Shown here: positions 1-64,000 of the stretch, one piece after another
Position numbering within the stretch: the first letter of the stretch is position 1
Layout of the letters: each line of letters opens with the position of its first letter
DNA from: Stenotrophomonas sp. SY1
GTDB lineage: Bacteria > Pseudomonadota > Gammaproteobacteria > Xanthomonadales > Xanthomonadaceae
Assembly: GCF_021202945.1 (NCBI RefSeq)
Contig: NZ_JAJOYR010000001.1
Span: forward strand, 186,001 to 250,000
Direction of reading: 5' to 3'
DNA: 64,000 nucleotides
Position numbers and translations under genes: made by a program
Notes under the pieces: generated by a model
Database searches by the model: none
What the model was told of the DNA's origin: nothing
The model's input: only the letters and a program-made list of their open reading frames with translations

Positions 1-105
1 TCCGCACCGAATCGCTCGATGGCGGCAACTGACCTTTGGCATAGCGATCGGGTAATGCCCGGTGCGCTATGCTCACCCACCTTCCACAAATAACGCGAGC
101 GGATC

Positions 106-333
106 ATGGGCAGTTTCAGCATCTGGCACTGGTTGGTCGTGCTGGTCATCGTCCTGCTGGTGTTTGGCACCAAGCGCTTGACCAGCGGCGCCAAGGACCT
201 TGGCAGCGCGGTCAAGGAATTCAAGAAGGGCATGCGCGACCAGGACAAGCCGGCAGCTCAGCTGGGCGATGAATCGGCCAAGGCCGAGAACAGCCAGGAA
301 AAGCAGTCCGAGCACGACAATCAAGCACGCTGA
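106..333 (+). CDS. tatA: Sec-independent translocase subunit TatA
   Basis: Small membrane subunit that oligomerises to form the Tat protein-conducting assembly in the inner membrane. The 75-residue product has a short N-terminal transmembrane helix (about residues 4-21, starting [17 protein letters not shown]), the FG hinge and an amphipathic helix (residues 22-45), then a polar tail rich in Glu, Gln and Lys. Size and layout are typical of TatA/E. It is the first of three tat genes in the usual A-B-C order; tatB begins 15 bases downstream. A TATGCT sequence at 68-73 could be a -10 element, but I see no good -35. The 105 bases before the gene contain nothing else I recognise. Confidence 0.95.
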
Positions 334-348
334 TCCGGAGTACCGGGC

Positions 349-819
349 GTGTTCGATATTGGTTTCAGTGAGCTGCTGCTGATTGCGGTAGTGGCATTGG
401 TGGTGCTGGGTCCGGAGCGTCTGCCCAAGGCGGCGCGCTTTGCCGGCCTGTGGGTGCGGCGTGCCCGTGGCCAATGGGATTCGGTCAAGCAGGAGCTGGA
501 ACGCGAACTGCACGCCGAGGAAATCAAGCGCAATCTGCAGGATGTGCGCCAGTCGATGCAGCAGGCCGGAACCGAGCTGCGCGACCAGGCCCGCAGCGTG
601 CAGGGCGAGGCGGATGCCTTCAAGCAGGAAGTCGAGCGTCCGGCTGACGCCGCCGCACCGGTGGCTGAAACGGTGATCGAGCCGCGGCCGATCGCCTTGG
701 CCGAGCCGGCGCCGGAACAACTCAATCGCGCCATCGCGCTGGACGAAGTCCCCGCGCCGGCCCCCGCCGATGCCGAACCGGCCAACAGCGCCGAAGCCAC
801 GCCGGAGCGGCCGCAATGA
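349..819 (+). CDS. tatB: Sec-independent translocase subunit TatB
   Basis: TatB forms the twin-arginine signal peptide receptor with TatC. The 156-residue protein begins with the family signature [20 protein letters not shown] and PERLP at the end of the membrane helix. An amphipathic, charged helical stretch (about 25-100) and a Pro/Ala-rich, poorly conserved tail follow. The start codon is GTG at 349, which places FDIGF at residue 2 as in other TatB proteins. The gene ends in an ATGA overlap with tatC, indicating translational coupling. The length is in the normal range for TatB. Confidence 0.95.
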
Positions 820-1565
820 GCGATTCCAGTTTCAATGAAAGCCCGTTGATCGAGCACCTGATCGAGCTGCGCGCGCGCCTGGTGCGCGGCCTGCTCGGGC
901 TGGGCGTGGTGCTGCTGGCGCTGCTGCCGTTCTCACGCACGCTGTATCACCACCTGGCCACGCCGCTGGTGTCGCAGCTGCCTGCCGGGCAGACGATGAT
1001 CGCCACCAACCCGGCCGGTGCGTTCTTCGCACCGTTGAAGCTGACCTTCTTCGCCGCCGTGTTCGTGGCTGTGCCCTGGCTGCTGTACCAGGCCTGGGCA
1101 TTCGTGAAGCCGGGCCTGTATGCGCGCGAGAAACGCCTGGCTGTGCCCTTGCTGGGCTCGGCGGTGGCGCTGTTCTACATCGGCTGTGCGTTCGCGTACT
1201 TCCTGGTGCTGCCGGCGGTGTTCCATTTCCTGACCACGTTCCGCCCGGACGTGATCGCCATTACCCCGGACGCCACCGCCTACCTGGATTTCGTGCTGGC
1301 CATTTTCTTCGCCTTCGGTTTCAGCTTCGAGCTGCCGGTGGCGATGGTGATCCTGGTGCTGCTGGGTTGGGTCAGCCCGCAGCAGCTGCGTGATGGGCGT
1401 GGCTACGCGGTGGTGGGCATCTTCGTGCTCGCCGCGATCCTGACGCCGCCGGACGTGGTGTCGCAGCTGATGCTGGCCATTCCCATGTGCATCCTCTACG
1501 AGCTGGGCATCCATGCCTCACGTTGGTTGCTGCCGCGTGACCAGGACAAGACAGCCGCTTCCTGA
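816..1565 (+). CDS. tatC: Sec-independent translocase subunit TatC
   Basis: TatC is the six-helix inner-membrane core of the Tat system and binds the twin-arginine motif. The 249-residue protein has the conserved N-terminal [13 protein letters not shown] (family pattern hLxELR), the [20 protein letters not shown] segment, YAREKR in a cytoplasmic loop, and the FGFSFELPV motif of helix four. Six hydrophobic segments can be seen. ATG at 816 overlaps the tatB stop. A weak hairpin follows 6 bases after the stop, and the next gene starts about 100 bases further on. Confidence 0.97.
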
Positions 1566-1570
1566 ATAGA

Positions 1571-1589
1571 CCTGTCAGCACCTGACGGG
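1571..1589 (+). terminator. weak hairpin after tatC
   Basis: A stem of about 8 pairs (1571-1578 with 1582-1589, including a G-U type pair and a 3-base loop) lies directly after the tatC stop and is followed by GTTCTG, not a clear T-run. It may attenuate tatABC transcription ahead of the sensory gene cluster, but it is weak. Confidence 0.3.
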
Positions 1590-1663
1590 GTTCTGCGTTA
1601 CCTTCTGGCCCAAATCTGGCTGCGCGTTGATCGGGCAGGCGTAGGCGCGGCAAGGGGGATTGC

Positions 1664-4600
1664 ATGACGAATAAGAACGGCGGTTGGATCGGCAACGTTT
1701 CGTTGCTTGGCAAGATGTTGGCAGCCTTTGCGTTGGTGTTCCTGTGTTTTCTGGCTGAAGGCGTGGTCAGTTACCGGACCTCGGCGCAGGACGAGGCCAC
1801 ACGCAGGCACGAGGGCCGGCAGATCGAAGTGATCCGTCAGGTGGGAGCGGCCATGCAGGCGGTGCGCCTGCAGCAGATCACGCTGCGCAACCAGCTGTTG
1901 GGCGAAGGCGAGAATCAGCTGGAGGTGTTGGAGCAGCAGCGCATGCTGCGTGACAAGGCGCTGGTGGCGGCCATCGCCGCAGGCGACCCGGCGCAGGTTG
2001 AACGGCTGCAACACGTACAGGCGCAGGCCAGTGTCTGGGACAGTGAATTGGCCAATGTGCTGCGTCCGGTGGCCGGTGAAGCGCTGGCAATGACGCCGCT
2101 GCAACGTCTGCATGCGGTCAGCAACCGTGGCCAGGGCAACGCGCTGGCCGCAGCGCTGGACGGTATCTACGAGTCGGAATTGACCATGCTGCTGGACGAA
2201 CGCAGCCGCATGAGTGCGTGGATCGATCGTGCACACCGGATATCGCTGGCGCTGCTTGCAGTCGGCTTCCTGATCATCATCGGTGCGTTGTGGATGATGT
2301 CGCGGCTGGTGGTGCAGCCGATCAACCGCCTCACCGAGAAGATGACGCGGCTATCCAACGATGACCTGGATGTGGAGATCGATGGGCTGGGCCGTGGTGA
2401 CGAGATAGGTGCCATTTCCCGTGCGCTGGAAGTGTTCCGGCGCAACTCGATGGCCTCGCGCGATGAACACTGGGTCAAGCTAAGCGTCGGCGAAGTGACG
2501 GCGGCCATGCAGGCGATCCAGGAGCCGGAGGCATATGGGCAGGCGCTGGTCTCGCAGCTTGCAGCGCGCATCGGTGCTCCCATCGGCGTGTTCTTCGCCT
2601 GGGACGAGGACCAGCAGGACCTGCGTCTGCAGGGCAGCTATGGATTCCAGCGACGCAAGCACCTGGGGCTGCGTTACGGGCTGGGTGATGGACTGATCGG
2701 CCAGGCGGCGCTGGAGCGACAGCGCATCAGCGTGGAGCAGGTGCCGGACGAATTCTTCGGCGTGCATTCGGCGCTGGGTGAAGCGCCGCCGCGTCAGTTG
2801 CTGGCAATACCGCTGCTGCTCAACGGACAGCTGCTGGGCGTGCTGGAGTTCGGCACCTTCGGCCAGTTCAGTGCCACCCAGGAAGCTTTCCTGGACAACA
2901 TGCTGCCGCGTGCGGCGCTGGGCCTGGACAGCATCCGTCGCATCCAGCAGACCCGGTTGCTGCTGGAGCAGACCCGCGCCCAAGCCGAGGAGCTGCAGCG
3001 TTCGCAGGCGGCCCTGCAGGCGCAGGAGGAAGAGCTGCGCAGTACCAACGAGGAGCTGCAGGGCAAGACGGTCGAACTGGAAGAACACGCCCAGCGCCTG
3101 TCCGCCTCGGAAGAGGAGCTGCGCGTGCAGGCCGAGGAGCTGCAGGCCTCCAACGAGGAGCTGCGGCAGAAGACCGAAGTGCTCAACGAGCAGAAGGACG
3201 TGCTGCAGGTGCTGCAGCGCGAAACCGAATTCAAGGCGCAGGAACTGGCGCGTGCCAGCCAGTACAAGACCGACTTCCTGGCCAACATGTCGCACGAACT
3301 GCGCACGCCACTCAACAGCCTGCTGATCCTGTCCAAGGAGCTGGCCGAGAACGAGAGCGGCCACCTGGACGTCGAGGAAGTGGAGGCGGCGGCGGTCATC
3401 CATGATTCGGGTTCCAACCTGCTGCGCCTGATCAACGACATCCTCGACCTGTCCAAGATCGAAGCCGGCAAGATGGATGTGCATCGCGAGGAGGTGCGCA
3501 TCGAGGCGATCACCCGCGAGGTGATCCGCCATTTCCGCCATATGGCGATGGAGAGCCGGTTGGAGTTCGCCATCGATGTCGATCCGTCGGTGCCCGATGC
3601 GTTGATCACCGACCGCTCCAAGTTGCTGCAGGTGCTCAACAACCTGCTCGGCAATGCATTCAAGTTCACCCGCGAAGGCAAAGTGACGCTGCACCTGGCC
3701 GTGGCCGACAGCGCGATGCGGACCCGCATCGGTGCGGCCGCCGACACGCAGCACCTGGTGCTGGCGGTGCGTGACACCGGCATCGGCATTCCCGAAGAGC
3801 GGCTGGATTCGATCTTCGAGGCATTCGAGCAGGTCGATTCGAGCACCAGCCGGCATTACGGTGGCAGCGGCCTGGGCCTGGCCATCGCCCGTCGCCTGGC
3901 GCAGTTGCTGGGTGGGGAACTGGTGGTGGACAGCGAGCACGGCAAGGGCAGCAGTTTCGCGCTGGTGTTGCCGCTGCTGTCGACATTGACCGCCCCCGCG
4001 CCGTTGCCAGTGGCGGTCGAACGGCGCCCGGAAGGGCCGCGGGTACGCACCAGCAGCGCACCGTTGATCGACTGGATTGCCGATGACCGCCATGCCATCG
4101 CCGCCGGTGAAACGGTCATCCTCACCATCGAGGACGACCCCGCATTCGCGCGCATCCTGGTGGACCTGATCCGCCGCAAGGGCCACCGCGCGCTGGCTGC
4201 GGCCGATGGCGAAAGCGGCCTGGAACTGGCGCGCCGCTATCGCCCCACCGGCATCCTGCTGGATGTGATGCTGCCGGGCATGGATGGCTGGTCGGTGCTG
4301 CAGCACCTCAAGCACGAGCCGGTGACGGCTGCCATACCGGTGCATTTCATTTCAGCCGTGGACGAGGCGGCCAAGGGCGTTGCGCTGGGTGCGGTGGGTT
4401 ACCTGACCAAGCCGGTGGACCGCAAGGCATTGATCGCCGCCTTCGATCACCTGCTGGAAGTGGCCGGCAAGATCGTGCGCAAGCTGCTGCTGGTCGATGA
4501 CGATGATGATTCGCGGTTGGCGCTGACCCACCTGCTGCAGGCCGACAACGTGGAGATCGACCAGGTTGCCTCCGGCGAGCAGGCACTGGAGCGCATCGCC

Positions 4601-5254
4601 ACCCACAGTTACGACTGCATCGTGCTGGATCTCAATCTGGGCGGCATCTCCGGCGTGGAGTTCCTGGAAAAGGCCGCCACGCTGGTGGCGGTGCCGCCGG
4701 TGGTGATCTATTCCGGCCAGGAGCTCAGCCGCGAGGACAGCCTCAAGCTGCGCCAGTACACCGACAGCATCGTGATCAAGGGCCAGCGCTCGCCCGAGCG
4801 GCTGCTCGATGAGGTGAGCCTGTTCCTGCACAGCATCGGTTCGCGCGGTGCCGGCGCCACACCATCGGACGACCAGAACCTCGCCGGCCGCCAGGTGCTG
4901 CTGGTCGATGACGACATGCGCAACCTGTTTGCCCTGTCCAAGTCGCTGCGCGCGCGCGGAATGAACGTGAGCATGGCCCAGGACGGCTACAAGGCCCTGC
5001 AGCAGTTGCAGGAAAACGAGGGCATCGAGCTGGTGTTGATGGACATCATGATGCCGGGCATGGATGGCTACGAAACCACCCGCGAGATCCGCAAGCGTGC
5101 GCAGTGGGCCAACCTGCCGATCATCGCCGTCACCGCCAAGGCCATGCACGGTGATCGTGACAAATGCCTGGATGCCGGCACCAATGATTACCTGACCAAG
5201 CCGGTGGACCTGGACAAACTGCTGTCGATGATGCGCGTATGGCTGCAGAAGTAG
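1664..5254 (+). CDS. Hybrid sensor histidine kinase with three receiver domains
   Basis: A 1196-residue membrane sensor kinase. A short cytoplasmic N-terminus precedes TM1 (about 15-35), then a roughly 170-residue periplasmic helical domain, TM2 (about 192-212) and HAMP (about 213-265). A GAF domain (about 280-420) and a long Glu-rich coiled coil (about 425-530, with repeated EELRSTNEEL-like heptads) follow. The HisKA box has His544 in MSHELRTPLN. The HATPase domain shows DTGIGIPE and GGSGLGLAIA. Three receivers carry phospho-acceptor candidates Asp867, Asp989 and Asp1127. A strong ribosome site (AAGGGGGA) precedes ATG 1664. The gene overlaps the CheR gene by 16 bases, so all four genes to 7663 probably form one transcript. 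The ligand is unknown. Confidence 0.9.
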   Translation: MTNKNGGWIGNVSLLGKMLAAFALVFLCFLAEGVVSYRTSAQDEATRRHEGRQIEVIRQVGAAMQAVRLQQITLRNQLLGEGENQLEVLEQQRMLRDKALVAAIAAGDPAQVERLQHVQAQASVWDSELANVLRPVAGEALAMTPLQRLHAVSNRGQGNALAAALDGIYESELTMLLDERSRMSAWIDRAHRISLALLAVGFLIIIGALWMMSRLVVQPINRLTEKMTRLSNDDLDVEIDGLGRGDEIGAISRALEVFRRNSMASRDEHWVKLSVGEVTAAMQAIQEPEAYGQALVSQLAARIGAPIGVFFAWDEDQQDLRLQGSYGFQRRKHLGLRYGLGDGLIGQAALERQRISVEQVPDEFFGVHSALGEAPPRQLLAIPLLLNGQLLGVLEFGTFGQFSATQEAFLDNMLPRAALGLDSIRRIQQTRLLLEQTRAQAEELQRSQAALQAQEEELRSTNEELQGKTVELEEHAQRLSASEEELRVQAEELQASNEELRQKTEVLNEQKDVLQVLQRETEFKAQELARASQYKTDFLANMSHELRTPLNSLLILSKELAENESGHLDVEEVEAAAVIHDSGSNLLRLINDILDLSKIEAGKMDVHREEVRIEAITREVIRHFRHMAMESRLEFAIDVDPSVPDALITDRSKLLQVLNNLLGNAFKFTREGKVTLHLAVADSAMRTRIGAAADTQHLVLAVRDTGIGIPEERLDSIFEAFEQVDSSTSRHYGGSGLGLAIARRLAQLLGGELVVDSEHGKGSSFALVLPLLSTLTAPAPLPVAVERRPEGPRVRTSSAPLIDWIADDRHAIAAGETVILTIEDDPAFARILVDLIRRKGHRALAAADGESGLELARRYRPTGILLDVMLPGMDGWSVLQHLKHEPVTAAIPVHFISAVDEAAKGVALGAVGYLTKPVDRKALIAAFDHLLEVAGKIVRKLLLVDDDDDSRLALTHLLQADNVEIDQVASGEQALERIATHSYDCIVLDLNLGGISGVEFLEKAATLVAVPPVVIYSGQELSREDSLKLRQYTDSIVIKGQRSPERLLDEVSLFLHSIGSRGAGATPSDDQNLAGRQVLLVDDDMRNLFALSKSLRARGMNVSMAQDGYKALQQLQENEGIELVLMDIMMPGMDGYETTREIRKRAQWANLPIIAVTAKAMHGDRDKCLDAGTNDYLTKPVDLDKLLSMMRVWLQK

Positions 5255-6105
5255 GCACATCCAACATGCCGGCCGGTCGCGATGAGATCGACGACATCGA
5301 AGTCGACGCCTTCGTCCAGGCCATGTCGCGGCGCCACGGTTACGATTTCAGCGGTTATGCGCCGGCGTCGCTGAAGCGACGCGTGCAGTCGCTGGTACCG
5401 GCGCTGTCGGTGCAGCACGTCGGCGAGCTGACCGCGCGCGTGCTGCGTGACGATGCAATGGTGGCGCAGGTGGTGTCGCGGCTGTCGGTGCCGGTGTCGG
5501 AAATGTTCCGCAACCCGGCAGTGTTCCGGAAGCTGCGCGACGAAGTGTTTCCGCTGCTGGCTTCGTACCCGCAGATAAACATCTGGCAGGCCGGCTGCGC
5601 GCATGGACAGGAGGTCTATTCACTGGCGATCCTGCTCAAGGAAGCCGGCCTGTATGACCGCTGCCAGATCTACGCCACCGACTTCAGTGACGAGGCACTG
5701 GCACGCGCACAGGAAGGCATCTTTCCAATCCGCGACGCGCGCTTGTACTCGGAGAACTACCTGGCCGCTGGTGGCCGGCACACGCTTTCGGACTACTACC
5801 ACGCACGCTACGACTTCATGAAGCTCGATGCACGGCTGCGCGAGCGGGTGACCTTCGCCAACCACAACCTTGTCTGCGACGGGGTGTTCTGCGAAGCGCA
5901 GCTGATCCTGTGTCGCAACGTGCTGATCTACTTTTCCGATGCGTTGCAGGACCGCGTACTGGGCCTGTTCCGCAACAGCCTGGTACGTGGCGGCGTGCTG
6001 TGCCTGGGCAACCGCGAGTCGATCCGCTTCGCACCCAGCGCCCGCGATTTCGTGCCGCTGGATGCGGAGCTGCGGTTGTATCGCAATGCCGGGGCAATGC
6101 CTTGA
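5239..6105 (+). CDS. CheR-family protein-glutamate O-methyltransferase
   Basis: An S-adenosylmethionine-dependent methyltransferase of the CheR type (288 residues), which methylates glutamate side chains of receptors. An N-terminal helical domain (about 15-90, with YDFSGYAPASLKRRV) precedes the catalytic domain. Motif I is WQAGCAHGQEVYSLAI, where many CheR proteins have GCATGEEPYS. The later LILCRNVLIYF motif is well conserved. The start overlaps the kinase stop; a later in-frame ATG at 5266 (MPAGRDE) is an alternative start. There is no chemoreceptor or cheA nearby, so its substrate is more likely the neighbouring kinase than a chemotaxis receptor (inference). Confidence 0.88.
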   Translation: MAAEVGTSNMPAGRDEIDDIEVDAFVQAMSRRHGYDFSGYAPASLKRRVQSLVPALSVQHVGELTARVLRDDAMVAQVVSRLSVPVSEMFRNPAVFRKLRDEVFPLLASYPQINIWQAGCAHGQEVYSLAILLKEAGLYDRCQIYATDFSDEALARAQEGIFPIRDARLYSENYLAAGGRHTLSDYYHARYDFMKLDARLRERVTFANHNLVCDGVFCEAQLILCRNVLIYFSDALQDRVLGLFRNSLVRGGVLCLGNRESIRFAPSARDFVPLDAELRLYRNAGAMP

Positions 6106-6683
6106 GCAGCGGTCCGAAATCCAGGCCGCAGGTGCTGGTGGTGGGGTGCTCGGCAGGTGGCTTGTCGGCACTGCACCAGTTGCTGGGCGGGCTGCATGCG
6201 CCGTTGCCGGTGCCGATGGTGGTGGTCTGCCACAGCGGCTCGGAAGACATGCGCACCTTCTGCGAACTGCTGCAGAGCCGCAGCGGGCTGCCGGTACAGG
6301 AGGCCGAGGAACGGCAACTGCCGGCGCCGGGCGTGGTCTACGTGGCACCGGCCGGCTATCACCTGCTGATCGAGCGTGACGGCCGCTTTGCCTTGAGCGT
6401 GGATCCACGCGTGGCGTTTTCGCGGCCGTCCATTGATGTGTTGTTTGAATCGGCGGCAGAAGTGTGGCGCGATCGCGTGCTCGCATTGCTGCTGACCGGC
6501 GCCAACGCCGACGGTGCCGAAGGCAGCCTGCGGGTCCGCCAATGTGGCGGCACTCTGATCGTGCAGGACCCGGACACCGCGCAGGTGCCGATGATGCCGG
6601 CCGCTGCGCGCGAACGGGCCGGTGCCGACCACTGCCTGCCTCTTTCCGAAATTTCCCCCTTGCTGGAAACCCTATGCTCGTGA
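6102..6683 (+). CDS. CheB-type protein-glutamate methylesterase, catalytic domain only
   Basis: A CheB methylesterase domain without the N-terminal receiver of canonical CheB (193 residues). The catalytic triad is visible: Ser17 in GCSAGG, His44 in VCHSGS and Asp137 in TGANADGAEG. The start chosen is TTG at 6102, which overlaps the CheR stop as TTGA and leaves only 10 residues before the first beta strand; upstream in-frame codons would overlap CheR deeply. It should reverse the CheR reaction. Lacking a receiver, its activity cannot be set by direct phosphorylation as in chemotaxis. It overlaps the next gene by 10 bases. Confidence 0.87.
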   Translation: MSSGPKSRPQVLVVGCSAGGLSALHQLLGGLHAPLPVPMVVVCHSGSEDMRTFCELLQSRSGLPVQEAEERQLPAPGVVYVAPAGYHLLIERDGRFALSVDPRVAFSRPSIDVLFESAAEVWRDRVLALLLTGANADGAEGSLRVRQCGGTLIVQDPDTAQVPMMPAAARERAGADHCLPLSEISPLLETLCS

Positions 6684-7663
6684 CCAAGCCCGTTACCGCG
6701 CCGCGACCGAAAATCCTGGCGGTGGACGACAACCCGGCCAACCTGCTGGTGATCCGCCGCGTTCTGGCCAAGCTGGATGTGGATGTGGTCGAAGCCAGCT
6801 GCGGCAACGATGCACTGAAGGCCACACTGGATGATGAGTTCGCGCTGGTGCTGCTGGACGTCTACATGCCGGACATCAACGGCTTTGAAGTGGCCGAGAT
6901 CCTGTCGCAGGAAGAGAGCACCCGGCAGACGCCGATCATCTTCGTCACTGCCACCTACGCCGACGATGTGCACCGGCTCAAGGGCTACGGCTTCGGTGCG
7001 GTGGACTACATGGCCAAGCCGCTGGAAGCGACCATCCTGTTGTCCAAGGTGCAGGTGTTTCTGGAGTTGTACCGGCACCGGGTAGCGTTGCGTGATGCGC
7101 TGAGCGAACTGTCCGAGCGCAACCGCCAGCTGGAGATCGAAGTGGAGCAGCGCAAGCAGATGGAGCAGGAGATGCGCCATCTGGCCATGCACGACATGCT
7201 CACCGGCCTGCCCAACCGCGCGCTGTTCATGGACCGGCTGCAAAGCGCGCACCATCGTGCGTCACGCCACGGCGGCATGTTCGCGCTGGTGTACGTGGAC
7301 GTGGATCGTTTCAAGGATGTCAACGACACCTGGGGGCACGGTGCCGGCGATGCGCTGCTGGTGGAACTGGCTGCGCGGCTGTGCAGCACCCTGCGCGAGA
7401 ACGACACCGTGGCGCGTCTGGGGGGCGATGAGTTCGCGCTGGTGCTGGAGGAGTTGGAAGACATCCAGGACGCACACCGCCTGCTCGAGCGGGTGCGTGC
7501 GGCGCTGCTGACGCCGATGAGCTACCAGCGCGACGGCCAGGAAGTGATGCTGTCCATTGGCGCCAGCATCGGCCTGGCGGCCTATCCGGTCGATGGCGCC
7601 GAGGTGGATGCGTTGCTGCATGCAGCCGACCAGGCGATGTACCTGATCAAGCGCAAGGGTTAG
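6674..7663 (+). CDS. Response regulator with GGDEF diguanylate cyclase domain
   Basis: A 329-residue two-domain protein. The receiver (about 13-130) has VDDNPAN, the phospho-acceptor Asp62 in LLDVYMPD and the switch Lys in MAKPLE. A coiled-coil linker (about 140-175) leads to a GGDEF domain with an intact active site, GGDEF at 250-254, so it should synthesise cyclic di-GMP. An RxxD product-inhibition site (REND, five residues before GGDEF) is also present. ATG 6674 overlaps the end of the methylesterase gene; a longer upstream frame exists but only overlaps cheB. It is the likely output of the kinase-CheR-CheB cluster. Confidence 0.92.
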   Translation: MLVTKPVTAPRPKILAVDDNPANLLVIRRVLAKLDVDVVEASCGNDALKATLDDEFALVLLDVYMPDINGFEVAEILSQEESTRQTPIIFVTATYADDVHRLKGYGFGAVDYMAKPLEATILLSKVQVFLELYRHRVALRDALSELSERNRQLEIEVEQRKQMEQEMRHLAMHDMLTGLPNRALFMDRLQSAHHRASRHGGMFALVYVDVDRFKDVNDTWGHGAGDALLVELAARLCSTLRENDTVARLGGDEFALVLEELEDIQDAHRLLERVRAALLTPMSYQRDGQEVMLSIGASIGLAAYPVDGAEVDALLHAADQAMYLIKRKG

Positions 7664-7731
7664 GGCGCGCAGCACAGCACGAGGAACGTGGCAGCGGCAA
7701 CAGCGGCGAAGGTGATCACCGCGTTGCTTGA

Positions 7732-7763
7732 CCCGTCACTCCCGCCTGCGCGGGAATGACGGG
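7732..7763. repeat. Dispersed palindromic element
   Basis: An inverted repeat with 14-base arms (7732-7745 and 7750-7763) and one mismatch. It is of the CCCGTCACTCCCGC / GCGGGAATGACGGG type scattered through many proteobacterial genomes. It sits between the convergent ends of the GGDEF gene and the membrane-protein gene and could act as a bidirectional terminator-like hairpin. The rest of the 155-base gap shows nothing. Confidence 0.7.
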
Positions 7764-7818
7764 CGGGAAAGCATGGCAGCCATTGCGCGGCTCCAGCCTG
7801 CCCCAGTTTCCGGCGGCA

Positions 7819-8730
7819 TCAGGCCTCGAACACGTGGCCCTTGTTCAGCGGCGGCGGCGTGCCGTTGCCGTTATTGGCCGCAGCCGGCGCCAGCATCTGC
7901 TTCCACGCCGCGTAGACCGAGCCGGCGAACACCGGCATCAGCACCGCCATCAACAGCAGCTGCGCGATGGCCATGGCCGCGGCCTGGCCGGCGACCAGGC
8001 CGATGATCAGCGCCACGATCATCACCGCGAAGTAGATCGCGAAGATCGCGATGAAGGCCAGCACGAAGAACACCAGCATCGCCGGCAGGTTGTGGGCGCT
8101 GGCACGCAGGCTCTGACGCAGTGCCTGCACGCCGGTGGCGTTGTCGAACATCACCTGCGGCGGCATCACGAACAGCGCCAAGGTCAGCGCGGCGAAGGTG
8201 CCCAGCATCAGCAACAGCCACAACAGGATGCGACCGGCCGGCAGCGTGCCGACCAGTGCCTCGATCTGCGACGGCTCCGGCTGCACGCCGGACTGGCTGA
8301 TTTCGTTGAGCTTGAGCGTCACTTCCGAAAGCTTCTGCAGGCCATCGGTGCCGACCAGCACGAACAGCAGCGCGCCCAGCACCAGCGCCGCCAGGAACTG
8401 CGGCAGCAGCGCCATCAGCAGGTGCGGCGCGCGGCCTTCCTGGACGCCGTGCAGCAGGTGTGCCGGACGTGCATGACGGCCCTGGTCGACCTCGCGGATG
8501 GCCCACAGCAGGCCGCCCATGAACAGCGGCCCGGCCAGGATCAGCAGGAATTGCAGCACCAGGCCGATAAACGCCGGGGCCAGCAGCGCCAGCGACAACA
8601 CCAGCGAGGTGCCCACGCCCCACAGCACGCCAAGCGAACCCAACGCCAGCGGCGCGCGCTTGAGCAGACCAAAGCCGGTCAACAGCCATTCCGCACCGGC
8701 AGAGGCCGGTACCTTGCGAATCTCGCTCAT
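7819..8730 (-). CDS. BPSS1780-type integral membrane protein
   Basis: A 303-residue inner-membrane protein with about six hydrophobic segments and no enzymatic motif. The N-terminus (MSEIRKVPASAGAEWL, then a stretch of small and hydrophobic residues) and the overall pattern resemble the family named after Burkholderia BPSS1780, whose function is unknown. There is a cytoplasmic or periplasmic loop rich in Gln and Glu (about 135-165) and a Pro/Asn-rich tail. It is transcribed alone, convergent with the GGDEF gene. Family assignment is from memory of the pattern and not verified. Confidence 0.7.
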   Translation of the reverse strand: MSEIRKVPASAGAEWLLTGFGLLKRAPLALGSLGVLWGVGTSLVLSLALLAPAFIGLVLQFLLILAGPLFMGGLLWAIREVDQGRHARPAHLLHGVQEGRAPHLLMALLPQFLAALVLGALLFVLVGTDGLQKLSEVTLKLNEISQSGVQPEPSQIEALVGTLPAGRILLWLLLMLGTFAALTLALFVMPPQVMFDNATGVQALRQSLRASAHNLPAMLVFFVLAFIAIFAIYFAVMIVALIIGLVAGQAAAMAIAQLLLMAVLMPVFAGSVYAAWKQMLAPAAANNGNGTPPPLNKGHVFEA

Positions 8731-8870
8731 TGCAGTTCCGAAACAGGGGGGGACGCCGGGCAGGCCGACGTGCGCGGATTATCGCCTGAAACCCCGGTTC
8801 CGGTTATGAGGAACAAGTCATGGCTGGTGGGATGGAGTAGTGCGTCGGGTCAGCCTGGAGGCAGAGAGCA

Positions 8871-8995
8871 CCCCTCCCCAACCCTCCCCTTGGCTGCGCC
8901 AAAGGGAGGGGGTAGAAGCGACGGCGCTGCCATCCGATCGACCTGCACGAACCGCCCCTCCCTTTGGCGCAGCCAAGGGGAGGGTTGGGGAGGGG
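8871..8995. repeat. 41-base perfect inverted repeat with quadruplex-forming arms
   Basis: Arms 8871-8911 and 8955-8995 are exact reverse complements over 41 bases, separated by 43 bases. Each arm contains the 19-base tract GGGGAGGGTTGGGGAGGGG (on one strand or the other), which satisfies the usual four-run G-quadruplex pattern. Each arm also has a smaller internal palindrome around GGCTGCGCC. It lies in the 307-base gap between two minus-strand genes (8731-9037), which has no coding sequence. The same 19-mer recurs at five other loci in the window. Confidence 0.9.
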
Positions 8996-9037
8996 TAGCT
9001 TCTGAACGGCGAAAGATCGCGAGAACCCGATCCCGGC

Positions 9038-9802
9038 CTACGAATGCCGCTGCACCGAACCCCGGAGCCCGCCGTCATCAATCCCGCCCCGCCGCACATG
9101 CCGCACGAAGCGGCGCAGCAGCTGACGGGCCAGCGGCGCGGCGCTGACCTCGCGGGCGACGCTGCGGGCGCAGCCGCCGTGACGGGCGATGCAGTCGGCG
9201 CGGGCGCGCACGTAACCGCGCATGTGGTGGGTGGCGAACTCGGGGTGGAACTGCAGGCCCCAGGTCTGTTCGCCCCAACGGAAGGCGTGGCAGTTGTCCT
9301 GCGCCGAGCGGGCCAGCACGGTGGCGCCGTCTGGGGCGCGCAACACGGTCTGCAGATGGGTGGCATGGGCCGGGAACCGCGCCGGCAGGCCGGCAAACAG
9401 CGGGTCGGCCGAGGCCGGGGCTTCGAGTTCCAGCTGGATCGTGCCCGACTCGCGTCCACTCGGGTTGTAGTCGACCTGCCCGCCCAGCGCATGAGCCAGC
9501 AACTGGTGGCCGTAGCAGATGCCCAGCAGCGGCATGCCACCGTGGGCGGCTTCGCGCAGCCAGTCCGCGCTGCGCTCGCTCCAGTCGGCGCGGTCGGTGA
9601 CGAAGGCGGCCGAGCCAGTGACGATCGTGGCGGCAAAGCCGTCGCGTTCGGGCAGCGCCTGGCCGTGCTCGACGTTGACCACCACGGTTTCGGCCGGCTC
9701 CAGGCCGGCGGCAACCCGAATCCAGTGCGGGAAGCGCCCGTAGCGCTTCAGGGTCGGGAACGGCTGCCCGGTTTCAATGATCAAGAACGGCTGGGGCTTC
9801 AT
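9038..9802 (-). CDS. Class I glutamine amidotransferase
   Basis: A 254-residue stand-alone glutaminase-type amidotransferase, similar in layout to the GMP-synthase amidotransferase domain. The nucleophile is Cys96 in LLGICYGHQ, and the His-Glu pair is His186/Glu188 in LQFHPE, so the triad is complete. There is no synthetase domain and the acceptor substrate is unknown. ATG 9802 overlaps the stop of the upstream ATPase gene (ATGA), so the two are translationally coupled. The Arg-rich C-terminus (from about residue 195) is poorly conserved-looking. Confidence 0.85.
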   Translation of the reverse strand: MKPQPFLIIETGQPFPTLKRYGRFPHWIRVAAGLEPAETVVVNVEHGQALPERDGFAATIVTGSAAFVTDRADWSERSADWLREAAHGGMPLLGICYGHQLLAHALGGQVDYNPSGRESGTIQLELEAPASADPLFAGLPARFPAHATHLQTVLRAPDGATVLARSAQDNCHAFRWGEQTWGLQFHPEFATHHMRGYVRARADCIARHGGCARSVAREVSAAPLARQLLRRFVRHVRRGGIDDGGLRGSVQRHS

Positions 9803-11619
9803 TCCGTGGGCGGCAGGACAGACAGGACTTCCTCGATTGTAGTCAGCCCCGCGGCCACCTTTTCAAGCCCGGTGCGGCGCAGGGTACGCAGCCCTTCACC
9901 ACGTGCGGCGCGGCTGAATCCGGCCAGATCCATGTCGCGGGTGATCAGTGCGCGCAGCCGCGAACCCAATGGCAGCAACTCATACAGGCCAACCCGGCCC
10001 ATGTAGCCGGTGCGTCGGCACTCCAGGCAACCGACCGGCGCATATGCGGTGATGGCATCAGGTAATGCATCACCGGCATCACGCAGCGGCGCCCAATCGG
10101 CGTCATCGAGCGTGTCGGGCACCTTGCAGTGCGGGCACAGCGTGCGCACCAGGCGCTGCGCCAGCACCCCGTTGACGGTGGAGGCGATCAGGTAATGCGG
10201 CACGCCCAGATCGAGCAGGCGGGTGATCGCCGAAGGTGCATCGTTGGTGTGCAGGGTGGACAGCACCAGGTGGCCGGTGAGCGAGGCCTGCACCGCCATC
10301 TGCGCGGTTTCCAGGTCGCGGATTTCGCCGATCATGATGATGTCCGGGTCCTGTCGCAGCAGGGTGCGCACGCCGGCGGCGAAGTCCAGGTCGATGTTGG
10401 CCTGCACCTGCATCTGGTTGAATTCCGGCGCGATCATTTCGATCGGGTCTTCCACCGTGCACACGTTCACGTCCGGCGTGGCCAGTCGCTTGAGCGTGGA
10501 ATACAGCGTGGTGGTCTTGCCCGAGCCGGTCGGGCCGGTGACCAGCACGATGCCGTGCGGGCGGGCCACCAGTTCGTTCCAGCCGGCTGCCTCTTCCGGG
10601 CTGAAACCCAGCTGCTCGATGCTCTTGAACGCCGAGTCGGGGTCGAAGATGCGCATCACGCACTTCTCGCCGAACGCGGTGGGCATGGTGGACAGGCGCA
10701 TTTCCACTTCGCGCCCGCCTGGCGAGCGGGTCTTGATGCGGCCGTCCTGCGGACGCCGGCGCTCGGCCAGGTCCATGCGCCCGAGCACCTTGATGCGGCT
10801 GACCACGGCGGTCATCACCGACGGCGGAATCTCGAACACCTTGTGCAGCACGCCGTCGATGCGGAAGCGGATGCGGCCCTTGTCGCGGCGCGGCTCCATG
10901 TGGATGTCGCTGGCGCGCTGCTCGTAGGCGTACTGCAGCAACCAGTCGACGATGCTCACCACATGATGGTCGTCGGCGTTGACGTCGCCGGAGCTGCCCA
11001 GTTCCACCAGCTGCTCGAAGCTGGGCAGGCCGGTGCTGTTGCCGCCATCACGCACGTCGCCACGGGCACCGCGCACCGAGCGGGTGACGCCGAAGAACTC
11101 CATCGAATAGCGGTGCAGGTCCAGCGGGTTGACCAGCACGACATCGATCCGGCGCCGGGTCAGGTGCTGCAGGTCCGGCATCCAGTCGCGCGCCATCGGC
11201 TCGCTGGTGGCCACCAGCACGCGCTCGCTGTCCACGGCCAGCGGCAGGATGCGGTGCCGGCGCGCGTAGGCATGGGAGACCACGGCAGTGGCGGCGGCCA
11301 CGTCCACGCGGGTGGGGTCGATGCGCAGGTAGCGGGTGTCGGTGCGGGCGGCCAGCCACTCGGTGAGCCGCTCCAGGGCCAGCTCACCGGTCGCCGGCGG
11401 CGCAGCGGCCAGCTTCAGATTGGCCAGCAGCACCAGCGGATGCACCTCGCTGGCATTGCGCGCGCCCTGGGCGGAAAAACGGATGCGTTCCTGGTCCTGC
11501 GCAGCGACCAGGCCATCGCCCAGCAGGGCGCTGACCACATTGGAAAACTGCAGCCTTCCGGTGGCGATCGCGACGGCAATCGGCGGTATCTGTGCGCTTT
11601 GCGCGGCGTGCTGTTCCAC
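9799..11619 (-). CDS. GspE/PilB-family secretion or pilus ATPase, orphan
   Basis: A 606-residue ATPase of the type II secretion/type IV pilus assembly family. It has an N-terminal GspE_N-like region (about 80-180), RASDIHMEP (Asp and His boxes), Walker [10 protein letters not shown] at 362-370, Walker [13 protein letters not shown] at about 425, and a four-Cys zinc site (Cys495, Cys498, Cys531, Cys534) in LCPHCK and CLECRRTGY. All catalytic elements look intact. No other pilus or secretion gene is present here, so its machine must be encoded elsewhere. It is divergent from glyQ and coupled to the amidotransferase gene downstream. Confidence 0.88.
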
Positions 11620-11660
11620 CCCAAACCCCTTGCTGGCACGGCCATCGGGCGGCCGCTGGC

Positions 11661-11666
11661 TATACT
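11661..11666 (+). promoter_or_regulatory. Possible -10 element for glyQS
   Basis: TATACT lies 30 bases before the glyQ start, in the short gap after the divergent ATPase gene. I could not find a good -35 at 16-18 bases, so this is only a candidate. Confidence 0.3.
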
Positions 11667-11696
11667 AGCGCACCCCTTTTGCATGGCTCAGGCAGC

Positions 11697-12608
11697 ATGT
11701 CCGTGACCCCCAACGTTCCCATCACCTTCCAGGGCCTGATCCAGACCCTCAACGATTTCTGGGCAAAACAGGGCTGCGTGCTGATCCAGCCGCTGGACCT
11801 GGAAGTGGGCGCCGGCACCTTCCATCCGGCCACCTTCCTGCGCTCGATCGGCCCGGAAAGCTGGAACGCGGCCTACGTGCAGCCCAGCCGCCGTCCCACC
11901 GACGGCCGCTACGGCGAGAACCCCAACCGTCTGCAGCGCTACTACCAGTACCAGGTGGCGATGAAGCCGAGCCCGGACAACATCCAGCAGCTTTACCTGG
12001 ATTCGCTCAAGGCGCTGGGCATCGACCCGCTGGTGCATGACCTGCGCTTCGTCGAGGACAACTGGGAATCGCCGACCCTCGGTGCCTGGGGCCTGGGCTG
12101 GGAAATCTGGCTCAACGGCATGGAAGTCACCCAGTTCACGTACTTCCAGCAGGCCGGTGGCCTGGAGTGCAAGCCGGTGCTGGGCGAAATCACCTACGGT
12201 CTGGAGCGGCTGTGCATGTACCTGCAGAACTGCGACAACGTCTATGACCTGATCTGGACCTACGGCCCGGACGGCACCCCGGTCACCTACGGAGACGTCT
12301 ACCACCAGAACGAGGTGGAGCAGAGCACCTACAACTTCGAGTACGCCGACGTGGAAGAAATGTTCCACCGCTTCGACGCCTGCGAGAAGGAAGCGCAGAA
12401 GCTGGTCGAAGCCGGCCTGCCGCTGCCGGCCTATGAACAGGTCTGCAAGGCCTCGCATTCGTTCAACCTGCTCGATGCGCGCCGCGCCATCTCGGTGACC
12501 GAGCGCCAGCGTTACATCCTGCGCGTGCGCGCGCTCGCCATGGCCGTGGCCAAGCTGTACGAGGCCAAGCGCATCGAAGCCGTGGCCGCCAAGGAGGTGC
12601 AGGCATGA
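11697..12608 (+). CDS. glyQ: Glycyl-tRNA synthetase alpha subunit
   Basis: Catalytic subunit of the bacterial alpha2-beta2 glycyl-tRNA synthetase, which charges tRNA-Gly. The 303-residue product carries the highly conserved segments [53 protein letters not shown] and YGLERL. The ATG at 11697 matches the family start; the frame is open further upstream but that part overlaps the divergent promoter region. It ends in an ATGA overlap with glyS. No T-box or other leader is visible. Confidence 0.97.
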
Positions 12609-14677
12609 GCATGCAACCGCTGCTGATCGAACTGGGCGTGGAAGAGCTGCCGGTCAAGGCGCTGCCGGGCCTGGCGCAGGCATTTTTCGATGGCGTGATC
12701 GACGGGCTGGCCAAGCGTGGCATCGCCTTCGAGCGCGATGACGCCAAGCCGTTGTCGACCCCGCGCCGCCTGGCGGTGCTGCTGCCGGGCGTGGAAACCG
12801 AACAGCCCGAACAGCATTCGGAAGTGTTCGGCCCGTATCTGAACATCGCGCTGGACGCCAACGGCGAGCCGACCAAGGCGCTGCAGGGTTTTGCCGCCAA
12901 GGCCGGTATCGAGTGGACCGCGCTGGAGCGCACCACCGATGCCAAGGGCGAGCGCTTCGTGCTGCGTTCGGTCACCCCGGGCGCGCAGACTGCAGCGCTG
13001 CTGCCGGAGATCGTGCGCGAGGCCATCGCCGCGATGCCGATTCCCAAGCCGATGCGCTGGGGCAGCCACGAGTACGCCTTCGCCCGCCCGGTGCATTGGC
13101 TGGTGCTGCTGCACGGCAACGACGTGGTGGATGCCGAGCTGCTGGGTTTGAAGTCCGACCGCATGAGCCGTGGTCACCGCTTCATGGCCGACAAGCAGGT
13201 GTGGTTGAGCAACCCGGGCGACTACGTCGAGTCGCTGAAGGCGGCCAACGTGCTGGTCGATGCCGACGCGCGCCGCGAGCGCATCGTCGCCGAGGTCAAC
13301 GCTGCAGCCGCCCAGGCTGGCGGCGTTGCGCGCATCACCGACGACAACCTGGAGCAGGTGGTCAACCTGGTCGAGTGGCCGGCGGCGGTGATGTGCAGCT
13401 TCGAGCGCGAGTTCCTGGCAGTGCCGCAGGAAGCGTTGATCGAGACGATGGAGATCAACCAGAAGTTCTTCCCGGTGCTGGATGACGGCGGCAAGCTGAC
13501 CGAGAAGTTCATCGGCATCGCCAACATCGAATCCAAGGACGTGGCCGAAGTGGCCAAGGGCTACGAGCGCGTGATCCGTCCGCGTTTCTCCGATGCCAAG
13601 TTCTTCTTCGATGAAGATCTCAAGCAGGGCCTGGTGTTGATGGGCGAGGGCCTGAAGACCGTCACCTACCAGGCCAAGCTCGGCAGCGTGGCCGACAAGG
13701 TGCAGCGTGTCAGTGCGCTGGCGCAGGTGATTGCCGCCCAGGTGGGTGCCGACCCGGTGCAGGCCAAGCGTGCCGCCGAACTGGCCAAGAACGACCTGCA
13801 GTCGCGCATGGTCAATGAGTTCCCGGAACTGCAGGGCATCACCGGCCGTCATTACGCCGTCGCCGGTGGTGAATCGCCTGCCGTGGCACTGGCCATCGAT
13901 GAGAGCTACCAGCCGCGTTTCGCCGCCGATGACATTGCGTTGTCGCCGCTGGGCAAGGTGCTGGCGATCGCCGAGCGTCTGGACACGCTGGCCGGTGGTT
14001 TCGCTGCAGGCCTGAAGCCGACCGGCAACAAGGACCCGTTCGCGCTGCGTCGCAATGCGTTGGGGTTGGCGCGCACGGTCATCGAGTCGGGGTTTGATCT
14101 GGACCTGCACGCGCTGCTCAGCGCCGCCAACGCGGGCCTGGCCGAGCGCAAGGTGCAGGCCGATGTCGGCGAGCTGTACGACTTCATCATCGACCGCCTG
14201 AAGGGCTACTACGCCGACAGGGGCGTGCCGGCCACCCACTTCAACGCCGTGGCCGAACTGAAGCCGGTCTCGCTGTACGACTTCGACCGCCGCATCGACG
14301 CCATCGGCACCTTCGCCCAGTTGCCGGAAGCCGAGGCACTGGCTGCGGCCAACAAGCGCATCCGCAACATCCTGCGCAAGGCCGAGGGTGAGATCCCGGG
14401 CATGATCGACGCGTCGCTGCTGCGCGAGCCGGCCGAGAGCGAGCTGGCCGAAGCGGTGGCTGCGGCCATCGACGATACCGGCGCCAGCCTGCAGCAGAAG
14501 GACTACGTGGCCGTGCTCGGCCGCCTGGCCCGTCTGCGCCCGCAGGTGGATGCGTTCTTCGACAACGTGATGGTCAATGCCGAAGACCCCGCACTGCGCG
14601 GCAACCGCCTGGCGCTGCTGCGCACGCTGGGTGACCGCCTCGGCAGCGTGGCCGCGATCGAGCACCTGTCCAGCTGA
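12605..14677 (+). CDS. glyS: Glycyl-tRNA synthetase beta subunit
   Basis: Beta subunit of the tetrameric glycyl-tRNA synthetase (690 residues, typical length), which binds tRNA. Recognised by [18 protein letters not shown] at the N-terminus, [28 protein letters not shown] and the C-terminal anticodon-binding DALR-like region (about 580-690, with [18 protein letters not shown]). It is coupled to glyQ by a 4-base overlap and followed by a strong terminator. Confidence 0.97.
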
Positions 14678-14693
14678 TCGGATGGTTGTTTCA

Positions 14694-14730
14694 ACAAACA
14701 GGGCCCGCGAAAGCGGGCTTTGTTTGTTTG
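14694..14730 (+). terminator. Rho-independent terminator of glyQS
   Basis: A GCCCGC-GAAA-GCGGGC hairpin (14703-14718) is followed by TTTGTTTGTTT. Outer bases ACAAACA and TGTTTGT also pair, so it could work in both directions. Confidence 0.9.
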
Positions 14731-14781
14731 GAGGTTGGGAGAAGCAGATGGTGGCGACTTGCCGCAGCAGAGGGCCGTTCT

Positions 14782-14898
14782 TGTAGGAGCGGCGTCAGCC
14801 GCGAAGCTGGCGGCCCACCAGATGCCGAGCATGTATGCAATCGCACATCTCTCCGGCGCGGGCATGTTCCCGGCTTCGCGGCCAAGGCCGCTCCTGCA
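14782..14898. repeat. Approx. 120-base dispersed repeat, copy 1
   Basis: Ends TGTAGGAGCGGCGTCAGCCG (14782 on) and its partial reverse complement around 14873-14898 (GCTTCGCGGCCAAGGCCGCTCCTGCA) bracket a shared core. Related copies lie at 20727-20847 and 24250-24340. The 348-base gap 14678-15025 contains the glyS terminator, this element and the tamA leader, with no gene. Confidence 0.7.
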
Positions 14899-15025
14899 AT
14901 GGCCGGCCTGCATCCAGCCGCTGTTTGCGAATCGGCAGTACCAGATCCAAGCCCCCGCCATACCGATCCCCGCGTTACCGCGCTGTGATTTTGCCGGTCA
15001 TGATCACCCCGGTATCCTGACCGGC

Positions 15026-16813
15026 ATGCAGCCCTACCGAATCGCCCAGATCCTCCTGTTTGCCGCGTCTTTGCTGACGGCAACCATCGCCCATGCCCGC
15101 GGCACCATCGACAAGGTGCAGATCAAGGGCCTGGACAAGGGAGCCGATGCCGAGATCATCGAGAACATCGAAGTCTCGCTGTCGCTGTATGACGCCATCG
15201 GCAAGGTGCAGGGTGAATCGCGGCTGGAGTACCTGCTCTCGCAGGCCGAACGCCAGACCCGCCAGGCGCTGGAACCGTTCGGTTACTACAACCCCACCAT
15301 CAGCATCGATGCGCCGCGCACCGGCGACAACCTGCAGGTGCTGATCCAGGTGGACAAGGGTCAGCAGATCAAGGTGCGCCAGGAGGAGGTGATCATCACC
15401 GGGCCGGCTTCGCGCGACCGCTACCTGCAGGAAGATCTGGATGCGTTCACCCCCAAGGCCGGTCAGCCGTTCGACTCGGTGAGCTACGAAGCCAGCAAGG
15501 TGGTGATCACCCGGCGCCTGGCCGAGCGTGGCTACTTCGATGCCGACTTCACCCAGCGCAAGGTCGAAGTTACCCGCGCCGAGAACGCCGCCGACATCTT
15601 CCTCAGCTGGGACAGCGGCCGCCGCTACAACATGGGGCCGACCACCTTCCAGGAGGATTACTTCCGCCCTGGCCTGTTCGAGCCGCTGGTGTACTGGGAA
15701 GAAGGCAGTTACTGGCACGAAGGCAAGCTCGACCGCCTGCGTGAATCGCTGACCAAACTCGATTACTTCAGCGTCATCGACATCCAGCCGCGCCCGGACC
15801 TGGCCGACGAACACGGCGACGTGCCGGTGAACGTGAAGCTGACCAAGGCCAAGCGCACCATCTACACCGCCGGTGTCAGCTACGGCAGCGAGAGCGGCGC
15901 GGGTGTGCGCGGCGGCGTGGAGCGCCGCTACGTCAACCGTCGTGGCCACAAGCTCAATACCCAGCTGGATTACGCGCAGCGGCGCAAGAGCCTGATCACC
16001 AGCTACCGCGTTCCCGGCTTCCGCTGGCTTGATGGCTGGTACACCTACGCCATCAGCGCCTACGACGAGCAGACCGATTACATCGACATGCGCAACTTCA
16101 AGCTCATCGCCAGCCGCAGCGGCGAGATCAACGAGCATTGGACCGCCATCGTCTCGATGAACGCACTGCGCGAGCGTTGGCGCTATGGCACCGGCAAGAC
16201 GTTCAATGACCCGGTTTACCAGTACTCCACGCTGGTCTATCCGCAGTTGACCGGCGACTACATCAACGTCGATGACGAGAGCTTCCCGCGCAGCGGCTTC
16301 AGCGGCAACGTGACCATGCGCGGCGGCATCGAAGGCGCCGGTTCGGACACCAGCTTCGTACAGGCCGACGCCACCTTGCGCTGGTTCATTCCGGTGGGCG
16401 CTGCCGACCGCCTGATCCTGCGCGGCCAGGCCGGTACCACCTGGACCAGCGACCTGGTGGCCATGCCGCCAAGCCTGCGCTATTTCGCCGGTGGCGATCG
16501 CTCCATCCGCGGTTACGCCTACCGCGAAGTCGGCCCGCGCACGCCACCGCCGGACAACTACGCGCTGGGCGCCAAGAACCTGGTGGTCGGTTCGGCCGAA
16601 TACGAGCATTACTTCAATGGCGGCCCGTGGGGCGCGGCGGTGTTCGTCGATACCGGCAGTGCGTTCGACAACAACATCGACCTGCATACCGGCGTGGGCA
16701 TCGGCGTGCGCTGGAAATCACCGGTGGGTCCAGTGCGCATCGATATCGCGCGGGGTCTGAATGACCCGGATTCGGCGTTCCAGCTGTACCTCAACATCGG
16801 AGCCGACCTGTGA
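15026..16813 (+). CDS. tamA: Translocation and assembly module TamA (Omp85 family)
   Basis: An outer-membrane Omp85-family barrel that works with TamB in outer-membrane protein and lipid homeostasis. The 595-residue precursor has a signal peptide (cleavage probably after AHA at residue 24). Three POTRA-like domains follow (about 25-265; the first includes RQALEPFGYYNP) and a C-terminal bacterial surface antigen barrel (about 300-595). The barrel has FAGGDRSIRGY, the family (V/I)RGY-type motif, and ends in FQLYLNIGADL. The start is ATG 15026; upstream in-frame sequence falls in the repeat. tamB overlaps the stop. Confidence 0.93.
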   Translation: MQPYRIAQILLFAASLLTATIAHARGTIDKVQIKGLDKGADAEIIENIEVSLSLYDAIGKVQGESRLEYLLSQAERQTRQALEPFGYYNPTISIDAPRTGDNLQVLIQVDKGQQIKVRQEEVIITGPASRDRYLQEDLDAFTPKAGQPFDSVSYEASKVVITRRLAERGYFDADFTQRKVEVTRAENAADIFLSWDSGRRYNMGPTTFQEDYFRPGLFEPLVYWEEGSYWHEGKLDRLRESLTKLDYFSVIDIQPRPDLADEHGDVPVNVKLTKAKRTIYTAGVSYGSESGAGVRGGVERRYVNRRGHKLNTQLDYAQRRKSLITSYRVPGFRWLDGWYTYAISAYDEQTDYIDMRNFKLIASRSGEINEHWTAIVSMNALRERWRYGTGKTFNDPVYQYSTLVYPQLTGDYINVDDESFPRSGFSGNVTMRGGIEGAGSDTSFVQADATLRWFIPVGAADRLILRGQAGTTWTSDLVAMPPSLRYFAGGDRSIRGYAYREVGPRTPPPDNYALGAKNLVVGSAEYEHYFNGGPWGAAVFVDTGSAFDNNIDLHTGVGIGVRWKSPVGPVRIDIARGLNDPDSAFQLYLNIGADL

Positions 16814-19800
16814 GCCGCCAACCGGACGACGTGACACCGGAAGAACGCGAAGCCCGCATCGCCGAGCTGCGCGCCAAGCGCAAGGCGCGGCTGCGCACGC
16901 TGGCCATCCGCAGCGGCATCAGCGTGACGGTGCTGGTGCTGCTGGGGCTGTTTGCCCTGTACTGGTTGCTGCAGACCGTGGCTGGGCGCGAAGTGTTGTT
17001 GGCGCAGGTGGTGGCACGGTTGCCGGCCGGTTCGTCGTTGACCTGGAGCAAGGTCGAAGGCCCGTTGGCCGGGCCGCTGGTGCTGCACGACCTGGATTTC
17101 CGCTTCAACGACCTGCATTTCACCGCCGGCCAAGCGTATCTGGACCCGGACATCCGTCCGCTGCTGGGCCGCAAGCTGCGCCTGGATGCGCTGCGCATCA
17201 CTGACGCCACGCTGGAGCTGGGCCCACCGGAAGACAAGCCGTTCGAACTGCCGCGCTGGCCGGACGTGCTGCCAGCCATCGACCTGCCGCTGGCGCTGCA
17301 GGCCGACACCATCGTGGTCGACGGCCTGCGCATCACCCAGATGCAGCAGCCGATCATCGACATCACCCGCATCCGCGGTGGCATCGAAGCGGCCGATGGC
17401 GAAGTGCGTACCACCCAGCTCAAGGTCAACAGCAACCTGGGCGATTTCCGCATCGACGGCCATTACCTGCCGCGCGAGGATTACCAGACCGACCTGACCG
17501 TGCGCGCGCTGATGGCGCCGCGCCCGGGCCAGGCACCGGCACGCCTGGGCCTGGTGGCGCGCGGCAACCTGGCGCACATGGAAGTGGCATTGGCCGGCTA
17601 CGTACCCAAGCCGTTGCATGCCCGCCTGGTGTTCGACGGTCGCAACGACCCGGTGTGGAGCGCCTCGGCCCGCAGCGAGGAACTGGACCTGGGCCAATTG
17701 GTGCCTGCGCAGTTCATGGCCGAGGCACCGGCCGCGCTGGCGCTGGACTTCAACGCGCGTGGCCGTGGCGGCAAGGCGCAGTTGCAGGGCCGCGTGCGCC
17801 AGGGCGACCAGGAACTGGTGCTGGCGCCGTCCAACATCATTCTCGACAACCAGGTGCTGACCGTCGCACCGCTGGTGGTGGAAGCCTTCGGTGGCACCGT
17901 GCGCCTGCAGGGCAAGGCGGATTTCACCGATACCCAGAACCCCGGCTTCCGCTTCGCGGTGGTGGCTGACCAGCTGACCTGGACGCCCGAACCGGATCCG
18001 GCCGCCGCCGACACCACGCCTGTACCGCTGCACCTGAAGCAGGCCAAGCTGGGTGTGGCTGGCAACCTGAAGAACTGGGCGGCCATCGGCAATGCCGACG
18101 TGGCGCGCGAGCAGCAGGATGCCAACCTGGATTTCGACGTGCGCGGCAACGACCAGCAGGCGCATATCGAACACCTGACCGCGACCACGCCCGGTGGCTC
18201 GCTGGATCTGACCGGTTCGGCAGCGTGGGCACCGGAGTTGGCGTGGGATGTGAACGCCAAGCTGGCCCGCTTCGATCCCGGCTATTTCCTGCCGGGTTGG
18301 GAAGGCGACCTGTCCGGCACGCTCGCGTCCAAGGGCAAGCAGCTGCCGCCTCCGGCCGGTACCGAGGAGATGCTGTTCGAGGCCACGGTCGATGTGCCGC
18401 AGCTCAAGGGCCGCCTGCGCGGCCGCAGCGTGGATGCACGCGCCAAGCTCGCCCTGCAGGGCAAGCAGGGCGAAGGCGACGTGCGCCTGGTGATGGGCGA
18501 TAGCCGCATAGAGGCCAAGGGCAAGGTGGGCGAACGTCTGAACGTGGACGCACGGCTGGAGCCGCTGCGCCTGTCCGATCTGCTGCCCGACGGCAGCGGC
18601 AGCCTAGCCGGCACCCTGCAGTTGCGCGGCACGCCCAGCCAGCCTGACATCACCGCCGACCTGCGCGGCAGCGGCCTGCAATGGGAAGACTGGAAAGCCG
18701 GGCAGATCAGCATCAACGGCCACCTGCCGTGGAAGGGCGACAACGGCGCCCTGCAGGTGCAGGGCAATGCGGTGGAAGTGGGCATGCTGCTGGACAGCGT
18801 GCGCATCGACGCGCGCGGCAGCGTGCAGAACCTGCGCCTGGATGCGGACACCGGCAATGAGCTGGGCACCCTCGCACTCAGTGGCAGCGTGCGCCAGGTC
18901 GGGCAGGCGTGGCGTGGCGAACTGGCGTCGCTGCGCGTGGCGCCGGCCAAGGGCGCGCCGTGGCAACTGCGGCAAGCGGCGGCGTTCAACGTGCAGGGCA
19001 GCAACTTCAGCCTGGGCGATGCCTGCCTGGGCGCGGACACTGGCGGCGCGTTGTGCGTGGCCGCCAACTGGCCGCGAGAAGGCATCAAGCTGCGCGGCGA
19101 TGCCTTGCCGCTGGCGCTGGTGCAGCCGTGGCTGCCGCCCAACGAGGGGCGGCGCCTGCACCTGCGCGGCGAAGTCACCCTGGATGGCAACATCCGCCCG
19201 CGTGGCAACGCCTGGGAAGGCAGCTTCAAGGTGGCCTCGCCCGAAGGCGGCATCCGACTGGGTGACAACGCACGCGGTGAGCTGGTGCGCTATGACCAGT
19301 TCTCGATCAACGTGGACATGCAGCCCAACAGCATCAAGGGCTACCTGGGCGTGGGCTTCCAGGGCGACGGCTTCGTCGATGCGCGGGTGCAGACCGGCTG
19401 GGAGCCGAATGCGGCATTGACCGGCGAGCTGTACCTGAACATGGCGCGCCTGTACTGGATGGAGTTGTTCTCGCCGGATCTGGTGCGGCCCAAGGGCCTG
19501 GTCGAGGGACACGTCAGCCTGCGCGGCACGCGCTCGCAGCCGACCCTGGGCGGTGAGGCAAAACTCAGTGACTTCACCGGAGAACTGCCGGCGCTGGGGC
19601 TGACCCTGAGCGAAGGCGTGGGCGACTTCATCGCACAGCCCGATGGCTCGGCGCGGATCAGTGCTTCGGCCAAGACCGGCGGTGATGGTGCACTCAAGGT
19701 GGACGGTGGATTGTCCTGGTTCGGCGATGCACAGCCGCTGCAACTGCATATCCACGGCGAAAACGTATTGCTGGCCAACACCAGCGAGATGCGGGTGGTT

Positions 19801-20670
19801 GCCAACCCCGACCTGGACTTCACTTTGGCCGGCACCGCGATGGAACTGCGCGGTAGCGTGCATGTACCCGAGGCCGACCTGGACCTTGAGCGTCTGGATC
19901 GGGGTACTTCGGTATCGGAGGACATCGTGGTGCTGGACCCGGTGGACCCGGAAGAAGGCCCGTCCTCGCCGCTGGACATGGATCTGACCGTCAGCCTGGG
20001 CAACAAGGTCAAGATGAGCGGCTTCGGCCTGAAGGGCGCGCTGACCGGCAAGATGCAGGTACGTGCACGGCCGGGCCGCGAGATGACCGCCAACGGCGGG
20101 TTGGAAGTGAGCGGCCGTTACAAGGCCTATGGCCAGGACCTGACCATCACCGAAGGCCAGCTGCTGTGGAACTACGGCATCGTTTCGGACCCGCGCATCA
20201 ACATCAAGGCCGAGCGCGAGGTGGGTGACATCACCGCCGGCATCCATGTCACCGGCCGTGCGCAGGCGCCGAAAGTGGACGTCTGGTCATCTCCGGCGAT
20301 GTCGCAATCCGAGGCGCTTGCCTACCTGGTGCTCGGCCGCAGCATGAGCATGGCCAGCAGCGACCAGGCACAGCAGGTCAACGCGGCCTCGGCGGCGCTG
20401 TCGGCCGGCAGCGGCCTGTTGGCCGCGCAGGTGGGTGCCAAGCTCGGCCTGGACGACGCCGGCGTGAGCCAGTCGCGCGCGCTGGGTGGTTCGGTGATCG
20501 GCGTGGGCAAGTACATAACGCCCAAGCTTTACGTCGGTTACGGCGTATCGCTGGTAGGCAGCGGTTCGGTGTTGACCCTGAAGTACCTGCTGCGGCGCGG
20601 CTTCGACGTGGAAATCGAATCGTCCACCGTGGAAAACCGTGGCTCGGTCAACTGGCGCACGGAAAAGTAA
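16810..20670 (+). CDS. tamB: Translocation and assembly module TamB (AsmA-like)
   Basis: A very long periplasm-spanning protein (1286 residues) anchored in the inner membrane by a single helix (about 33-57), with an extended beta-rich body and a C-terminal TamB/DUF490 domain (about 950-1286). That domain contains LTITEGQLLWNYG and SEALAYLVLGR. AsmA-like bridge proteins are proposed to carry phospholipids to the outer membrane; with TamA they support barrel assembly. GTG 16810 overlaps the tamA stop (GTGA). Length and order match tamAB of other Gammaproteobacteria. Confidence 0.93.
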   Translation: MSRQPDDVTPEEREARIAELRAKRKARLRTLAIRSGISVTVLVLLGLFALYWLLQTVAGREVLLAQVVARLPAGSSLTWSKVEGPLAGPLVLHDLDFRFNDLHFTAGQAYLDPDIRPLLGRKLRLDALRITDATLELGPPEDKPFELPRWPDVLPAIDLPLALQADTIVVDGLRITQMQQPIIDITRIRGGIEAADGEVRTTQLKVNSNLGDFRIDGHYLPREDYQTDLTVRALMAPRPGQAPARLGLVARGNLAHMEVALAGYVPKPLHARLVFDGRNDPVWSASARSEELDLGQLVPAQFMAEAPAALALDFNARGRGGKAQLQGRVRQGDQELVLAPSNIILDNQVLTVAPLVVEAFGGTVRLQGKADFTDTQNPGFRFAVVADQLTWTPEPDPAAADTTPVPLHLKQAKLGVAGNLKNWAAIGNADVAREQQDANLDFDVRGNDQQAHIEHLTATTPGGSLDLTGSAAWAPELAWDVNAKLARFDPGYFLPGWEGDLSGTLASKGKQLPPPAGTEEMLFEATVDVPQLKGRLRGRSVDARAKLALQGKQGEGDVRLVMGDSRIEAKGKVGERLNVDARLEPLRLSDLLPDGSGSLAGTLQLRGTPSQPDITADLRGSGLQWEDWKAGQISINGHLPWKGDNGALQVQGNAVEVGMLLDSVRIDARGSVQNLRLDADTGNELGTLALSGSVRQVGQAWRGELASLRVAPAKGAPWQLRQAAAFNVQGSNFSLGDACLGADTGGALCVAANWPREGIKLRGDALPLALVQPWLPPNEGRRLHLRGEVTLDGNIRPRGNAWEGSFKVASPEGGIRLGDNARGELVRYDQFSINVDMQPNSIKGYLGVGFQGDGFVDARVQTGWEPNAALTGELYLNMARLYWMELFSPDLVRPKGLVEGHVSLRGTRSQPTLGGEAKLSDFTGELPALGLTLSEGVGDFIAQPDGSARISASAKTGGDGALKVDGGLSWFGDAQPLQLHIHGENVLLANTSEMRVVANPDLDFTLAGTAMELRGSVHVPEADLDLERLDRGTSVSEDIVVLDPVDPEEGPSSPLDMDLTVSLGNKVKMSGFGLKGALTGKMQVRARPGREMTANGGLEVSGRYKAYGQDLTITEGQLLWNYGIVSDPRINIKAEREVGDITAGIHVTGRAQAPKVDVWSSPAMSQSEALAYLVLGRSMSMASSDQAQQVNAASAALSAGSGLLAAQVGAKLGLDDAGVSQSRALGGSVIGVGKYITPKLYVGYGVSLVGSGSVLTLKYLLRRGFDVEIESSTVENRGSVNWRTEK

Positions 20671-20726
20671 GCGGCAATTGGAGCGGGGCGGATCGGCGGT
20701 TGGCAGAGGCAGGCGCAGCGACATGT

Positions 20727-20847
20727 CGCTGCAGGAGCGGCGTCAGCCGCGACACTGACAGCATGTCCGTACTGGTGGATGTGCAATTGCAGGGATGTCC
20801 TGCCTCGGGCACGTCGCCAGCTTCGCGGCTGACACCGCTGCTGCAGG
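20727..20847. repeat. Approx. 120-base dispersed repeat, copy 2
   Basis: The left end GCTGCAGGAGCGGCGTCAGC and right end CTTCGCGGCTGACACCGCTG mirror copy 1 at 14782. The core GATGTGCAATTGCAGGGATG is close to the reverse complement of the copy 1 core, so the core is inverted relative to it. Confidence 0.65.
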
Positions 20848-20880
20848 CGCCGGCTGCGGAAGGCCCGCGCAGCACCACCG

Positions 20881-20948
20881 GTAGTGCCGAGCCATGCTCG
20901 GCAGGGGCTTCACCGGTAATGCTCCAGCGCAGCATGGCTGCGCTCTAC
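20881..20948. repeat. Pair of inverted SMAG (GTAG-headed) palindromes
   Basis: The first element, 20881-20904, reads GTAG followed by TGCCGAGCCATGCTCGGCAG. The second, 20924-20948 on the minus strand, reads GTAG followed by AGCGCAGCCATGCTGCGC. Each is GTAG plus a short stem-loop with ATG in the loop, as in the SMAG family of S. maltophilia, and they face each other in a head-to-head dimer. Together with the preceding repeat they fill the 315-base gap 20671-20985 between convergent genes. Confidence 0.8.
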
Positions 20949-20985
20949 TTGCCAATCGCGGTATCACCAATGCCCAGTCCCGGCC

Positions 20986-22470
20986 TTACCGCTTCCGCAG
21001 CCGCCAACGTTCGAAGCCGTAGATCAGCAGCGCCAGTCCGCCGGTCAGTTCGGCATAGGACAGCTTCATGTGGCTGGTGACGAAGGGCGCGACAAAGAAC
21101 AGGCCGATGGCCAGCATCATCGGTACCACCCTGGCCACCGATGGGAAGTTGCGCAGTACCAGTATCGTCACTATCCACAACGCCGCGCCGCCAAATATGG
21201 AGCCGATGAACCGCACTTCCGTTCGACCGATGGCAATGCCAATCACGGCCAGGCCAGGGATCAGCAGCGGCAACATGCGTTGCCACAACAACTTCCACGG
21301 CAGCGTGCCCATGCCTACCAGCATCACCACCCCCACGCCGATGCCGCCCAGGGTCAGCAGGCTGCCGGCCGCCGGCCAACCACGACCGGCGCTGATCTCG
21401 GCAATTGCGCCCATCGTGTAGACCACCACTGGCAACAACAACCACAGCGCCGACAGCATCAATCCACGCATCAGGCCAAGCAGTGCGCGGTTGCCGGTGA
21501 TCCGGCTTTCATCGGTCACCTCGTGCCAGAACTGCACCTGTTCGGCGCGCAGCGGCGGACAGGGCAGCGTGTCCCCAAGATTGCCGAGCTGTTGCAGGGC
21601 CGCGCGCATCCTGTCCACGAGCGCTGGATTCCAGGCACTGCACAGCGCCTGCAGGCGACTGCGAGGACGCACCAGCAGCTCGCGGTAGCGATGTGCGTCG
21701 GCCTGGGTCACCGAGCCGTTGTCGCCTGCCCGCAGCACCTGCGCCAGCATCGACTCGTTGCCCGCCTGCAATACCCAGCGCAGATGCATGGCACGGCGCA
21801 TGGCCGACAGCGTGTCCGGGTCGACGTCGCTGCCAATCTCATCCCAGCCGAAGGAGGTCGCAATCTGGTCGAAGTTGGCAGCACAGATGGCCAGCTCGCC
21901 CGGGTATAGCCGCTGCAGCAGCAAGGCGCCGGCGTCGGCCTTGCCACTGAGCGACCACAGCTCCGGACAGGCGAGCAGCCATTGGCCAAAGGCGACATCG
22001 CTCATTGCCTGTGCAGCGTCGAGCACGCGGGCAACCAGCGCATCCAGGTCGATCCGCTGTAGCGGCATGGCCGTATCGACCGCCTGGAATGCAGGCGCCG
22101 CCGGCGTTGCAGGTGCGTCCTCGATCACCGCCATCGGCACGGCATGCAGTGCCGGTGCGGATGTCGCCTGCGTCCACTGCGGGTCGGGAATGACCAGGTC
22201 GGTATCCGGGTCTGGTGTATCGTGCGGCGCCAGCATCGGCTGGGCCTGCGAACCGTGCAGTTCCTGCTCCTGCTCCTCGATGGCTTCGGCCTCGAACTGT
22301 TGCTGGTAGCGGTGCCATTGCAATGCAGTCTGGTAGGCCTCGTGCAGCCGCTGGAAGGCCTCGGGGTCATCGTCGGGGCGGTTGCCACGCAGCAGCCGCG
22401 CATAGGCCCGCTTGATCGCACGTTCGTCCGCGCCCTGCTCCAGCTCCAGTACTTCCAGCGCCCAGTTCAA
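20986..22470 (-). CDS. J-like domain membrane protein, partner of HscC
   Basis: A 494-residue protein with an N-terminal J-like helical domain (residues 1-60, ERAIKRAYARLLRG then RPDDDPEAFQRLHEAYQ). A low-complexity Pro/Ala stretch (about 75-130), a central soluble region, and a C-terminal membrane domain with about five to six helices (about 330-490) follow. The canonical HPD tripeptide is RPD here. It starts at TTG 22470, overlapping the Hsp70 stop as TTGA. In E. coli, hscC is likewise neighboured by the J-like genes djlB and djlC. I infer an analogous co-chaperone, here tied to the membrane. Confidence 0.75.
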   Translation of the reverse strand: MNWALEVLELEQGADERAIKRAYARLLRGNRPDDDPEAFQRLHEAYQTALQWHRYQQQFEAEAIEEQEQELHGSQAQPMLAPHDTPDPDTDLVIPDPQWTQATSAPALHAVPMAVIEDAPATPAAPAFQAVDTAMPLQRIDLDALVARVLDAAQAMSDVAFGQWLLACPELWSLSGKADAGALLLQRLYPGELAICAANFDQIATSFGWDEIGSDVDPDTLSAMRRAMHLRWVLQAGNESMLAQVLRAGDNGSVTQADAHRYRELLVRPRSRLQALCSAWNPALVDRMRAALQQLGNLGDTLPCPPLRAEQVQFWHEVTDESRITGNRALLGLMRGLMLSALWLLLPVVVYTMGAIAEISAGRGWPAAGSLLTLGGIGVGVVMLVGMGTLPWKLLWQRMLPLLIPGLAVIGIAIGRTEVRFIGSIFGGAALWIVTILVLRNFPSVARVVPMMLAIGLFFVAPFVTSHMKLSYAELTGGLALLIYGFERWRLRKR

Positions 22471-24155
22471 TACACGCCCTCCAGCGCATCCAGCGCTTTG
22501 CTGAGCTCGTGGCGGTGGCGTTCGACCCGCTGCGTCTCCTGGCTTTCCAGTGCTTCGCGGAACTGCAGTAGCCAGCCCTGCAGCTGATCGCGCTGGTCCA
22601 CATACTCGGAATACATGCGCTCGGTGCGGGCGATCAGTGCAAGGTTCACCTGCTGCTCGCGCGGGTGGATCTTCAGTGCATCCAGCGCCTGCAAGCGTTG
22701 GCGGATCTGCTCCGGTGCCAGCACGCCGGGGTTCTGCTCCAGCACCAGCTCATGACGCTTGCCCGATGCGTTCTCGGTGACTTCCACCTGCAGGATGCCG
22801 TCCACGTCATAGGTGAAGCGGGTGGTGACGGAGCGGTCGCCCTCGCCCTCGCGGGTGGTCAGCGGCACCTGCAGTTCACCCAGCTTGATGTTCTTGTCCA
22901 CGGTCGGGCTTTCGCCCTGATAGACATCGATGCGCAGGAACTTCTGTTCGGCGTGGATCGGGTGGAAGACATCCTCGCGGCTAACCGGCACCACGCTGTT
23001 GCGCTGGATGATGGGGTGGAAGTAGCCGCTGCGTTCCTTGCCGTCCGGCCCCATCCGCGACACCTGCGTACCCAGTGTGTACGGGCACACATCGGTCAGC
23101 ACGACTTCCTGCAGCGAACTGTCGCGTGCCTTCATGCCTGCGGCCACGGCGGCGCCCAGCGCGATGGCCTGGTCCGGGTTGATGTGACGCAACGGCAGCC
23201 GCCCGAACATGCGCGTGGCCAGGCGCGTGACCATCGGCATGCGTGCGGCACCGCCGACCAGGATGATGTCGTCCAGCGCATCGGGCTTGAGCCGCGCATC
23301 GCGGATGGCGCGTTCGATCGGTGCGCGCATGCGTTGCAGCAGCGGCTCGCACAGCTGGGCGTAGCGGGTTTCGTCAACCGACCACTTCAGTTCGCGCCCG
23401 GCCAGGGTGATTTCCAGTTCGACCAGGCTGCGCGCGCTGAGTTCGCGCTTGAGTTGTTCAAGCCGCTGCAGCAGCTGCGCCTGCTCGACGCCGTCCAGCG
23501 TGGCGGTATCCAGGCCAGTCTCCTGCTTGAAGGCCTGCACCAGCACCTGCAGGAAATCCTCGCCACCGAGGAAGTTGTCGCCAGCGCTGGCATGGACTTC
23601 GACGATGCCGTCGAACAGCTCCAGGATCGAAACGTCGAACGTGCCGCCGCCAAGGTCGAGCACCAGGATGCGACCTTCCTGCTCGCGCTGCTGCAGCCCA
23701 TAGGCCAGCGCGGCGGCGGTGGGTTCGTTGATCAGGCGCTCGACGCGAATGCCGGCCAGCTCACCGGCGGCGCGGGTGGCCTTGCGTTGTGCATCGGAGA
23801 AATACGCCGGCACGCTGATCACCGCTTCCTCGACCTTGTAGCCGAGTGCGGCTTCGGCATCGGCCAGCAATGTACGCAGCACCAGCGCGGAGAGTTCTTC
23901 CGGGCGGAAGCGATGCTCACCCAGGCGGGTTTCGCGGTGAGTGCCCATCCAGCGCTTGAAGTGCGCCACGCTGGCCTGCGGGTGGCTGACCAGCCGGTCG
24001 CGCGCGGCCTGCCCGACCAGCACCGCGCCATCGACCACGCTGACCACCGAGGGCGTCAGCACCTGCCCATGCGGGTTGGGAAAAAGCACCTGGCCGTCAG
24101 CCGTATGCATGCCGATCAGCGAATGCGTGGTGCCCAGATCAATACCAACAATCAT
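22467..24155 (-). CDS. hscC: Hsp70-family chaperone HscC
   Basis: An Hsp70 of 562 residues, shorter than DnaK (about 640) and close to HscC. Nucleotide-binding motifs are GIDLGTTHSLIG (N-terminus), NEPTAAALAYG, LDLGGGTFDVSILE and ILVGGAARMP. The substrate-binding domain starts near residue 365, and the short C-terminal helical part lacks the long acidic DnaK tail. The upstream gene order, hscC then a J-like protein, supports the HscC assignment over DnaK or HscA; no iron-sulfur cluster genes are nearby. It is divergent from the peptidase gene, with a 342-base gap between them. Confidence 0.88.
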   Translation of the reverse strand: MIVGIDLGTTHSLIGMHTADGQVLFPNPHGQVLTPSVVSVVDGAVLVGQAARDRLVSHPQASVAHFKRWMGTHRETRLGEHRFRPEELSALVLRTLLADAEAALGYKVEEAVISVPAYFSDAQRKATRAAGELAGIRVERLINEPTAAALAYGLQQREQEGRILVLDLGGGTFDVSILELFDGIVEVHASAGDNFLGGEDFLQVLVQAFKQETGLDTATLDGVEQAQLLQRLEQLKRELSARSLVELEITLAGRELKWSVDETRYAQLCEPLLQRMRAPIERAIRDARLKPDALDDIILVGGAARMPMVTRLATRMFGRLPLRHINPDQAIALGAAVAAGMKARDSSLQEVVLTDVCPYTLGTQVSRMGPDGKERSGYFHPIIQRNSVVPVSREDVFHPIHAEQKFLRIDVYQGESPTVDKNIKLGELQVPLTTREGEGDRSVTTRFTYDVDGILQVEVTENASGKRHELVLEQNPGVLAPEQIRQRLQALDALKIHPREQQVNLALIARTERMYSEYVDQRDQLQGWLLQFREALESQETQRVERHRHELSKALDALEGVY

Positions 24156-24249
24156 CCTTGAAGCCCCTGTTCAGTTGTGTGGCGATTGTAGGCAACAAGC
24201 GGGGATTGGAGGTGGTGGGATTGGCAGAAAACAGGTGCAGCGACCTTCC

Positions 24250-24340
24250 ATTGCAGGAGCGGTGTAGGCCGCCACGCCGGTGATGTGCCCGACGTCCGGC
24301 ATGTCTGCAATGGCAACCAGAACGGCAGGGAAACATTCCC
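24250..24340. repeat. Approx. 120-base dispersed repeat, copy 3 (degenerate)
   Basis: CATTGCAGGAGCGGTGTAGG begins the element at about 24249. The core around 24280-24315 (GATGTGCCCGACGTCCGGCATGTCTGCAATGG region) matches copies 1 and 2, but the right end is unclear. It occupies the middle of the 342-base divergent gap 24156-24497, which otherwise holds promoters I cannot place. Confidence 0.5.
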
Positions 24341-24497
24341 GGCATCGCCGCTTGCGCCGCACCTGCATCCTTCGGCCTGTATCGACCGCAGTTGCCAATT
24401 CCGCCAATTCCAGTCCTCGCCCATTACCGACGGCGGTTGCCGCTCCCGGCCGCCATCGCTACTGTCGGCGGCTGTTCTGTAATCCGCTGGAGTTCCA

Positions 24498-26642
24498 ATG
24501 ACGCGCAAACCGCTTACCGCCGCGCTGGTGCTGGGCATGAGCCTGGCTGCTGCCGCCAACGCCAACGAGGGCATGTGGATGCCCACGCAGTTGCCGGAGT
24601 TGGCAAAAACGCTGAAGGAGGCCGGCTTCAAGGGCAATCCGGCGGAGCTGGCGGACGTCACCGCGCCGCCGTTGAGCGCGGTGGTGCGGGTGGGTGGCGG
24701 TACCGGTGCGTTCGTGTCCGGCGATGGCCTGCTGCTGACCAACCACCACGTGGCCTATGGCGTGATCCAGTACAACGCCAGCAAGGAACACGACACCATC
24801 AATGACGGTTTCATTGCCCAGGGCCGCGCCGATGAGCGCGCCGCCAACCCGGATTACCGGGTGCTGGTGACCGTGGGTTTCGACAAGGTCACCGATGACG
24901 TGCTCAAGGACGCGCGCGGCAAGACCGGCCGCGCCTATTACGACGCGGTGGAGAACGCACGCAAGCGCATCGTCGCCGACTGCGAGGCCGAAGGTGGCGT
25001 GCGCTGCTCGGTGGCCAACATGTACTACGGCACGGATTTCTACCGCATCCGCCAGCTGGAGCTGACCGATATCCGTCTGGTCTACGCGCCGCCGCGCGCC
25101 ATTGGCAACTACGGCGATGAGATCGACAACTTCATGTGGCCGCGCCACACCGGCGATTTCACCCTGCTGCGCGCCTATGTCGGCAAGGACGGCAAGCCGG
25201 CGCCTTACAACAAGGACAATGTTCCGTATCAGCCGCCGGCACACCTGAAGATGTCGCTGGATGGTCCGATGGAAGGTGATTACGCGATGCTGGCCGGTTA
25301 CCCCGGCACTACCTATCGCCTGCGCACCGCCGCCGAGTTCGCCAGCCAGATCGACACCGTGCTGCCGCGTCGCGTGGAGGTGTTCCAGCAGTTGATCGAC
25401 ACCATCGAAGCGGCCGGCAAGAGCAATGCCGATGCGCGCACGCGTTATGCCTCGCAGCTGCAGTCGCTGAAGAACAACCGCAAGCGCGCTGCCGGTGAAC
25501 TGGAAGGCCTGCTGCGCAGCGATGCCAAGACCCAGCGTGCGCAGGATGAACAGGCCATGCTGGCCGCCGCCGATGGCAAGTACAAGCCGGATATCGATGC
25601 GCTGTTTGCTTCGTTGGCGGCCGACCGCGAAGTGGGCGCCAGCGAGTTCCTGGTAACGCTGCTGTCCAGCCAGACCCAGTTGCTGCGTTCGGCCATGTTG
25701 CTCGAGCGCCTGCGTATCGAATCGGCCAAGCCCGATGCCGAGCGTGAGAGCGGTTACCAGCAGCGCGACCAGGCCCTGATCGAAGGCGTGCTCAAGCAGG
25801 TACAGCGTCGCTACGACCCGACGGTGGAAAAGGCGATCCTGACCGCGCTGCTGACCCGTTACCAGCAACTGCCCGATGCACAGCGCGACGCCCATTACGA
25901 CAACCTGTTCGGCCGTACCCCGGCTGAGCTGGGCAGGCATCTGGATGAGATGTACGCCCAGACCAGGCTGGGCGACGAAGCGCAGCGTCTGTCGCGCTTC
26001 GAGTCCGCGCGCAAGGGCGGTTTCATCGAAGGCGACGCGCTGGTGTCGGTGGCGTCAGCGCTGGTGATGGCGCAGCTCAACGCCGAGCGCGAGAGCAAGG
26101 CACGAGAGGGTGAGCAGCTGCGCCTGCGTCCGTCCTACATGCAGGCGCTGTTTGATTGGCGTGCAACCCAGGGCCGTGCGGTGTATCCGGATGCCAACAG
26201 CACGCTGCGCATCAGCTATGGCAAGGTCGAGGCGCTGCATCCGCGTGATGCGGTGAGCTACTCGCCGGTGACGACCGTGGCCGGCATCGTCGAGAAAAAC
26301 ACCAATACGGTGCCATTCGACGCACCCAAGCCGCTGCTCGCAGCCATTGCCAAGGGTGATTTTGGCAGCACTGCCGACCCGGCATTGAAGACCCAGACGG
26401 TCAACTTCCTGACCAACCTGGATACCACCGGTGGCAACTCCGGTTCGCCGGTGCTCAACGCCAAGGGCGAGCTGATCGGCCTGAACTTCGATTCGAACTG
26501 GGAATCGGTCAGCGCCAGCTGGTGGTTCGACCCGCGTTACAAGCGCGCGGTGCATGTGGACATGCGTTACCTGCGCTGGTTGCTGGCCAAGGTCTACCCG
26601 GCGCCGGAACTGCTCAAGGAAATGGGCGTACCGGTGGAGTAA
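24498..26642 (+). CDS. S46-family dipeptidyl peptidase (DPP7/DPP11 type)
   Basis: A secreted, chymotrypsin-fold serine exopeptidase that removes dipeptides from the N-terminus of oligopeptides. The 714-residue precursor has a signal peptide (cleaved near ANA, residue 22). The catalytic residues expected for the family are present: His84 in TNHHVAYG, Asp220 in RHTGDF and Ser648 in GGNSGSPV. A helical insertion lies between about 280 and 560. The position I align to the S1-pocket specificity residue reads Ser in FDSNWE, not the Gly of DPP7 or the Arg of DPP11. Length fits the family. It is a single gene followed by a strong terminator. Confidence 0.92.
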   Translation: MTRKPLTAALVLGMSLAAAANANEGMWMPTQLPELAKTLKEAGFKGNPAELADVTAPPLSAVVRVGGGTGAFVSGDGLLLTNHHVAYGVIQYNASKEHDTINDGFIAQGRADERAANPDYRVLVTVGFDKVTDDVLKDARGKTGRAYYDAVENARKRIVADCEAEGGVRCSVANMYYGTDFYRIRQLELTDIRLVYAPPRAIGNYGDEIDNFMWPRHTGDFTLLRAYVGKDGKPAPYNKDNVPYQPPAHLKMSLDGPMEGDYAMLAGYPGTTYRLRTAAEFASQIDTVLPRRVEVFQQLIDTIEAAGKSNADARTRYASQLQSLKNNRKRAAGELEGLLRSDAKTQRAQDEQAMLAAADGKYKPDIDALFASLAADREVGASEFLVTLLSSQTQLLRSAMLLERLRIESAKPDAERESGYQQRDQALIEGVLKQVQRRYDPTVEKAILTALLTRYQQLPDAQRDAHYDNLFGRTPAELGRHLDEMYAQTRLGDEAQRLSRFESARKGGFIEGDALVSVASALVMAQLNAERESKAREGEQLRLRPSYMQALFDWRATQGRAVYPDANSTLRISYGKVEALHPRDAVSYSPVTTVAGIVEKNTNTVPFDAPKPLLAAIAKGDFGSTADPALKTQTVNFLTNLDTTGGNSGSPVLNAKGELIGLNFDSNWESVSASWWFDPRYKRAVHVDMRYLRWLLAKVYPAPELLKEMGVPVE

Positions 26643-26681
26643 GCACGCACCGGCAAAAGCGCCTGCCTGGGCAGCGAGCCA

Positions 26682-26712
26682 ACCCCGCGTTCTTCGGAGC
26701 GCGGGGTTTTTC
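26682..26712 (+). terminator. Rho-independent terminator after the S46 peptidase
   Basis: AACCCCGCG (26682-26690) pairs with CGCGGGGTT (26701-26709) over a 10-base loop and runs into TTTTTC. Confidence 0.92.
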
Positions 26713-27146
26713 GTTGATGGCAGGTGGCCACTGCGTGATCGGGTTCCTGTCGCACGGCATTGCCGGATAGGCCTGTCGTTGCCGCCCTCAAACGATCATC
26801 GCGGTTACGTATTGCGCATTCGCCCACAGTGGATGCGCTGGGTGAATGGCATGACTGTTGCACCTTGACGACGGCCTGATGCCACGTTCCTGGGTCCTAC
26901 TTGTCGCTGGGCGGTTATGACACGTGACACCGGCCTGCGTCCCGAAACGCCTGCTACGGCGCTGTTTCACAGTTTTTTGGAAGGTTGGTGGGGAGTTCCG
27001 CAGCGCTGACAGGCCGGATCGAGGCTTTGCCTGATGGCTGAGTAAGACCAAAGCTAAGGATTGTCTGGGGAGTAACTGACATTACGCTGGGCTAAGATTC
27101 CCCCCGACTAGGCAGATCGCTTGACCTGCAGAACAGGGGAGAACGA
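26713..27146. other. Intergenic region without recognisable gene
   Basis: About 430 bases between the terminator and the next gene. I find no convincing coding frame; short open frames on the minus strand lack ribosome sites and family features. AAGGATTGTCTGG and CAGGGGAGAACGA near the 3' end belong to the leader of the downstream regulator gene. Confidence 0.5.
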
Positions 27147-27875
27147 GTGGCATTGCTCGATAACAACGCGGCGGCTGACGCCGACAACGCGCAGGCATTG
27201 GCGCCGCTGCGGGTCTGGATCGTGGGCAATCTCGACATCGTGCAACCGTTGCTGCGCTACGGCGCACAGGTGCATGCGATGGATAGCATCGAAGCGCTGT
27301 ACCGCGAGTTGGCGATCGTGCCGTGTGACGTGGTGTTGATCGACACCGCATTGATGGGCAAGGGGCTGGCCACCACGGTCGGGCATCTGCGTCGGCGCGA
27401 CGACCTTGGCGTGGTGCTGCTGGTGGATGCGGCCACGCCGCAACGCATTGCCGAAGGCCTGTGGGCCGGTGCTGACGCCTGCATGCCACACCGGCCCGAG
27501 CCGGATCTGCTGGCGGCCAAGCTGTACAGCCTGCGCCGGCGCCTGCCCGGCGAACTGGCACAGGTGCAGGAGGCGGCAACCGGCAGCGCCCGCTGGGAAC
27601 TGGAGTCCGGTGGCTGGAACCTGCGTGCGCCCAGTGGCACGGTGCTGGCCCTGACCGAAGCCGAGCGTGCGTTCCTGTCCTTGTTGTTTGCCGCGCCAGA
27701 CGAAACCGTCGGTCGCGAGCGGCTGATTGCGGTTCTCACCGACCAGCCATGGAGCTTCGACCCGCACCGGATCGAAGTGCTGGTCCACCGGCTGCGCAAC
27801 CGGGTACGCAGTGGCACCGGCTGCACCCTGCCGGTCCGCGCGGTGCGGGGCTCGGGCTATCGCCTGACGCTCTGA
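27147..27875 (+). CDS. OmpR/PhoB-type winged-helix regulator with degenerate receiver
   Basis: A 242-residue DNA-binding protein. The C-terminal half (about 150-242) is a typical winged helix: LTEAERAFLSLLF, the recognition helix region FDPHRIEVLVHRLRNRVR and the wing RAVRGSGYRL. The N-terminal half resembles a receiver (about 20-135), with Asp in VVLIDTALMG. It lacks the acidic pair normally found at the end of beta 1 (it reads RVWIVGN) and the usual switch Lys, so classical phosphorylation is doubtful. GTG 27147 is preceded by GGGGAGAA. No kinase gene is adjacent. It lies directly upstream of the giant surface-protein operon and may regulate it (inference). Confidence 0.8.
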   Translation: MALLDNNAAADADNAQALAPLRVWIVGNLDIVQPLLRYGAQVHAMDSIEALYRELAIVPCDVVLIDTALMGKGLATTVGHLRRRDDLGVVLLVDAATPQRIAEGLWAGADACMPHRPEPDLLAAKLYSLRRRLPGELAQVQEAATGSARWELESGGWNLRAPSGTVLALTEAERAFLSLLFAAPDETVGRERLIAVLTDQPWSFDPHRIEVLVHRLRNRVRSGTGCTLPVRAVRGSGYRLTL

Positions 27876-28506
27876 CCGGGCATTGCGTCGCGCCGGGGGT
27901 GGTCGGCGCAATGTCACAGTTTTCAGTGAAGCCCCCGGCGCGCGAGCCAGGCCAGGGCCAGTCGTGCTGGCGCTGATGCGCAGTGGGTGGAGCAACGCCC
28001 CGCTGCCGTTCAGCGGGTGCCGAACCCCGCTTCGGAAGGGTGCATGGCCCACGATCCCGCTCGTCGATGCAGGCCCCGCTCCTCTGCCAGGACGCTTCCA
28101 GGGTTGCCGGACTGTCGCCTGTACCCGCCGTTCAGCGCAGTTGGCCGTCGCCAGTGCTGTCGTGCAGCAATGCGAAGTCCGTCACATTAATTTTTAGTTC
28201 ACATTTTTGAAGATGGCGCATTCATCTGTCTGAGCGCTGGATTAAGTGAATTTCTTGTTAAATCAAGTGTTTGCGAAATTTATGGAACGCAGTCGATTGC
28301 TGGAATGTGACCCAGTGAGAGTTTCAGCCAACAAAAGGCACTGTAACTGCCCCGAAGCAGGGTAAGAATCCGCGCCCTCACAAGCACCTCATGGTGCTGA
28401 ACAGGTGTTCCGTTGGGGCGGAACACCTTCCAAGCCAACACGACAACGCCCGGATTGCCAGGAGAACTGGTGACCCGGTTGACAGCGTTTTGCAGAGGGT
28501 TGCCCG
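27876..28506 (+). promoter_or_regulatory. Long AT-richer leader of the giant-protein operon
   Basis: This 631-base gap has no gene of ordinary size. From about 28180 to 28330 it is markedly richer in A and T than anything around it (for example TTAATTTTTAGTTCACATTT and TTTCTTGTTAAATC), which suits a promoter. TTGTTA at 28255 is a possible -35, but I cannot fix a -10. Downstream lie two hairpins and a 23-codon frame, listed separately. Confidence 0.5.
28384..28428 (+). promoter_or_regulatory. Tandem hairpins in the leader
   Basis: A 6-base stem (AGCACC-TCAT-GGTGCT, 28384-28399) is followed after 3 bases by a perfect 10-base stem (AGGTGTTCCG, 28403-28412, with CGGAACACCT, 28419-28428; loop TTGGGG). 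No T-run follows, so this is more likely a structured RNA leader or operator than a terminator. Confidence 0.5.
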
Positions 28507-28541
28507 GTGAACAAGCAGTTCGAGCAGTGCATTGCCAGTGA
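28470..28541 (+). CDS. Candidate leader peptide, 23 codons
   Basis: GTG 28470 has a good ribosome site (GGAG at 28461-28464, 5 bases away) and opens a 23-residue frame ending at TGA 28541. It overlaps the first 35 bases of the giant gene in another frame. It could couple translation of the giant protein to its own, or be chance. The encoded peptide has no recognisable feature. Confidence 0.3.
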   Translation: MTRLTAFCRGLPGEQAVRAVHCQ

Positions 28542-31500
28542 TGGCGTCAACGCAATGGGACAGCGGGGCCGCAACGGTTCACGCTGGTATGCACGCATTG
28601 CCCGATCGGTGGCGCTGTTGGCCTTGCTGCCGGCAACGGCACTGGCCACCGTGGTGCCACAGAGCGTGAACGTGCCGGCCAACATGGGCCAGGGCATCGA
28701 TACCGCGGTGAGCATCAACTGGTTGCGCACCGCCAGCGACGCCAGTGAAACCACTGTCTCCGTGGTGTTGCCGGCCAATGTCGAATTCGTGCCAGCGGTC
28801 CCGCCGTCCACAGACGACTGCACCTACAACAGCGGTACCCGTACCGTGTCCTGCGCGGTGGCGGCCGGTGCGGCCTCCAACGGTTCGCTGGGCTTCACCA
28901 TCCGCGCCCAGGGCGTGGGCAGCAGCTTCAACCTGACCGCACGCTCGAGCAACAGCCCCACTTCGGCGACCAACACCACCACGATCCGCGAAACCGGCAA
29001 CCTGACGGTGGACAAGGTGCTGACGGCTCCATCCGATGGCGAAAGCGCCACCGGCAGCACCGTCACCTTCGAACTACGTCCGAACATCGCCAATGGCGGC
29101 AGTGACTTGCCGGCGGGCGCCAAGATCGTCATCACCGACCAGTTGCCGGGTGATGCAGCGAACGTGGTGCAGAGCATCACCGCCTCCGGCGGCAGCGTAG
29201 CGTGTGGATCGGTCGCCACGGCCAACAGCACCCGTCGCTTCACCTGCACTTACAGCGGGCCGATGAGGGCAGCGGATCTCAATGCGGCCAAGGTCACCGT
29301 GGTCATGCAGACCAACGGCCTGGGTACGCATACCAACAACGCCAGCATCGCCACCGAAAACGACAACTACTTCGACGCCGACCCCAACGACAACGCCGAC
29401 AGCGCCAGCTACGAGGTAGTGCTGGGTACCGATATCGAAGCGCAGATCAGCTTCCCCGGCCAGCCGCTGGAAGTGAACACGCCGCAGGATCTGGTGCTGA
29501 CCTATCAGAACCATGGTCCGCAGACGAGCACCGTCGGCGGCACCATTGCCACGATCATTCCGGACGGCTTCGTGATCGGCACCTTGCCGACAAGCTGCGT
29601 GGCCGAGCCGAACAGGCAGCTCACCGTTTCCGGGCAGACCATCAGCGGCACGCTGGTGACCTGTGATGCAGGCGTGGTGGCGCCGGGCAGTGAAGTCGCC
29701 TTCACCATTCCGGTCACCACTCCTGCGACCGGCACGGGCGGGCGTTTCCCGGTGGTGGCCACGCCGCCGGCCAGCCTGAAGGACTGGAACCAGGGCAACA
29801 ACGCCAAGCTCACCCCCTATCAGGTCAACGAGCCGTACACCGACATCCGTCTGTCCAAGCGCAAGAGCCCGGACGGCAAAGCGATCGCCCCGGGTACGGC
29901 CATCACCACGACGCTTACTGTCAGCAACGGCACCAGCAGCACCAGCGACGCGCAGTACACGCCGGCCCAGCCGCTGTACGTGGTCGATTACATGCGCCCG
30001 GAAGAAATCGATGCCAGCTTCGGTGTGGGTGGCCTGGCCAACATCACCGACGCCGCTGTGTGGCAGTGCTCGGTGGAGCGTGGCGTGATGCCGCCGACAA
30101 ACCATGGCGGCAAGACGGTTCGCGTTCGTTGCCAGACCACCGGCACCGGCACGCTCGTGCGTGGTGAAAGCATGGGGTTGTCATTCCAGACCCAGGCCAC
30201 GGCCATTGTCGGCCAGGCGACGCTGTCCAACTACGCCTGCGCCGGTGCCAGTGCACTGACCCAGCTGGGCATCAGTGCCAGCAATGGCGCACAGCCGGCC
30301 GACAAGGAAACCAACAACGACTGCGACAGCGCCGGTAACGGCCTGATCCTGACCGATGTGGTCAATGACACCGCCTGGGTCAACATCGAGAAGTCTTCCT
30401 CGGTGGACGACAGCACCTGGGTGGATGAAGCCGCCAACGCGCCGACCCTGGCAGCGGACAAGGACCGGCTGTACTGGAAGATCGTGGTGACCACGCCGAG
30501 CACGGCGGAAAAGCCCAACCAGATGGTCATCCCGACCCTGCAGTTGACCGACAACGTGCCAGGCGTCCTGAACAATGGCCCGTTCCAGACACGGGTGAGC
30601 ATGACGCGGCGCCAAATCCTGCCGGCGGGCAATGGCAGTTTCAGCGAATGCAACGCACCGGCACCGGGTGCGGCCACCTTCCACTGTGACGTCAAGAACG
30701 TCGCACCCGGTACTCGAATCGAACTGGTGCTGGAAGTGGACCGCCCGCTGTCCTCCGGCAGGTTGACCAACACCGTCGAGGTGGCCTCGCCCGACGCGGT
30801 GCTGTCCTCGCTGCGCGCGGACGGCAAGTACGGCGACGACGCGGCAATCATCGTTGCCCCGCGCACCGACTACCGGATGACCAGCAAGGTGGTCAGCCCG
30901 GCCAATGAAGTGCTGATCGGCGAGCCGATGAGCTTCACCCTGACTGCACGCAACCACGGCCCGGATGCCGCACCGGTGGGTGATTTCGTCATCACCGACA
31001 CGCTGCCCGTCGGTACGCCGACGATGACCCAGGTGGCTTACGACATCATCGATGTCGTGCCGGCCAGTGGCAGCCCGTTGGACTGCAACATCAATCACAG
31101 CAGTGGCCTTGTCACCTGTACGAATACCGCTCTGATCGCCTCGCAGACCACCCATACGGTCACCATCAAGGCCCGCGTCAAGAAGCCGGCCAATCTGAGC
31201 GTGGCTGCCGGCGGCGTCGTTTACAGCAATGTCACCAACACCGCCAAGGTCGAGTCCACGGGCTTGATCTGCCAGTACCTGCCGGGTTCCTCGACGGCCT
31301 GCAACGATGCCGCTTCGCAAGGCAACAACAACGCCTCGGTGGACTTCGTGGTCAAGGTGCCGACCATCGACCTGCAGGCGCGCAAGACCCAGGTTTACCC
31401 AGCCGGGCGCAATGCGTTCGTGGCCGGCGACCAGCTGCGCTATCGCCTGACTGCTTTCAACATCGGGCCGTCGCAGGCCGAGAACGTGGAGGTCCGTGAC

Positions 31501-34500
31501 CTGCTCACTCCGCCGACCGGTTTCACTGTCGCCTTCGACAAGGTGGAGAGGGTCAATGCTGCTGGCCTGATCAGTGGTTACACCTACAAGCAGGATGCCA
31601 ACGTCAGCTGCGCCCAGGTGGGCCAGGAGCTGGTTTGCACCCTGCATCCGATCGAGGCCAACAACCGCCTGGACAAGAACCAGCTGGTCACCTTTGAAGT
31701 CGTGTTCAACGTCATCGGTGATTCCAGCCGCCCGGTGGTGTTCGACAACCGCGCCTATGTCTGCGGTGACGAAACCACCAATTACGAGGCACGGGGCGAA
31801 TGCAGTGCCGATCCGGACGTGGCCGGCAACAACATTGCTTCGGTGAATGATGTGCTGTTCCCGGCCTCGGACCTGGAAGTGGTGAGCAAGACCACCGTCA
31901 CCGCTGGCCCGGTCGATATCGGCCAGCCGATCCAGTACGACATCGTCGTGCGCAATGCCGTTGGCAGCACTGTGGAGAAGATGCGCGTCACCGACACGCT
32001 GCCCAAGGGCTTTGCGTGGGTGAACGATGCAACCCATGCGCTGAACGTGAAGGTCGATGGTGGCAGTGCCGCCACCCTGAGTGGTGTGGTGCGCGCAGCA
32101 GGCAGCAAGCCGGCCGCCGGCACCGACAACGTGTGCTACCTCTCCAGTGGCCCCTCCTCGATCACCGACAAGGACCAGCAGCAGGCAATCACCTGCGACC
32201 TGGGCGGCAACTTCCCGTCCGGTGCTGGCAACACGCTGACCCTGACGCTGTGGGCACGTGCCATGCCCGGCGTGTTCGCCGGCGGCTACGCGCCGGCCAA
32301 CCACACCAACAACGTGAGCATCGAACCGGGCCGCGACGACAAGGATTCGCCGACCTCGGTGGACCAGGTGCCGACCAACAACAACGGCAGCTCCACCACC
32401 CAGGTACGCAACGCCAGCCTCGGCGGCCGCGTCTTCGCCGACGACAATGACAACGGTGACCAGGACAGTGGCGATACCGGCATTGCCGGCGTCACGGTGA
32501 CGCTGACGGGCACCGACCTGTACGGCAATCCGGTTTCGATCACCGCCACGACCAATGCCAATGGCGACTACCAGTTCAACAACCTGGTGCCGTCCGACAG
32601 CAATGGCTACAGCATCATCCAGACCCAGCCGGCCGGTTATGCCGCCAATGGCACGCCGCAGCCGAATACCCTGCGCCCGAACCGGAACCAGGCCAGTACC
32701 GGCGTGACCGGCACCTTCAGCGCTGACAACACCCCCACCACCAGCGAGATCAGTGGTGTGGTGCTGGGCGGCGGTGGCGTGGGCGTGCAGTTCGATTTCC
32801 CGGAGCCAAGCGAGCGCAAGCTCTCCGGCTACGTTTACATCGACCAGGACAACAACCGCGTCTTGAGCAGCGCCGATGCACGCATTGGCAGTGCCACCGT
32901 GTACCTGGACGAAGTGGAGACCGGTCGTACCCTTACGGCGACTACCGACAATGTCCAGAACCCGGGCTTTTATGAGTTCACCGGCTTGACCGCCGGCAAG
33001 ACCTATGTGCTGCGCGAGCCGCTGCCCACCAATCCGGCCGGTCTGCAGAACCTGCCTGCCGCGGTGAACCCGGGCAAGATCGGTGGCGTGCTGTGCGGTC
33101 CGGTCTGTCTGGTGTCCACCACCGGCAGCGAAGACAAGATCGCCGGCATCAAGCTGGTGGCCGGCAACGGCACCGAGTTCAACTTCGGTGAAAACATCAC
33201 CACCGCCATCTCCGGCAAGGTCTACCTGGACCGCGACGACAGCGGCGTCCAGAACGGTACCGAACCGGGCATTCCGGGCGTGACCATCACCGTCACCGAT
33301 TCCAGTGGCGCCGTGGTGTGGACCGGTCCCACCGCCGCTGATGGCAGCTACAGCGTGCCCGGCTTGATTGCAGGTCACGACTACACCATCACCGAGACCC
33401 AGCCGGTCGGCCTGAAGGACGGCCGGGAGCACACCTCCAACGTCATCGCCATCACCCAGCTGCCGCCGGCCGGTTCGTCCGGCAACAACTTCGGTGAGCT
33501 GGCCGCCTCGCTGGCTGGCCGCGTGTACCTGGACCAGCTCAATGACGGTCACACCGCCAGTGATCCGGGCCTTGGCAACGTGCAGGTCACCCTGAGCCGT
33601 CGTGACGGCCAGCCGGTGCTTGATGTGCTGGGCAAGCCGGTGCCGGTGCAGCCCACCAGCCCGATCGACGGCAGCTATGCCTTCATCGACCTGCCGGCCG
33701 GCGACTACATCGTCACCCAGCAGCTGACGCAGCCGGTCTACACCCCGGCCGGTGGCAGCGCGACCACCACCCTCAACGGCACCACCACCGCCGGCACCGT
33801 CATCGACGGCACCGCGGGCGTGGCAACGGCCGTGCGTGACACCCCCAGCGCCATCACCGGCGTGGTGTTGAATGCCGGCGGCAAGTCGGTGGACAACAAC
33901 TTCGGCGAGATCCTGCCGGTGTCCGCCTCGGGCGTGGTGTTCTTCGATCTCAACAACAATGGCGTGCAGGAACCGGGCGACGCCGGCATCGGTGGCGTGG
34001 ACATCCGCCTGGTCGGTACCGACGACCAGGGCAACCCGGTCGACACGACCGTGCCGACCAATGCCGACGGCAGCTTCAACTTCGATGGCCTGCGTCCGGG
34101 TACCTACACCCTGATCGAACCGACCCAGCCGGTGGGCACCGCGCAGGGCAAGACCACGGCTGGCCAGCTGGACAGCACCAAGGCCGGCAGCGGTACCGCC
34201 AGCAATGGTGCGGCACCGGAGTCGAGCAAGATCGCCAACATCGACCTGAGCCGTCCGGGTGATCTCTCCAGCGACAACCTGTTCGCCGAAGTGCCGACCA
34301 ACAGCGGCATCGCCGGCAAGGTATGGCTGGATGCCAACAACGACGGGGTCATTGATGCCGGCGAGAACGGCATTGCCGGCGTCGAGCTGGAACTGACCGG
34401 TACCGACATCAACGGCAACCCGATCGCGCCGGTCACCGTCACCACGGGTGCCGATGGCAGCTACAGCTTCCTCAACCTGCCCCCGGGCGAATACAAGGTG

Positions 34501-37383
34501 GTGGAGAAGCAGCAGCCGGCCGGCACCAACGATGGCAAGACCAAGCCGGGCAACATCGGTGGTACGCCGATGGGCAATGGCTCGGCCGAAGGCAGCGCTA
34601 CCGCGCAGAATCCGTCGTTCATCGGCACGATCACCGTTGGCGTGGGCCAGGTGTCGGTCGAGAACAACTTCGGTGAAGTGCCGGCAGCCAGCATCTCCGG
34701 CAACGTCTACAACGACAGCAATGACGATGGCATCCGCCAGCCCGAGGAAGGCGGCTTTGCCAACGTCACCGTCGAGTTGACCGGTACCGATGACCTGGGC
34801 AACCCGGTCACGCTGACCACCACCACCGACGCCAACGGCAAGTACAGCTTCGAGAACCTGCGCCCGGGCACCTATGTGGTGACCGAGCCGAACCAGCCGG
34901 CTGAAACGCTCAATGGCAAGACCACCGCCGGCAGCACCGGCGGCACGGGCAGCAATCCGTCGACGACCACCTCGCAGATCACCGGCATCGTGCTCAAGCC
35001 GGGTGACGAGTCGGTGGACAACAACTTCGGCGAGATCGGCGATTCGCCGGACATGCTGGTGAGCAAGTCGTCCGACACGGTGAAGTTCACCGTCAACAAC
35101 GTGGCCAGCTACACCATCCGCGTGCGCAACGGCGGGCAGCAGGCGTCCAAGGGCGAGTACATCGTCAAGGACCGCTTGCCGGTGGGCCTGAACCTGGCGG
35201 AGATTCCGTCGGGCAACGGCTGGACCTGCACCGGCGCGGTGGGCGATACCCGCTTTGAATGCCGCAGCGTTGAAGTGCTCAATGCCGGCGTCACCTCGGC
35301 ATCGGCCATCACCGTCAAGGTCAACGTCACCGCCGAGGCCGCCAAGGCCGGCACCGTCAACAACGCCGTGCTGGTGGAAGGCGGCGGCGAGAACGAGTTC
35401 CGCACCCCGACCACCACCGAGCGCACCGCGTTCGAAGGTGATGTCACCCAGTTGCCGGTGTGCGATACCGCCATCACCCAGAACGTGTGCCGCGTGCCGA
35501 ACCAGGTGCAGCTGTCCGCGTCCGTGGGCGGCACCGTGTGGTTCGACAAGGGCAGTGATGACGCCCTGCTCGACGGCGGCGATGAGCGCCTGCAGGGCTG
35601 GGTGGTGGAACTGGTCGACGCCGACACCGGTGCGGTGGTCAAGACCACCACCAGTGCCGTTGATGGCAGCTACCGCTTCGGCGATGTGGTGCCGGGCGTG
35701 AAGTGGAACATCCAGTTCCGCGAACCGACCACCAACGTGGTCTGGGCATGGCCGGTCAACCGCGAAACCGCCGGTGGCATGGGCGTGAGCTGTGATGCGA
35801 GCAAGGCCCTCAGCGATGGCGGCGTCAGCGCCTGCCGCATCGCCGACAACGGCATCAGCCAGTTGCAGGTGGTGCTCAAGGCCGGCGATCACCTGCCGCA
35901 GCAGAGCCTGCCGGTGGATCCGTCGGGCGTGGTGTATGACGCGGTCACCCGCGATCCGGTGCCCGGTTCCATCGTCACCCTCAGCCCGGTGGGCATGTGC
36001 AGTGGCTATGACCCGCTGGGTTCGCTGCTCAACGCCGCCGCCGGTGGTTACCGCGTGGAAGGCAATGCAGTGTCGATGACTGTCGGCAGCAACGGCTTCT
36101 ACCAGTTCATGTTCGGCCCGGCGGCGCCGGCACGTTGCGAGTTCCAGCTGACGGTGACCCCGCCAGGTGGCTACAAGTTCGTGTCCACGCTGATTCCGCC
36201 GCAGGCCGGTTCGTTGTCGCCAAACAGCGGCAGCACCATCCTGCCGGAGTTGAACAACCCCACCAACGGCGCCGGTACCAGCCATCTGGTGCAGCCGCAG
36301 GCCAACGCGCCGACCGGTGCGGTAGGCACGGCAACCCAGTACTGGCTGAGCGTGTTTGCCGGTTCGGCCACCGCCGGCATCGTCAACAACCACCTGCCGC
36401 TGGATACCGCCGAGGCGACCGGCCTGGTCATCACCAAGACCGGTGACCGCCAGACCGCCGAGATCGGTGACACCGTGCAGTACACCATCACCGTGCGCCA
36501 GACCTCCGGCAGCGCGATGGCCACCGTCAACATCGTTGACACGCTGCCGCGTGGCTTCACCTACATCGACGGCACCGGCCGTGTGGGTGGCCGTGCCGTG
36601 GACGCGCCGTACGGCAAGCCGGGCCCGCGCCTGGGCTTCGACCTGGGCCCGATCAACGTCGGCGAACAGCTGGTGCTGACCTACCGCGTACGCGTTGGCG
36701 TCGGTGCGCAGCAGGGCGACGGCATCAACCGTGCGCAGGCCCATGGCTGCTCCATCACCGGTGGCTGCATCAACACCGATGCGATGACCCCGCTGCCGGG
36801 CTCGGTGCCGTCCAACCATGCGCAGTACCGCGTGCGCGTCACCGGTGGCGTGTTCACCGAGGAAGCGTGCGTGCTGGGCAAGGTGTTCGTGGACTGCAAC
36901 AACAACCACGTGCAGGACCACGAAGAGCTGGGCATTCCGGGCGTGCGCCTGTACTTCTCCAACGGCACCTGGATGATCTCCGACTCCGAGGGCAAGTACA
37001 GCTACTGCGGCCTGACCCCGCAGAGCCACACGCTGAAGGTGGACCCGTCCACGTTGCCGGCCGGCTCGCGCCTGACCACCAGCAGCAACCGCAACCTGGG
37101 TGATGCCGACAGCCTGTTCCTGGACCTGAAGAACGGCGAGCTGCATCGCGCCGACTTCGTCGAAGGCAGCTGCTCCAACCCGCTGCTGGAACAGGTCAAG
37201 GCCCGCCGTACCCAGGGCGAAGTGCGCGCACCGGAAACTGAAACCGGGCAGTCGCCGCTGCGTTTTGAAAGCAAGCCCGCCCGTGCGCCGCAGCAGGCCA
37301 CGGACTCGGCCAACCAGAGACCGATCGTGCATCCGCGACCCAACCCGCCCTCGGCATCGGCCTCGCAGGAGGTGCAGCCATGA
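28507..37383 (+). CDS. Giant secreted DUF11 / SdrD-B repeat protein (2958 residues)
   Basis: An exported giant repeat protein. GTG 28507 has ribosome site AGAGGG at 7 bases and gives a long N-region before the signal hydrophobic core (about 33-47, cut near ALA-T). Residues about 50-1300 are eight or nine DUF11-type beta domains, most with one Cys pair. Residues about 1304-2178 are seven SdrD-B-type repeats of roughly 100-130 residues, each starting like GKVWLDANNDGVIDAGE (Asp/Asn-rich, calcium-loop-like) and ending near NNFGE. Two more DUF11 domains (about 2178-2311 and 2636-2783), further SdrD-B-like domains and a last Cys-containing one (about 2784-2891) precede a Pro/Gln-rich tail. There is no LPXTG, PEP-CTERM or membrane anchor. 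It overlaps the barrel gene. Probably a surface adhesin or matrix component (inference). Confidence 0.85.
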   Translation: MNKQFEQCIASDGVNAMGQRGRNGSRWYARIARSVALLALLPATALATVVPQSVNVPANMGQGIDTAVSINWLRTASDASETTVSVVLPANVEFVPAVPPSTDDCTYNSGTRTVSCAVAAGAASNGSLGFTIRAQGVGSSFNLTARSSNSPTSATNTTTIRETGNLTVDKVLTAPSDGESATGSTVTFELRPNIANGGSDLPAGAKIVITDQLPGDAANVVQSITASGGSVACGSVATANSTRRFTCTYSGPMRAADLNAAKVTVVMQTNGLGTHTNNASIATENDNYFDADPNDNADSASYEVVLGTDIEAQISFPGQPLEVNTPQDLVLTYQNHGPQTSTVGGTIATIIPDGFVIGTLPTSCVAEPNRQLTVSGQTISGTLVTCDAGVVAPGSEVAFTIPVTTPATGTGGRFPVVATPPASLKDWNQGNNAKLTPYQVNEPYTDIRLSKRKSPDGKAIAPGTAITTTLTVSNGTSSTSDAQYTPAQPLYVVDYMRPEEIDASFGVGGLANITDAAVWQCSVERGVMPPTNHGGKTVRVRCQTTGTGTLVRGESMGLSFQTQATAIVGQATLSNYACAGASALTQLGISASNGAQPADKETNNDCDSAGNGLILTDVVNDTAWVNIEKSSSVDDSTWVDEAANAPTLAADKDRLYWKIVVTTPSTAEKPNQMVIPTLQLTDNVPGVLNNGPFQTRVSMTRRQILPAGNGSFSECNAPAPGAATFHCDVKNVAPGTRIELVLEVDRPLSSGRLTNTVEVASPDAVLSSLRADGKYGDDAAIIVAPRTDYRMTSKVVSPANEVLIGEPMSFTLTARNHGPDAAPVGDFVITDTLPVGTPTMTQVAYDIIDVVPASGSPLDCNINHSSGLVTCTNTALIASQTTHTVTIKARVKKPANLSVAAGGVVYSNVTNTAKVESTGLICQYLPGSSTACNDAASQGNNNASVDFVVKVPTIDLQARKTQVYPAGRNAFVAGDQLRYRLTAFNIGPSQAENVEVRDLLTPPTGFTVAFDKVERVNAAGLISGYTYKQDANVSCAQVGQELVCTLHPIEANNRLDKNQLVTFEVVFNVIGDSSRPVVFDNRAYVCGDETTNYEARGECSADPDVAGNNIASVNDVLFPASDLEVVSKTTVTAGPVDIGQPIQYDIVVRNAVGSTVEKMRVTDTLPKGFAWVNDATHALNVKVDGGSAATLSGVVRAAGSKPAAGTDNVCYLSSGPSSITDKDQQQAITCDLGGNFPSGAGNTLTLTLWARAMPGVFAGGYAPANHTNNVSIEPGRDDKDSPTSVDQVPTNNNGSSTTQVRNASLGGRVFADDNDNGDQDSGDTGIAGVTVTLTGTDLYGNPVSITATTNANGDYQFNNLVPSDSNGYSIIQTQPAGYAANGTPQPNTLRPNRNQASTGVTGTFSADNTPTTSEISGVVLGGGGVGVQFDFPEPSERKLSGYVYIDQDNNRVLSSADARIGSATVYLDEVETGRTLTATTDNVQNPGFYEFTGLTAGKTYVLREPLPTNPAGLQNLPAAVNPGKIGGVLCGPVCLVSTTGSEDKIAGIKLVAGNGTEFNFGENITTAISGKVYLDRDDSGVQNGTEPGIPGVTITVTDSSGAVVWTGPTAADGSYSVPGLIAGHDYTITETQPVGLKDGREHTSNVIAITQLPPAGSSGNNFGELAASLAGRVYLDQLNDGHTASDPGLGNVQVTLSRRDGQPVLDVLGKPVPVQPTSPIDGSYAFIDLPAGDYIVTQQLTQPVYTPAGGSATTTLNGTTTAGTVIDGTAGVATAVRDTPSAITGVVLNAGGKSVDNNFGEILPVSASGVVFFDLNNNGVQEPGDAGIGGVDIRLVGTDDQGNPVDTTVPTNADGSFNFDGLRPGTYTLIEPTQPVGTAQGKTTAGQLDSTKAGSGTASNGAAPESSKIANIDLSRPGDLSSDNLFAEVPTNSGIAGKVWLDANNDGVIDAGENGIAGVELELTGTDINGNPIAPVTVTTGADGSYSFLNLPPGEYKVVEKQQPAGTNDGKTKPGNIGGTPMGNGSAEGSATAQNPSFIGTITVGVGQVSVENNFGEVPAASISGNVYNDSNDDGIRQPEEGGFANVTVELTGTDDLGNPVTLTTTTDANGKYSFENLRPGTYVVTEPNQPAETLNGKTTAGSTGGTGSNPSTTTSQITGIVLKPGDESVDNNFGEIGDSPDMLVSKSSDTVKFTVNNVASYTIRVRNGGQQASKGEYIVKDRLPVGLNLAEIPSGNGWTCTGAVGDTRFECRSVEVLNAGVTSASAITVKVNVTAEAAKAGTVNNAVLVEGGGENEFRTPTTTERTAFEGDVTQLPVCDTAITQNVCRVPNQVQLSASVGGTVWFDKGSDDALLDGGDERLQGWVVELVDADTGAVVKTTTSAVDGSYRFGDVVPGVKWNIQFREPTTNVVWAWPVNRETAGGMGVSCDASKALSDGGVSACRIADNGISQLQVVLKAGDHLPQQSLPVDPSGVVYDAVTRDPVPGSIVTLSPVGMCSGYDPLGSLLNAAAGGYRVEGNAVSMTVGSNGFYQFMFGPAAPARCEFQLTVTPPGGYKFVSTLIPPQAGSLSPNSGSTILPELNNPTNGAGTSHLVQPQANAPTGAVGTATQYWLSVFAGSATAGIVNNHLPLDTAEATGLVITKTGDRQTAEIGDTVQYTITVRQTSGSAMATVNIVDTLPRGFTYIDGTGRVGGRAVDAPYGKPGPRLGFDLGPINVGEQLVLTYRVRVGVGAQQGDGINRAQAHGCSITGGCINTDAMTPLPGSVPSNHAQYRVRVTGGVFTEEACVLGKVFVDCNNNHVQDHEELGIPGVRLYFSNGTWMISDSEGKYSYCGLTPQSHTLKVDPSTLPAGSRLTTSSNRNLGDADSLFLDLKNGELHRADFVEGSCSNPLLEQVKARRTQGEVRAPETETGQSPLRFESKPARAPQQATDSANQRPIVHPRPNPPSASASQEVQP

Positions 37384-40300
37384 GCCGCCGCAACCTGCGT
37401 GCGATGCCGCGCCTGAGCCTGCTGGCCTGCGCGCTGGCCACCGCCACCGTGCCGGCCGTTGCCCAGAACGTGGGCAGCAGTACCCGCTTCACGCCGGTGC
37501 TGGGTGATGCGACCACGTTGTATCCGCGTTCGCTGGTCACCACCGATACGCCGCCGGAAGTGGTCGCCGCCCGCTCGGGCGAAGCCGACTACAGCCGCAA
37601 CGTCGGCGTGGACCGCGTCTCGGTGGAAGTGGACCGCGATGGCGTGCCGGCCGATGGCCAGACGCCGGTGCACATCACCGTGCGTCTGCTCGGCGCCGAC
37701 GACAAGCCAATGGCCGGCAAGGCCTACGCCACCATCGAGAACAGCGGTGGCCGCATCCGCCTGCCGGGTTCGCGCACCGACGAGTTCGGCCCTGGCGCGG
37801 CTGATGCCGACAAGGTGATGCCGGGCGTGCAGGTGGAAGTGGAAAACGGCGTGGCCCAGTTCGAACTGGTTGCCCCGCACGATCCGCAGGACGTGGTGCT
37901 GCGCATCACCGCCGGCGGCCAGACGGCCGAAGGCACGATCGGCTTCCTGCCGGAAATGCGCGAGCTGCTGGCCACCGGCCTGATCGAAGGCATCGTCAAC
38001 TTCCGCAACAAGTCCAACGCCAGCCTGATCTCGCCGGTGCAGCACAACGATGCCTTCGACCGCGACATCCGTCGTTGGGAAAAGACATTCAACAACGGCA
38101 AGGCCAATGCCGCCGCGCGCACCGCGTTCTTCGTCAAGGGCCAGATCAAGGGTGAGTACCTGCTCACCGCGGCCTACGATTCGGACAAGGACGTGCGTGG
38201 CCGCCTGCTGCGCGACATCCAGCCCGAAGAGTTCTACCCGGTGTACGGCGACTCCTCGCTGCGTGGCTTCGACGCGCGCTCGGCCGAGCGCCTGTACGTG
38301 CGCGTGGACAACAAGCGCAGCTACCTGCTGTACGGCGATTTCCAGACCGGCGACACGCTGGCCACCAGCAGCGGCATCGGTGGCAGTGGCCCGATCCCGC
38401 AGCGCAGCCTGAGTACCTACAACCGCACCGCCACCGGCCTGGGCTGGCACTTCGAAAGCGAGCGCGTGCGTAGCAACGTGTTTGCCATCGAGGATTCGCT
38501 GCGGCAGATGATCGAAGAGTTCCGCAGCCAGGGCAGCGGCCCGTACGCGCTGCGCAACAACGCGGTGCTGGAAGGCAGCGAGCGCGTGGAAATGATCGTG
38601 CGCGACCGCAACCAGCCCACCCGCATCGTCTCGGTCAAGCCGCTGGCGCGTCTGGTGGACTACAGCTTCGAGCCGTTCTCCGGACGCATCCTGCTCAACC
38701 AGTTCCTGCCCTCGTTCGACAGCGATCTCAACCCGGTGTCGCTGCGCATCACCTATGAACTGGACCAGCAGACCGAGAAGTTCTGGGTGGTCGGTGCCGA
38801 TGGCCAGTTCAAGCTGACCGACAAGCTCGAAGTGGGCGCATCGGCAGTGGAAGACCGCAACCCGTATGCCGAGTTCAAGATGGGCAGCGTCAACGCCGGT
38901 TACCGCTTCGGTGAGAACACGATGCTGGTCGCCGAGTTCGCCCGCACCCGCAGCGAGGTCAACACCAACTCGCTCAACCAGGTCACCTCGCAGGGTTTGA
39001 AGGACGTGGTGGGTGAGGTGGAAGGCGATGCATGGCGCGTGGAATTCGCCCATGACGGCGGCAAGTTCGACGCCCGCCTGTTCGCCGCACGCACCGACCC
39101 GGAGTTCAACAACGCTGCCTCGCCGTTGTACGGCGGCCGTGGCGAGTACAACGCACGCATGGCGTATGCGGTTGGCCCGCGTCTTGAGTTGTATATCGAA
39201 GCCCTGCGCAGCGAAGACCGCAATCCCGATGGTGGTGAGCGCGATGCCGGTGGTGCCGGTGTGCGCATCGGCGCCACCGAGCGCCTGACGATCGACCTGG
39301 GCCTGCGCAGCATCCGCGAAACCATCGGCGTGACCTCGCCGTGGTCCTCCGGTGCGCCGTTCGGCCAGGTCGGCGGCCTGACCGGTGGTTTCGCCACCGG
39401 TGCTGGCGGCGGTGCACTGGGGTACGGCCAGCAGGCACTGGATCCGGCCACCGGCCTGATGGTCATCAACGGCTCGTCCTCGGGCAGCGTGATCAACAGC
39501 GACCTGCCGGTCGGCACCAAGCTCGAATCGGACAGTGCCCGCGTCGGCCTGGGTTACCGCTTCAGCGACAAATTCAGCGGCGGTGCCGAGTACGAACAGA
39601 GCGTCAGCGGCGAAGACCGCAACCGCGTTGCCGCAGGCGTGGATTACCAAGTGTTCGAACGCAGCCGCCTGTATGGCCGCTACGAAAAGCAGACCGGCCT
39701 GACCAGCGCCTACGGCATCACCACCACCGACCGCGAGGCCGATGCGCTGGTGTTCGGTATCGACAGCAGCTACCTGCGCGACACCCAGACGTTCTCCGAG
39801 TACCGCATGCGCGACTCGATCAGCGGCCGTGACGTGCAGGCTGCCTCGGGTATCCGCAACAACTGGGACATCGCCCAGGGCCTGCGCTTGAGCAGCTCGG
39901 TGGAGCGGGTGAACGTGGTGGCCGGTGACACCGGCGACAGCACCGGCCTGGCCTTGGCGTTGGACTACAGCGCCAACCCGTTGTGGCGCGGCGCCATCCG
40001 TGGCGAGCACCGCATCTCCGAGGACGTGCCGGGCACCACCGCCAACGAGGCTTTCAACACCACGCTGCTGCAGTTCATGGTGGCGCGCAAGTTGAGTCGC
40101 GACTGGACCCTGCTGGGTCGCAACTACCTGCTGGCCACCAACTACGAGGAGCGTGGTGACGTGCTGCAGGACCGCTTCCAGCTGGGCGTGGCCTACCGCG
40201 ACACCGACCGCAACCGTATCAACGCGCTGATGCGCTACGAGTACAAGCTCGAGCGTGACGAGAGCGGCCTGATGCTGGTCGATGGCGACGTGGTGGATGG

Positions 40301-40760
40301 CACCAGCCAGGACGTGCGCACCCGTGCGCATATCGTCTCGGCACATGCCGACTGGCACCCGTCGCGCCCGTGGTGGCTGACCGGCCGCATTGCCGGCAAG
40401 TGGCAGCGCGACCAGTTCGCCTATGGCGACGGCACCCGCGTGAACAGCAGCTTCAACGCCGTGCTGGTTTCCGGTCGCGTCGTCTACGACATCACCGAGA
40501 ATTGGGACATCGGCGTGCTCGGCTCCACTTTCCGTGGCCAGTACGGTGCCAACCAGTACGCCTTCGGCATGGAAGTGGGCCGGCTGTTGCGCCAGAACCT
40601 GTGGTTGTCGGCCGGTTACAACTGGACCGGTTTCGAAGGCGACAGCGACCTGAACGGCTACGAGTACACGCAGCAGGGTGCGTTCCTGCGCCTGCGCTTC
40701 AAGTTCGATGAAGATCTTTTCCGTCGGGACCCGGTTCGTTACCGCGATCCGGCCCGCTGA
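37380..40760 (+). CDS. Large outer-membrane beta-barrel protein with N-terminal Ig-like domain
   Basis: A 1126-residue precursor with a signal peptide (cut near VAQ at about 29). Residues about 75-205 look like an invasin/Big-1-type Ig domain (DGVPADGQTPVHITVRLLG and later GVAQFELVAP). A linker rich in conserved-looking motifs follows (TAAYDSDKD, VYGDSS, YVRVDNKRSYLLYGDF). The remainder, to about 1110, has alternating amphipathic strands typical of an outer-membrane barrel. There is no TonB box or plug and no POTRA domain. ATG 37380 overlaps the giant gene stop by 4 bases, and the OmpA gene follows after 10 bases. It may anchor or export the giant protein. I do not recognise a named family. 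Confidence 0.78.
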   Translation: MSRRNLRAMPRLSLLACALATATVPAVAQNVGSSTRFTPVLGDATTLYPRSLVTTDTPPEVVAARSGEADYSRNVGVDRVSVEVDRDGVPADGQTPVHITVRLLGADDKPMAGKAYATIENSGGRIRLPGSRTDEFGPGAADADKVMPGVQVEVENGVAQFELVAPHDPQDVVLRITAGGQTAEGTIGFLPEMRELLATGLIEGIVNFRNKSNASLISPVQHNDAFDRDIRRWEKTFNNGKANAAARTAFFVKGQIKGEYLLTAAYDSDKDVRGRLLRDIQPEEFYPVYGDSSLRGFDARSAERLYVRVDNKRSYLLYGDFQTGDTLATSSGIGGSGPIPQRSLSTYNRTATGLGWHFESERVRSNVFAIEDSLRQMIEEFRSQGSGPYALRNNAVLEGSERVEMIVRDRNQPTRIVSVKPLARLVDYSFEPFSGRILLNQFLPSFDSDLNPVSLRITYELDQQTEKFWVVGADGQFKLTDKLEVGASAVEDRNPYAEFKMGSVNAGYRFGENTMLVAEFARTRSEVNTNSLNQVTSQGLKDVVGEVEGDAWRVEFAHDGGKFDARLFAARTDPEFNNAASPLYGGRGEYNARMAYAVGPRLELYIEALRSEDRNPDGGERDAGGAGVRIGATERLTIDLGLRSIRETIGVTSPWSSGAPFGQVGGLTGGFATGAGGGALGYGQQALDPATGLMVINGSSSGSVINSDLPVGTKLESDSARVGLGYRFSDKFSGGAEYEQSVSGEDRNRVAAGVDYQVFERSRLYGRYEKQTGLTSAYGITTTDREADALVFGIDSSYLRDTQTFSEYRMRDSISGRDVQAASGIRNNWDIAQGLRLSSSVERVNVVAGDTGDSTGLALALDYSANPLWRGAIRGEHRISEDVPGTTANEAFNTTLLQFMVARKLSRDWTLLGRNYLLATNYEERGDVLQDRFQLGVAYRDTDRNRINALMRYEYKLERDESGLMLVDGDVVDGTSQDVRTRAHIVSAHADWHPSRPWWLTGRIAGKWQRDQFAYGDGTRVNSSFNAVLVSGRVVYDITENWDIGVLGSTFRGQYGANQYAFGMEVGRLLRQNLWLSAGYNWTGFEGDSDLNGYEYTQQGAFLRLRFKFDEDLFRRDPVRYRDPAR

Positions 40761-40770
40761 GGACGACACC

Positions 40771-41793
40771 ATGACTCTTTCGCATCTGAAAACCCCTTCG
40801 TTCCGCACGCTGCTCGCTGCTGCCGTGCTCACCGTCGTTGCCGGCACCGCCAGCGCGCAGCAGACCCAGCTCAACCCGCAGGCCAAGCGCATCACCGATG
40901 AGGCCATCCATGCCGACCTGGAGTCCTACGAGGTAACGCAGGGCCGCATCCAGGCGCTCAACGATGGAGGTCGCCCGATCCGCGATTACCACCTGTCCAA
41001 GGCCCAGTGCTGGCTGGACGTGTCCTTCCACGAATACACCCGCAACGACCGCAGTGACTTCCCGCAGGAAGCGCTGACCGAGTCGGAGAAGCTGATCGTG
41101 GACATGGAGAATGGTGTCTCGCCGATCCCCACCGACACCGCGCTGGTCAACAACGCCAAGTACCTGCGTGCCGACCTGTGGCAGCGTCTGAAGGTCATCC
41201 ACGGCACGCCGGGCTTCGCCTGCGCCGCGCAGAAGGTGGCCTGCGGTGAAGTGGAGCTGGTGCATGCCGGCAACGAGTTCAACCAGCAGCAGTGGCGTCA
41301 TTCCAAGCCGTACATCCAGATCGCTGAAGACCTGGTCAACGAAGCCGAAACGGCGGCACGCCTGTGCGGCGTGGACCCGGCAGGCCCGGCGGTGGTTCCG
41401 GTGGCGGCAGGCCCGCTGATCGCCAACGTGCTGTTCGAGTTCGACCGCGACGGCTACAAGGACATCCGCACCTACTCGCTGGAAAGCGTGGACCGTGCAT
41501 TGGCCACCATCGCCGCAGAGAAGCGCACGTTGAGCGGTGTGACCCTGGTGGGCCATGCCGACCGCATGCAGGGCAATGGCTTTGACTACAACCAGGCCTT
41601 GTCCGAGCGTCGTGCCAAGACGGTGCGTGAGCTGCTGATCGGCCGCGGTGTTGCTGGCGACAATATCCGCTACGAATACCGCGGCGACACCCAGCAGGTG
41701 CAGCAGTGCGATGGCGTCAAGCCGCGTGCGGCGCTGCTGGAATGCCTGCTGCCGAACCGCCGCGTGGAAGTGCGCTTCGAGCTGGCACAGTAA
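40771..41793 (+). CDS. OmpA-domain outer-membrane/periplasmic protein
   Basis: A 340-residue precursor with a signal peptide ending ASAQ (about residue 30) and no lipobox. An N-terminal helical region (about 35-215) contains four Cys and the HEYTRND segment. The C-terminal OmpA peptidoglycan-binding domain (about 225-340) begins VLFEFDRDGYKDI and contains LVGHADRMQGNGFDYNQALS and RRVEVRF. ATG 40771 lies 10 bases after the barrel gene. It probably ties the barrel and giant protein to the cell wall. A strong terminator follows, closing the operon. Confidence 0.88.
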   Translation: MTLSHLKTPSFRTLLAAAVLTVVAGTASAQQTQLNPQAKRITDEAIHADLESYEVTQGRIQALNDGGRPIRDYHLSKAQCWLDVSFHEYTRNDRSDFPQEALTESEKLIVDMENGVSPIPTDTALVNNAKYLRADLWQRLKVIHGTPGFACAAQKVACGEVELVHAGNEFNQQQWRHSKPYIQIAEDLVNEAETAARLCGVDPAGPAVVPVAAGPLIANVLFEFDRDGYKDIRTYSLESVDRALATIAAEKRTLSGVTLVGHADRMQGNGFDYNQALSERRAKTVRELLIGRGVAGDNIRYEYRGDTQQVQQCDGVKPRAALLECLLPNRRVEVRFELAQ

Positions 41794-41817
41794 GTTCGAT
41801 TCAGTTGTTGGACACAG

Positions 41818-41850
41818 AACGCCCCGGCAATGCCGGGGCGTTCTGCTTTT
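41818..41850 (+). terminator. Rho-independent terminator of the giant-protein operon
   Basis: AACGCCCCGG pairs with CCGGGGCGTT over a 5-base loop (41818-41842), followed by CTGCTTTTG. This is 25 bases after the OmpA gene stop. Confidence 0.93.
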
Positions 41851-41949
41851 GTTGGCTCTCTTTCCCTGGCGATGTGGGAGCCAAGCTGCACCTTGCTGAA
41901 AAGCAGGGTGCAAAGCCGCACTTCGTCGAAGCGGAGCGAAGCCGCTTCG

Positions 41950-42253
41950 GCCCCCTCCCTTGCGAAGCAGGGGAGGGTTGGGGAGGGGTAGCGCTCGCGG
42001 TGCTGTTGCTTGAACAGATACCCGTACACAAGTCTGTTGAAGCAATCCAACACCGAAGAGCAAGAACCAAAGCACCCCTCCCCAACCCTCCCCTTCACCT
42101 GCGGTGAAAGGGAGGGAGCGGGGCCGCTTCGGACCCCACTGCCTGCGGCGCAAGCGAGGGAGCAAGGAAGCCGGAGCGCTGCCAGCCAACCCAGAGCCGC
42201 AGCATTCCGCCCCCTCCCTTGCGCCGTAGGCGGAGGGGAGGGTTGGGGAGGGG
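41950..42253. repeat. Three quadruplex-type G-tract elements
   Basis: Exact copies of the 19-base tract lie at 41970-41988 (G-rich on +), 42075-42093 (C-rich on +) and 42235-42253 (G-rich on +), each beside a short CCCTCCC/GGGAGGG palindrome. They fill most of the 497-base gap 41794-42290 after the terminator; no gene is present there. The last copy ends 37 bases before the crbS start. Confidence 0.88.
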
Positions 42254-42290
42254 TAAGGCTCCAATCGCCCTCAGCCCCCAACCCAACGGA

Positions 42291-45200
42291 ATGGCTACAC
42301 TGGGCCGCTCCGCTCGACGGGTTGTGCACTTGGTCTCCAGCTGGATCCTGCTCCTGGTCTCCCTCGGCTACGCCGCGCTGCTGTTCGGCGTGGCGTGGTG
42401 GGGCGACCGTCGCCCGCTGTATCCGGACCGCCCCTGGCTGCGGCCGGTGGTCTACAGCCTGGCGCTGGCGGTGTACTGCTCGTCATGGACCTTCTATGGC
42501 GGCGTCGGCACCGCGGTGCGCTACGGCATCGGCTACCTGCCCATTTATCTTGGCCCGCTGCTGATGCTGGCCTTCGGCTGGCGCATCATCGAGCGGCTGG
42601 CGCTGATCGCGCGCAGCGAGAACGTGGTCTCCATCGCCGACTTCATCTCCTCGCGCTTCGGCCGCTCGCGGCGGTTGGCGGCGCTGGTGGCCTTGATCGC
42701 GCTGGTCGGCGTGGTGCCGTACCTGGCGCTGCAATACAAAGCCGTGGCGATGAGCGTGCAGGTATTGAGTGGCAATGCCGGCGGGCAGGGGCCGCTGACC
42801 GACCCGGCGTTGTACGTGGCCTTGCTGATGGCCTTGTTCGCCATCCTGTTCGGCACCCGCCAGGTGGATGCCACCGAACACCACTACGGCATGATGCTGG
42901 CCATCGCGCTGGAGTCGATGATCAAGCTGTTGGCGATGATCGCGGTGGGCCTGTTCGCCTACCTGCTGATCTCCGACCGCGGCGAATCGGTGGTGCAGTC
43001 CGCGCGCACGCTGTTTGAAGGCATGCCGCCGGTTGGCTTCGTCTCGCAGACCTTGCTGAGCTTCCTGGCGCTGATCTGCCTGCCGCGCCAGTTCCACGTG
43101 GCAGTGGTGGAGTGCGGCAACGCCGGCGATGTGCGCCGCGCGCGCTGGATGTTCGGCGGCTACCTGGTGCTGATCTCGCTGATGATCATCCCCATCGCCA
43201 CGGCCGGCGCGGCGCTGTTCGGTACCGGCCTGGCCTCCGACGACACGCTGGTGCTGGCTCTGCCGATGTCCGAAGGCAGCGTGATGCTGGCGCTGGTGGC
43301 CTACGTGGGCGGCTTCTCCGCCGCCACCGGCATGGTCATCGTTTCCTCGATCGCCCTGGCCACCATGATCAGCAACGATCTGGTGATGCCGCTGCTGCTG
43401 CGCCGCAGTGGCGACCACCGCGAAGCGGCTAGCATGGCTTCGCGCGTGCTTTGGATACGCCGCCTGGCGATCCTGCTGTTGGCGCTGGTGGCCTACGGCT
43501 ATTACCGTGGCAGCAACAACGACACCATGCTGGCCACCTACGGCCTGATGGCGTTCGCGGCGGTGGCGCAGTTCGCGCCGGGTCTGATCGGTGGCCTGTA
43601 CTGGCGCGGTGCCAGCCGGCGCGGCGTGGAAACCGGCATGCTGGTTGGCTTCGGGGTGTGGATCTACACCCTGCTGGTGCCGGCGCTGAGCCATGGCGGC
43701 TGGCTGGATGAAACGCTGTTGCAGCACGGCCCGTTCGGCATCGCCTGGCTGCGTCCGCAGCAGCTGTTCGGCCTGGCCGGCTGGGACGGGCTCACCCACG
43801 GTACGTTCTGGTCGCTGCTGCTCAACACCGCGACGATGCTGCTGGTGTCGATGCGCTGGCGCCCGGATGTGAATGAGCGCCTGCGCGCGGCGCCGTTCCT
43901 GGATCCCTACGCCAAACGGCCGGTGGTGTCCGGCGACTGGCCGGCACACGTCAAGGTGCGTGACCTGCTGGCCTTGGCCACGCGGGTGATCGGCGACAAC
44001 CGCGCACGCCGCGCCTTCATCGAACAGGCGCAGTCGCTGCATCGCGATTTCCAGCCTGCCGCCGCGGCCGACCGCGTGTGGGTGCAGTTCACCGAACGCC
44101 TGCTGGCCGCCTCCATCGGTGCGGCCTCGGCGCGCCTGCTGCTGACCAGCCTGCTGCGCGGCTCGGGCATGGACCTGGGCGAAGTGGTGGCGGTACTGGA
44201 CGAAGCCGGGCAGGAGCTGCGATTCAACCGCGAGATTCTTTCCACCACGCTGGAGAACATCAGCGCCGGCGTCAGCGTGGTCGATCCGGAAATGCGCCTG
44301 ACCGCGTGGAACCGCCGCTACCAGCAGATGTTCGGCTATCCGGACGGCATGCTTTACGTCGGCCGCCCGGTCGCCGATCTGATCCGCTACAACGCTGAGC
44401 GTGGTGAGCTGGGCGAGGGCGATATCGAAATCCAGATCAACCGCCGCATCGGCTACATGCGGGCCGGCTCGCCGCATGTGTTCGAACGCACCGGTGCCGA
44501 TGGCAAGGTGATCGAACTGCGCGGCCAGGCGTTGCCGGGCGGTGGTTACGTCACCAGCTACAACGACATTACCGACTTCAAGCAGGCCGAGCAGGCGTTG
44601 CTGGAGGCCAACGAAACCCTGGAACAGCGCGTGGCCGAGCGCTCACAGGCGGCCGAGGCCGCGCAGCAGTCCAAGACCCGCTTCCTCGCGGCGATCAGCC
44701 ATGACGTGCTGCAACCGCTCAATGCCGCGCGCCTGTTCGCCTCGGCCCTGCGCGACAGCCTGCCCGAGACCGACGAACAGCGGCACCTGGCCGAGCGTGT
44801 CGATGCGTCGCTGCGCGCGGCCGAAGAACTGCTCGATGGCCTGCTCGACGTCTCACGCCTGGATGCCGGCGGCCTGCGCCCGACCATCACCGAATTCGAC
44901 GCCAGCGTACTGGTGCGCGAACTCGCCGCGCAGTACACGCCGGTGGCAGCGGGGCGCGGCCTGCGCCTGCATGTGTTCGCACGGCCGGCCTGGGTGCGTA
45001 GCGACCGCCGACTGCTGCGCCGTGTGTTGCAGAACTTCATGGCCAACGCGCTGCGCTACACGCGCACCGGCCGCATCGTGCTGGCCCTGCGCGTGCGTGG
45101 CGAACAGGTGGAACTGCAGGTGTGGGACACCGGCCCGGGCATTCCCGAGCACCACATGCAGCAGATCTTCAACGAGTTCCATCGCTACCAGCAGCCATTC

Positions 45201-45779
45201 GACTGGGGCGAGCAGGGCCTGGGCCTGGGCCTGTCGATCTGCCAGCGCATTTCGCGCCTGCTCGACCATGCCTTGAACGCGCGCAGCCAGCCCGGCCACG
45301 GCAGCATGTTCTCCATCACCCTGCCGCGCGTGGCGGCACCGGCCAGCAGCGCACCACCGACCGCGCCGGTTTCCGCTTTCACCGGCGATGATTCGTTGGC
45401 CGGCATGCGCGTGCTGTGCGTGGACAACGACCAGGAAATCCTCGACGGCATGCGCGCGCTGCTGGGCCGCTGGAAGGTGGAGGTGATCGCCGCCAGCACC
45501 GTGGACATGGCCCTGGAAAAACTGGCCGATCAGCCCGACGTGATGCTGGTGGATTACCACCTGCATGATCGCCTCGATGGCCTGGACACGCTGGTGGCAT
45601 TGCGTGAAGCCGCCGGCCGGCCATTGCCGGGCGCGCTGCTGACCGCCGACGGCCGCGACGAGCTCAAGCGCATGGCCCGAGAGCGCGGCTACCGCGTGTT
45701 GACCAAGCCGGTGAAGCCGGCCTCGCTGCGTGCCTTCCTCACTGCGTTGAACGACCCGCGCTACCGCCGCACGCCATGA
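42291..45779 (+). CDS. crbS: CrbS/MxtR-like SLC5-STAC-PAS hybrid histidine kinase
   Basis: A sensor kinase with a transporter-like input (1162 residues). Residues about 10-520 form a sodium:solute symporter (SLC5) domain with about 13 helices. A STAC linker (about 555-650) and a PAS domain (about 655-765, VVDPEMRLTAWNRRYQQMFG) follow. The HisKA has His804 in AAISHDVLQPLNAARLF, the HATPase has DTGPGIPE and GLGLGLSI, and the C-terminal receiver has Asp1088 in MLVDYHLHD. In Vibrio and Pseudomonas this architecture (CrbS, MxtR) works with a LuxR-type regulator to turn on acetyl-CoA synthetase; both partners lie downstream here. ATG 42291 is chosen because upstream in-frame sequence is repeat DNA. 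Confidence 0.88.
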   Translation: MATLGRSARRVVHLVSSWILLLVSLGYAALLFGVAWWGDRRPLYPDRPWLRPVVYSLALAVYCSSWTFYGGVGTAVRYGIGYLPIYLGPLLMLAFGWRIIERLALIARSENVVSIADFISSRFGRSRRLAALVALIALVGVVPYLALQYKAVAMSVQVLSGNAGGQGPLTDPALYVALLMALFAILFGTRQVDATEHHYGMMLAIALESMIKLLAMIAVGLFAYLLISDRGESVVQSARTLFEGMPPVGFVSQTLLSFLALICLPRQFHVAVVECGNAGDVRRARWMFGGYLVLISLMIIPIATAGAALFGTGLASDDTLVLALPMSEGSVMLALVAYVGGFSAATGMVIVSSIALATMISNDLVMPLLLRRSGDHREAASMASRVLWIRRLAILLLALVAYGYYRGSNNDTMLATYGLMAFAAVAQFAPGLIGGLYWRGASRRGVETGMLVGFGVWIYTLLVPALSHGGWLDETLLQHGPFGIAWLRPQQLFGLAGWDGLTHGTFWSLLLNTATMLLVSMRWRPDVNERLRAAPFLDPYAKRPVVSGDWPAHVKVRDLLALATRVIGDNRARRAFIEQAQSLHRDFQPAAAADRVWVQFTERLLAASIGAASARLLLTSLLRGSGMDLGEVVAVLDEAGQELRFNREILSTTLENISAGVSVVDPEMRLTAWNRRYQQMFGYPDGMLYVGRPVADLIRYNAERGELGEGDIEIQINRRIGYMRAGSPHVFERTGADGKVIELRGQALPGGGYVTSYNDITDFKQAEQALLEANETLEQRVAERSQAAEAAQQSKTRFLAAISHDVLQPLNAARLFASALRDSLPETDEQRHLAERVDASLRAAEELLDGLLDVSRLDAGGLRPTITEFDASVLVRELAAQYTPVAAGRGLRLHVFARPAWVRSDRRLLRRVLQNFMANALRYTRTGRIVLALRVRGEQVELQVWDTGPGIPEHHMQQIFNEFHRYQQPFDWGEQGLGLGLSICQRISRLLDHALNARSQPGHGSMFSITLPRVAAPASSAPPTAPVSAFTGDDSLAGMRVLCVDNDQEILDGMRALLGRWKVEVIAASTVDMALEKLADQPDVMLVDYHLHDRLDGLDTLVALREAAGRPLPGALLTADGRDELKRMARERGYRVLTKPVKPASLRAFLTALNDPRYRRTP

Positions 45780-45783
45780 AGCG

Positions 45784-45807
45784 GTAGCGCCGAGCCACGC
45801 TCGGCGG
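45784..45807. repeat. SMAG (GTAG-headed) palindrome
   Basis: GTAG followed by CGCCGAGCCACGCTCGGCGG, a short stem-loop 4 bases after the crbS stop. It has the same layout as the pair at 20881-20948 and may act as a 3' end hairpin. Confidence 0.75.
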
Positions 45808-45824
45808 ACCAGCAACTCCTACGC

Positions 45825-45924
45825 TGCGCGCAAGGGAGGGAGCAGAAACACAGCCTGGTCGTCATCAGACCGATCACGCATCGCCGCTCCCTCCCTTGCG
45901 CAGCAGGGGAGGGTTGGGGAGGGG
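45825..45924. repeat. Quadruplex-type repeat pair between crbS and mntP
   Basis: GCGCAAGGGAGGGAGCAG (about 45828) and CTCCCTCCCTTGCGCAGCAG (45888 on) are inverted copies. The second leads into an exact 19-base G-tract, 45906-45924. Confidence 0.85.
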
Positions 45925-45974
45925 TGCTTCCGCACTCGCACTTGGGCTCTGGCTTCGAACCACCGCAGCAACGC

Positions 45975-46556
45975 TCAACCCGCCGCGTGCAGGTGCTCGT
46001 AAAGAATCGTGCAGCCGATGATGATCAGGATCACGCCGCCGATGATCTCCGCGCGCTTGCCGGCCATCTCACCGAGCACGCGGCCGAGCATGATGCCCAG
46101 CGTCACCATGGTCAGCGTGCACAGGCCGATCACCAGCGCGACCACGCCGATGTGGACATCCAGGAATGCCAGGCCCACGCCGATGGCCATCGCGTCGATG
46201 CTGGTGGCAAAACCGGTGACGGCCAGCGCCCAGAAACCATGCCGGCCCTTGCCGTTGTCGCCGTCCGGTGTTTCTTCCGGATCGCTCTTGAGCCCGGCAA
46301 TGATCATGTGCAGGCCCAGCGCACCCAGCAGCACGAACGCGATCCAGTGATCGAACGCTTCAACGTACCGCGAGGCGGCGCGGCCCAGCAGCCAGCCGAT
46401 GATGGGCGTGATTGCTTCGATCACGCCGAAGATCACACCGGCGCGCAGAGCATCCGCAAAGCGTGGCTTGCGCATCGCCGCGCCCTTGCCGACCGCTGCG
46501 GCGAAGGCATCGGTGGACATGGCAAAGCCAATCAGAAGAATCGAAAGTGGCGACAT
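45975..46556 (-). CDS. mntP: Manganese efflux pump MntP
   Basis: A small inner-membrane Mn(II) exporter of 193 residues with six helices. Two repeated halves carry the metal-site motifs [16 protein letters not shown] (N-terminal half) and [14 protein letters not shown] (C-terminal half), diagnostic for MntP. ATG 46556 ([14 protein letters not shown]) matches the family start; the longer upstream frame runs through the riboswitch. A yybP-ykoY-type leader precedes it, so expression should rise with manganese. Confidence 0.95.
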
Positions 46557-46627
46557 CTGGACTACCGGGCCGGGCTGGGACGCAAACGGCATGCGGCACG
46601 CCCAACCTGAAGTTGTGCACGCACGCC

Positions 46628-46730
46628 GCTGGTCTCGCCAACCGGGTCTGGCTGCCCACGCCACGGCGCACTGGCCGAGTGTGTTGACGTGGGCGCTTCC
46701 AATGCTGGAAGCAGGCTACTCCCCAAGGGA
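46628..46730 (-). ncRNA. yybP-ykoY manganese riboswitch of mntP
   Basis: Read on the minus strand, the leader shows the hallmark series of this riboswitch class in order: GGGGAGTAGCC (46724-46714), a GCTTCC/GGAAGC hairpin, CGTCAACAC (46689-46681), then GGGCAGCCAGACC and GGTTGGCGAGACC (to about 46631). The class binds Mn(II) and typically controls mntP, which starts about 75 bases downstream. A TAGAAT sequence at 46742-46737 could be the -10 element. Confidence 0.87.
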
Positions 46731-46853
46731 ATGCGGATTCTAGCATGGCCGCTGGCGGGGCCAGCAGCTGCAATACGCCTGTCACATTCCGCTGGCTTCA
46801 TGGGCGCCGCATCGCGGCCGTACCAGGCCGTGCGATGCGCCGGAAAGCGGCAC

Positions 46854-46880
46854 TAAAGCCCCATCCGCCACGGCCGATAA
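46854..46880 (+). promoter_or_regulatory. Consensus sigma-28 (FliA) promoter
   Basis: TAAA (46854-46857), a 15-base spacer and GCCGATAA (46873-46880) match the flagellar sigma-28 consensus in sequence and spacing. The chemoreceptor ATG is 30 bases downstream. Confidence 0.85.
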
Positions 46881-46909
46881 AGGTGCGTCCCTACGCCCGG
46901 AGTCGTGGC

Positions 46910-49399
46910 ATGAAATTCCCGCTTGGAATCGCCCAGAAGCTGCGCCTGAGCCTGCTGGCGCTGGTGGTCGGCCTGGCCGTCATTGGTTCAGCCTACGCCT
47001 GGCTCAGCGCTGGCATGCAGCGCGCCGATCAGCGCCTGCAGAACTACCAGCAGGACGCCGCGCGGCTGGAAGCATTGGCAGCCGCCTTCGCCGAGGTGCG
47101 GCGCGCGCAGGCCGAGTATGCCATGTCGTTTTCGGCGCCCGCCGGCACCGCCTTCCTGGCTGCCAGCGAACGGCTGCAGGCTGCATTGGCATCGTCGGCA
47201 GGCAGCGCGCCGTGGAGCAAGGAGCTGGCCACGCCCCTGCGCGGCTACCTGGAGTCGGGCAAGGCACTGGATGAACGCATCAACGAGCTGGGCCATGACG
47301 CCGACAGTGGCTTGCAGGGCGACTTGCGCGGTGCCGTGCATCAGGTCGAGAACCTGATCGGCAACTACGACGTACCGGCGCTGCAGGTTTCGATGCTGAC
47401 CATGCGTCGCTACGAGAAGGATTTCATCCTGCGCCGCGAGCAGAAATATGCCGATGAACTGAGCGCGCAGGTGATGCCGTTCGAACTGCTGTTGCAGCAG
47501 GCGCGCATGCCCGAGGACATCAAGGCACAGGTGCGCGATGCCATGCAGCTGTACCAGGGTGCGTTCCTGTCCTACGCGGCGGCGCGCTTCGGCGCCGACA
47601 GCGAGACACAGGCGATGGATGATCTTGCCGCGCAGGCTGGGCCGGTCGTCCAGAAGCTGCAGCAGGAGCAGCGCACCGCATTGCAGCGGCAACGCGCAGA
47701 GCAGGCGTCGGCACGCACCTGGATGAATGTTGCATTTGCCGTCACCGTTCTTCTGGTCGGGCTGCTGCTGGTCACCTTGCTGCTGTTGCTGCTGCGTGCG
47801 GTCAGCCGCCCGCTGGCCGATGCGGCCGACTTCGCCCGCGCCATTGCCGATGGCCATCTCGATGGCAGCCTGGTGGTGCGCAACACGCACGACGAGATCG
47901 GGCGGCTGGCGACGGCGCTGATGCAGATGCAGGCCAGCCTGCGCGAGCGTATCGCCAGTGAGCGCATCGCCGCACAGGCCAACCAGCGCGTACGCCAGGC
48001 GCTGGACGTGGCCGGTGCGGCGGTACTGGTCACCGATGCCGAAGGCCGCGTCGTCTATGCGAATGAAGCGTTGGCGTACAGCTTCGCGCAGGCCGGTATC
48101 GGCCAGGCGATGGACACCGGCACCGACGTGGCGGTGTTGGGTGAGGACGTGCTGGCGGTCCTGCGCAAGGCGCAGCAAGCGGCCTCTGCTGTCGATGCGG
48201 AAGTGGAGCTGGGCAACAGTGGCTTTCTGCTGCGCACCAGCCCAGTGCTGGAGCACTCGCGCGTGCTGGGGTTGGTGATGGAGTGGCAGGACCGCCGCCT
48301 CGAACGGGTGATCGTCAACGAGGTGGCCGCCGTGGTGGCCGCCGCCGCCGCGGGTGACCTGCAGGGGCGCATCGCACTGGACGACAAGCAGGGTTTCGTC
48401 CGCCAGCTGGGTGAACGCATCAACGCATTGCTGGATAGCGTGCAGGCGCAGCTCGGTGATGCCACACGGGTGATTGGCCATTTCGCGCGCGGCGATCTGA
48501 GTGCGCGCATGCGTGACGACGGGCGGGGCATCTACGCCACGCTGCGCCAGGGCCTGGAGGTGGCGATGCAGCAGGTGGGCGGCATCGTTTCCAGCATCCA
48601 GCAATCGGCCGGCAGCGTGCAGGAGGCAGTGGACGACATGGCCAGCGGCACGGTCGATCTGTCCGGGCGCGTCGAAGAGCAGGTGCGCGACGTGAATGAC
48701 GCATTGCAGCGGGTGCGATCGGTAGCCGGCGAGGCCCGCGAAAATGCCGGCAGTGCGCGGCAAAGTGCAGCGGTCTCCGAGGCGGCAAGCCTGGCGGCGG
48801 AACGTGGCAGTGAAGCCACCGCTGCGGCGATCAGTGGCATGGAACAGCTGCGCGCATCGTCGCGGCATATCCGCGAGATCGTCGCTACCGTGAACAGTCT
48901 TTCGTTCCAGACCAACCTGCTGGCACTCAATGCGGCGGTGGAAGCGGCACGTGCCGGCAGCCACGGTCGCGGTTTTGCGGTGGTGGCCGGTGAAGTGCGG
49001 ATGCTGGCGCAGCGTTCCGCCGAAGCATCGCAGCAGATCCGCGTACTGGTGGATGAGTCGTTGCAGCAGGTGGAAGCCGGCGCGCGGCTGGTGGACACCA
49101 GTGGCGAGGCGATGCACGACATCAGCGGCCGGGTGCAGCAGGTGGTGACAGCGATGGCGCGCATCGACGCCGCATCGGAACGGCAGGTGGTTGCGGTCGA
49201 TGATGTGGAGCGGTTGCTACGCCGCATTGGCGAGGGCACGCAGCAGAGCGGCAAGGTCGCGCGTGCCTCCTCGCAGGCGGCGGTGGAGATGCGGGCGCAG
49301 GCGCAGGAGTTGGCGGCGGCTGCGGAGCGCTTCGTGGTGGCGGCCGAGTTGGAAGGCGAACAGGTGCAAGCGGCGGAGGAGTTGCGACGGTCGGCGTGA
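46910..49399 (+). CDS. Methyl-accepting chemotaxis protein with HBM-like sensor
   Basis: An 829-residue chemoreceptor. TM1 (about 11-31) and TM2 (about 275-297) bracket a long all-helical periplasmic domain of about 240 residues. It contains MRRYEKDFILRREQKY, resembling the helical bimodular (HBM) domain. HAMP (about 298-350), a PAS-like domain (about 360-450), a second HAMP-like segment (about 465-520) and the signalling hairpin follow; the tip reads SLSFQTNLLALNAAVEAARA. There is no NWETF-type tail. ATG 46910 has GGAG 7 bases before it and a sigma-28 promoter upstream. Known HBM receptors bind TCA acids or acetate, which fits the acetate locus around it (inference). Confidence 0.9.
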   Translation: MKFPLGIAQKLRLSLLALVVGLAVIGSAYAWLSAGMQRADQRLQNYQQDAARLEALAAAFAEVRRAQAEYAMSFSAPAGTAFLAASERLQAALASSAGSAPWSKELATPLRGYLESGKALDERINELGHDADSGLQGDLRGAVHQVENLIGNYDVPALQVSMLTMRRYEKDFILRREQKYADELSAQVMPFELLLQQARMPEDIKAQVRDAMQLYQGAFLSYAAARFGADSETQAMDDLAAQAGPVVQKLQQEQRTALQRQRAEQASARTWMNVAFAVTVLLVGLLLVTLLLLLLRAVSRPLADAADFARAIADGHLDGSLVVRNTHDEIGRLATALMQMQASLRERIASERIAAQANQRVRQALDVAGAAVLVTDAEGRVVYANEALAYSFAQAGIGQAMDTGTDVAVLGEDVLAVLRKAQQAASAVDAEVELGNSGFLLRTSPVLEHSRVLGLVMEWQDRRLERVIVNEVAAVVAAAAAGDLQGRIALDDKQGFVRQLGERINALLDSVQAQLGDATRVIGHFARGDLSARMRDDGRGIYATLRQGLEVAMQQVGGIVSSIQQSAGSVQEAVDDMASGTVDLSGRVEEQVRDVNDALQRVRSVAGEARENAGSARQSAAVSEAASLAAERGSEATAAAISGMEQLRASSRHIREIVATVNSLSFQTNLLALNAAVEAARAGSHGRGFAVVAGEVRMLAQRSAEASQQIRVLVDESLQQVEAGARLVDTSGEAMHDISGRVQQVVTAMARIDAASERQVVAVDDVERLLRRIGEGTQQSGKVARASSQAAVEMRAQAQELAAAAERFVVAAELEGEQVQAAEELRRSA

Positions 49400-49413
49400 G
49401 TGGCGGAAGGCGC

Positions 49414-49540
49414 CCCCTCCCCAACCCTCCCCAGCACCTGCGGTGCAAGGGAGGGGGCCAAGGGCGGCATGGCCGTGATCCGACAGCGCGCACGCTTCGC
49501 CGCTCCCTTTGGCGGAACCAAGGGGAGGGCGGGGGAGGGG
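49414..49540. repeat. Inverted pair of quadruplex-type tracts
   Basis: An exact 19-base copy (C-rich on +) lies at 49414-49432 and a variant, GGGGAGGGCGGGGGAGGGG, at 49522-49540. Palindromic CACCTGCGGTG and a CTCCCTTTGGCGGAACCAAG segment lie between. It occupies the gap between the convergent chemoreceptor and crbR genes (49400-49654), where no gene is seen. Confidence 0.85.
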
Positions 49541-49654
49541 GTGCTTGCGGTGCATGCGGAACCCGCTGCCGCGTATGCGGCCAGCGATAGCTCAAAGATG
49601 AAGGTGCTGGGATGGCATCCCAGTCTGCGATTCCATCCGAACCGGCGTTGCGGC

Positions 49655-50320
49655 TCAGTCTTCTTCCGGCGGCAGCACGATGGCGTCGTCGTCGATGGCC
49701 AGCTTACCGGCCATCAGCACCGCCTGGGTGCGGTTGGTGACGCCCAGCTTGCGCAGGATGGCGGTGACGTGGGCCTTGATGGTGGCTTCCGATACGCCCA
49801 GGTCGTAGGCGATCTGCTTGTTCAGGCGGCCGACGCCGAGCATCTGCAGCACGCGGAACTGCTGCGGGGTCAACTCGCGCAGGCGCTGCCCGACTTCGCG
49901 TTCTTCATGGTCGGTGGGCGGCACGTTGTGCGCTTCGGCCGGAGCCCAGCGTTCGCCATCGAGGATGGTGCCCAGCGCATGGCCAATCGTGTCCGAATCG
50001 GCGGATTTTGGAATGAAACCGAATGCACCGTGGTCGAGTGCGCGACGCATCACGGTGGCCTCCTCGCGGGCGGACACCACCACGATCGGCAACTGCGGAT
50101 GCAGCGAACGCAGGTGCACCAGTGCGTTGAAGCCCTGCGCGCCGGGCATGTTCAGATCCATCAGCACCAGATCGGCATCGGGATGCTGTTCGGCCAGTGT
50201 GTACAGCGCTTCGACGCTGTCGGCCTCCAGCAGTTGCACGCCGGGAATGACGCGTTGCACGGCGCCCTTGAGCGCTTCGCGGAACAGCGGATGGTCATCG
50301 GCGATCAGGAGGGTAGGCAT
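49655..50320 (-). CDS. crbR: LuxR/NarL-type response regulator, CrbR/ErdR-like
   Basis: A 221-residue two-component regulator. The receiver (1-120) has acidic residues IADDHP, phospho-acceptor Asp55 in LVLMDLNMPG and the switch Lys in FIPKSAD. A LuxR-type helix-turn-helix (about 148-212) has LTPQQFRVLQMLGVGRLNKQ and LGVSEATIKAHVTAILRKL. It lies just downstream of acs on the same strand and in the same locus as the SLC5-type kinase, matching the CrbS-CrbR (MxtR-ErdR) pair that controls acetate assimilation. ATG 50320 is preceded by GGTCATC-type sequence without a strong ribosome site. Confidence 0.85.
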   Translation of the reverse strand: MPTLLIADDHPLFREALKGAVQRVIPGVQLLEADSVEALYTLAEQHPDADLVLMDLNMPGAQGFNALVHLRSLHPQLPIVVVSAREEATVMRRALDHGAFGFIPKSADSDTIGHALGTILDGERWAPAEAHNVPPTDHEEREVGQRLRELTPQQFRVLQMLGVGRLNKQIAYDLGVSEATIKAHVTAILRKLGVTNRTQAVLMAGKLAIDDDAIVLPPEED

Positions 50321-50415
50321 GTGCGGTCCAATGCAGGTGACGGAACCGGGTCCGTCCAGGGTGACAGGATAGCGGTACTGACGCCGGCCAATGCCCTCCG
50401 CACTGGCCGGCGAAG

Positions 50416-50433
50416 GGGGCACGTACGTGCCCC
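50416..50433 (-). terminator. Perfect 18-base palindrome after acs
   Basis: GGGGCACGT-ACGTGCCCC, a few bases after the acs stop and about 95 bases before crbR. It could fold as an mRNA 3' hairpin or be a protein site. There is no T-run. Confidence 0.45.
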
Positions 50434-50441
50434 TCGAACAC

Positions 50442-52385
<1,944 letters not shown>

Positions 52386-52491
52386 GGCAACCCTCACCTT
52401 TGCACTTGTAACCAATGGATGCGCTGTGCCTGCGACACAGCCGGACCCACCAAGTGTGCCGCATCCGGCATACCCCGCGCTGCCCCTTTGA

Positions 52492-52507
52492 TTAGACGAT
52501 GGTCGAA
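52492..52507. promoter_or_regulatory. Palindromic operator candidate between acs and the porin
   Basis: TTAGACGATGGTCGAA has the symmetric form TTnGACnATnGTCnAA (12 of 16 positions fixed by symmetry). A related half-site series GACTAATGGCGAAT lies at 52523-52536, a direct-repeat partner of GACGATGGTCGAAT. It sits about 107 bases from the acs start and 115 from the porin start in the 237-base divergent gap. A CrbR site is the obvious guess. Confidence 0.5.
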
Positions 52508-52622
52508 TGCCCGCCCACTTACGACTAATGGCGAATAGCCGCCCGCTGGCGCCGCCGCGCACCCTGCCCGGGACCGTGCAGATGGCGCGGCCATCATTGC
52601 CAGTCGGGAGAGAGACTGATCC

Positions 52623-54056
52623 ATGAATACCCACATGTTGAAAACGGCCCGCAAGCCGCTCGTCGCGGCGATGTTCGTCGCGTTGCTTGCGCCGGGCATG
52701 GCGTTTGCACAGACGGCCAAGGAGAAAGCGCTTGAAGCGCGCGTGGCCGATCTGGAGCGCCAGGTGCAGTTGTTGTTGTCTGCCCAGCAGCAGCAACAGA
52801 CGGTGATCACCCAGACCCAGAACGACGTGGTGCAGGTGCAGCAGGCACAGGCCGCACGTCCGGCCGTGGCAGCAGTGCCGGCCGGCAAGCAGCCAATTCA
52901 GGTCACCACCATCACCCCGGGCGCGGCACCGGGCACAACCTTCAAGTTCGGCGGTTTCATCAAGGCCGACTTCTTGGCCACGCGTACCGGCGACGGGCAG
53001 CTGGCGGATGACGCCACCGGCCGTTCGCTGTACCTGCCGGGGCAGACACCGGTGCACGGTGCCGGCGGTTCGGGCAAGGCATCTGACGTGGACTACAACG
53101 CACATGCCAAGTTCTCGCGCTTCAACCTGGGCGTGGATTACCTGGGTGAGAACGGCGACAAGGCCGGCGGCTTCGTCGAGATGGATTTCTTCGGCAACTC
53201 GCTGGGCAACCAGACCGCCACCAACACCTACGGCGTCACCCTGCGTCACGCCTACATGTACTGGAACAAGTGGCTGGCCGGCCAGACCTGGTCCAACTTC
53301 ATGGACCCGGCCTCGATTCCCGAAGCGGCGGACTTCGTCGGCCCGACCGACGGCGTGGTGTTCGTGCGCCAGACCCAGGTGCGTTACACCAACGGCGGCC
53401 TGAGCATCTCGGCGGAGAACCCGGAAACCACCACGCTCACCGGCGCTTTCAACCCGGTGACCGGCAAGTGGAACGTGCCGGCGGTGGCCAACTCCGACCG
53501 CGGCTCGATGCCTGACCTGACCGTGCGTTATAACTGGAAGGGCGATTGGGGCACGTTCGGCATGGCCGGCCTGGTGCGCCAGCTCAAGGTGGACAACCAG
53601 ACCACCGGTGCCGATGCCAGCAAGGTGGCAGGTGGCCTGACCCTGGGCGGCAAGTGGGTCATGGGCGACAGCGACAGCCTGCACTACCAGCTGACCGGTG
53701 GCGAAGGCATCGCACGTTACATCGGCCTGGGTGTCACCGCCGACAGCGGCTACGACGCACTCCGTGACGAGCTCGATCCGACCGGCGTGATCGCCGGTTA
53801 CGTTGGCTGGCGCCACGCCTTCACCTCCAAGCTGCGCACCAACCTGATCTACGCACGCAGCGACTACGACAACGATGCGTCGATCACCGGCGACCTGGTG
53901 ACCAAGAGCGTGCAGTCCATCCGCGGCAACGTGTTCTATACGCCGATGCCCAAGGTCGATATCGGCGCTGAACTGATGTACGGCGTGCGCGAGATCGAGA
54001 ACGGCAAGAAGGGCGATATCAGCCGCCTGCAGTTCACCACCAAGTACAGCTTCTGA
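52623..54056 (+). CDS. DcaP-like trimeric outer-membrane porin
   Basis: A 477-residue precursor with a signal peptide (cut near AFAQ, residue 30). A coiled-coil region (about 32-75, [20 protein letters not shown]) and a Gln/Ala-rich linker precede a beta barrel (about 105-477) ending in the terminal Phe that signals outer-membrane insertion. The coiled coil plus barrel layout is that of DcaP porins, which take up small, often acidic solutes. Its position, divergent from acs and ahead of the acetate symporter, suggests a role in carboxylate entry. Confidence 0.85.
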
Positions 54057-54062
54057 GCCACC

Positions 54063-54091
54063 GGCAGCGGCGCCACGACGGCGCCGCTGCC
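54063..54091 (+). terminator. 12-base-pair hairpin after the porin gene
   Basis: GGCAGCGGCGCC (54063-54074) pairs perfectly with GGCGCCGCTGCC (54080-54091) over a 5-base loop, 6 bases after the stop. It lacks a T-run, so partial termination or mRNA protection between the porin and DUF485-actP is more likely than full termination. Confidence 0.6.
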
Positions 54092-54142
54092 AATGCAGAA
54101 CACGCAGTACGCACCATCTCCCTACCCCCACGGGGAGCACTC

Positions 54143-54211
54143 ATGCTTCCGCGCCGGCGTGCATTGCACGCCAGTGCGGCCGTATTCCCGATCTCTGGAG
54201 AATTCCGATGA
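54143..54211 (+). CDS. Candidate 22-residue peptide coupled to DUF485
   Basis: ATG 54143 has the ribosome site CGGGGAG 5 bases upstream. The frame (MLPRRRALHASAAVFPISG, then EFR) stops at TGA 54211, overlapping the DUF485 ATG as ATGA. It contains a 17-base perfect palindrome (54156-54172, GGCGTGCA-T-TGCACGCC). It may be a leader peptide, or the palindrome may be an operator and the frame chance. Confidence 0.35.
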   Translation: MLPRRRALHASAAVFPISGEFR

Positions 54212-54525
54212 ATGCTTCCGTCGATCCCCGTGTTGAGCGGATCGCCTCCCACCCCGCCTACAAGCGGCTGCGCACCACGCGCAACCGGCTTGGCTGGTTC
54301 CTGACCATCCTGATGTTGATCGGCTACTACGGTTACATCGGCCTGATCGCCTTCGACAAGGCATTCCTGGCCACGCCGATCGGCGCCGGCAAGATCACCA
54401 CCGTCGGCATTCCGATCGCGTTGGGGCTGATGGTGTTCACCATCCTCATCACCGGCTTCTACGTGCGCCGCGCCAACAAGGAATTCGATCAGCTGACCCA
54501 GCAGATCGTGGAGGACGTTAAATGA
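54208..54525 (+). CDS. DUF485 membrane protein (YjcH-like)
   Basis: A small inner-membrane protein of 105 residues with two helices (about 28-50 and 67-90). It begins with a soluble stretch containing [20 protein letters not shown], characteristic of DUF485/YjcH, and ends [16 protein letters not shown]. In E. coli, yjcH lies between acs and actP. ATG 54208 has GGAGAA upstream. It overlaps actP by 4 bases, so the two are co-translated and presumably work together in acetate uptake; its own function is unproven. Confidence 0.92.
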
Positions 54526-56243
54526 CTCGTTCGTTTCTGCGCTCGGGCGCCGTGCTGGCCTTGATGGCGGCAAGCGGCGCGGCGTTGGCGGCCGGCGGCG
54601 ACATCGGCCAGACCGTGCGCCAGCCCACCAACTGGACCGCGATCATCATGTTCGCGACGTTCGTGCTGGCCACCCTGGGCATCACCAAATGGGCGGCCGG
54701 CCGCACCAAATCCGCGTCTGATTTCTACACCGCCGGTGGCGGCATCACCGGCTTCCAGAACGGTCTGGCCATTGCCGGTGACTACATGTCGGCGGCTTCG
54801 TTCCTGGGCATCACCGCGGCGGTGATGACCAATGGTTACGACGGCCTGATCTATGCGCTGGGCTTCCTGGTCGGTTGGCCGATCCTGACCTTCCTGATGG
54901 CCGAACGCCTGCGCAACCTTGGCCGCTTCACCTTCGCCGACGTGGCCGGCTACCGCTTCCAGCAGAAGCCGATCCGCATGTTTGCCGCCTCCGGCACGCT
55001 GGTGGTGGTGCTGTTCTACCTGATCGCGCAGATGGTCGGCGCAGGTGCGTTGATCAAGCTGCTGTTCGGGCTGGATTACTGGGTGGCAGTGGCGCTGGTT
55101 GGCGTGCTGATGATGGTCTACGTGCTGTTCGGTGGCATGACCGCCACCACCTGGGTGCAGATCATCAAGGCATGCCTGCTGCTGTTCGGTGTCACCTTCA
55201 TGGCCTTGATGGTGATGTGGCACTTCAACTTCAGCTTTGAGGCGCTGTTCACCGAGGCGGTGCGGGTCAAGACCCAGATCGCAGCCAACAGCGGCAAGAG
55301 TGCCGAAGAGGCAGCGACGACGGGGCTGGCGATCATGGGGCCCGGTGGCTTCGTGAAGGACCCGATCTCGGCCATCTCGTTCGGCATGGCGCTGATGTTC
55401 GGTACCGCCGGCCTGCCGCACATCCTGATGCGCTTCTTCACCGTTCCCGATGCAAAGCAGGCACGCAAGTCGGTGCTGTGGGCGACCACCTGGATCGGCT
55501 ACTTCTACATCCTGATCTTCATCATCGGTTTCGGTGCGATCGCACTGGTGCTGACCAACCCCGAGTACGCCGATCCGGTGACCGGCACCATCCAGGGTGG
55601 CCCGAACATGGCCGCCGTGCTGGTTGGCAAGGCGGTGGGCGGCAACCTGTTCATGGGCTTCATCTCGGCGGTGGCGTTTGCCACGATTCTGGCGGTGGTT
55701 GCGGGCCTGACCCTGTCCGGTGCCTCGGCGGTGTCGCATGACCTGTATGCCACCGTGTTCAAGCAGGGCAACCCGCCGCCGGGCTCGGAGCTGCGTGTGT
55801 CGCGCATGACGACGCTGGTGCTGGGCGTGGTCGCGGTGCTGCTGGGCATCGTGTTCGAGAAGCAGAACGTGGCCTTCATGGTGTCGCTGGCCTTCGCCAT
55901 CGCCGCCTCGGCCAACTTCCCGGTGCTGATCCTGTCGCTGCTGTGGAAGGACTGCACCACGCGCGGCGCGGTGATCGGTGGTTCGCTGGGTCTGGCTTCG
56001 TCGCTGATCCTGACGCTGCTGTCGCCGTCGGTGTGGGTGGACACGCTGGGCAATGCCGCCGGCAGTGCTCCGTTCCCGTACACCAGCCCGGCACTGTTCT
56101 CGATGACCATCGCGTTCGTGGGCATCTGGTTCTTCTCGATCACCGACAAGAGCCGCAATGCGCAGGCCGAACGTGCCGCCTACCCGGCACAGCAGGTGCG
56201 TGCCGAGACCGGCATTGGTGCGAGCAAGGCTTCGGATCACTGA
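54522..56243 (+). CDS. actP: Cation/acetate symporter ActP
   Basis: Sodium-coupled acetate permease of the SSS (SLC5) family, 573 residues with a cleavable-looking N-terminal segment ([20 protein letters not shown]) and about 13 membrane helices. Typical sequences are [20 protein letters not shown] near the start, [13 protein letters not shown], and [20 protein letters not shown]. The gene starts inside the end of the DUF485 gene (ATGA). A strong terminator follows. It completes the acetate set: porin, symporter, synthetase. Confidence 0.95.
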
Positions 56244-56266
56244 TGGTCTAGCCATGTTGTGAACAC

Positions 56267-56297
56267 AGGCCGCCCTGCGAGGGGCGGCCTTTTTTTG
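56267..56297 (+). terminator. Rho-independent terminator of actP
   Basis: AGGCCGCCC (56267-56275) pairs with GGGCGGCCT (56282-56290) and is followed by TTTTTT. Confidence 0.94.
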
Positions 56298-56315
56298 TGC
56301 TGTGGCGGGAAGGCA

Positions 56316-56454
56316 CCCCTCCCCAACCCTCCCCTCCGCCTGCGGCGCAAGGGAGGGGGCCAAATGCGGCATTGCTGCAATCTGTCAGGCCTCGGGCCAG
56401 CTGCTTCTGCCCCCTCCCTTGCGCCGCAGGCGGAGGGGAGGGCTGGGAAAGGGG
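56316..56454. repeat. Inverted pair of quadruplex-type tracts
   Basis: An exact 19-base copy (C-rich on +) lies at 56316-56334 and a G-rich variant at 56435-56454 (GGGGAGGGCTGGGAAAGGGG). GCAAGGGAGGGGGC and GCCCCCTCCCTTGC lie between them in inverse orientation. It lies in the 314-base gap 56244-56557 with the actP terminator; no gene is seen. Confidence 0.85.
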
Positions 56455-56557
56455 GCTCTGCAGTCAGGTCTCAGCAACTGTGCCTAACGCCACCACCTCT
56501 TCACCGCCAATCGCATCGGGGTTTACAGTGGCCGCTTACCCGGGGAGGGGAGGCACC

Positions 56558-57973
56558 ATGGAATCGCAGAGCGATACACAGGCAGCACTGGAAGCAACAC
56601 TGGCGCAGTTGCGCCAGGCATGGATGCGGCAACGGCCCGATTACGCGCAGCGGCGCGATGACCTGCGCCGGCTGCGGGCGGCGTTCAAGGCGCGGATCGG
56701 CCAGATGAGCGAAGCCATCGCCGCCGACTTCGGCCATCGTTCGCACCACGAATCGGTGATTGCCGACGGCATGACCGTCACCGGCGAGATCGATCACCTG
56801 CTCTCGCACCTGCGCGGCTGGATGAAGCCCGAGCGGATCGGCGTGGGTTGGCGGTTCTGGCCGGCGCGGGCACAGCTGCGCGCGGTGCCGGTTGGCGTGG
56901 TCGGGGTGATCTCGCCCTGGAACTATCCGGTCAACCTTGCGCTGGTGCCGTTGGCCACCGCGATTGCCGCCGGCAACCATGTGCTGCTCAAACCTTCCGA
57001 GCACACGCCGCAGACCTCGGCGTTCCTGCAATCGTTGCTGGCCGAAGTGTTTCCAGCCGAGCGCGTGAGCGTCGTGCAGGGTGATGCCCGCGTGGCATCC
57101 GCGTTCTCGGCTTTGCCGTTCGACCATCTGGTGTTCACCGGTTCCACTGCGGTTGGCCGCAAGGTGATGGCGGCTGCCGCGCAGCACCTCACTCCGCTGA
57201 CGCTGGAGCTGGGTGGCAAGTCACCGGCGGTGGTGGCGGCGGACTACCCGGTTGCCGGCGCAGCCGCACGGCTGGCGACCGGCAAATGGTTCAACGCCGG
57301 GCAGACCTGCATCGCGCCGGATTACGTGCTGATCGACGAGGGCCGCATCGATGCGCTGGTCGAGGCACTGCGTGGGCAGATCCGGTCACGCTATGGCGAT
57401 TTCAGTGATGCCGGTGACTACAGCCGGATCATCAACGATGCGCAGTTCCAGCGGTTGAAGGACTATGTGAGCGATGCGCGTGGGCGTGGTCTGCAGGTGA
57501 TCGAGCTGGCGCAGATCGATGGGGAGCGGTCGCGCCGTGAGCGCTTGTTCCCGCCCACCCTGATCCTGCAGCCGGGTGACGATGCCACGGTGATGCAGGA
57601 CGAGATCTTCGGTCCGATCCTGCCGATCCGCAGTTACCGGAATCTTGATGAAGCCATCGCCACCATCAACGGCCGCGACCGGCCGCTTGCCTTGTATCCA
57701 TTCAGTCATGACAAGGCGACGGTGGAGAAGATCGTCGGGCAGACCGTGGCCGGCGGCGTCACCGTCAACGACACGCTGCTGCACTTCGCCATCAACGGTT
57801 TGCCGTTTGGTGGCATCGGCGCCAGTGGCATGGGCGCGTATCACGGCCGTGCCGGTTTCGATGCGATGAGCAAGCGCCTGCCGGTGTTGTGGCAGACCAA
57901 GCGTGCGGGCAGTGATCTGCTGCGCCCGCCTTACGCGAAAGTATCGAAGTTCATCGACCTGATTTCGCGTTGA
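56558..57973 (+). CDS. Coniferyl-aldehyde-type NAD(P)-dependent aldehyde dehydrogenase
   Basis: A 471-residue aldehyde dehydrogenase of the class 3-like group that includes CalB (coniferyl aldehyde to ferulate). Catalytic Cys251 lies in NAGQTCIAPDY and general-base Glu217 in LELGGKSP. The cofactor region has VISPWNYPVNLAL and FTGSTAVGRKV. The C-terminal LPFGGIGASGMGAYHG is typical. ATG 56558 is preceded by GGGGAGGGGAGG. The longer upstream frame runs through repeat DNA and is rejected. Substrate is inferred from family resemblance only. Confidence 0.85.
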   Translation: MESQSDTQAALEATLAQLRQAWMRQRPDYAQRRDDLRRLRAAFKARIGQMSEAIAADFGHRSHHESVIADGMTVTGEIDHLLSHLRGWMKPERIGVGWRFWPARAQLRAVPVGVVGVISPWNYPVNLALVPLATAIAAGNHVLLKPSEHTPQTSAFLQSLLAEVFPAERVSVVQGDARVASAFSALPFDHLVFTGSTAVGRKVMAAAAQHLTPLTLELGGKSPAVVAADYPVAGAAARLATGKWFNAGQTCIAPDYVLIDEGRIDALVEALRGQIRSRYGDFSDAGDYSRIINDAQFQRLKDYVSDARGRGLQVIELAQIDGERSRRERLFPPTLILQPGDDATVMQDEIFGPILPIRSYRNLDEAIATINGRDRPLALYPFSHDKATVEKIVGQTVAGGVTVNDTLLHFAINGLPFGGIGASGMGAYHGRAGFDAMSKRLPVLWQTKRAGSDLLRPPYAKVSKFIDLISR

Positions 57974-58433
57974 AAGAGAAAAGCCGTAACCGGACCGGAG
58001 CCCGGCCGGTTACGGATGACGCCGGCGCGAGGGAGAGGGAGCCGGTGTCGGAAAGTGATTGTTGGCCCCTCTCCCGTTTACGGGAGAGGGATTGGGGTGA
58101 GGGCAAGCTTCTAACGAGCGAACGTCAAAAGCGCCCCCATCCGCCCTGCGGGCACCTCGCTCCGCGCCCCTGCCCAGCGCAGCGCGCTGGGCGTTCGGTC
58201 TTGTACGAGCCAGTGGCTCGTAAGCAACAAGCCCTCACCCCGCAGGCGGGAGAAGGGAGGTCGTCAGGCTTCTGCCTTGAGCCCCTCTCCCTCCGGGAGA
58301 GGGGTTGGGGAGAGGGTTCGGGCGAAGCCCGCTGAGGTTGATTGGCACGCGGCTGCGTGCCTACCCTCATCCGCCCCTTCGGGGCACCTTCTCCCGGTGG
58401 GAGAAGGGTGGTGTTCCGAGTCCTTGCGGTCGC
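57974..58433. repeat. Intergenic array of C/G-rich hairpins
   Basis: This 460-base gap has no credible gene. It holds at least three stem-loops: CCCTCTCCCG-TTTA-CGGGAGAGGG (58067-58090), CCCCTCTCCC-TCC-GGGAGAGGGG (58282-58304), followed by TTGGGGAGAGGG, and CCTTCTCCC/GGGAGAAGG (58387-58407). They belong to a different repeat family from the 19-base tract. The second one, with its flank, also has four G-runs. Confidence 0.75.
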
Positions 58434-59396
58434 TTACTTGCCCAACTCATCGGCAATACGCTGACGCAGCGTCTGCAGATCCTTGGCAAACGCATCAATG
58501 CCGGTCGCCAGCTTTTCAGTGGCCATCGGATCAGCAGCCAGGTCCGCATCGAACTTCGCTTCATCAATCGCCGCGACATTCACCGCTTCGGCCGCACCGG
58601 CCACCAGCTTGCGCGGCAGTTCGCCGAAATCGGCGTCCAGCTTTTCCAGCAGGTCCGGCGAGATGGTCAGACGATCACAGCCGGCCAGCGCTTCGATCTG
58701 CGCGGTCGAGCGGAACGAGGCGCCCATCACCACCGTGTTCGAACCGCGACGCTTGAACTCGGCGTACACGCCGCGCACGAACTGCACGCCCGGGTCTTCG
58801 TCGATGCTGGCCGGGGTCTGGCTGTTGGCCACGTACCAGTCCAGGATGCGGCCGACGAACGGCGAGATCAGGAACGCGCCGGCTTCCGAGCAGGCCAGCG
58901 CTTGGGTCGGGTTGAAGATCAGCGTCAGGTTGCAGTCGATGCCCTCGGCCTGCAGCACGCGCGCGGCTTCCACGCCGGCCCAGGTGGCGGCGATCTTGAT
59001 CAGCACCTTGCTGCGCGGCACGCCGGCCGCTTCGTACATGGCGATGAACTCGCGCGCCTTGGCAATCGTCGCTGCGGTGTTGTGCGCCTGGTCGGCGTCC
59101 ACCTCGGTGGACACGCGGCCGGGCACCAGCTCGGCCAGCATCGCGCCGACGCCAACGGTCAGGCGATCAACCACGGCGTTGGCGACGTCCTGCACGTCAC
59201 CGGATTGGGTACGGCCCCACTGCAGCTCGCGCTCGATCAGGCCGGCGTACACCGGCAGGTCGAGCGCCTTCTTCACCAGCGTGGGGTTGGTGGTGCAGTC
59301 CACCGGGCGCAGGCGCTTGATGGCGTCGTAATCACCGGTGTCGGCGACGACGACGGACAGTTCGCGCAGCTGGGCGAGCTTGGATGCAGCGGTCAT
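58434..59396 (-). CDS. tal: Transaldolase
   Basis: Pentose-phosphate enzyme that moves a dihydroxyacetone unit between sugar phosphates (320 residues, classical TalB-type length). The Schiff-base Lys is Lys134 in [12 protein letters not shown]. Other family segments are [42 protein letters not shown] and [14 protein letters not shown] 59396 ([13 protein letters not shown]) is the family start; upstream in-frame sequence is repeat DNA. It is a single minus-strand gene with repeat hairpins on both sides. Confidence 0.97.
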
Positions 59397-59444
59397 GCGG
59401 TTGCTCCGGGATGGGTTGGTCAGAGGAGCCGGACGGGTGAAGCC

Positions 59445-59486
59445 CGATCCTCTCCCCAACCCCTCTCCCGAAAGGAAGAGGGGGCT
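59445..59486. repeat. Short C-rich stem-loop upstream of tal
   Basis: CCTCTCCCCAACCCCTCTCC (from about 59450), then CGAAAGGAAGAGGGGG, gives an imperfect stem. It is related to the hairpins at 57974-58433 and lies between the CoA-transferase stop and the tal start. Confidence 0.6.
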
Positions 59487-59504
59487 CAAGCACGGTCGGC
59501 GTGC

Positions 59505-60707
59505 TCAGTCCGTGGCGCAGTCATCGCTGACAGTGGTGATGACTGCAGCAGTGTCCTGGTCGAACACCGGTGCGGCGAACGGCTGCGGGCCTGGCGTGCG
59601 GCCGAACACGATGGGACGGGTGATGCCGCGATAGTTGCCCAGCAGCGGGTGCGGCAACGTGGTGATCATTTCTTCGGCCAGCACCTGCGGGTGCTCGAAC
59701 ATGTCTTCCACCTTGCGTGCAGCGGCGCACGGTACTTCTTCGCCGAACAGCGCTTCCCACTCCAGCGCGCTGCGGGCGGCCAATGCCGCATGCAGCTTGG
59801 CCAGCAGCTCGTCCGAATGCTCGGCGCGCTTGCGCACGCTGTCGTAGCGCGGCTCGGTGCCCATCTCGGGCAGGCCGATCTTCTCGCACAGCGCCTGCCA
59901 GAACCGCGGCGTGTTGGCCGAGATGTACAGATGGCCGTGCGCGGTCGGGTGGATGCCGGTGACGCCGCCCGAGCGCATGTCGCGGCCCACGCCTTCCGGC
60001 TCGCCATCGGCCCAGATCATCCGTGCCGACTGCATGGTCAGCGCGCTGCGCAGCAGCGACACGCCCACGTACTGGCCCTCACCGCTGCGCTCACGCTCGT
60101 ACAGCGCCGAGGAGACACCGGCGGCCACCAGCGCGGCAGCGTAGTAGTCCACCACCGAGCCGTACAGGATTTCCGGCGCGCCGCCGGGTTTGCCCTGCAT
60201 CGCGCACATGCCGGTCATGGTCTGCAGCACCTGGTCGTAGCCGGCCTTGTCCTTGAGCGGACCGCCTTCGCCGTACCCGGTGACCGCGCAGTACACCAGG
60301 CGCGGATTGATCCTGTTGAGGCTGTCGAAGTCGATGCCAAGACGGGCCGGCACGCTGGGGCGGAAGTTGTGTACCAGCACGTCGGCTTCGCGCACCAGGC
60401 GCATCAGCACCGCGCGCTGGTCCGGTTCCTTCAGGTCCAGCACCACGCCGCGCTTGGAGCGGTTCACGCCGAGGAAGGCGCGGCTTTCCGCTTCCAGCGT
60501 GGACGGGTACTTGCGCAGGTTGTCACCGACCGGCGGTTCCACCTTGATGACCTGTGCGCCCTGGTCGGCCAGCAGCGTGCAGCCGTACGGCCCGGCGATG
60601 TAAGCGCTCAGGTCCAGTACGCGGATGCCGCTGAGCGGGCCGGCGGCGCCGTCGCGCCGGGCGATATCGAAGGGGGAGGGGCTTTGGCTTCCTGACATGG
60701 GGTGCAC
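59505..60707 (-). CDS. CaiB/BaiF (class III) CoA-transferase
   Basis: A family III CoA-transferase (400 residues) that moves CoA between carboxylic acids. Motifs are GIRVLDLSAYIAGPYG at the N-terminus, VIKVEPPVGD, RSKRGVVLDLK, and the catalytic Asp187 in YGSVVDYYAA. I prefer GTG 60707 as start because AAGGA lies 5 bases upstream; ATG 60698 (MSGSQ) is the alternative. The acyl substrate is unknown. The 163-base gap before it holds no gene. Confidence 0.88.
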   Translation of the reverse strand: MHPMSGSQSPSPFDIARRDGAAGPLSGIRVLDLSAYIAGPYGCTLLADQGAQVIKVEPPVGDNLRKYPSTLEAESRAFLGVNRSKRGVVLDLKEPDQRAVLMRLVREADVLVHNFRPSVPARLGIDFDSLNRINPRLVYCAVTGYGEGGPLKDKAGYDQVLQTMTGMCAMQGKPGGAPEILYGSVVDYYAAALVAAGVSSALYERERSGEGQYVGVSLLRSALTMQSARMIWADGEPEGVGRDMRSGGVTGIHPTAHGHLYISANTPRFWQALCEKIGLPEMGTEPRYDSVRKRAEHSDELLAKLHAALAARSALEWEALFGEEVPCAAARKVEDMFEHPQVLAEEMITTLPHPLLGNYRGITRPIVFGRTPGPQPFAAPVFDQDTAAVITTVSDDCATD

Positions 60708-60870
60708 TCGATTCCTTGCCTGCAGTTTCCTCCCGGTGTGCGGGAAGAAACATATCGTGCGGGTATTTTCAGCGAGGACAAAAAACTTCCACAGGAGGTT
60801 CGGCCTGTCCCCGGATACGCTTCGTGGCCGGTGCCCGCCGCCCGAAGGAAAACAGGCAACGGCCGCGATC

Positions 60871-62727
60871 TCATTGCGGCGCCAGTGACAGCCAGCTCAG
60901 GCGCCAGGCACCGTGCTCACGCCCGCCGCAGCGGTAGTACGGCTCGAACACCAACGGCTCCCGGCATTCCAGCTGCATGGTCAGCGTGGCGCCTTCGCCG
61001 TGGTCTTCACCCACCCGCAGCCACTTCGACGGGTCGCCTGCCGGCAGCTTCACCGTTTCATCGGTCTTGAAGCCGTCGATCAGCGTGGTCGCATACACCA
61101 GCGGGCCGTAGGTCAGGCCGACGTATTCCCAGCGCAACACTTCCTGCGCAACCGGCGAGCCGTCGGGCGCACGCGATTCCTGCACGTTGATGTTGGCCGC
61201 GCGCTGCAGGTGCGGCTGCATCGGCAGCTGCAGGGTGACCAGGTCACCGGCCTGCCAGCGGCGCTGCAGCTGCACGTAGCCATCGTCGCCGGCCTGCACC
61301 GGCACGCTGACGCCATTGACCTGGATGCGTGCGTCCTCGGCCCAGGCCGGAATGCGCAGGCCGATGCTGAAGGTGGCCGCCTGTTCCGGCGACACGCGCA
61401 GGGTGATCTGGCCATCGAACGGATAGCGCGTCTGCTGTTGCAACTGCACCGCACCGGCCTCGGCATGCGCCAGCGTGGCCTGGCCGGCGCCGTAAAGATT
61501 CACCCGCAGGCCACCGTCGGCGGCAACGCCGTAGGCGATCTGCGGCAGTTCCTCCACCGCCATCGCGCCGGAAGATTTGCAGCAGCGCCAGTACGTGGTG
61601 TGCACGCGCTTGCCGTTGGGGAAGGTGTAGTAGCACCAGTCCTCGCCGTTGGGCGCCATCGCCGCGAGCAGGTCGTTGTAAGCAGTGCGTTCCAGTTCGT
61701 CGGCGTACCGCGCATGGCCGGTGATGGCCAACAGCTCGCGGTTGAGCTGCATCCACGCCAGCACCGAGCAGGTTTCCACATAGGCCTGCGGGAAGAACGT
61801 GCGTGGTGCGTTGAACACTTCACGTGAACGATGCGCCACGCCGCCCCACGGACCACCGCCGAGGGTGAGGTGCTGCTCGCGGATGTTGTTCCACAGGTTG
61901 TCGATGGCGATGCGGTAATCGTGCTTGCCGGTGGCCTTGTACAGCTTGGCCAGGCCGACCAGGTTCCATGACAGCTGGTAGGCCTTGCCGGTGGCGATGA
62001 ACGCGGCATCCTCGCCAGCGATGCCCTTGTCGAGCAGTGCAAGGCGCGGGTTGGCATTGGCCTGCTGCAGGATCTTCTCGGCCAGTGCCAGATAGCGTGG
62101 CTCGCCGGTGACCAGGTACAGGTCGGCGGCCGGGTCCAGCAGCACCGTGGCCGACATGCCGTGGTGATTGCCCAGCGTGGTGATGTCGATACCCGATTCC
62201 AGCGCCTGCCAGCACAGGTCGGCGATGCGACGCGCGGCTTGCAGGTAGCTGTCATCGCCCAGCGCCCGCCAGGTTTCCAGGAAACCCAGGATCAGGTAGC
62301 TGTGGGTCCAGATGTCCCACGTGCGCAGCGCCGGTTCGCCGTTCCAGCTCTCCGGCTTTGGCGGCTGCGGCACGGTGAAGCGGCGGTCGGCGGCGTAGTT
62401 GCCCAGGTAGCCATCGTCGTCCTGTTGGCTGATAAGCCAATCGGCGACGCGGCGCAGGTTGGTTTCCAGTGTCGGCTGGCTGCCCTGCGCCACCGCACGT
62501 GCGGTGGCCGACAGCCACTTGCCGGCGTGTTCGCCGTACCAGTCACCTTCCTGGTTCTGCTGCTTGTGCGCCTGGCCGAAGATGCTGATCGACGGGCTGC
62601 TTTCATCGACGATGAAGTGGCTCAGCCGGCCGCTGCGGTTGGCGGCGAGCATCTGCCCGAACAGGCCGTCCAGCTGCACCGCCGCCGGGGCCACCAGCCG
62701 CTGACCGTGGTGGATGGCGGCACTCAT
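60871..62727 (-). CDS. Glycoside hydrolase family 127, beta-L-arabinofuranosidase type
   Basis: A 618-residue alpha/alpha-barrel hydrolase without a signal peptide, so probably cytoplasmic. The GH127 metal-thiolate site is present: Glu318 and Cys320 in YVETCSVLAW, and Cys382/Cys383 in YWRCCKSSGAM. In characterised members one of the paired Cys is the nucleophile and zinc is bound by Glu and Cys. A C-terminal beta-sandwich follows (about 430-618). The start is ATG 62727, overlapping the upstream gene by 4 bases; longer upstream frame rejected. Probable role: release of L-arabinose from plant-derived oligosaccharides. Confidence 0.87.
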   Translation of the reverse strand: MSAAIHHGQRLVAPAAVQLDGLFGQMLAANRSGRLSHFIVDESSPSISIFGQAHKQQNQEGDWYGEHAGKWLSATARAVAQGSQPTLETNLRRVADWLISQQDDDGYLGNYAADRRFTVPQPPKPESWNGEPALRTWDIWTHSYLILGFLETWRALGDDSYLQAARRIADLCWQALESGIDITTLGNHHGMSATVLLDPAADLYLVTGEPRYLALAEKILQQANANPRLALLDKGIAGEDAAFIATGKAYQLSWNLVGLAKLYKATGKHDYRIAIDNLWNNIREQHLTLGGGPWGGVAHRSREVFNAPRTFFPQAYVETCSVLAWMQLNRELLAITGHARYADELERTAYNDLLAAMAPNGEDWCYYTFPNGKRVHTTYWRCCKSSGAMAVEELPQIAYGVAADGGLRVNLYGAGQATLAHAEAGAVQLQQQTRYPFDGQITLRVSPEQAATFSIGLRIPAWAEDARIQVNGVSVPVQAGDDGYVQLQRRWQAGDLVTLQLPMQPHLQRAANINVQESRAPDGSPVAQEVLRWEYVGLTYGPLVYATTLIDGFKTDETVKLPAGDPSKWLRVGEDHGEGATLTMQLECREPLVFEPYYRCGGREHGAWRLSWLSLAPQ

Positions 62728-64000
62728 GCCGCATCCACCACGCAACGGAAGCCGAGCATGCCGCTGCGGTCCTTGGCCGGTGCCATCAGCAGGTACTTGC
62801 CGTGCTGGTCCAGGCGGTAGGCCTGCGGGAAATACCAATGCGAGGTCTGCGGCTGGTAGCTGGAGCCACCGCGCAGCACGGCGGCGCGGGTGTGCTCGTC
62901 AATGAACTCATCGGTCCACTGCCACACGTTGCCGACCAGGTCTTCCACGCCGAACGGGCTGGCGCCCTGCGGATGCGCATCGACGTCGGCAGGCGCCAGC
63001 ACGCGGCGGCCACGGTTCACCTGCGGCACGCGTTCGGCGTCCCATTCATTGCCCCACGGATAGCTGCGGCCATCGCTGCCCTGGGCGGCGTACTGCCATT
63101 CCCATTCGTGCGGCAGGCGCTTGCCGGCCCACGCGGCGTAGGCACGCGAATCCTCCAGCGACACCCACACCACCGGCTTGTTCTCCCAGCCGGCGCGCGG
63201 TGCGCCATCGACCCAATGCGCAAGGAAGTTGATGTCATCGGCAGGGCGGTAGCCGGTGGCATCGATGAAGGCCTTGAACTGCGCGTTGGTGACCGGGAAG
63301 CGATCGATATGGAACGCGCTCATCTGCATGTGCTTGCGGTGATGACGACGCGGGCAGTCTTCCCACGGGAACTGCACGTCCTGGCCCGCCCAGTTGAAGC
63401 CTTCGATCTCCACACCGCCGACGGCGAATACAAAATCGCCCGCCGGAATGCTGACCATGCCGGCCGGTGCACTGGACTGTGCCGGCGTGGCCGGGATCTC
63501 ACGCAGCTGCTGGCCGAGCGCCCTCCACGCACCGGAATAACTGTTGAGCGGCTGCTCTGCACGCTTGGCGGCATCGGCCATGAATGCATCGAAGCCTTCG
63601 AGTACGACGCCCGGCTGCACGCTCAGTAACGCGCCGAAGCCACGTGCTTCCATCGGCAGTTCAATGATCGCCACGCCATCGCGGATCGACGGCGACAGTT
63701 CCACGCCGTGCCACACGTCGTAGTAGCGCGTGCCGTCCACATGCGGCAGGCCGATCTGCTCGCCGTTGACCGCGTACTCGTTGCGGTTGATGAAGGTGTG
63801 CAGGCTCAGGCCATCGACCGGGAACTTGCTGGCGAAGATGCCGCCCTGGTAGCAGACCTGGTACGGCTCCCAGTCCATCGACACGACCAGCTGGGGGAAC
63901 TGGCGGTAGATCGCGGCGATGCGGCGCAGGGTTTCACCATCGCGCGCGGTGAACTGGTTCCAGATGCCCCAGATGTTTTCCCAGGCGTTGTAGCCGATGC
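62724..64000 (-). CDS. SUMF1/FGE-like domain protein, 5' end beyond window
   Basis: Partial gene: the frame stays open to the window edge, so the N-terminus is missing; at least 425 residues are seen. The visible N-terminal part (YNAWENIWGIWNQFTARDGE, then VVSMDWEPYQVCYQGG) is unassigned. A SUMF1 fold follows (about 270 C-terminal residues) with FHIDRFPVTNAQFKAFI, WVSLEDSRAYAAWAGKRLPH, YPWGNEWD, LVGNVWQWTDEF and LRGGSSYQPQ. The Cys pair of true formylglycine-generating enzymes is not seen in the last segment, so sulfatase activation is unlikely. It is coupled to GH127, suggesting a shared glycan pathway. Confidence 0.8.
   Translation of the reverse strand, partial: IGYNAWENIWGIWNQFTARDGETLRRIAAIYRQFPQLVVSMDWEPYQVCYQGGIFASKFPVDGLSLHTFINRNEYAVNGEQIGLPHVDGTRYYDVWHGVELSPSIRDGVAIIELPMEARGFGALLSVQPGVVLEGFDAFMADAAKRAEQPLNSYSGAWRALGQQLREIPATPAQSSAPAGMVSIPAGDFVFAVGGVEIEGFNWAGQDVQFPWEDCPRRHHRKHMQMSAFHIDRFPVTNAQFKAFIDATGYRPADDINFLAHWVDGAPRAGWENKPVVWVSLEDSRAYAAWAGKRLPHEWEWQYAAQGSDGRSYPWGNEWDAERVPQVNRGRRVLAPADVDAHPQGASPFGVEDLVGNVWQWTDEFIDEHTRAAVLRGGSSYQPQTSHWYFPQAYRLDQHGKYLLMAPAKDRSGMLGFRCVVDAA

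Follow-up and report, generated by a model that had tools for sequence, protein, structure and literature searches.

The membrane barrels of type V secretion systems have 12 to 16 strands. SprA is the translocon of type IX secretion (available text of PMC10994853).

Among wall-anchored fibers, AtaA-TpgA is a trimeric autotransporter adhesin with a periplasmic anchor partner, as set out in the available text of PMC13082670. DUF11 and SdrD_B belong to the isopeptide stalk families found in surface proteins, and one such protein, the CLIPPER (DUF11) fibrillar adhesin B9T28_05395 of Acinetobacter silvestris, combines a DUF11 stalk with an OmpA-like anchor (available text of PMC12617251). In the open-licence literature, with subscription papers mostly outside the search, we found no explanation of the route by which DUF11/SdrD_B fibers cross the Gram-negative outer membrane.

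The window, a stretch of 64,000 nucleotides from Stenotrophomonas sp. SY1, contains a four-gene cassette encoding a regulator, a giant stalk protein, a barrel protein, and an OmpA-domain protein (Table 1), flanked by a peptidase S46 gene and a histidine kinase gene. An earlier note on this DNA had described the last three genes, with a 4-base overlap between the giant and barrel reading frames, a 10-base gap, and a 631-base leader, and our coordinates agree on each point. The note overlooked the response-regulator-like gene, which appears and disappears together with the three-gene unit, and for this reason we place the beginning of the cassette at 27147. The listed open reading frame of the OmpA-domain protein opens farther upstream, at GTG 40678, and the ATG at 40771, 10 bases past the barrel stop, is the most likely start. 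All three proteins have Sec signal peptide-like starts, judged by eye. The arrangement is kept in dozens of genomes and is therefore beyond chance.

Table 1. Cassette features in the window, numbered from its first nucleotide
Feature	Position	Strand	Details
Response-regulator-like gene, cassette member	27147..27875	+	OmpR-type DNA-binding domain, weak receiver domain
Leader, 631 bases	27876..28506	+	Without known RNA family
Giant stalk protein	28507..37383	+	2958 aa, GTG start; 9 SdrD_B and 6 DUF11 stretches (Pfam)
Giant's conserved C-terminal region, proposed docking domain	36424..37110	+	Last DUF11 and special SdrD_B
Large outer-membrane barrel protein	37380..40760	+	1126 aa, ATG start
Ig domain of barrel protein, invasin/intimin-like	37602..37955	+	Residues 75-192
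OmpA-domain protein, helical-looking N-terminal part and OmpA domain	40771..41793	+	PF00691 above cut-off
OmpA (peptidoglycan-binding type) domain	41467..41712	+	Pfam residues 264-345 of the 371-aa ORF from 40678
Terminator-like hairpin, 14 pairs	41815..41845	+	

Among other genomes, in the best 79 of 510 matching loci, a set that leans toward close relatives because it was chosen in this way, the barrel adjoins the giant's C-terminal domain in 72 of the 74 judgeable loci. Five loci truncated by their upstream edge (L031, L035, L050, L059, and L074) stand outside the 74, and the two misses (L070 and L077) have, past the OmpA gene, a large open reading frame that opens with a signal-like sequence and extends beyond the locus edge. 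An OmpA-type gene adjoins the unit in 75 of the 78 judgeable loci of the same best 79, represented in L066 and L082 by its N-terminal part only and lacking in L080, L081, and L084. A sample of 369 genomes of the class gave 59 barrel places, after gene pieces were merged and G268:C35, a fragment lying at the end of a contig, was omitted; a relative of the C-terminal domain lies just upstream at 55 of them and is missing at 4. These C-terminal domain matches are partly weak, down to an E value of 1.2e-4, and the two weakest (G145 and G240:C116) were accepted because they stand beside barrels. The cleaner count starts from the 56 strongest C-terminal domain places (E up to 2.9e-10, four G323 copies counted once), which have a barrel downstream in 49 cases and none in 7, with a query that includes DUF11 and SdrD_B domains and may therefore also match unrelated stalks.

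Within the genus, 12 of 40 judgeable genomes carry the unit and the regulator between the same two genes; in the other 28 the unit is absent and the flanking genes lie 63-1346 bp apart (G854, split between contigs, was omitted). The regulator is present in all 12 unit-bearing genomes, and its absence at the empty sites was read mainly from gaps shorter than its 729-base gene, in 27 of the 28. Distances between barrels and between giant C-terminal domains correlated at 0.93 over 66 loci, a value of little weight because it was obtained without species-tree control. The module ranges over Pseudomonadota, with one Acidobacteria MAG; Stenotrophomonas rhizophila and Pseudoxanthomonas kalamensis are among the species with matching loci. 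We rejected an independent scatter of the homologues, the contrary outcome named by the earlier note, on the linkage at 55/59 barrel places and 72/74 loci. A phage or virus origin was likewise rejected: 50,697 phage records gave no match, and viral contigs contained no relative.

All three pairwise fusions were found. The giant's C-terminal region is joined directly to the barrel protein in L003, in 5 of the 79 loci, and in 14 of 29 short loci (L085-L113), and an open reading frame of 11777 codons is such a giant-barrel fusion; in L015 and L016 the frames are long and overlap, and these seeming fusions were left uncounted. OmpA and barrel are fused in Eleftheria, and giant and OmpA in Croceibacterium and in a second module of the window's own genome. 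Only fused members (L003, L018, and others) have an N-terminal passenger and then a C-terminal barrel in one chain, which the window divides between two genes. In L063, L069, and L071 the two are again separate genes, in the order barrel-OmpA-giant. The alphaproteobacterial giants of Pelagibacterium and Nitratireductor are without OmpA and have no annotated OmpA gene adjoining; the OmpA part of the module is not universal. Co-occurrence, fusions, and presence or absence as a block together uphold the proposal of one dedicated unit, and the related gene blocks, found in many bacteria, seem to be undescribed as a system.

In six relatives compared, the giant diverges fast at its N terminus and conservation climbs toward the C terminus, which is conserved as strongly as the barrel; repeats may be misaligned in this comparison, which would lower the mid-protein identity. 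The C-terminal region combines the strongest conservation with a shared signature, and in many members it has four cysteines. The SdrD_B stretches span approximately 32413 to 37110, the isopeptide-domain model TIGR04226 matches above its cut-off, and Pfam recognized no adhesive domain at the N terminus. With six DUF11 stretches in its stalk and a signal peptide (by eye), the giant shares these two traits with Gram-negative fibrillar adhesins of the CLIPPER type. Stalks range from 525 residues (L082, the shortest sound one) to about 3150, and far longer in G112; the giants of L025, L049, and L056 are broken or masked and were not taken as short stalks.

In the barrel protein the invasin-like Ig domain is followed by approximately 39 predicted strands, a hand count in the model m194c3c098b77, whose mean pLDDT of 70.4 is too weak to fix the strand number or to establish a pore or a closed barrel. 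Neither Pfam nor NCBIfam matched the protein to a family above cut-off, and its sole Pfam signal is a sub-threshold Big_1 at residues 80-137. A solved-structure relative, a weak one, exists for the Ig domain only. This domain is of the invasin/intimin type (92 residues at 1.6 A), and the Ig-like N terminus proposed before is supported. The structure lists contained no close fold for the barrel, which does not make its fold a new one; they gave TonB receptors as matches of a generic barrel kind, SprA as a structural match that is weak and partial, and, as the top Foldseek row, Deinococcus SlpA with a TM of only about 0.2. The two barrel types are homologous (878 columns, E 2.2e-62). The barrel frames of L049 and L051 are broken, and both loci were excluded from A2. 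The claim that the barrel lacks POTRA, a TonB plug, and autotransporter families also held: no known type V barrel or POTRA family in Pfam passed its cut-off in the barrels of the window, L114, P0121, P0123, P0124, and L018, and no TonB plug or receptor family did so in those of the window, L114, Eleftheria, and Pelagibacterium. YadA_anchor appeared below threshold inside the L114 barrel (19.7 versus 22.7 bits needed) and did not match the window's giant or barrel in Pfam. The window's barrel likewise gave no Pfam match to the inverse-autotransporter barrel family or to SprA_N, and no SprA match in the solved-structure search; a SprA_N search of the window's own genome carries no weight, since it gave no signal in any control genome. 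Databases label the family TonB-dependent receptor, porin family protein, or hypothetical protein, and the open-licence literature (subscription papers mostly outside) yielded no paper on it.

The OmpA domain is probably a wall anchor, as had been suggested. The NCBIfam TpgA model gives the protein 88 bits over its C-terminal part, against a cut-off of 350, and Pfam found no SLH domain in the window's three proteins. In the regulator, Pfam Trans_reg_C is above and Response_reg below cut-off. The leader is little conserved, with two matches among the fetched loci; a search of it found no Rfam family at gathering score and one chance-level match, on which a riboswitch was rejected, and a search of the region found no sigma-70-like promoter. 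The closing terminator claimed for the unit has its hairpin; taken together, terminator-like sites show no enrichment in the region (8 found versus 10.0 expected in shuffles).

We think it fairly probable that these genes form a self-contained surface-fiber cassette, with the giant docked by its C terminus on the barrel, an OmpA clamp to peptidoglycan, and a linked regulator. The giant would use its Sec signal to cross the inner membrane, and its conserved C-terminal domain would remain periplasmic, bound at the mouth of a very wide barrel and to the Ig domain, while the OmpA-domain partner would clamp the docked base to peptidoglycan. Outside, the DUF11 and SdrD_B domains of the long N-terminal part would form a stiff fiber, probably isopeptide-linked, with the variable far end as the binding part. 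The barrel would anchor the fiber in the membrane and most likely let it out as well, and the regulator would control the cassette. Several observations count against this reading: the OmpA part is absent from L080, L081, and L084 and from the Pelagibacterium and Nitratireductor giants, 7 of the 56 C-terminal domain places and 4 of the 59 barrel places lack their partner, and no adhesive domain was recognized at the giant's N terminus. More tentatively, and with somewhat less confidence than an even chance would warrant, the module may be an unrecognized export system of Pseudomonadota: a barrel of approximately 36-39 strands, without sequence relationship to known translocons, would pass only one dedicated client, of up to approximately 11000 residues, N terminus outward and possibly as folded Ig-like domains, with the client's C-terminal domain docked inside and tied to peptidoglycan by OmpA in cis or in trans.

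The fiber might instead be held by the barrel as an anchor or plugged socket and be exported with BAM or TAM help or by type II secretion. The barrel model shows no pore, helper machines are described for type V systems, and the separate barrel and giant genes of L063, L069, and L071 make cotranslation unnecessary, all of which fit such an anchor; the strands predicted for the barrel nevertheless go far beyond anchor needs and direct barrel-passenger fusion recurs, and we regard this reading as unlikely, if the most serious of the alternatives. A periplasmic giant, forming with the barrel and OmpA protein a scaffold between outer membrane and peptidoglycan like the SlpA tether of Deinococcus, is distinctly improbable. 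The top Foldseek rank of SlpA points that way, but at a TM near 0.2; the OmpA domain indicates the wall, and the four cysteines would fit periplasmic oxidative folding. Against this, stalks of the lengths given above, more in G112, would hardly fit within one periplasmic width, the N-terminal parts of the giant diverge fast, and DUF11 stalks are listed among surface proteins in the available text of PMC12617251.

A role of the barrel in uptake, as receptor or porin, with the giant as accessory, has very little to recommend it beyond the database names and the generic matches to TonB receptors, given four scanned barrels free of plug and receptor families above cut-off and fusions to stalks that run from hundreds to thousands of residues, a layout unlike that of receptors. 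If the surface-fiber reading is right, the module supplies the barrel partner and wall anchor of DUF11/SdrD_B fibers, and the export question becomes directly testable by three gene removals. So wide a barrel, dedicated to one client, would also offer a simple setting for asking whether folded domains can cross the outer membrane.

The cassette was compared with the known systems closest to it. The approximately 39 strands predicted for the barrel, counted by hand at a mean model pLDDT of 70, would contrast with the 12 to 16 of type V, and SprA, with 36 strands, has no sequence match to it. Deinococcus SlpA is also a large barrel tied to the wall, but differs in its low TM of only about 0.2 and in the SLH domain, which was not found in the three proteins. 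Type I secreted giant adhesins have no Sec signal and a linked ABC exporter, whereas the giant has a signal peptide (by eye) and no type I exporter gene lies within the cassette. Invasin and intimin, the inverse autotransporters, have the same type of Ig domain adjoining a barrel; here it precedes the barrel, and the passenger is separate or further N-terminal. B9T28_05395 carries its OmpA-like anchor in the same chain (available text of PMC12617251), as does the second module of the window's genome, whereas the window has a barrel gene and a separate anchor gene, and the word "barrel" is absent from the main text of that paper. This published DUF11 adhesin with an OmpA-like anchor limits the earlier claim of an undescribed system; on the barrel, the open-licence literature gave no paper. 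The claim that the system is unlike type V stands for its parts, which fail the type V sequence tests, and falls short for the layout, which is type V-like in fused members and has a known wall-anchor counterpart in AtaA-TpgA. With AtaA-TpgA the cassette would share a long surface fiber, a membrane barrel, and a periplasmic partner strengthening the anchor (available text of PMC13082670), and it shares an OmpA-domain anchor gene, here 40771-41793, adjoining that of the putative adhesin; it differs in a far larger barrel without a YadA-type anchor, in a passenger that is usually a separate protein, and in a stalk of DUF11 and SdrD_B domains. Our best reading is that the system would work like AtaA-TpgA or an autotransporter, but from unrelated parts.

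The giant protein, the barrel and the OmpA-domain protein are encoded by one unit. When one genome per species was scanned, 79 loci with the barrel came up, mostly from Gamma- and Betaproteobacteria with one Acidobacteria MAG; these are the best 79 of 510 matches and so lean towards close relatives. A relative of the C-domain, the conserved C-terminal region of the giant, adjoins the barrel in 72 of the 74 loci with enough sequence, lying upstream in 68 and downstream in 4. At the loci L070 and L077, scored as misses, the downstream position is occupied by a large open reading frame that continues past the locus end. An OmpA-type gene is present in 75 of 78 loci, in two of the 75 as the N-terminal part only. 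Gene order is altered in L063, L069, L071 and L081, where the giant lies 3' of the barrel on the same strand, and in the first three it is placed after the OmpA gene. In an even sample of the class the barrel was found in 50 of 369 genomes; there, 55 of 59 barrel places have a C-domain no more than 6 kb upstream of the barrel and in the same orientation, and a barrel lies downstream of 49 of the 56 strongest C-domain places. Matches also occurred in 65 of 149 genomes of the family and in 56 of 349 of the phylum, some of the latter spanning the Ig-like part only. The loci with the module include L058, L073, L075, and L076, which come from Candidatus Glomeribacter, an endosymbiont of fungi, and from Sphaerotilus and Leptothrix, two genera known for their sheaths.

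Features of the window and of the second module in the same genome
Feature	Position	Strand	Remarks
Response-regulator-like gene	27147-27875
Giant gene	28507-37383	+	Nine SdrD_B and six DUF11 stretches (Pfam)
Barrel gene	37380-40760	+	Four-base overlap with giant gene
OmpA-domain gene	40771-41793	+	Ten-base gap after barrel gene; OmpA domain present
Hairpin	3' of OmpA-domain gene		14 pairs
Stretch of ~40 bases	42219-42264		Just 3' of unit; further copies at several genome places (92-98% identity); looks like a dispersed intergenic repeat
Manganese (yybP-ykoY) riboswitch	46569-46736	-	54.4 bits
Second module	L114:39-11989 (G000:C1:2271000-2290999)		DUF7507/DUF11 giant with C-terminal OmpA domain, then barrel

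TIGR01451 (DUF11 repeat) and TIGR04226 (isopeptide-forming domain) both match the window's giant above their curated cut-offs. The window's barrel has no Pfam match above cut-off and no NCBIfam match, and database labels for the barrel are TonB-dependent receptor, porin family protein and hypothetical protein. The source genome is Stenotrophomonas-like; among the best 79 of 510 matches, the nearest named barrel is that of Stenotrophomonas sp. ATCM1_4 (95% identity).

Within the genus, the distance between the flanking peptidase S46 and hybrid histidine kinase genes was measured in 41 genomes, one of which has the flanks split between contigs. Of the remaining 40, 12 hold the unit between flanks 15 to 20 kb apart, and in 28 the flanks are 63 to 1346 bp apart and the first-type barrel, that of the window, is absent. 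The response-regulator-like gene was matched in all 12 unit-bearing genomes and is not among the matches listed in the 28 empty-site genomes, 27 of which have a gap too short for it. It belongs to the cassette, which has four genes.

All three pairwise fusions exist. Giant and barrel form a single chain of 2008 residues on plasmid p4 of Acinetobacter haemolyticus, with the OmpA gene directly 3', and the two are also fused in 5 of the 79 loci (L018, L060, L080, L082, and L084); among the 29 short loci L085-L113, 14 have this fusion. No second signal peptide was seen at the six giant-barrel junctions inspected. The longest such fusion is an open frame of 11777 codons with the barrel at its end (L115-L117, G112:C2:428662-463995), among the largest bacterial open reading frames to be expected. 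OmpA and barrel are a single chain in Eleftheria terrae, and giant and OmpA in Croceibacterium and in the second module.

The barrel of that second module (1237 residues, its gene overlapping the giant gene by four bases) represents a second type, homologous to the window's barrel over 878 columns (probability 100, E 2.2e-62). Among Alphaproteobacteria, second-type barrels directly adjoin DUF11/DUF7507 giants in Pelagibacterium and Nitratireductor, a protein annotated DUF11 in Sinorhizobium meliloti, and a giant ending in an OmpA domain in Croceibacterium. The barrel on a Croceibacterium atlanticum plasmid (L126:5777-15603, with giant+OmpA and barrel) shares 65% identity with the L114 barrel; other copies on alphaproteobacterial plasmids reach only about 30%, and so large a difference suggests lateral transfer. 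The Pelagibacterium and Nitratireductor giants lack an OmpA domain and have no annotated OmpA gene beside them, and these copies count against a universal three-part rule.

Across six relatives, residues 2801-2958 of the giant are 98, 97, 89, 94, 84, and 70% identical and the barrel 95, 94, 88, 87, 75, and 49%, while the giant's first 200 residues are 59, 60, 36, 34, 36, and 33% identical; such a gradient, with the base conserved and the far end variable, would suit an anchored fibre. The 90 aligned members, which range from Beta- and Gammaproteobacteria to an Acidobacteria MAG, have a C-domain signature in common that would be a natural docking site. Stalks run from 525 residues (L082) to 3153 (L045) in the fetched loci and are far longer in G112. 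PMC12617251 lists DUF11 and SdrD_B as isopeptide families, assigns DUF11 to the stalks of surface adhesins, and reports that one such domain, from a Gram-negative adhesin, was crystallised with its bond; several repeats of the window's giant show, by eye, a Lys...Asp...Asn pattern. Judging from gene layout, the giant's C-terminus would lie inside: some genomes join it to the N-terminal side of the barrel protein, others to an OmpA domain, and both of these usually sit in the periplasm. From this layout, the conservation gradient, the shared signature, the stalk lengths and the DUF11/SdrD_B literature, we infer that the giant is a surface fibre whose periplasmic base would be anchored by the barrel and linked to peptidoglycan. 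The weakest link in this reading is the barrel's possible role as exit channel for the giant.

The open-licence papers searched yielded no account of this barrel family or of the module. AtaA-TpgA is a known case of a giant adhesin whose anchor partner lies in the periplasm (PMC13082670), and an Acinetobacter silvestris adhesin is known to combine a DUF11 stalk and an OmpA-like end (PMC12617251). We rate the module as probable surface display with wall anchoring, a known kind, built on barrels that did not pass the sequence tests applied here to recognise type V barrels or TonB receptors; export through the barrel, if proved, would earn it a class of its own.
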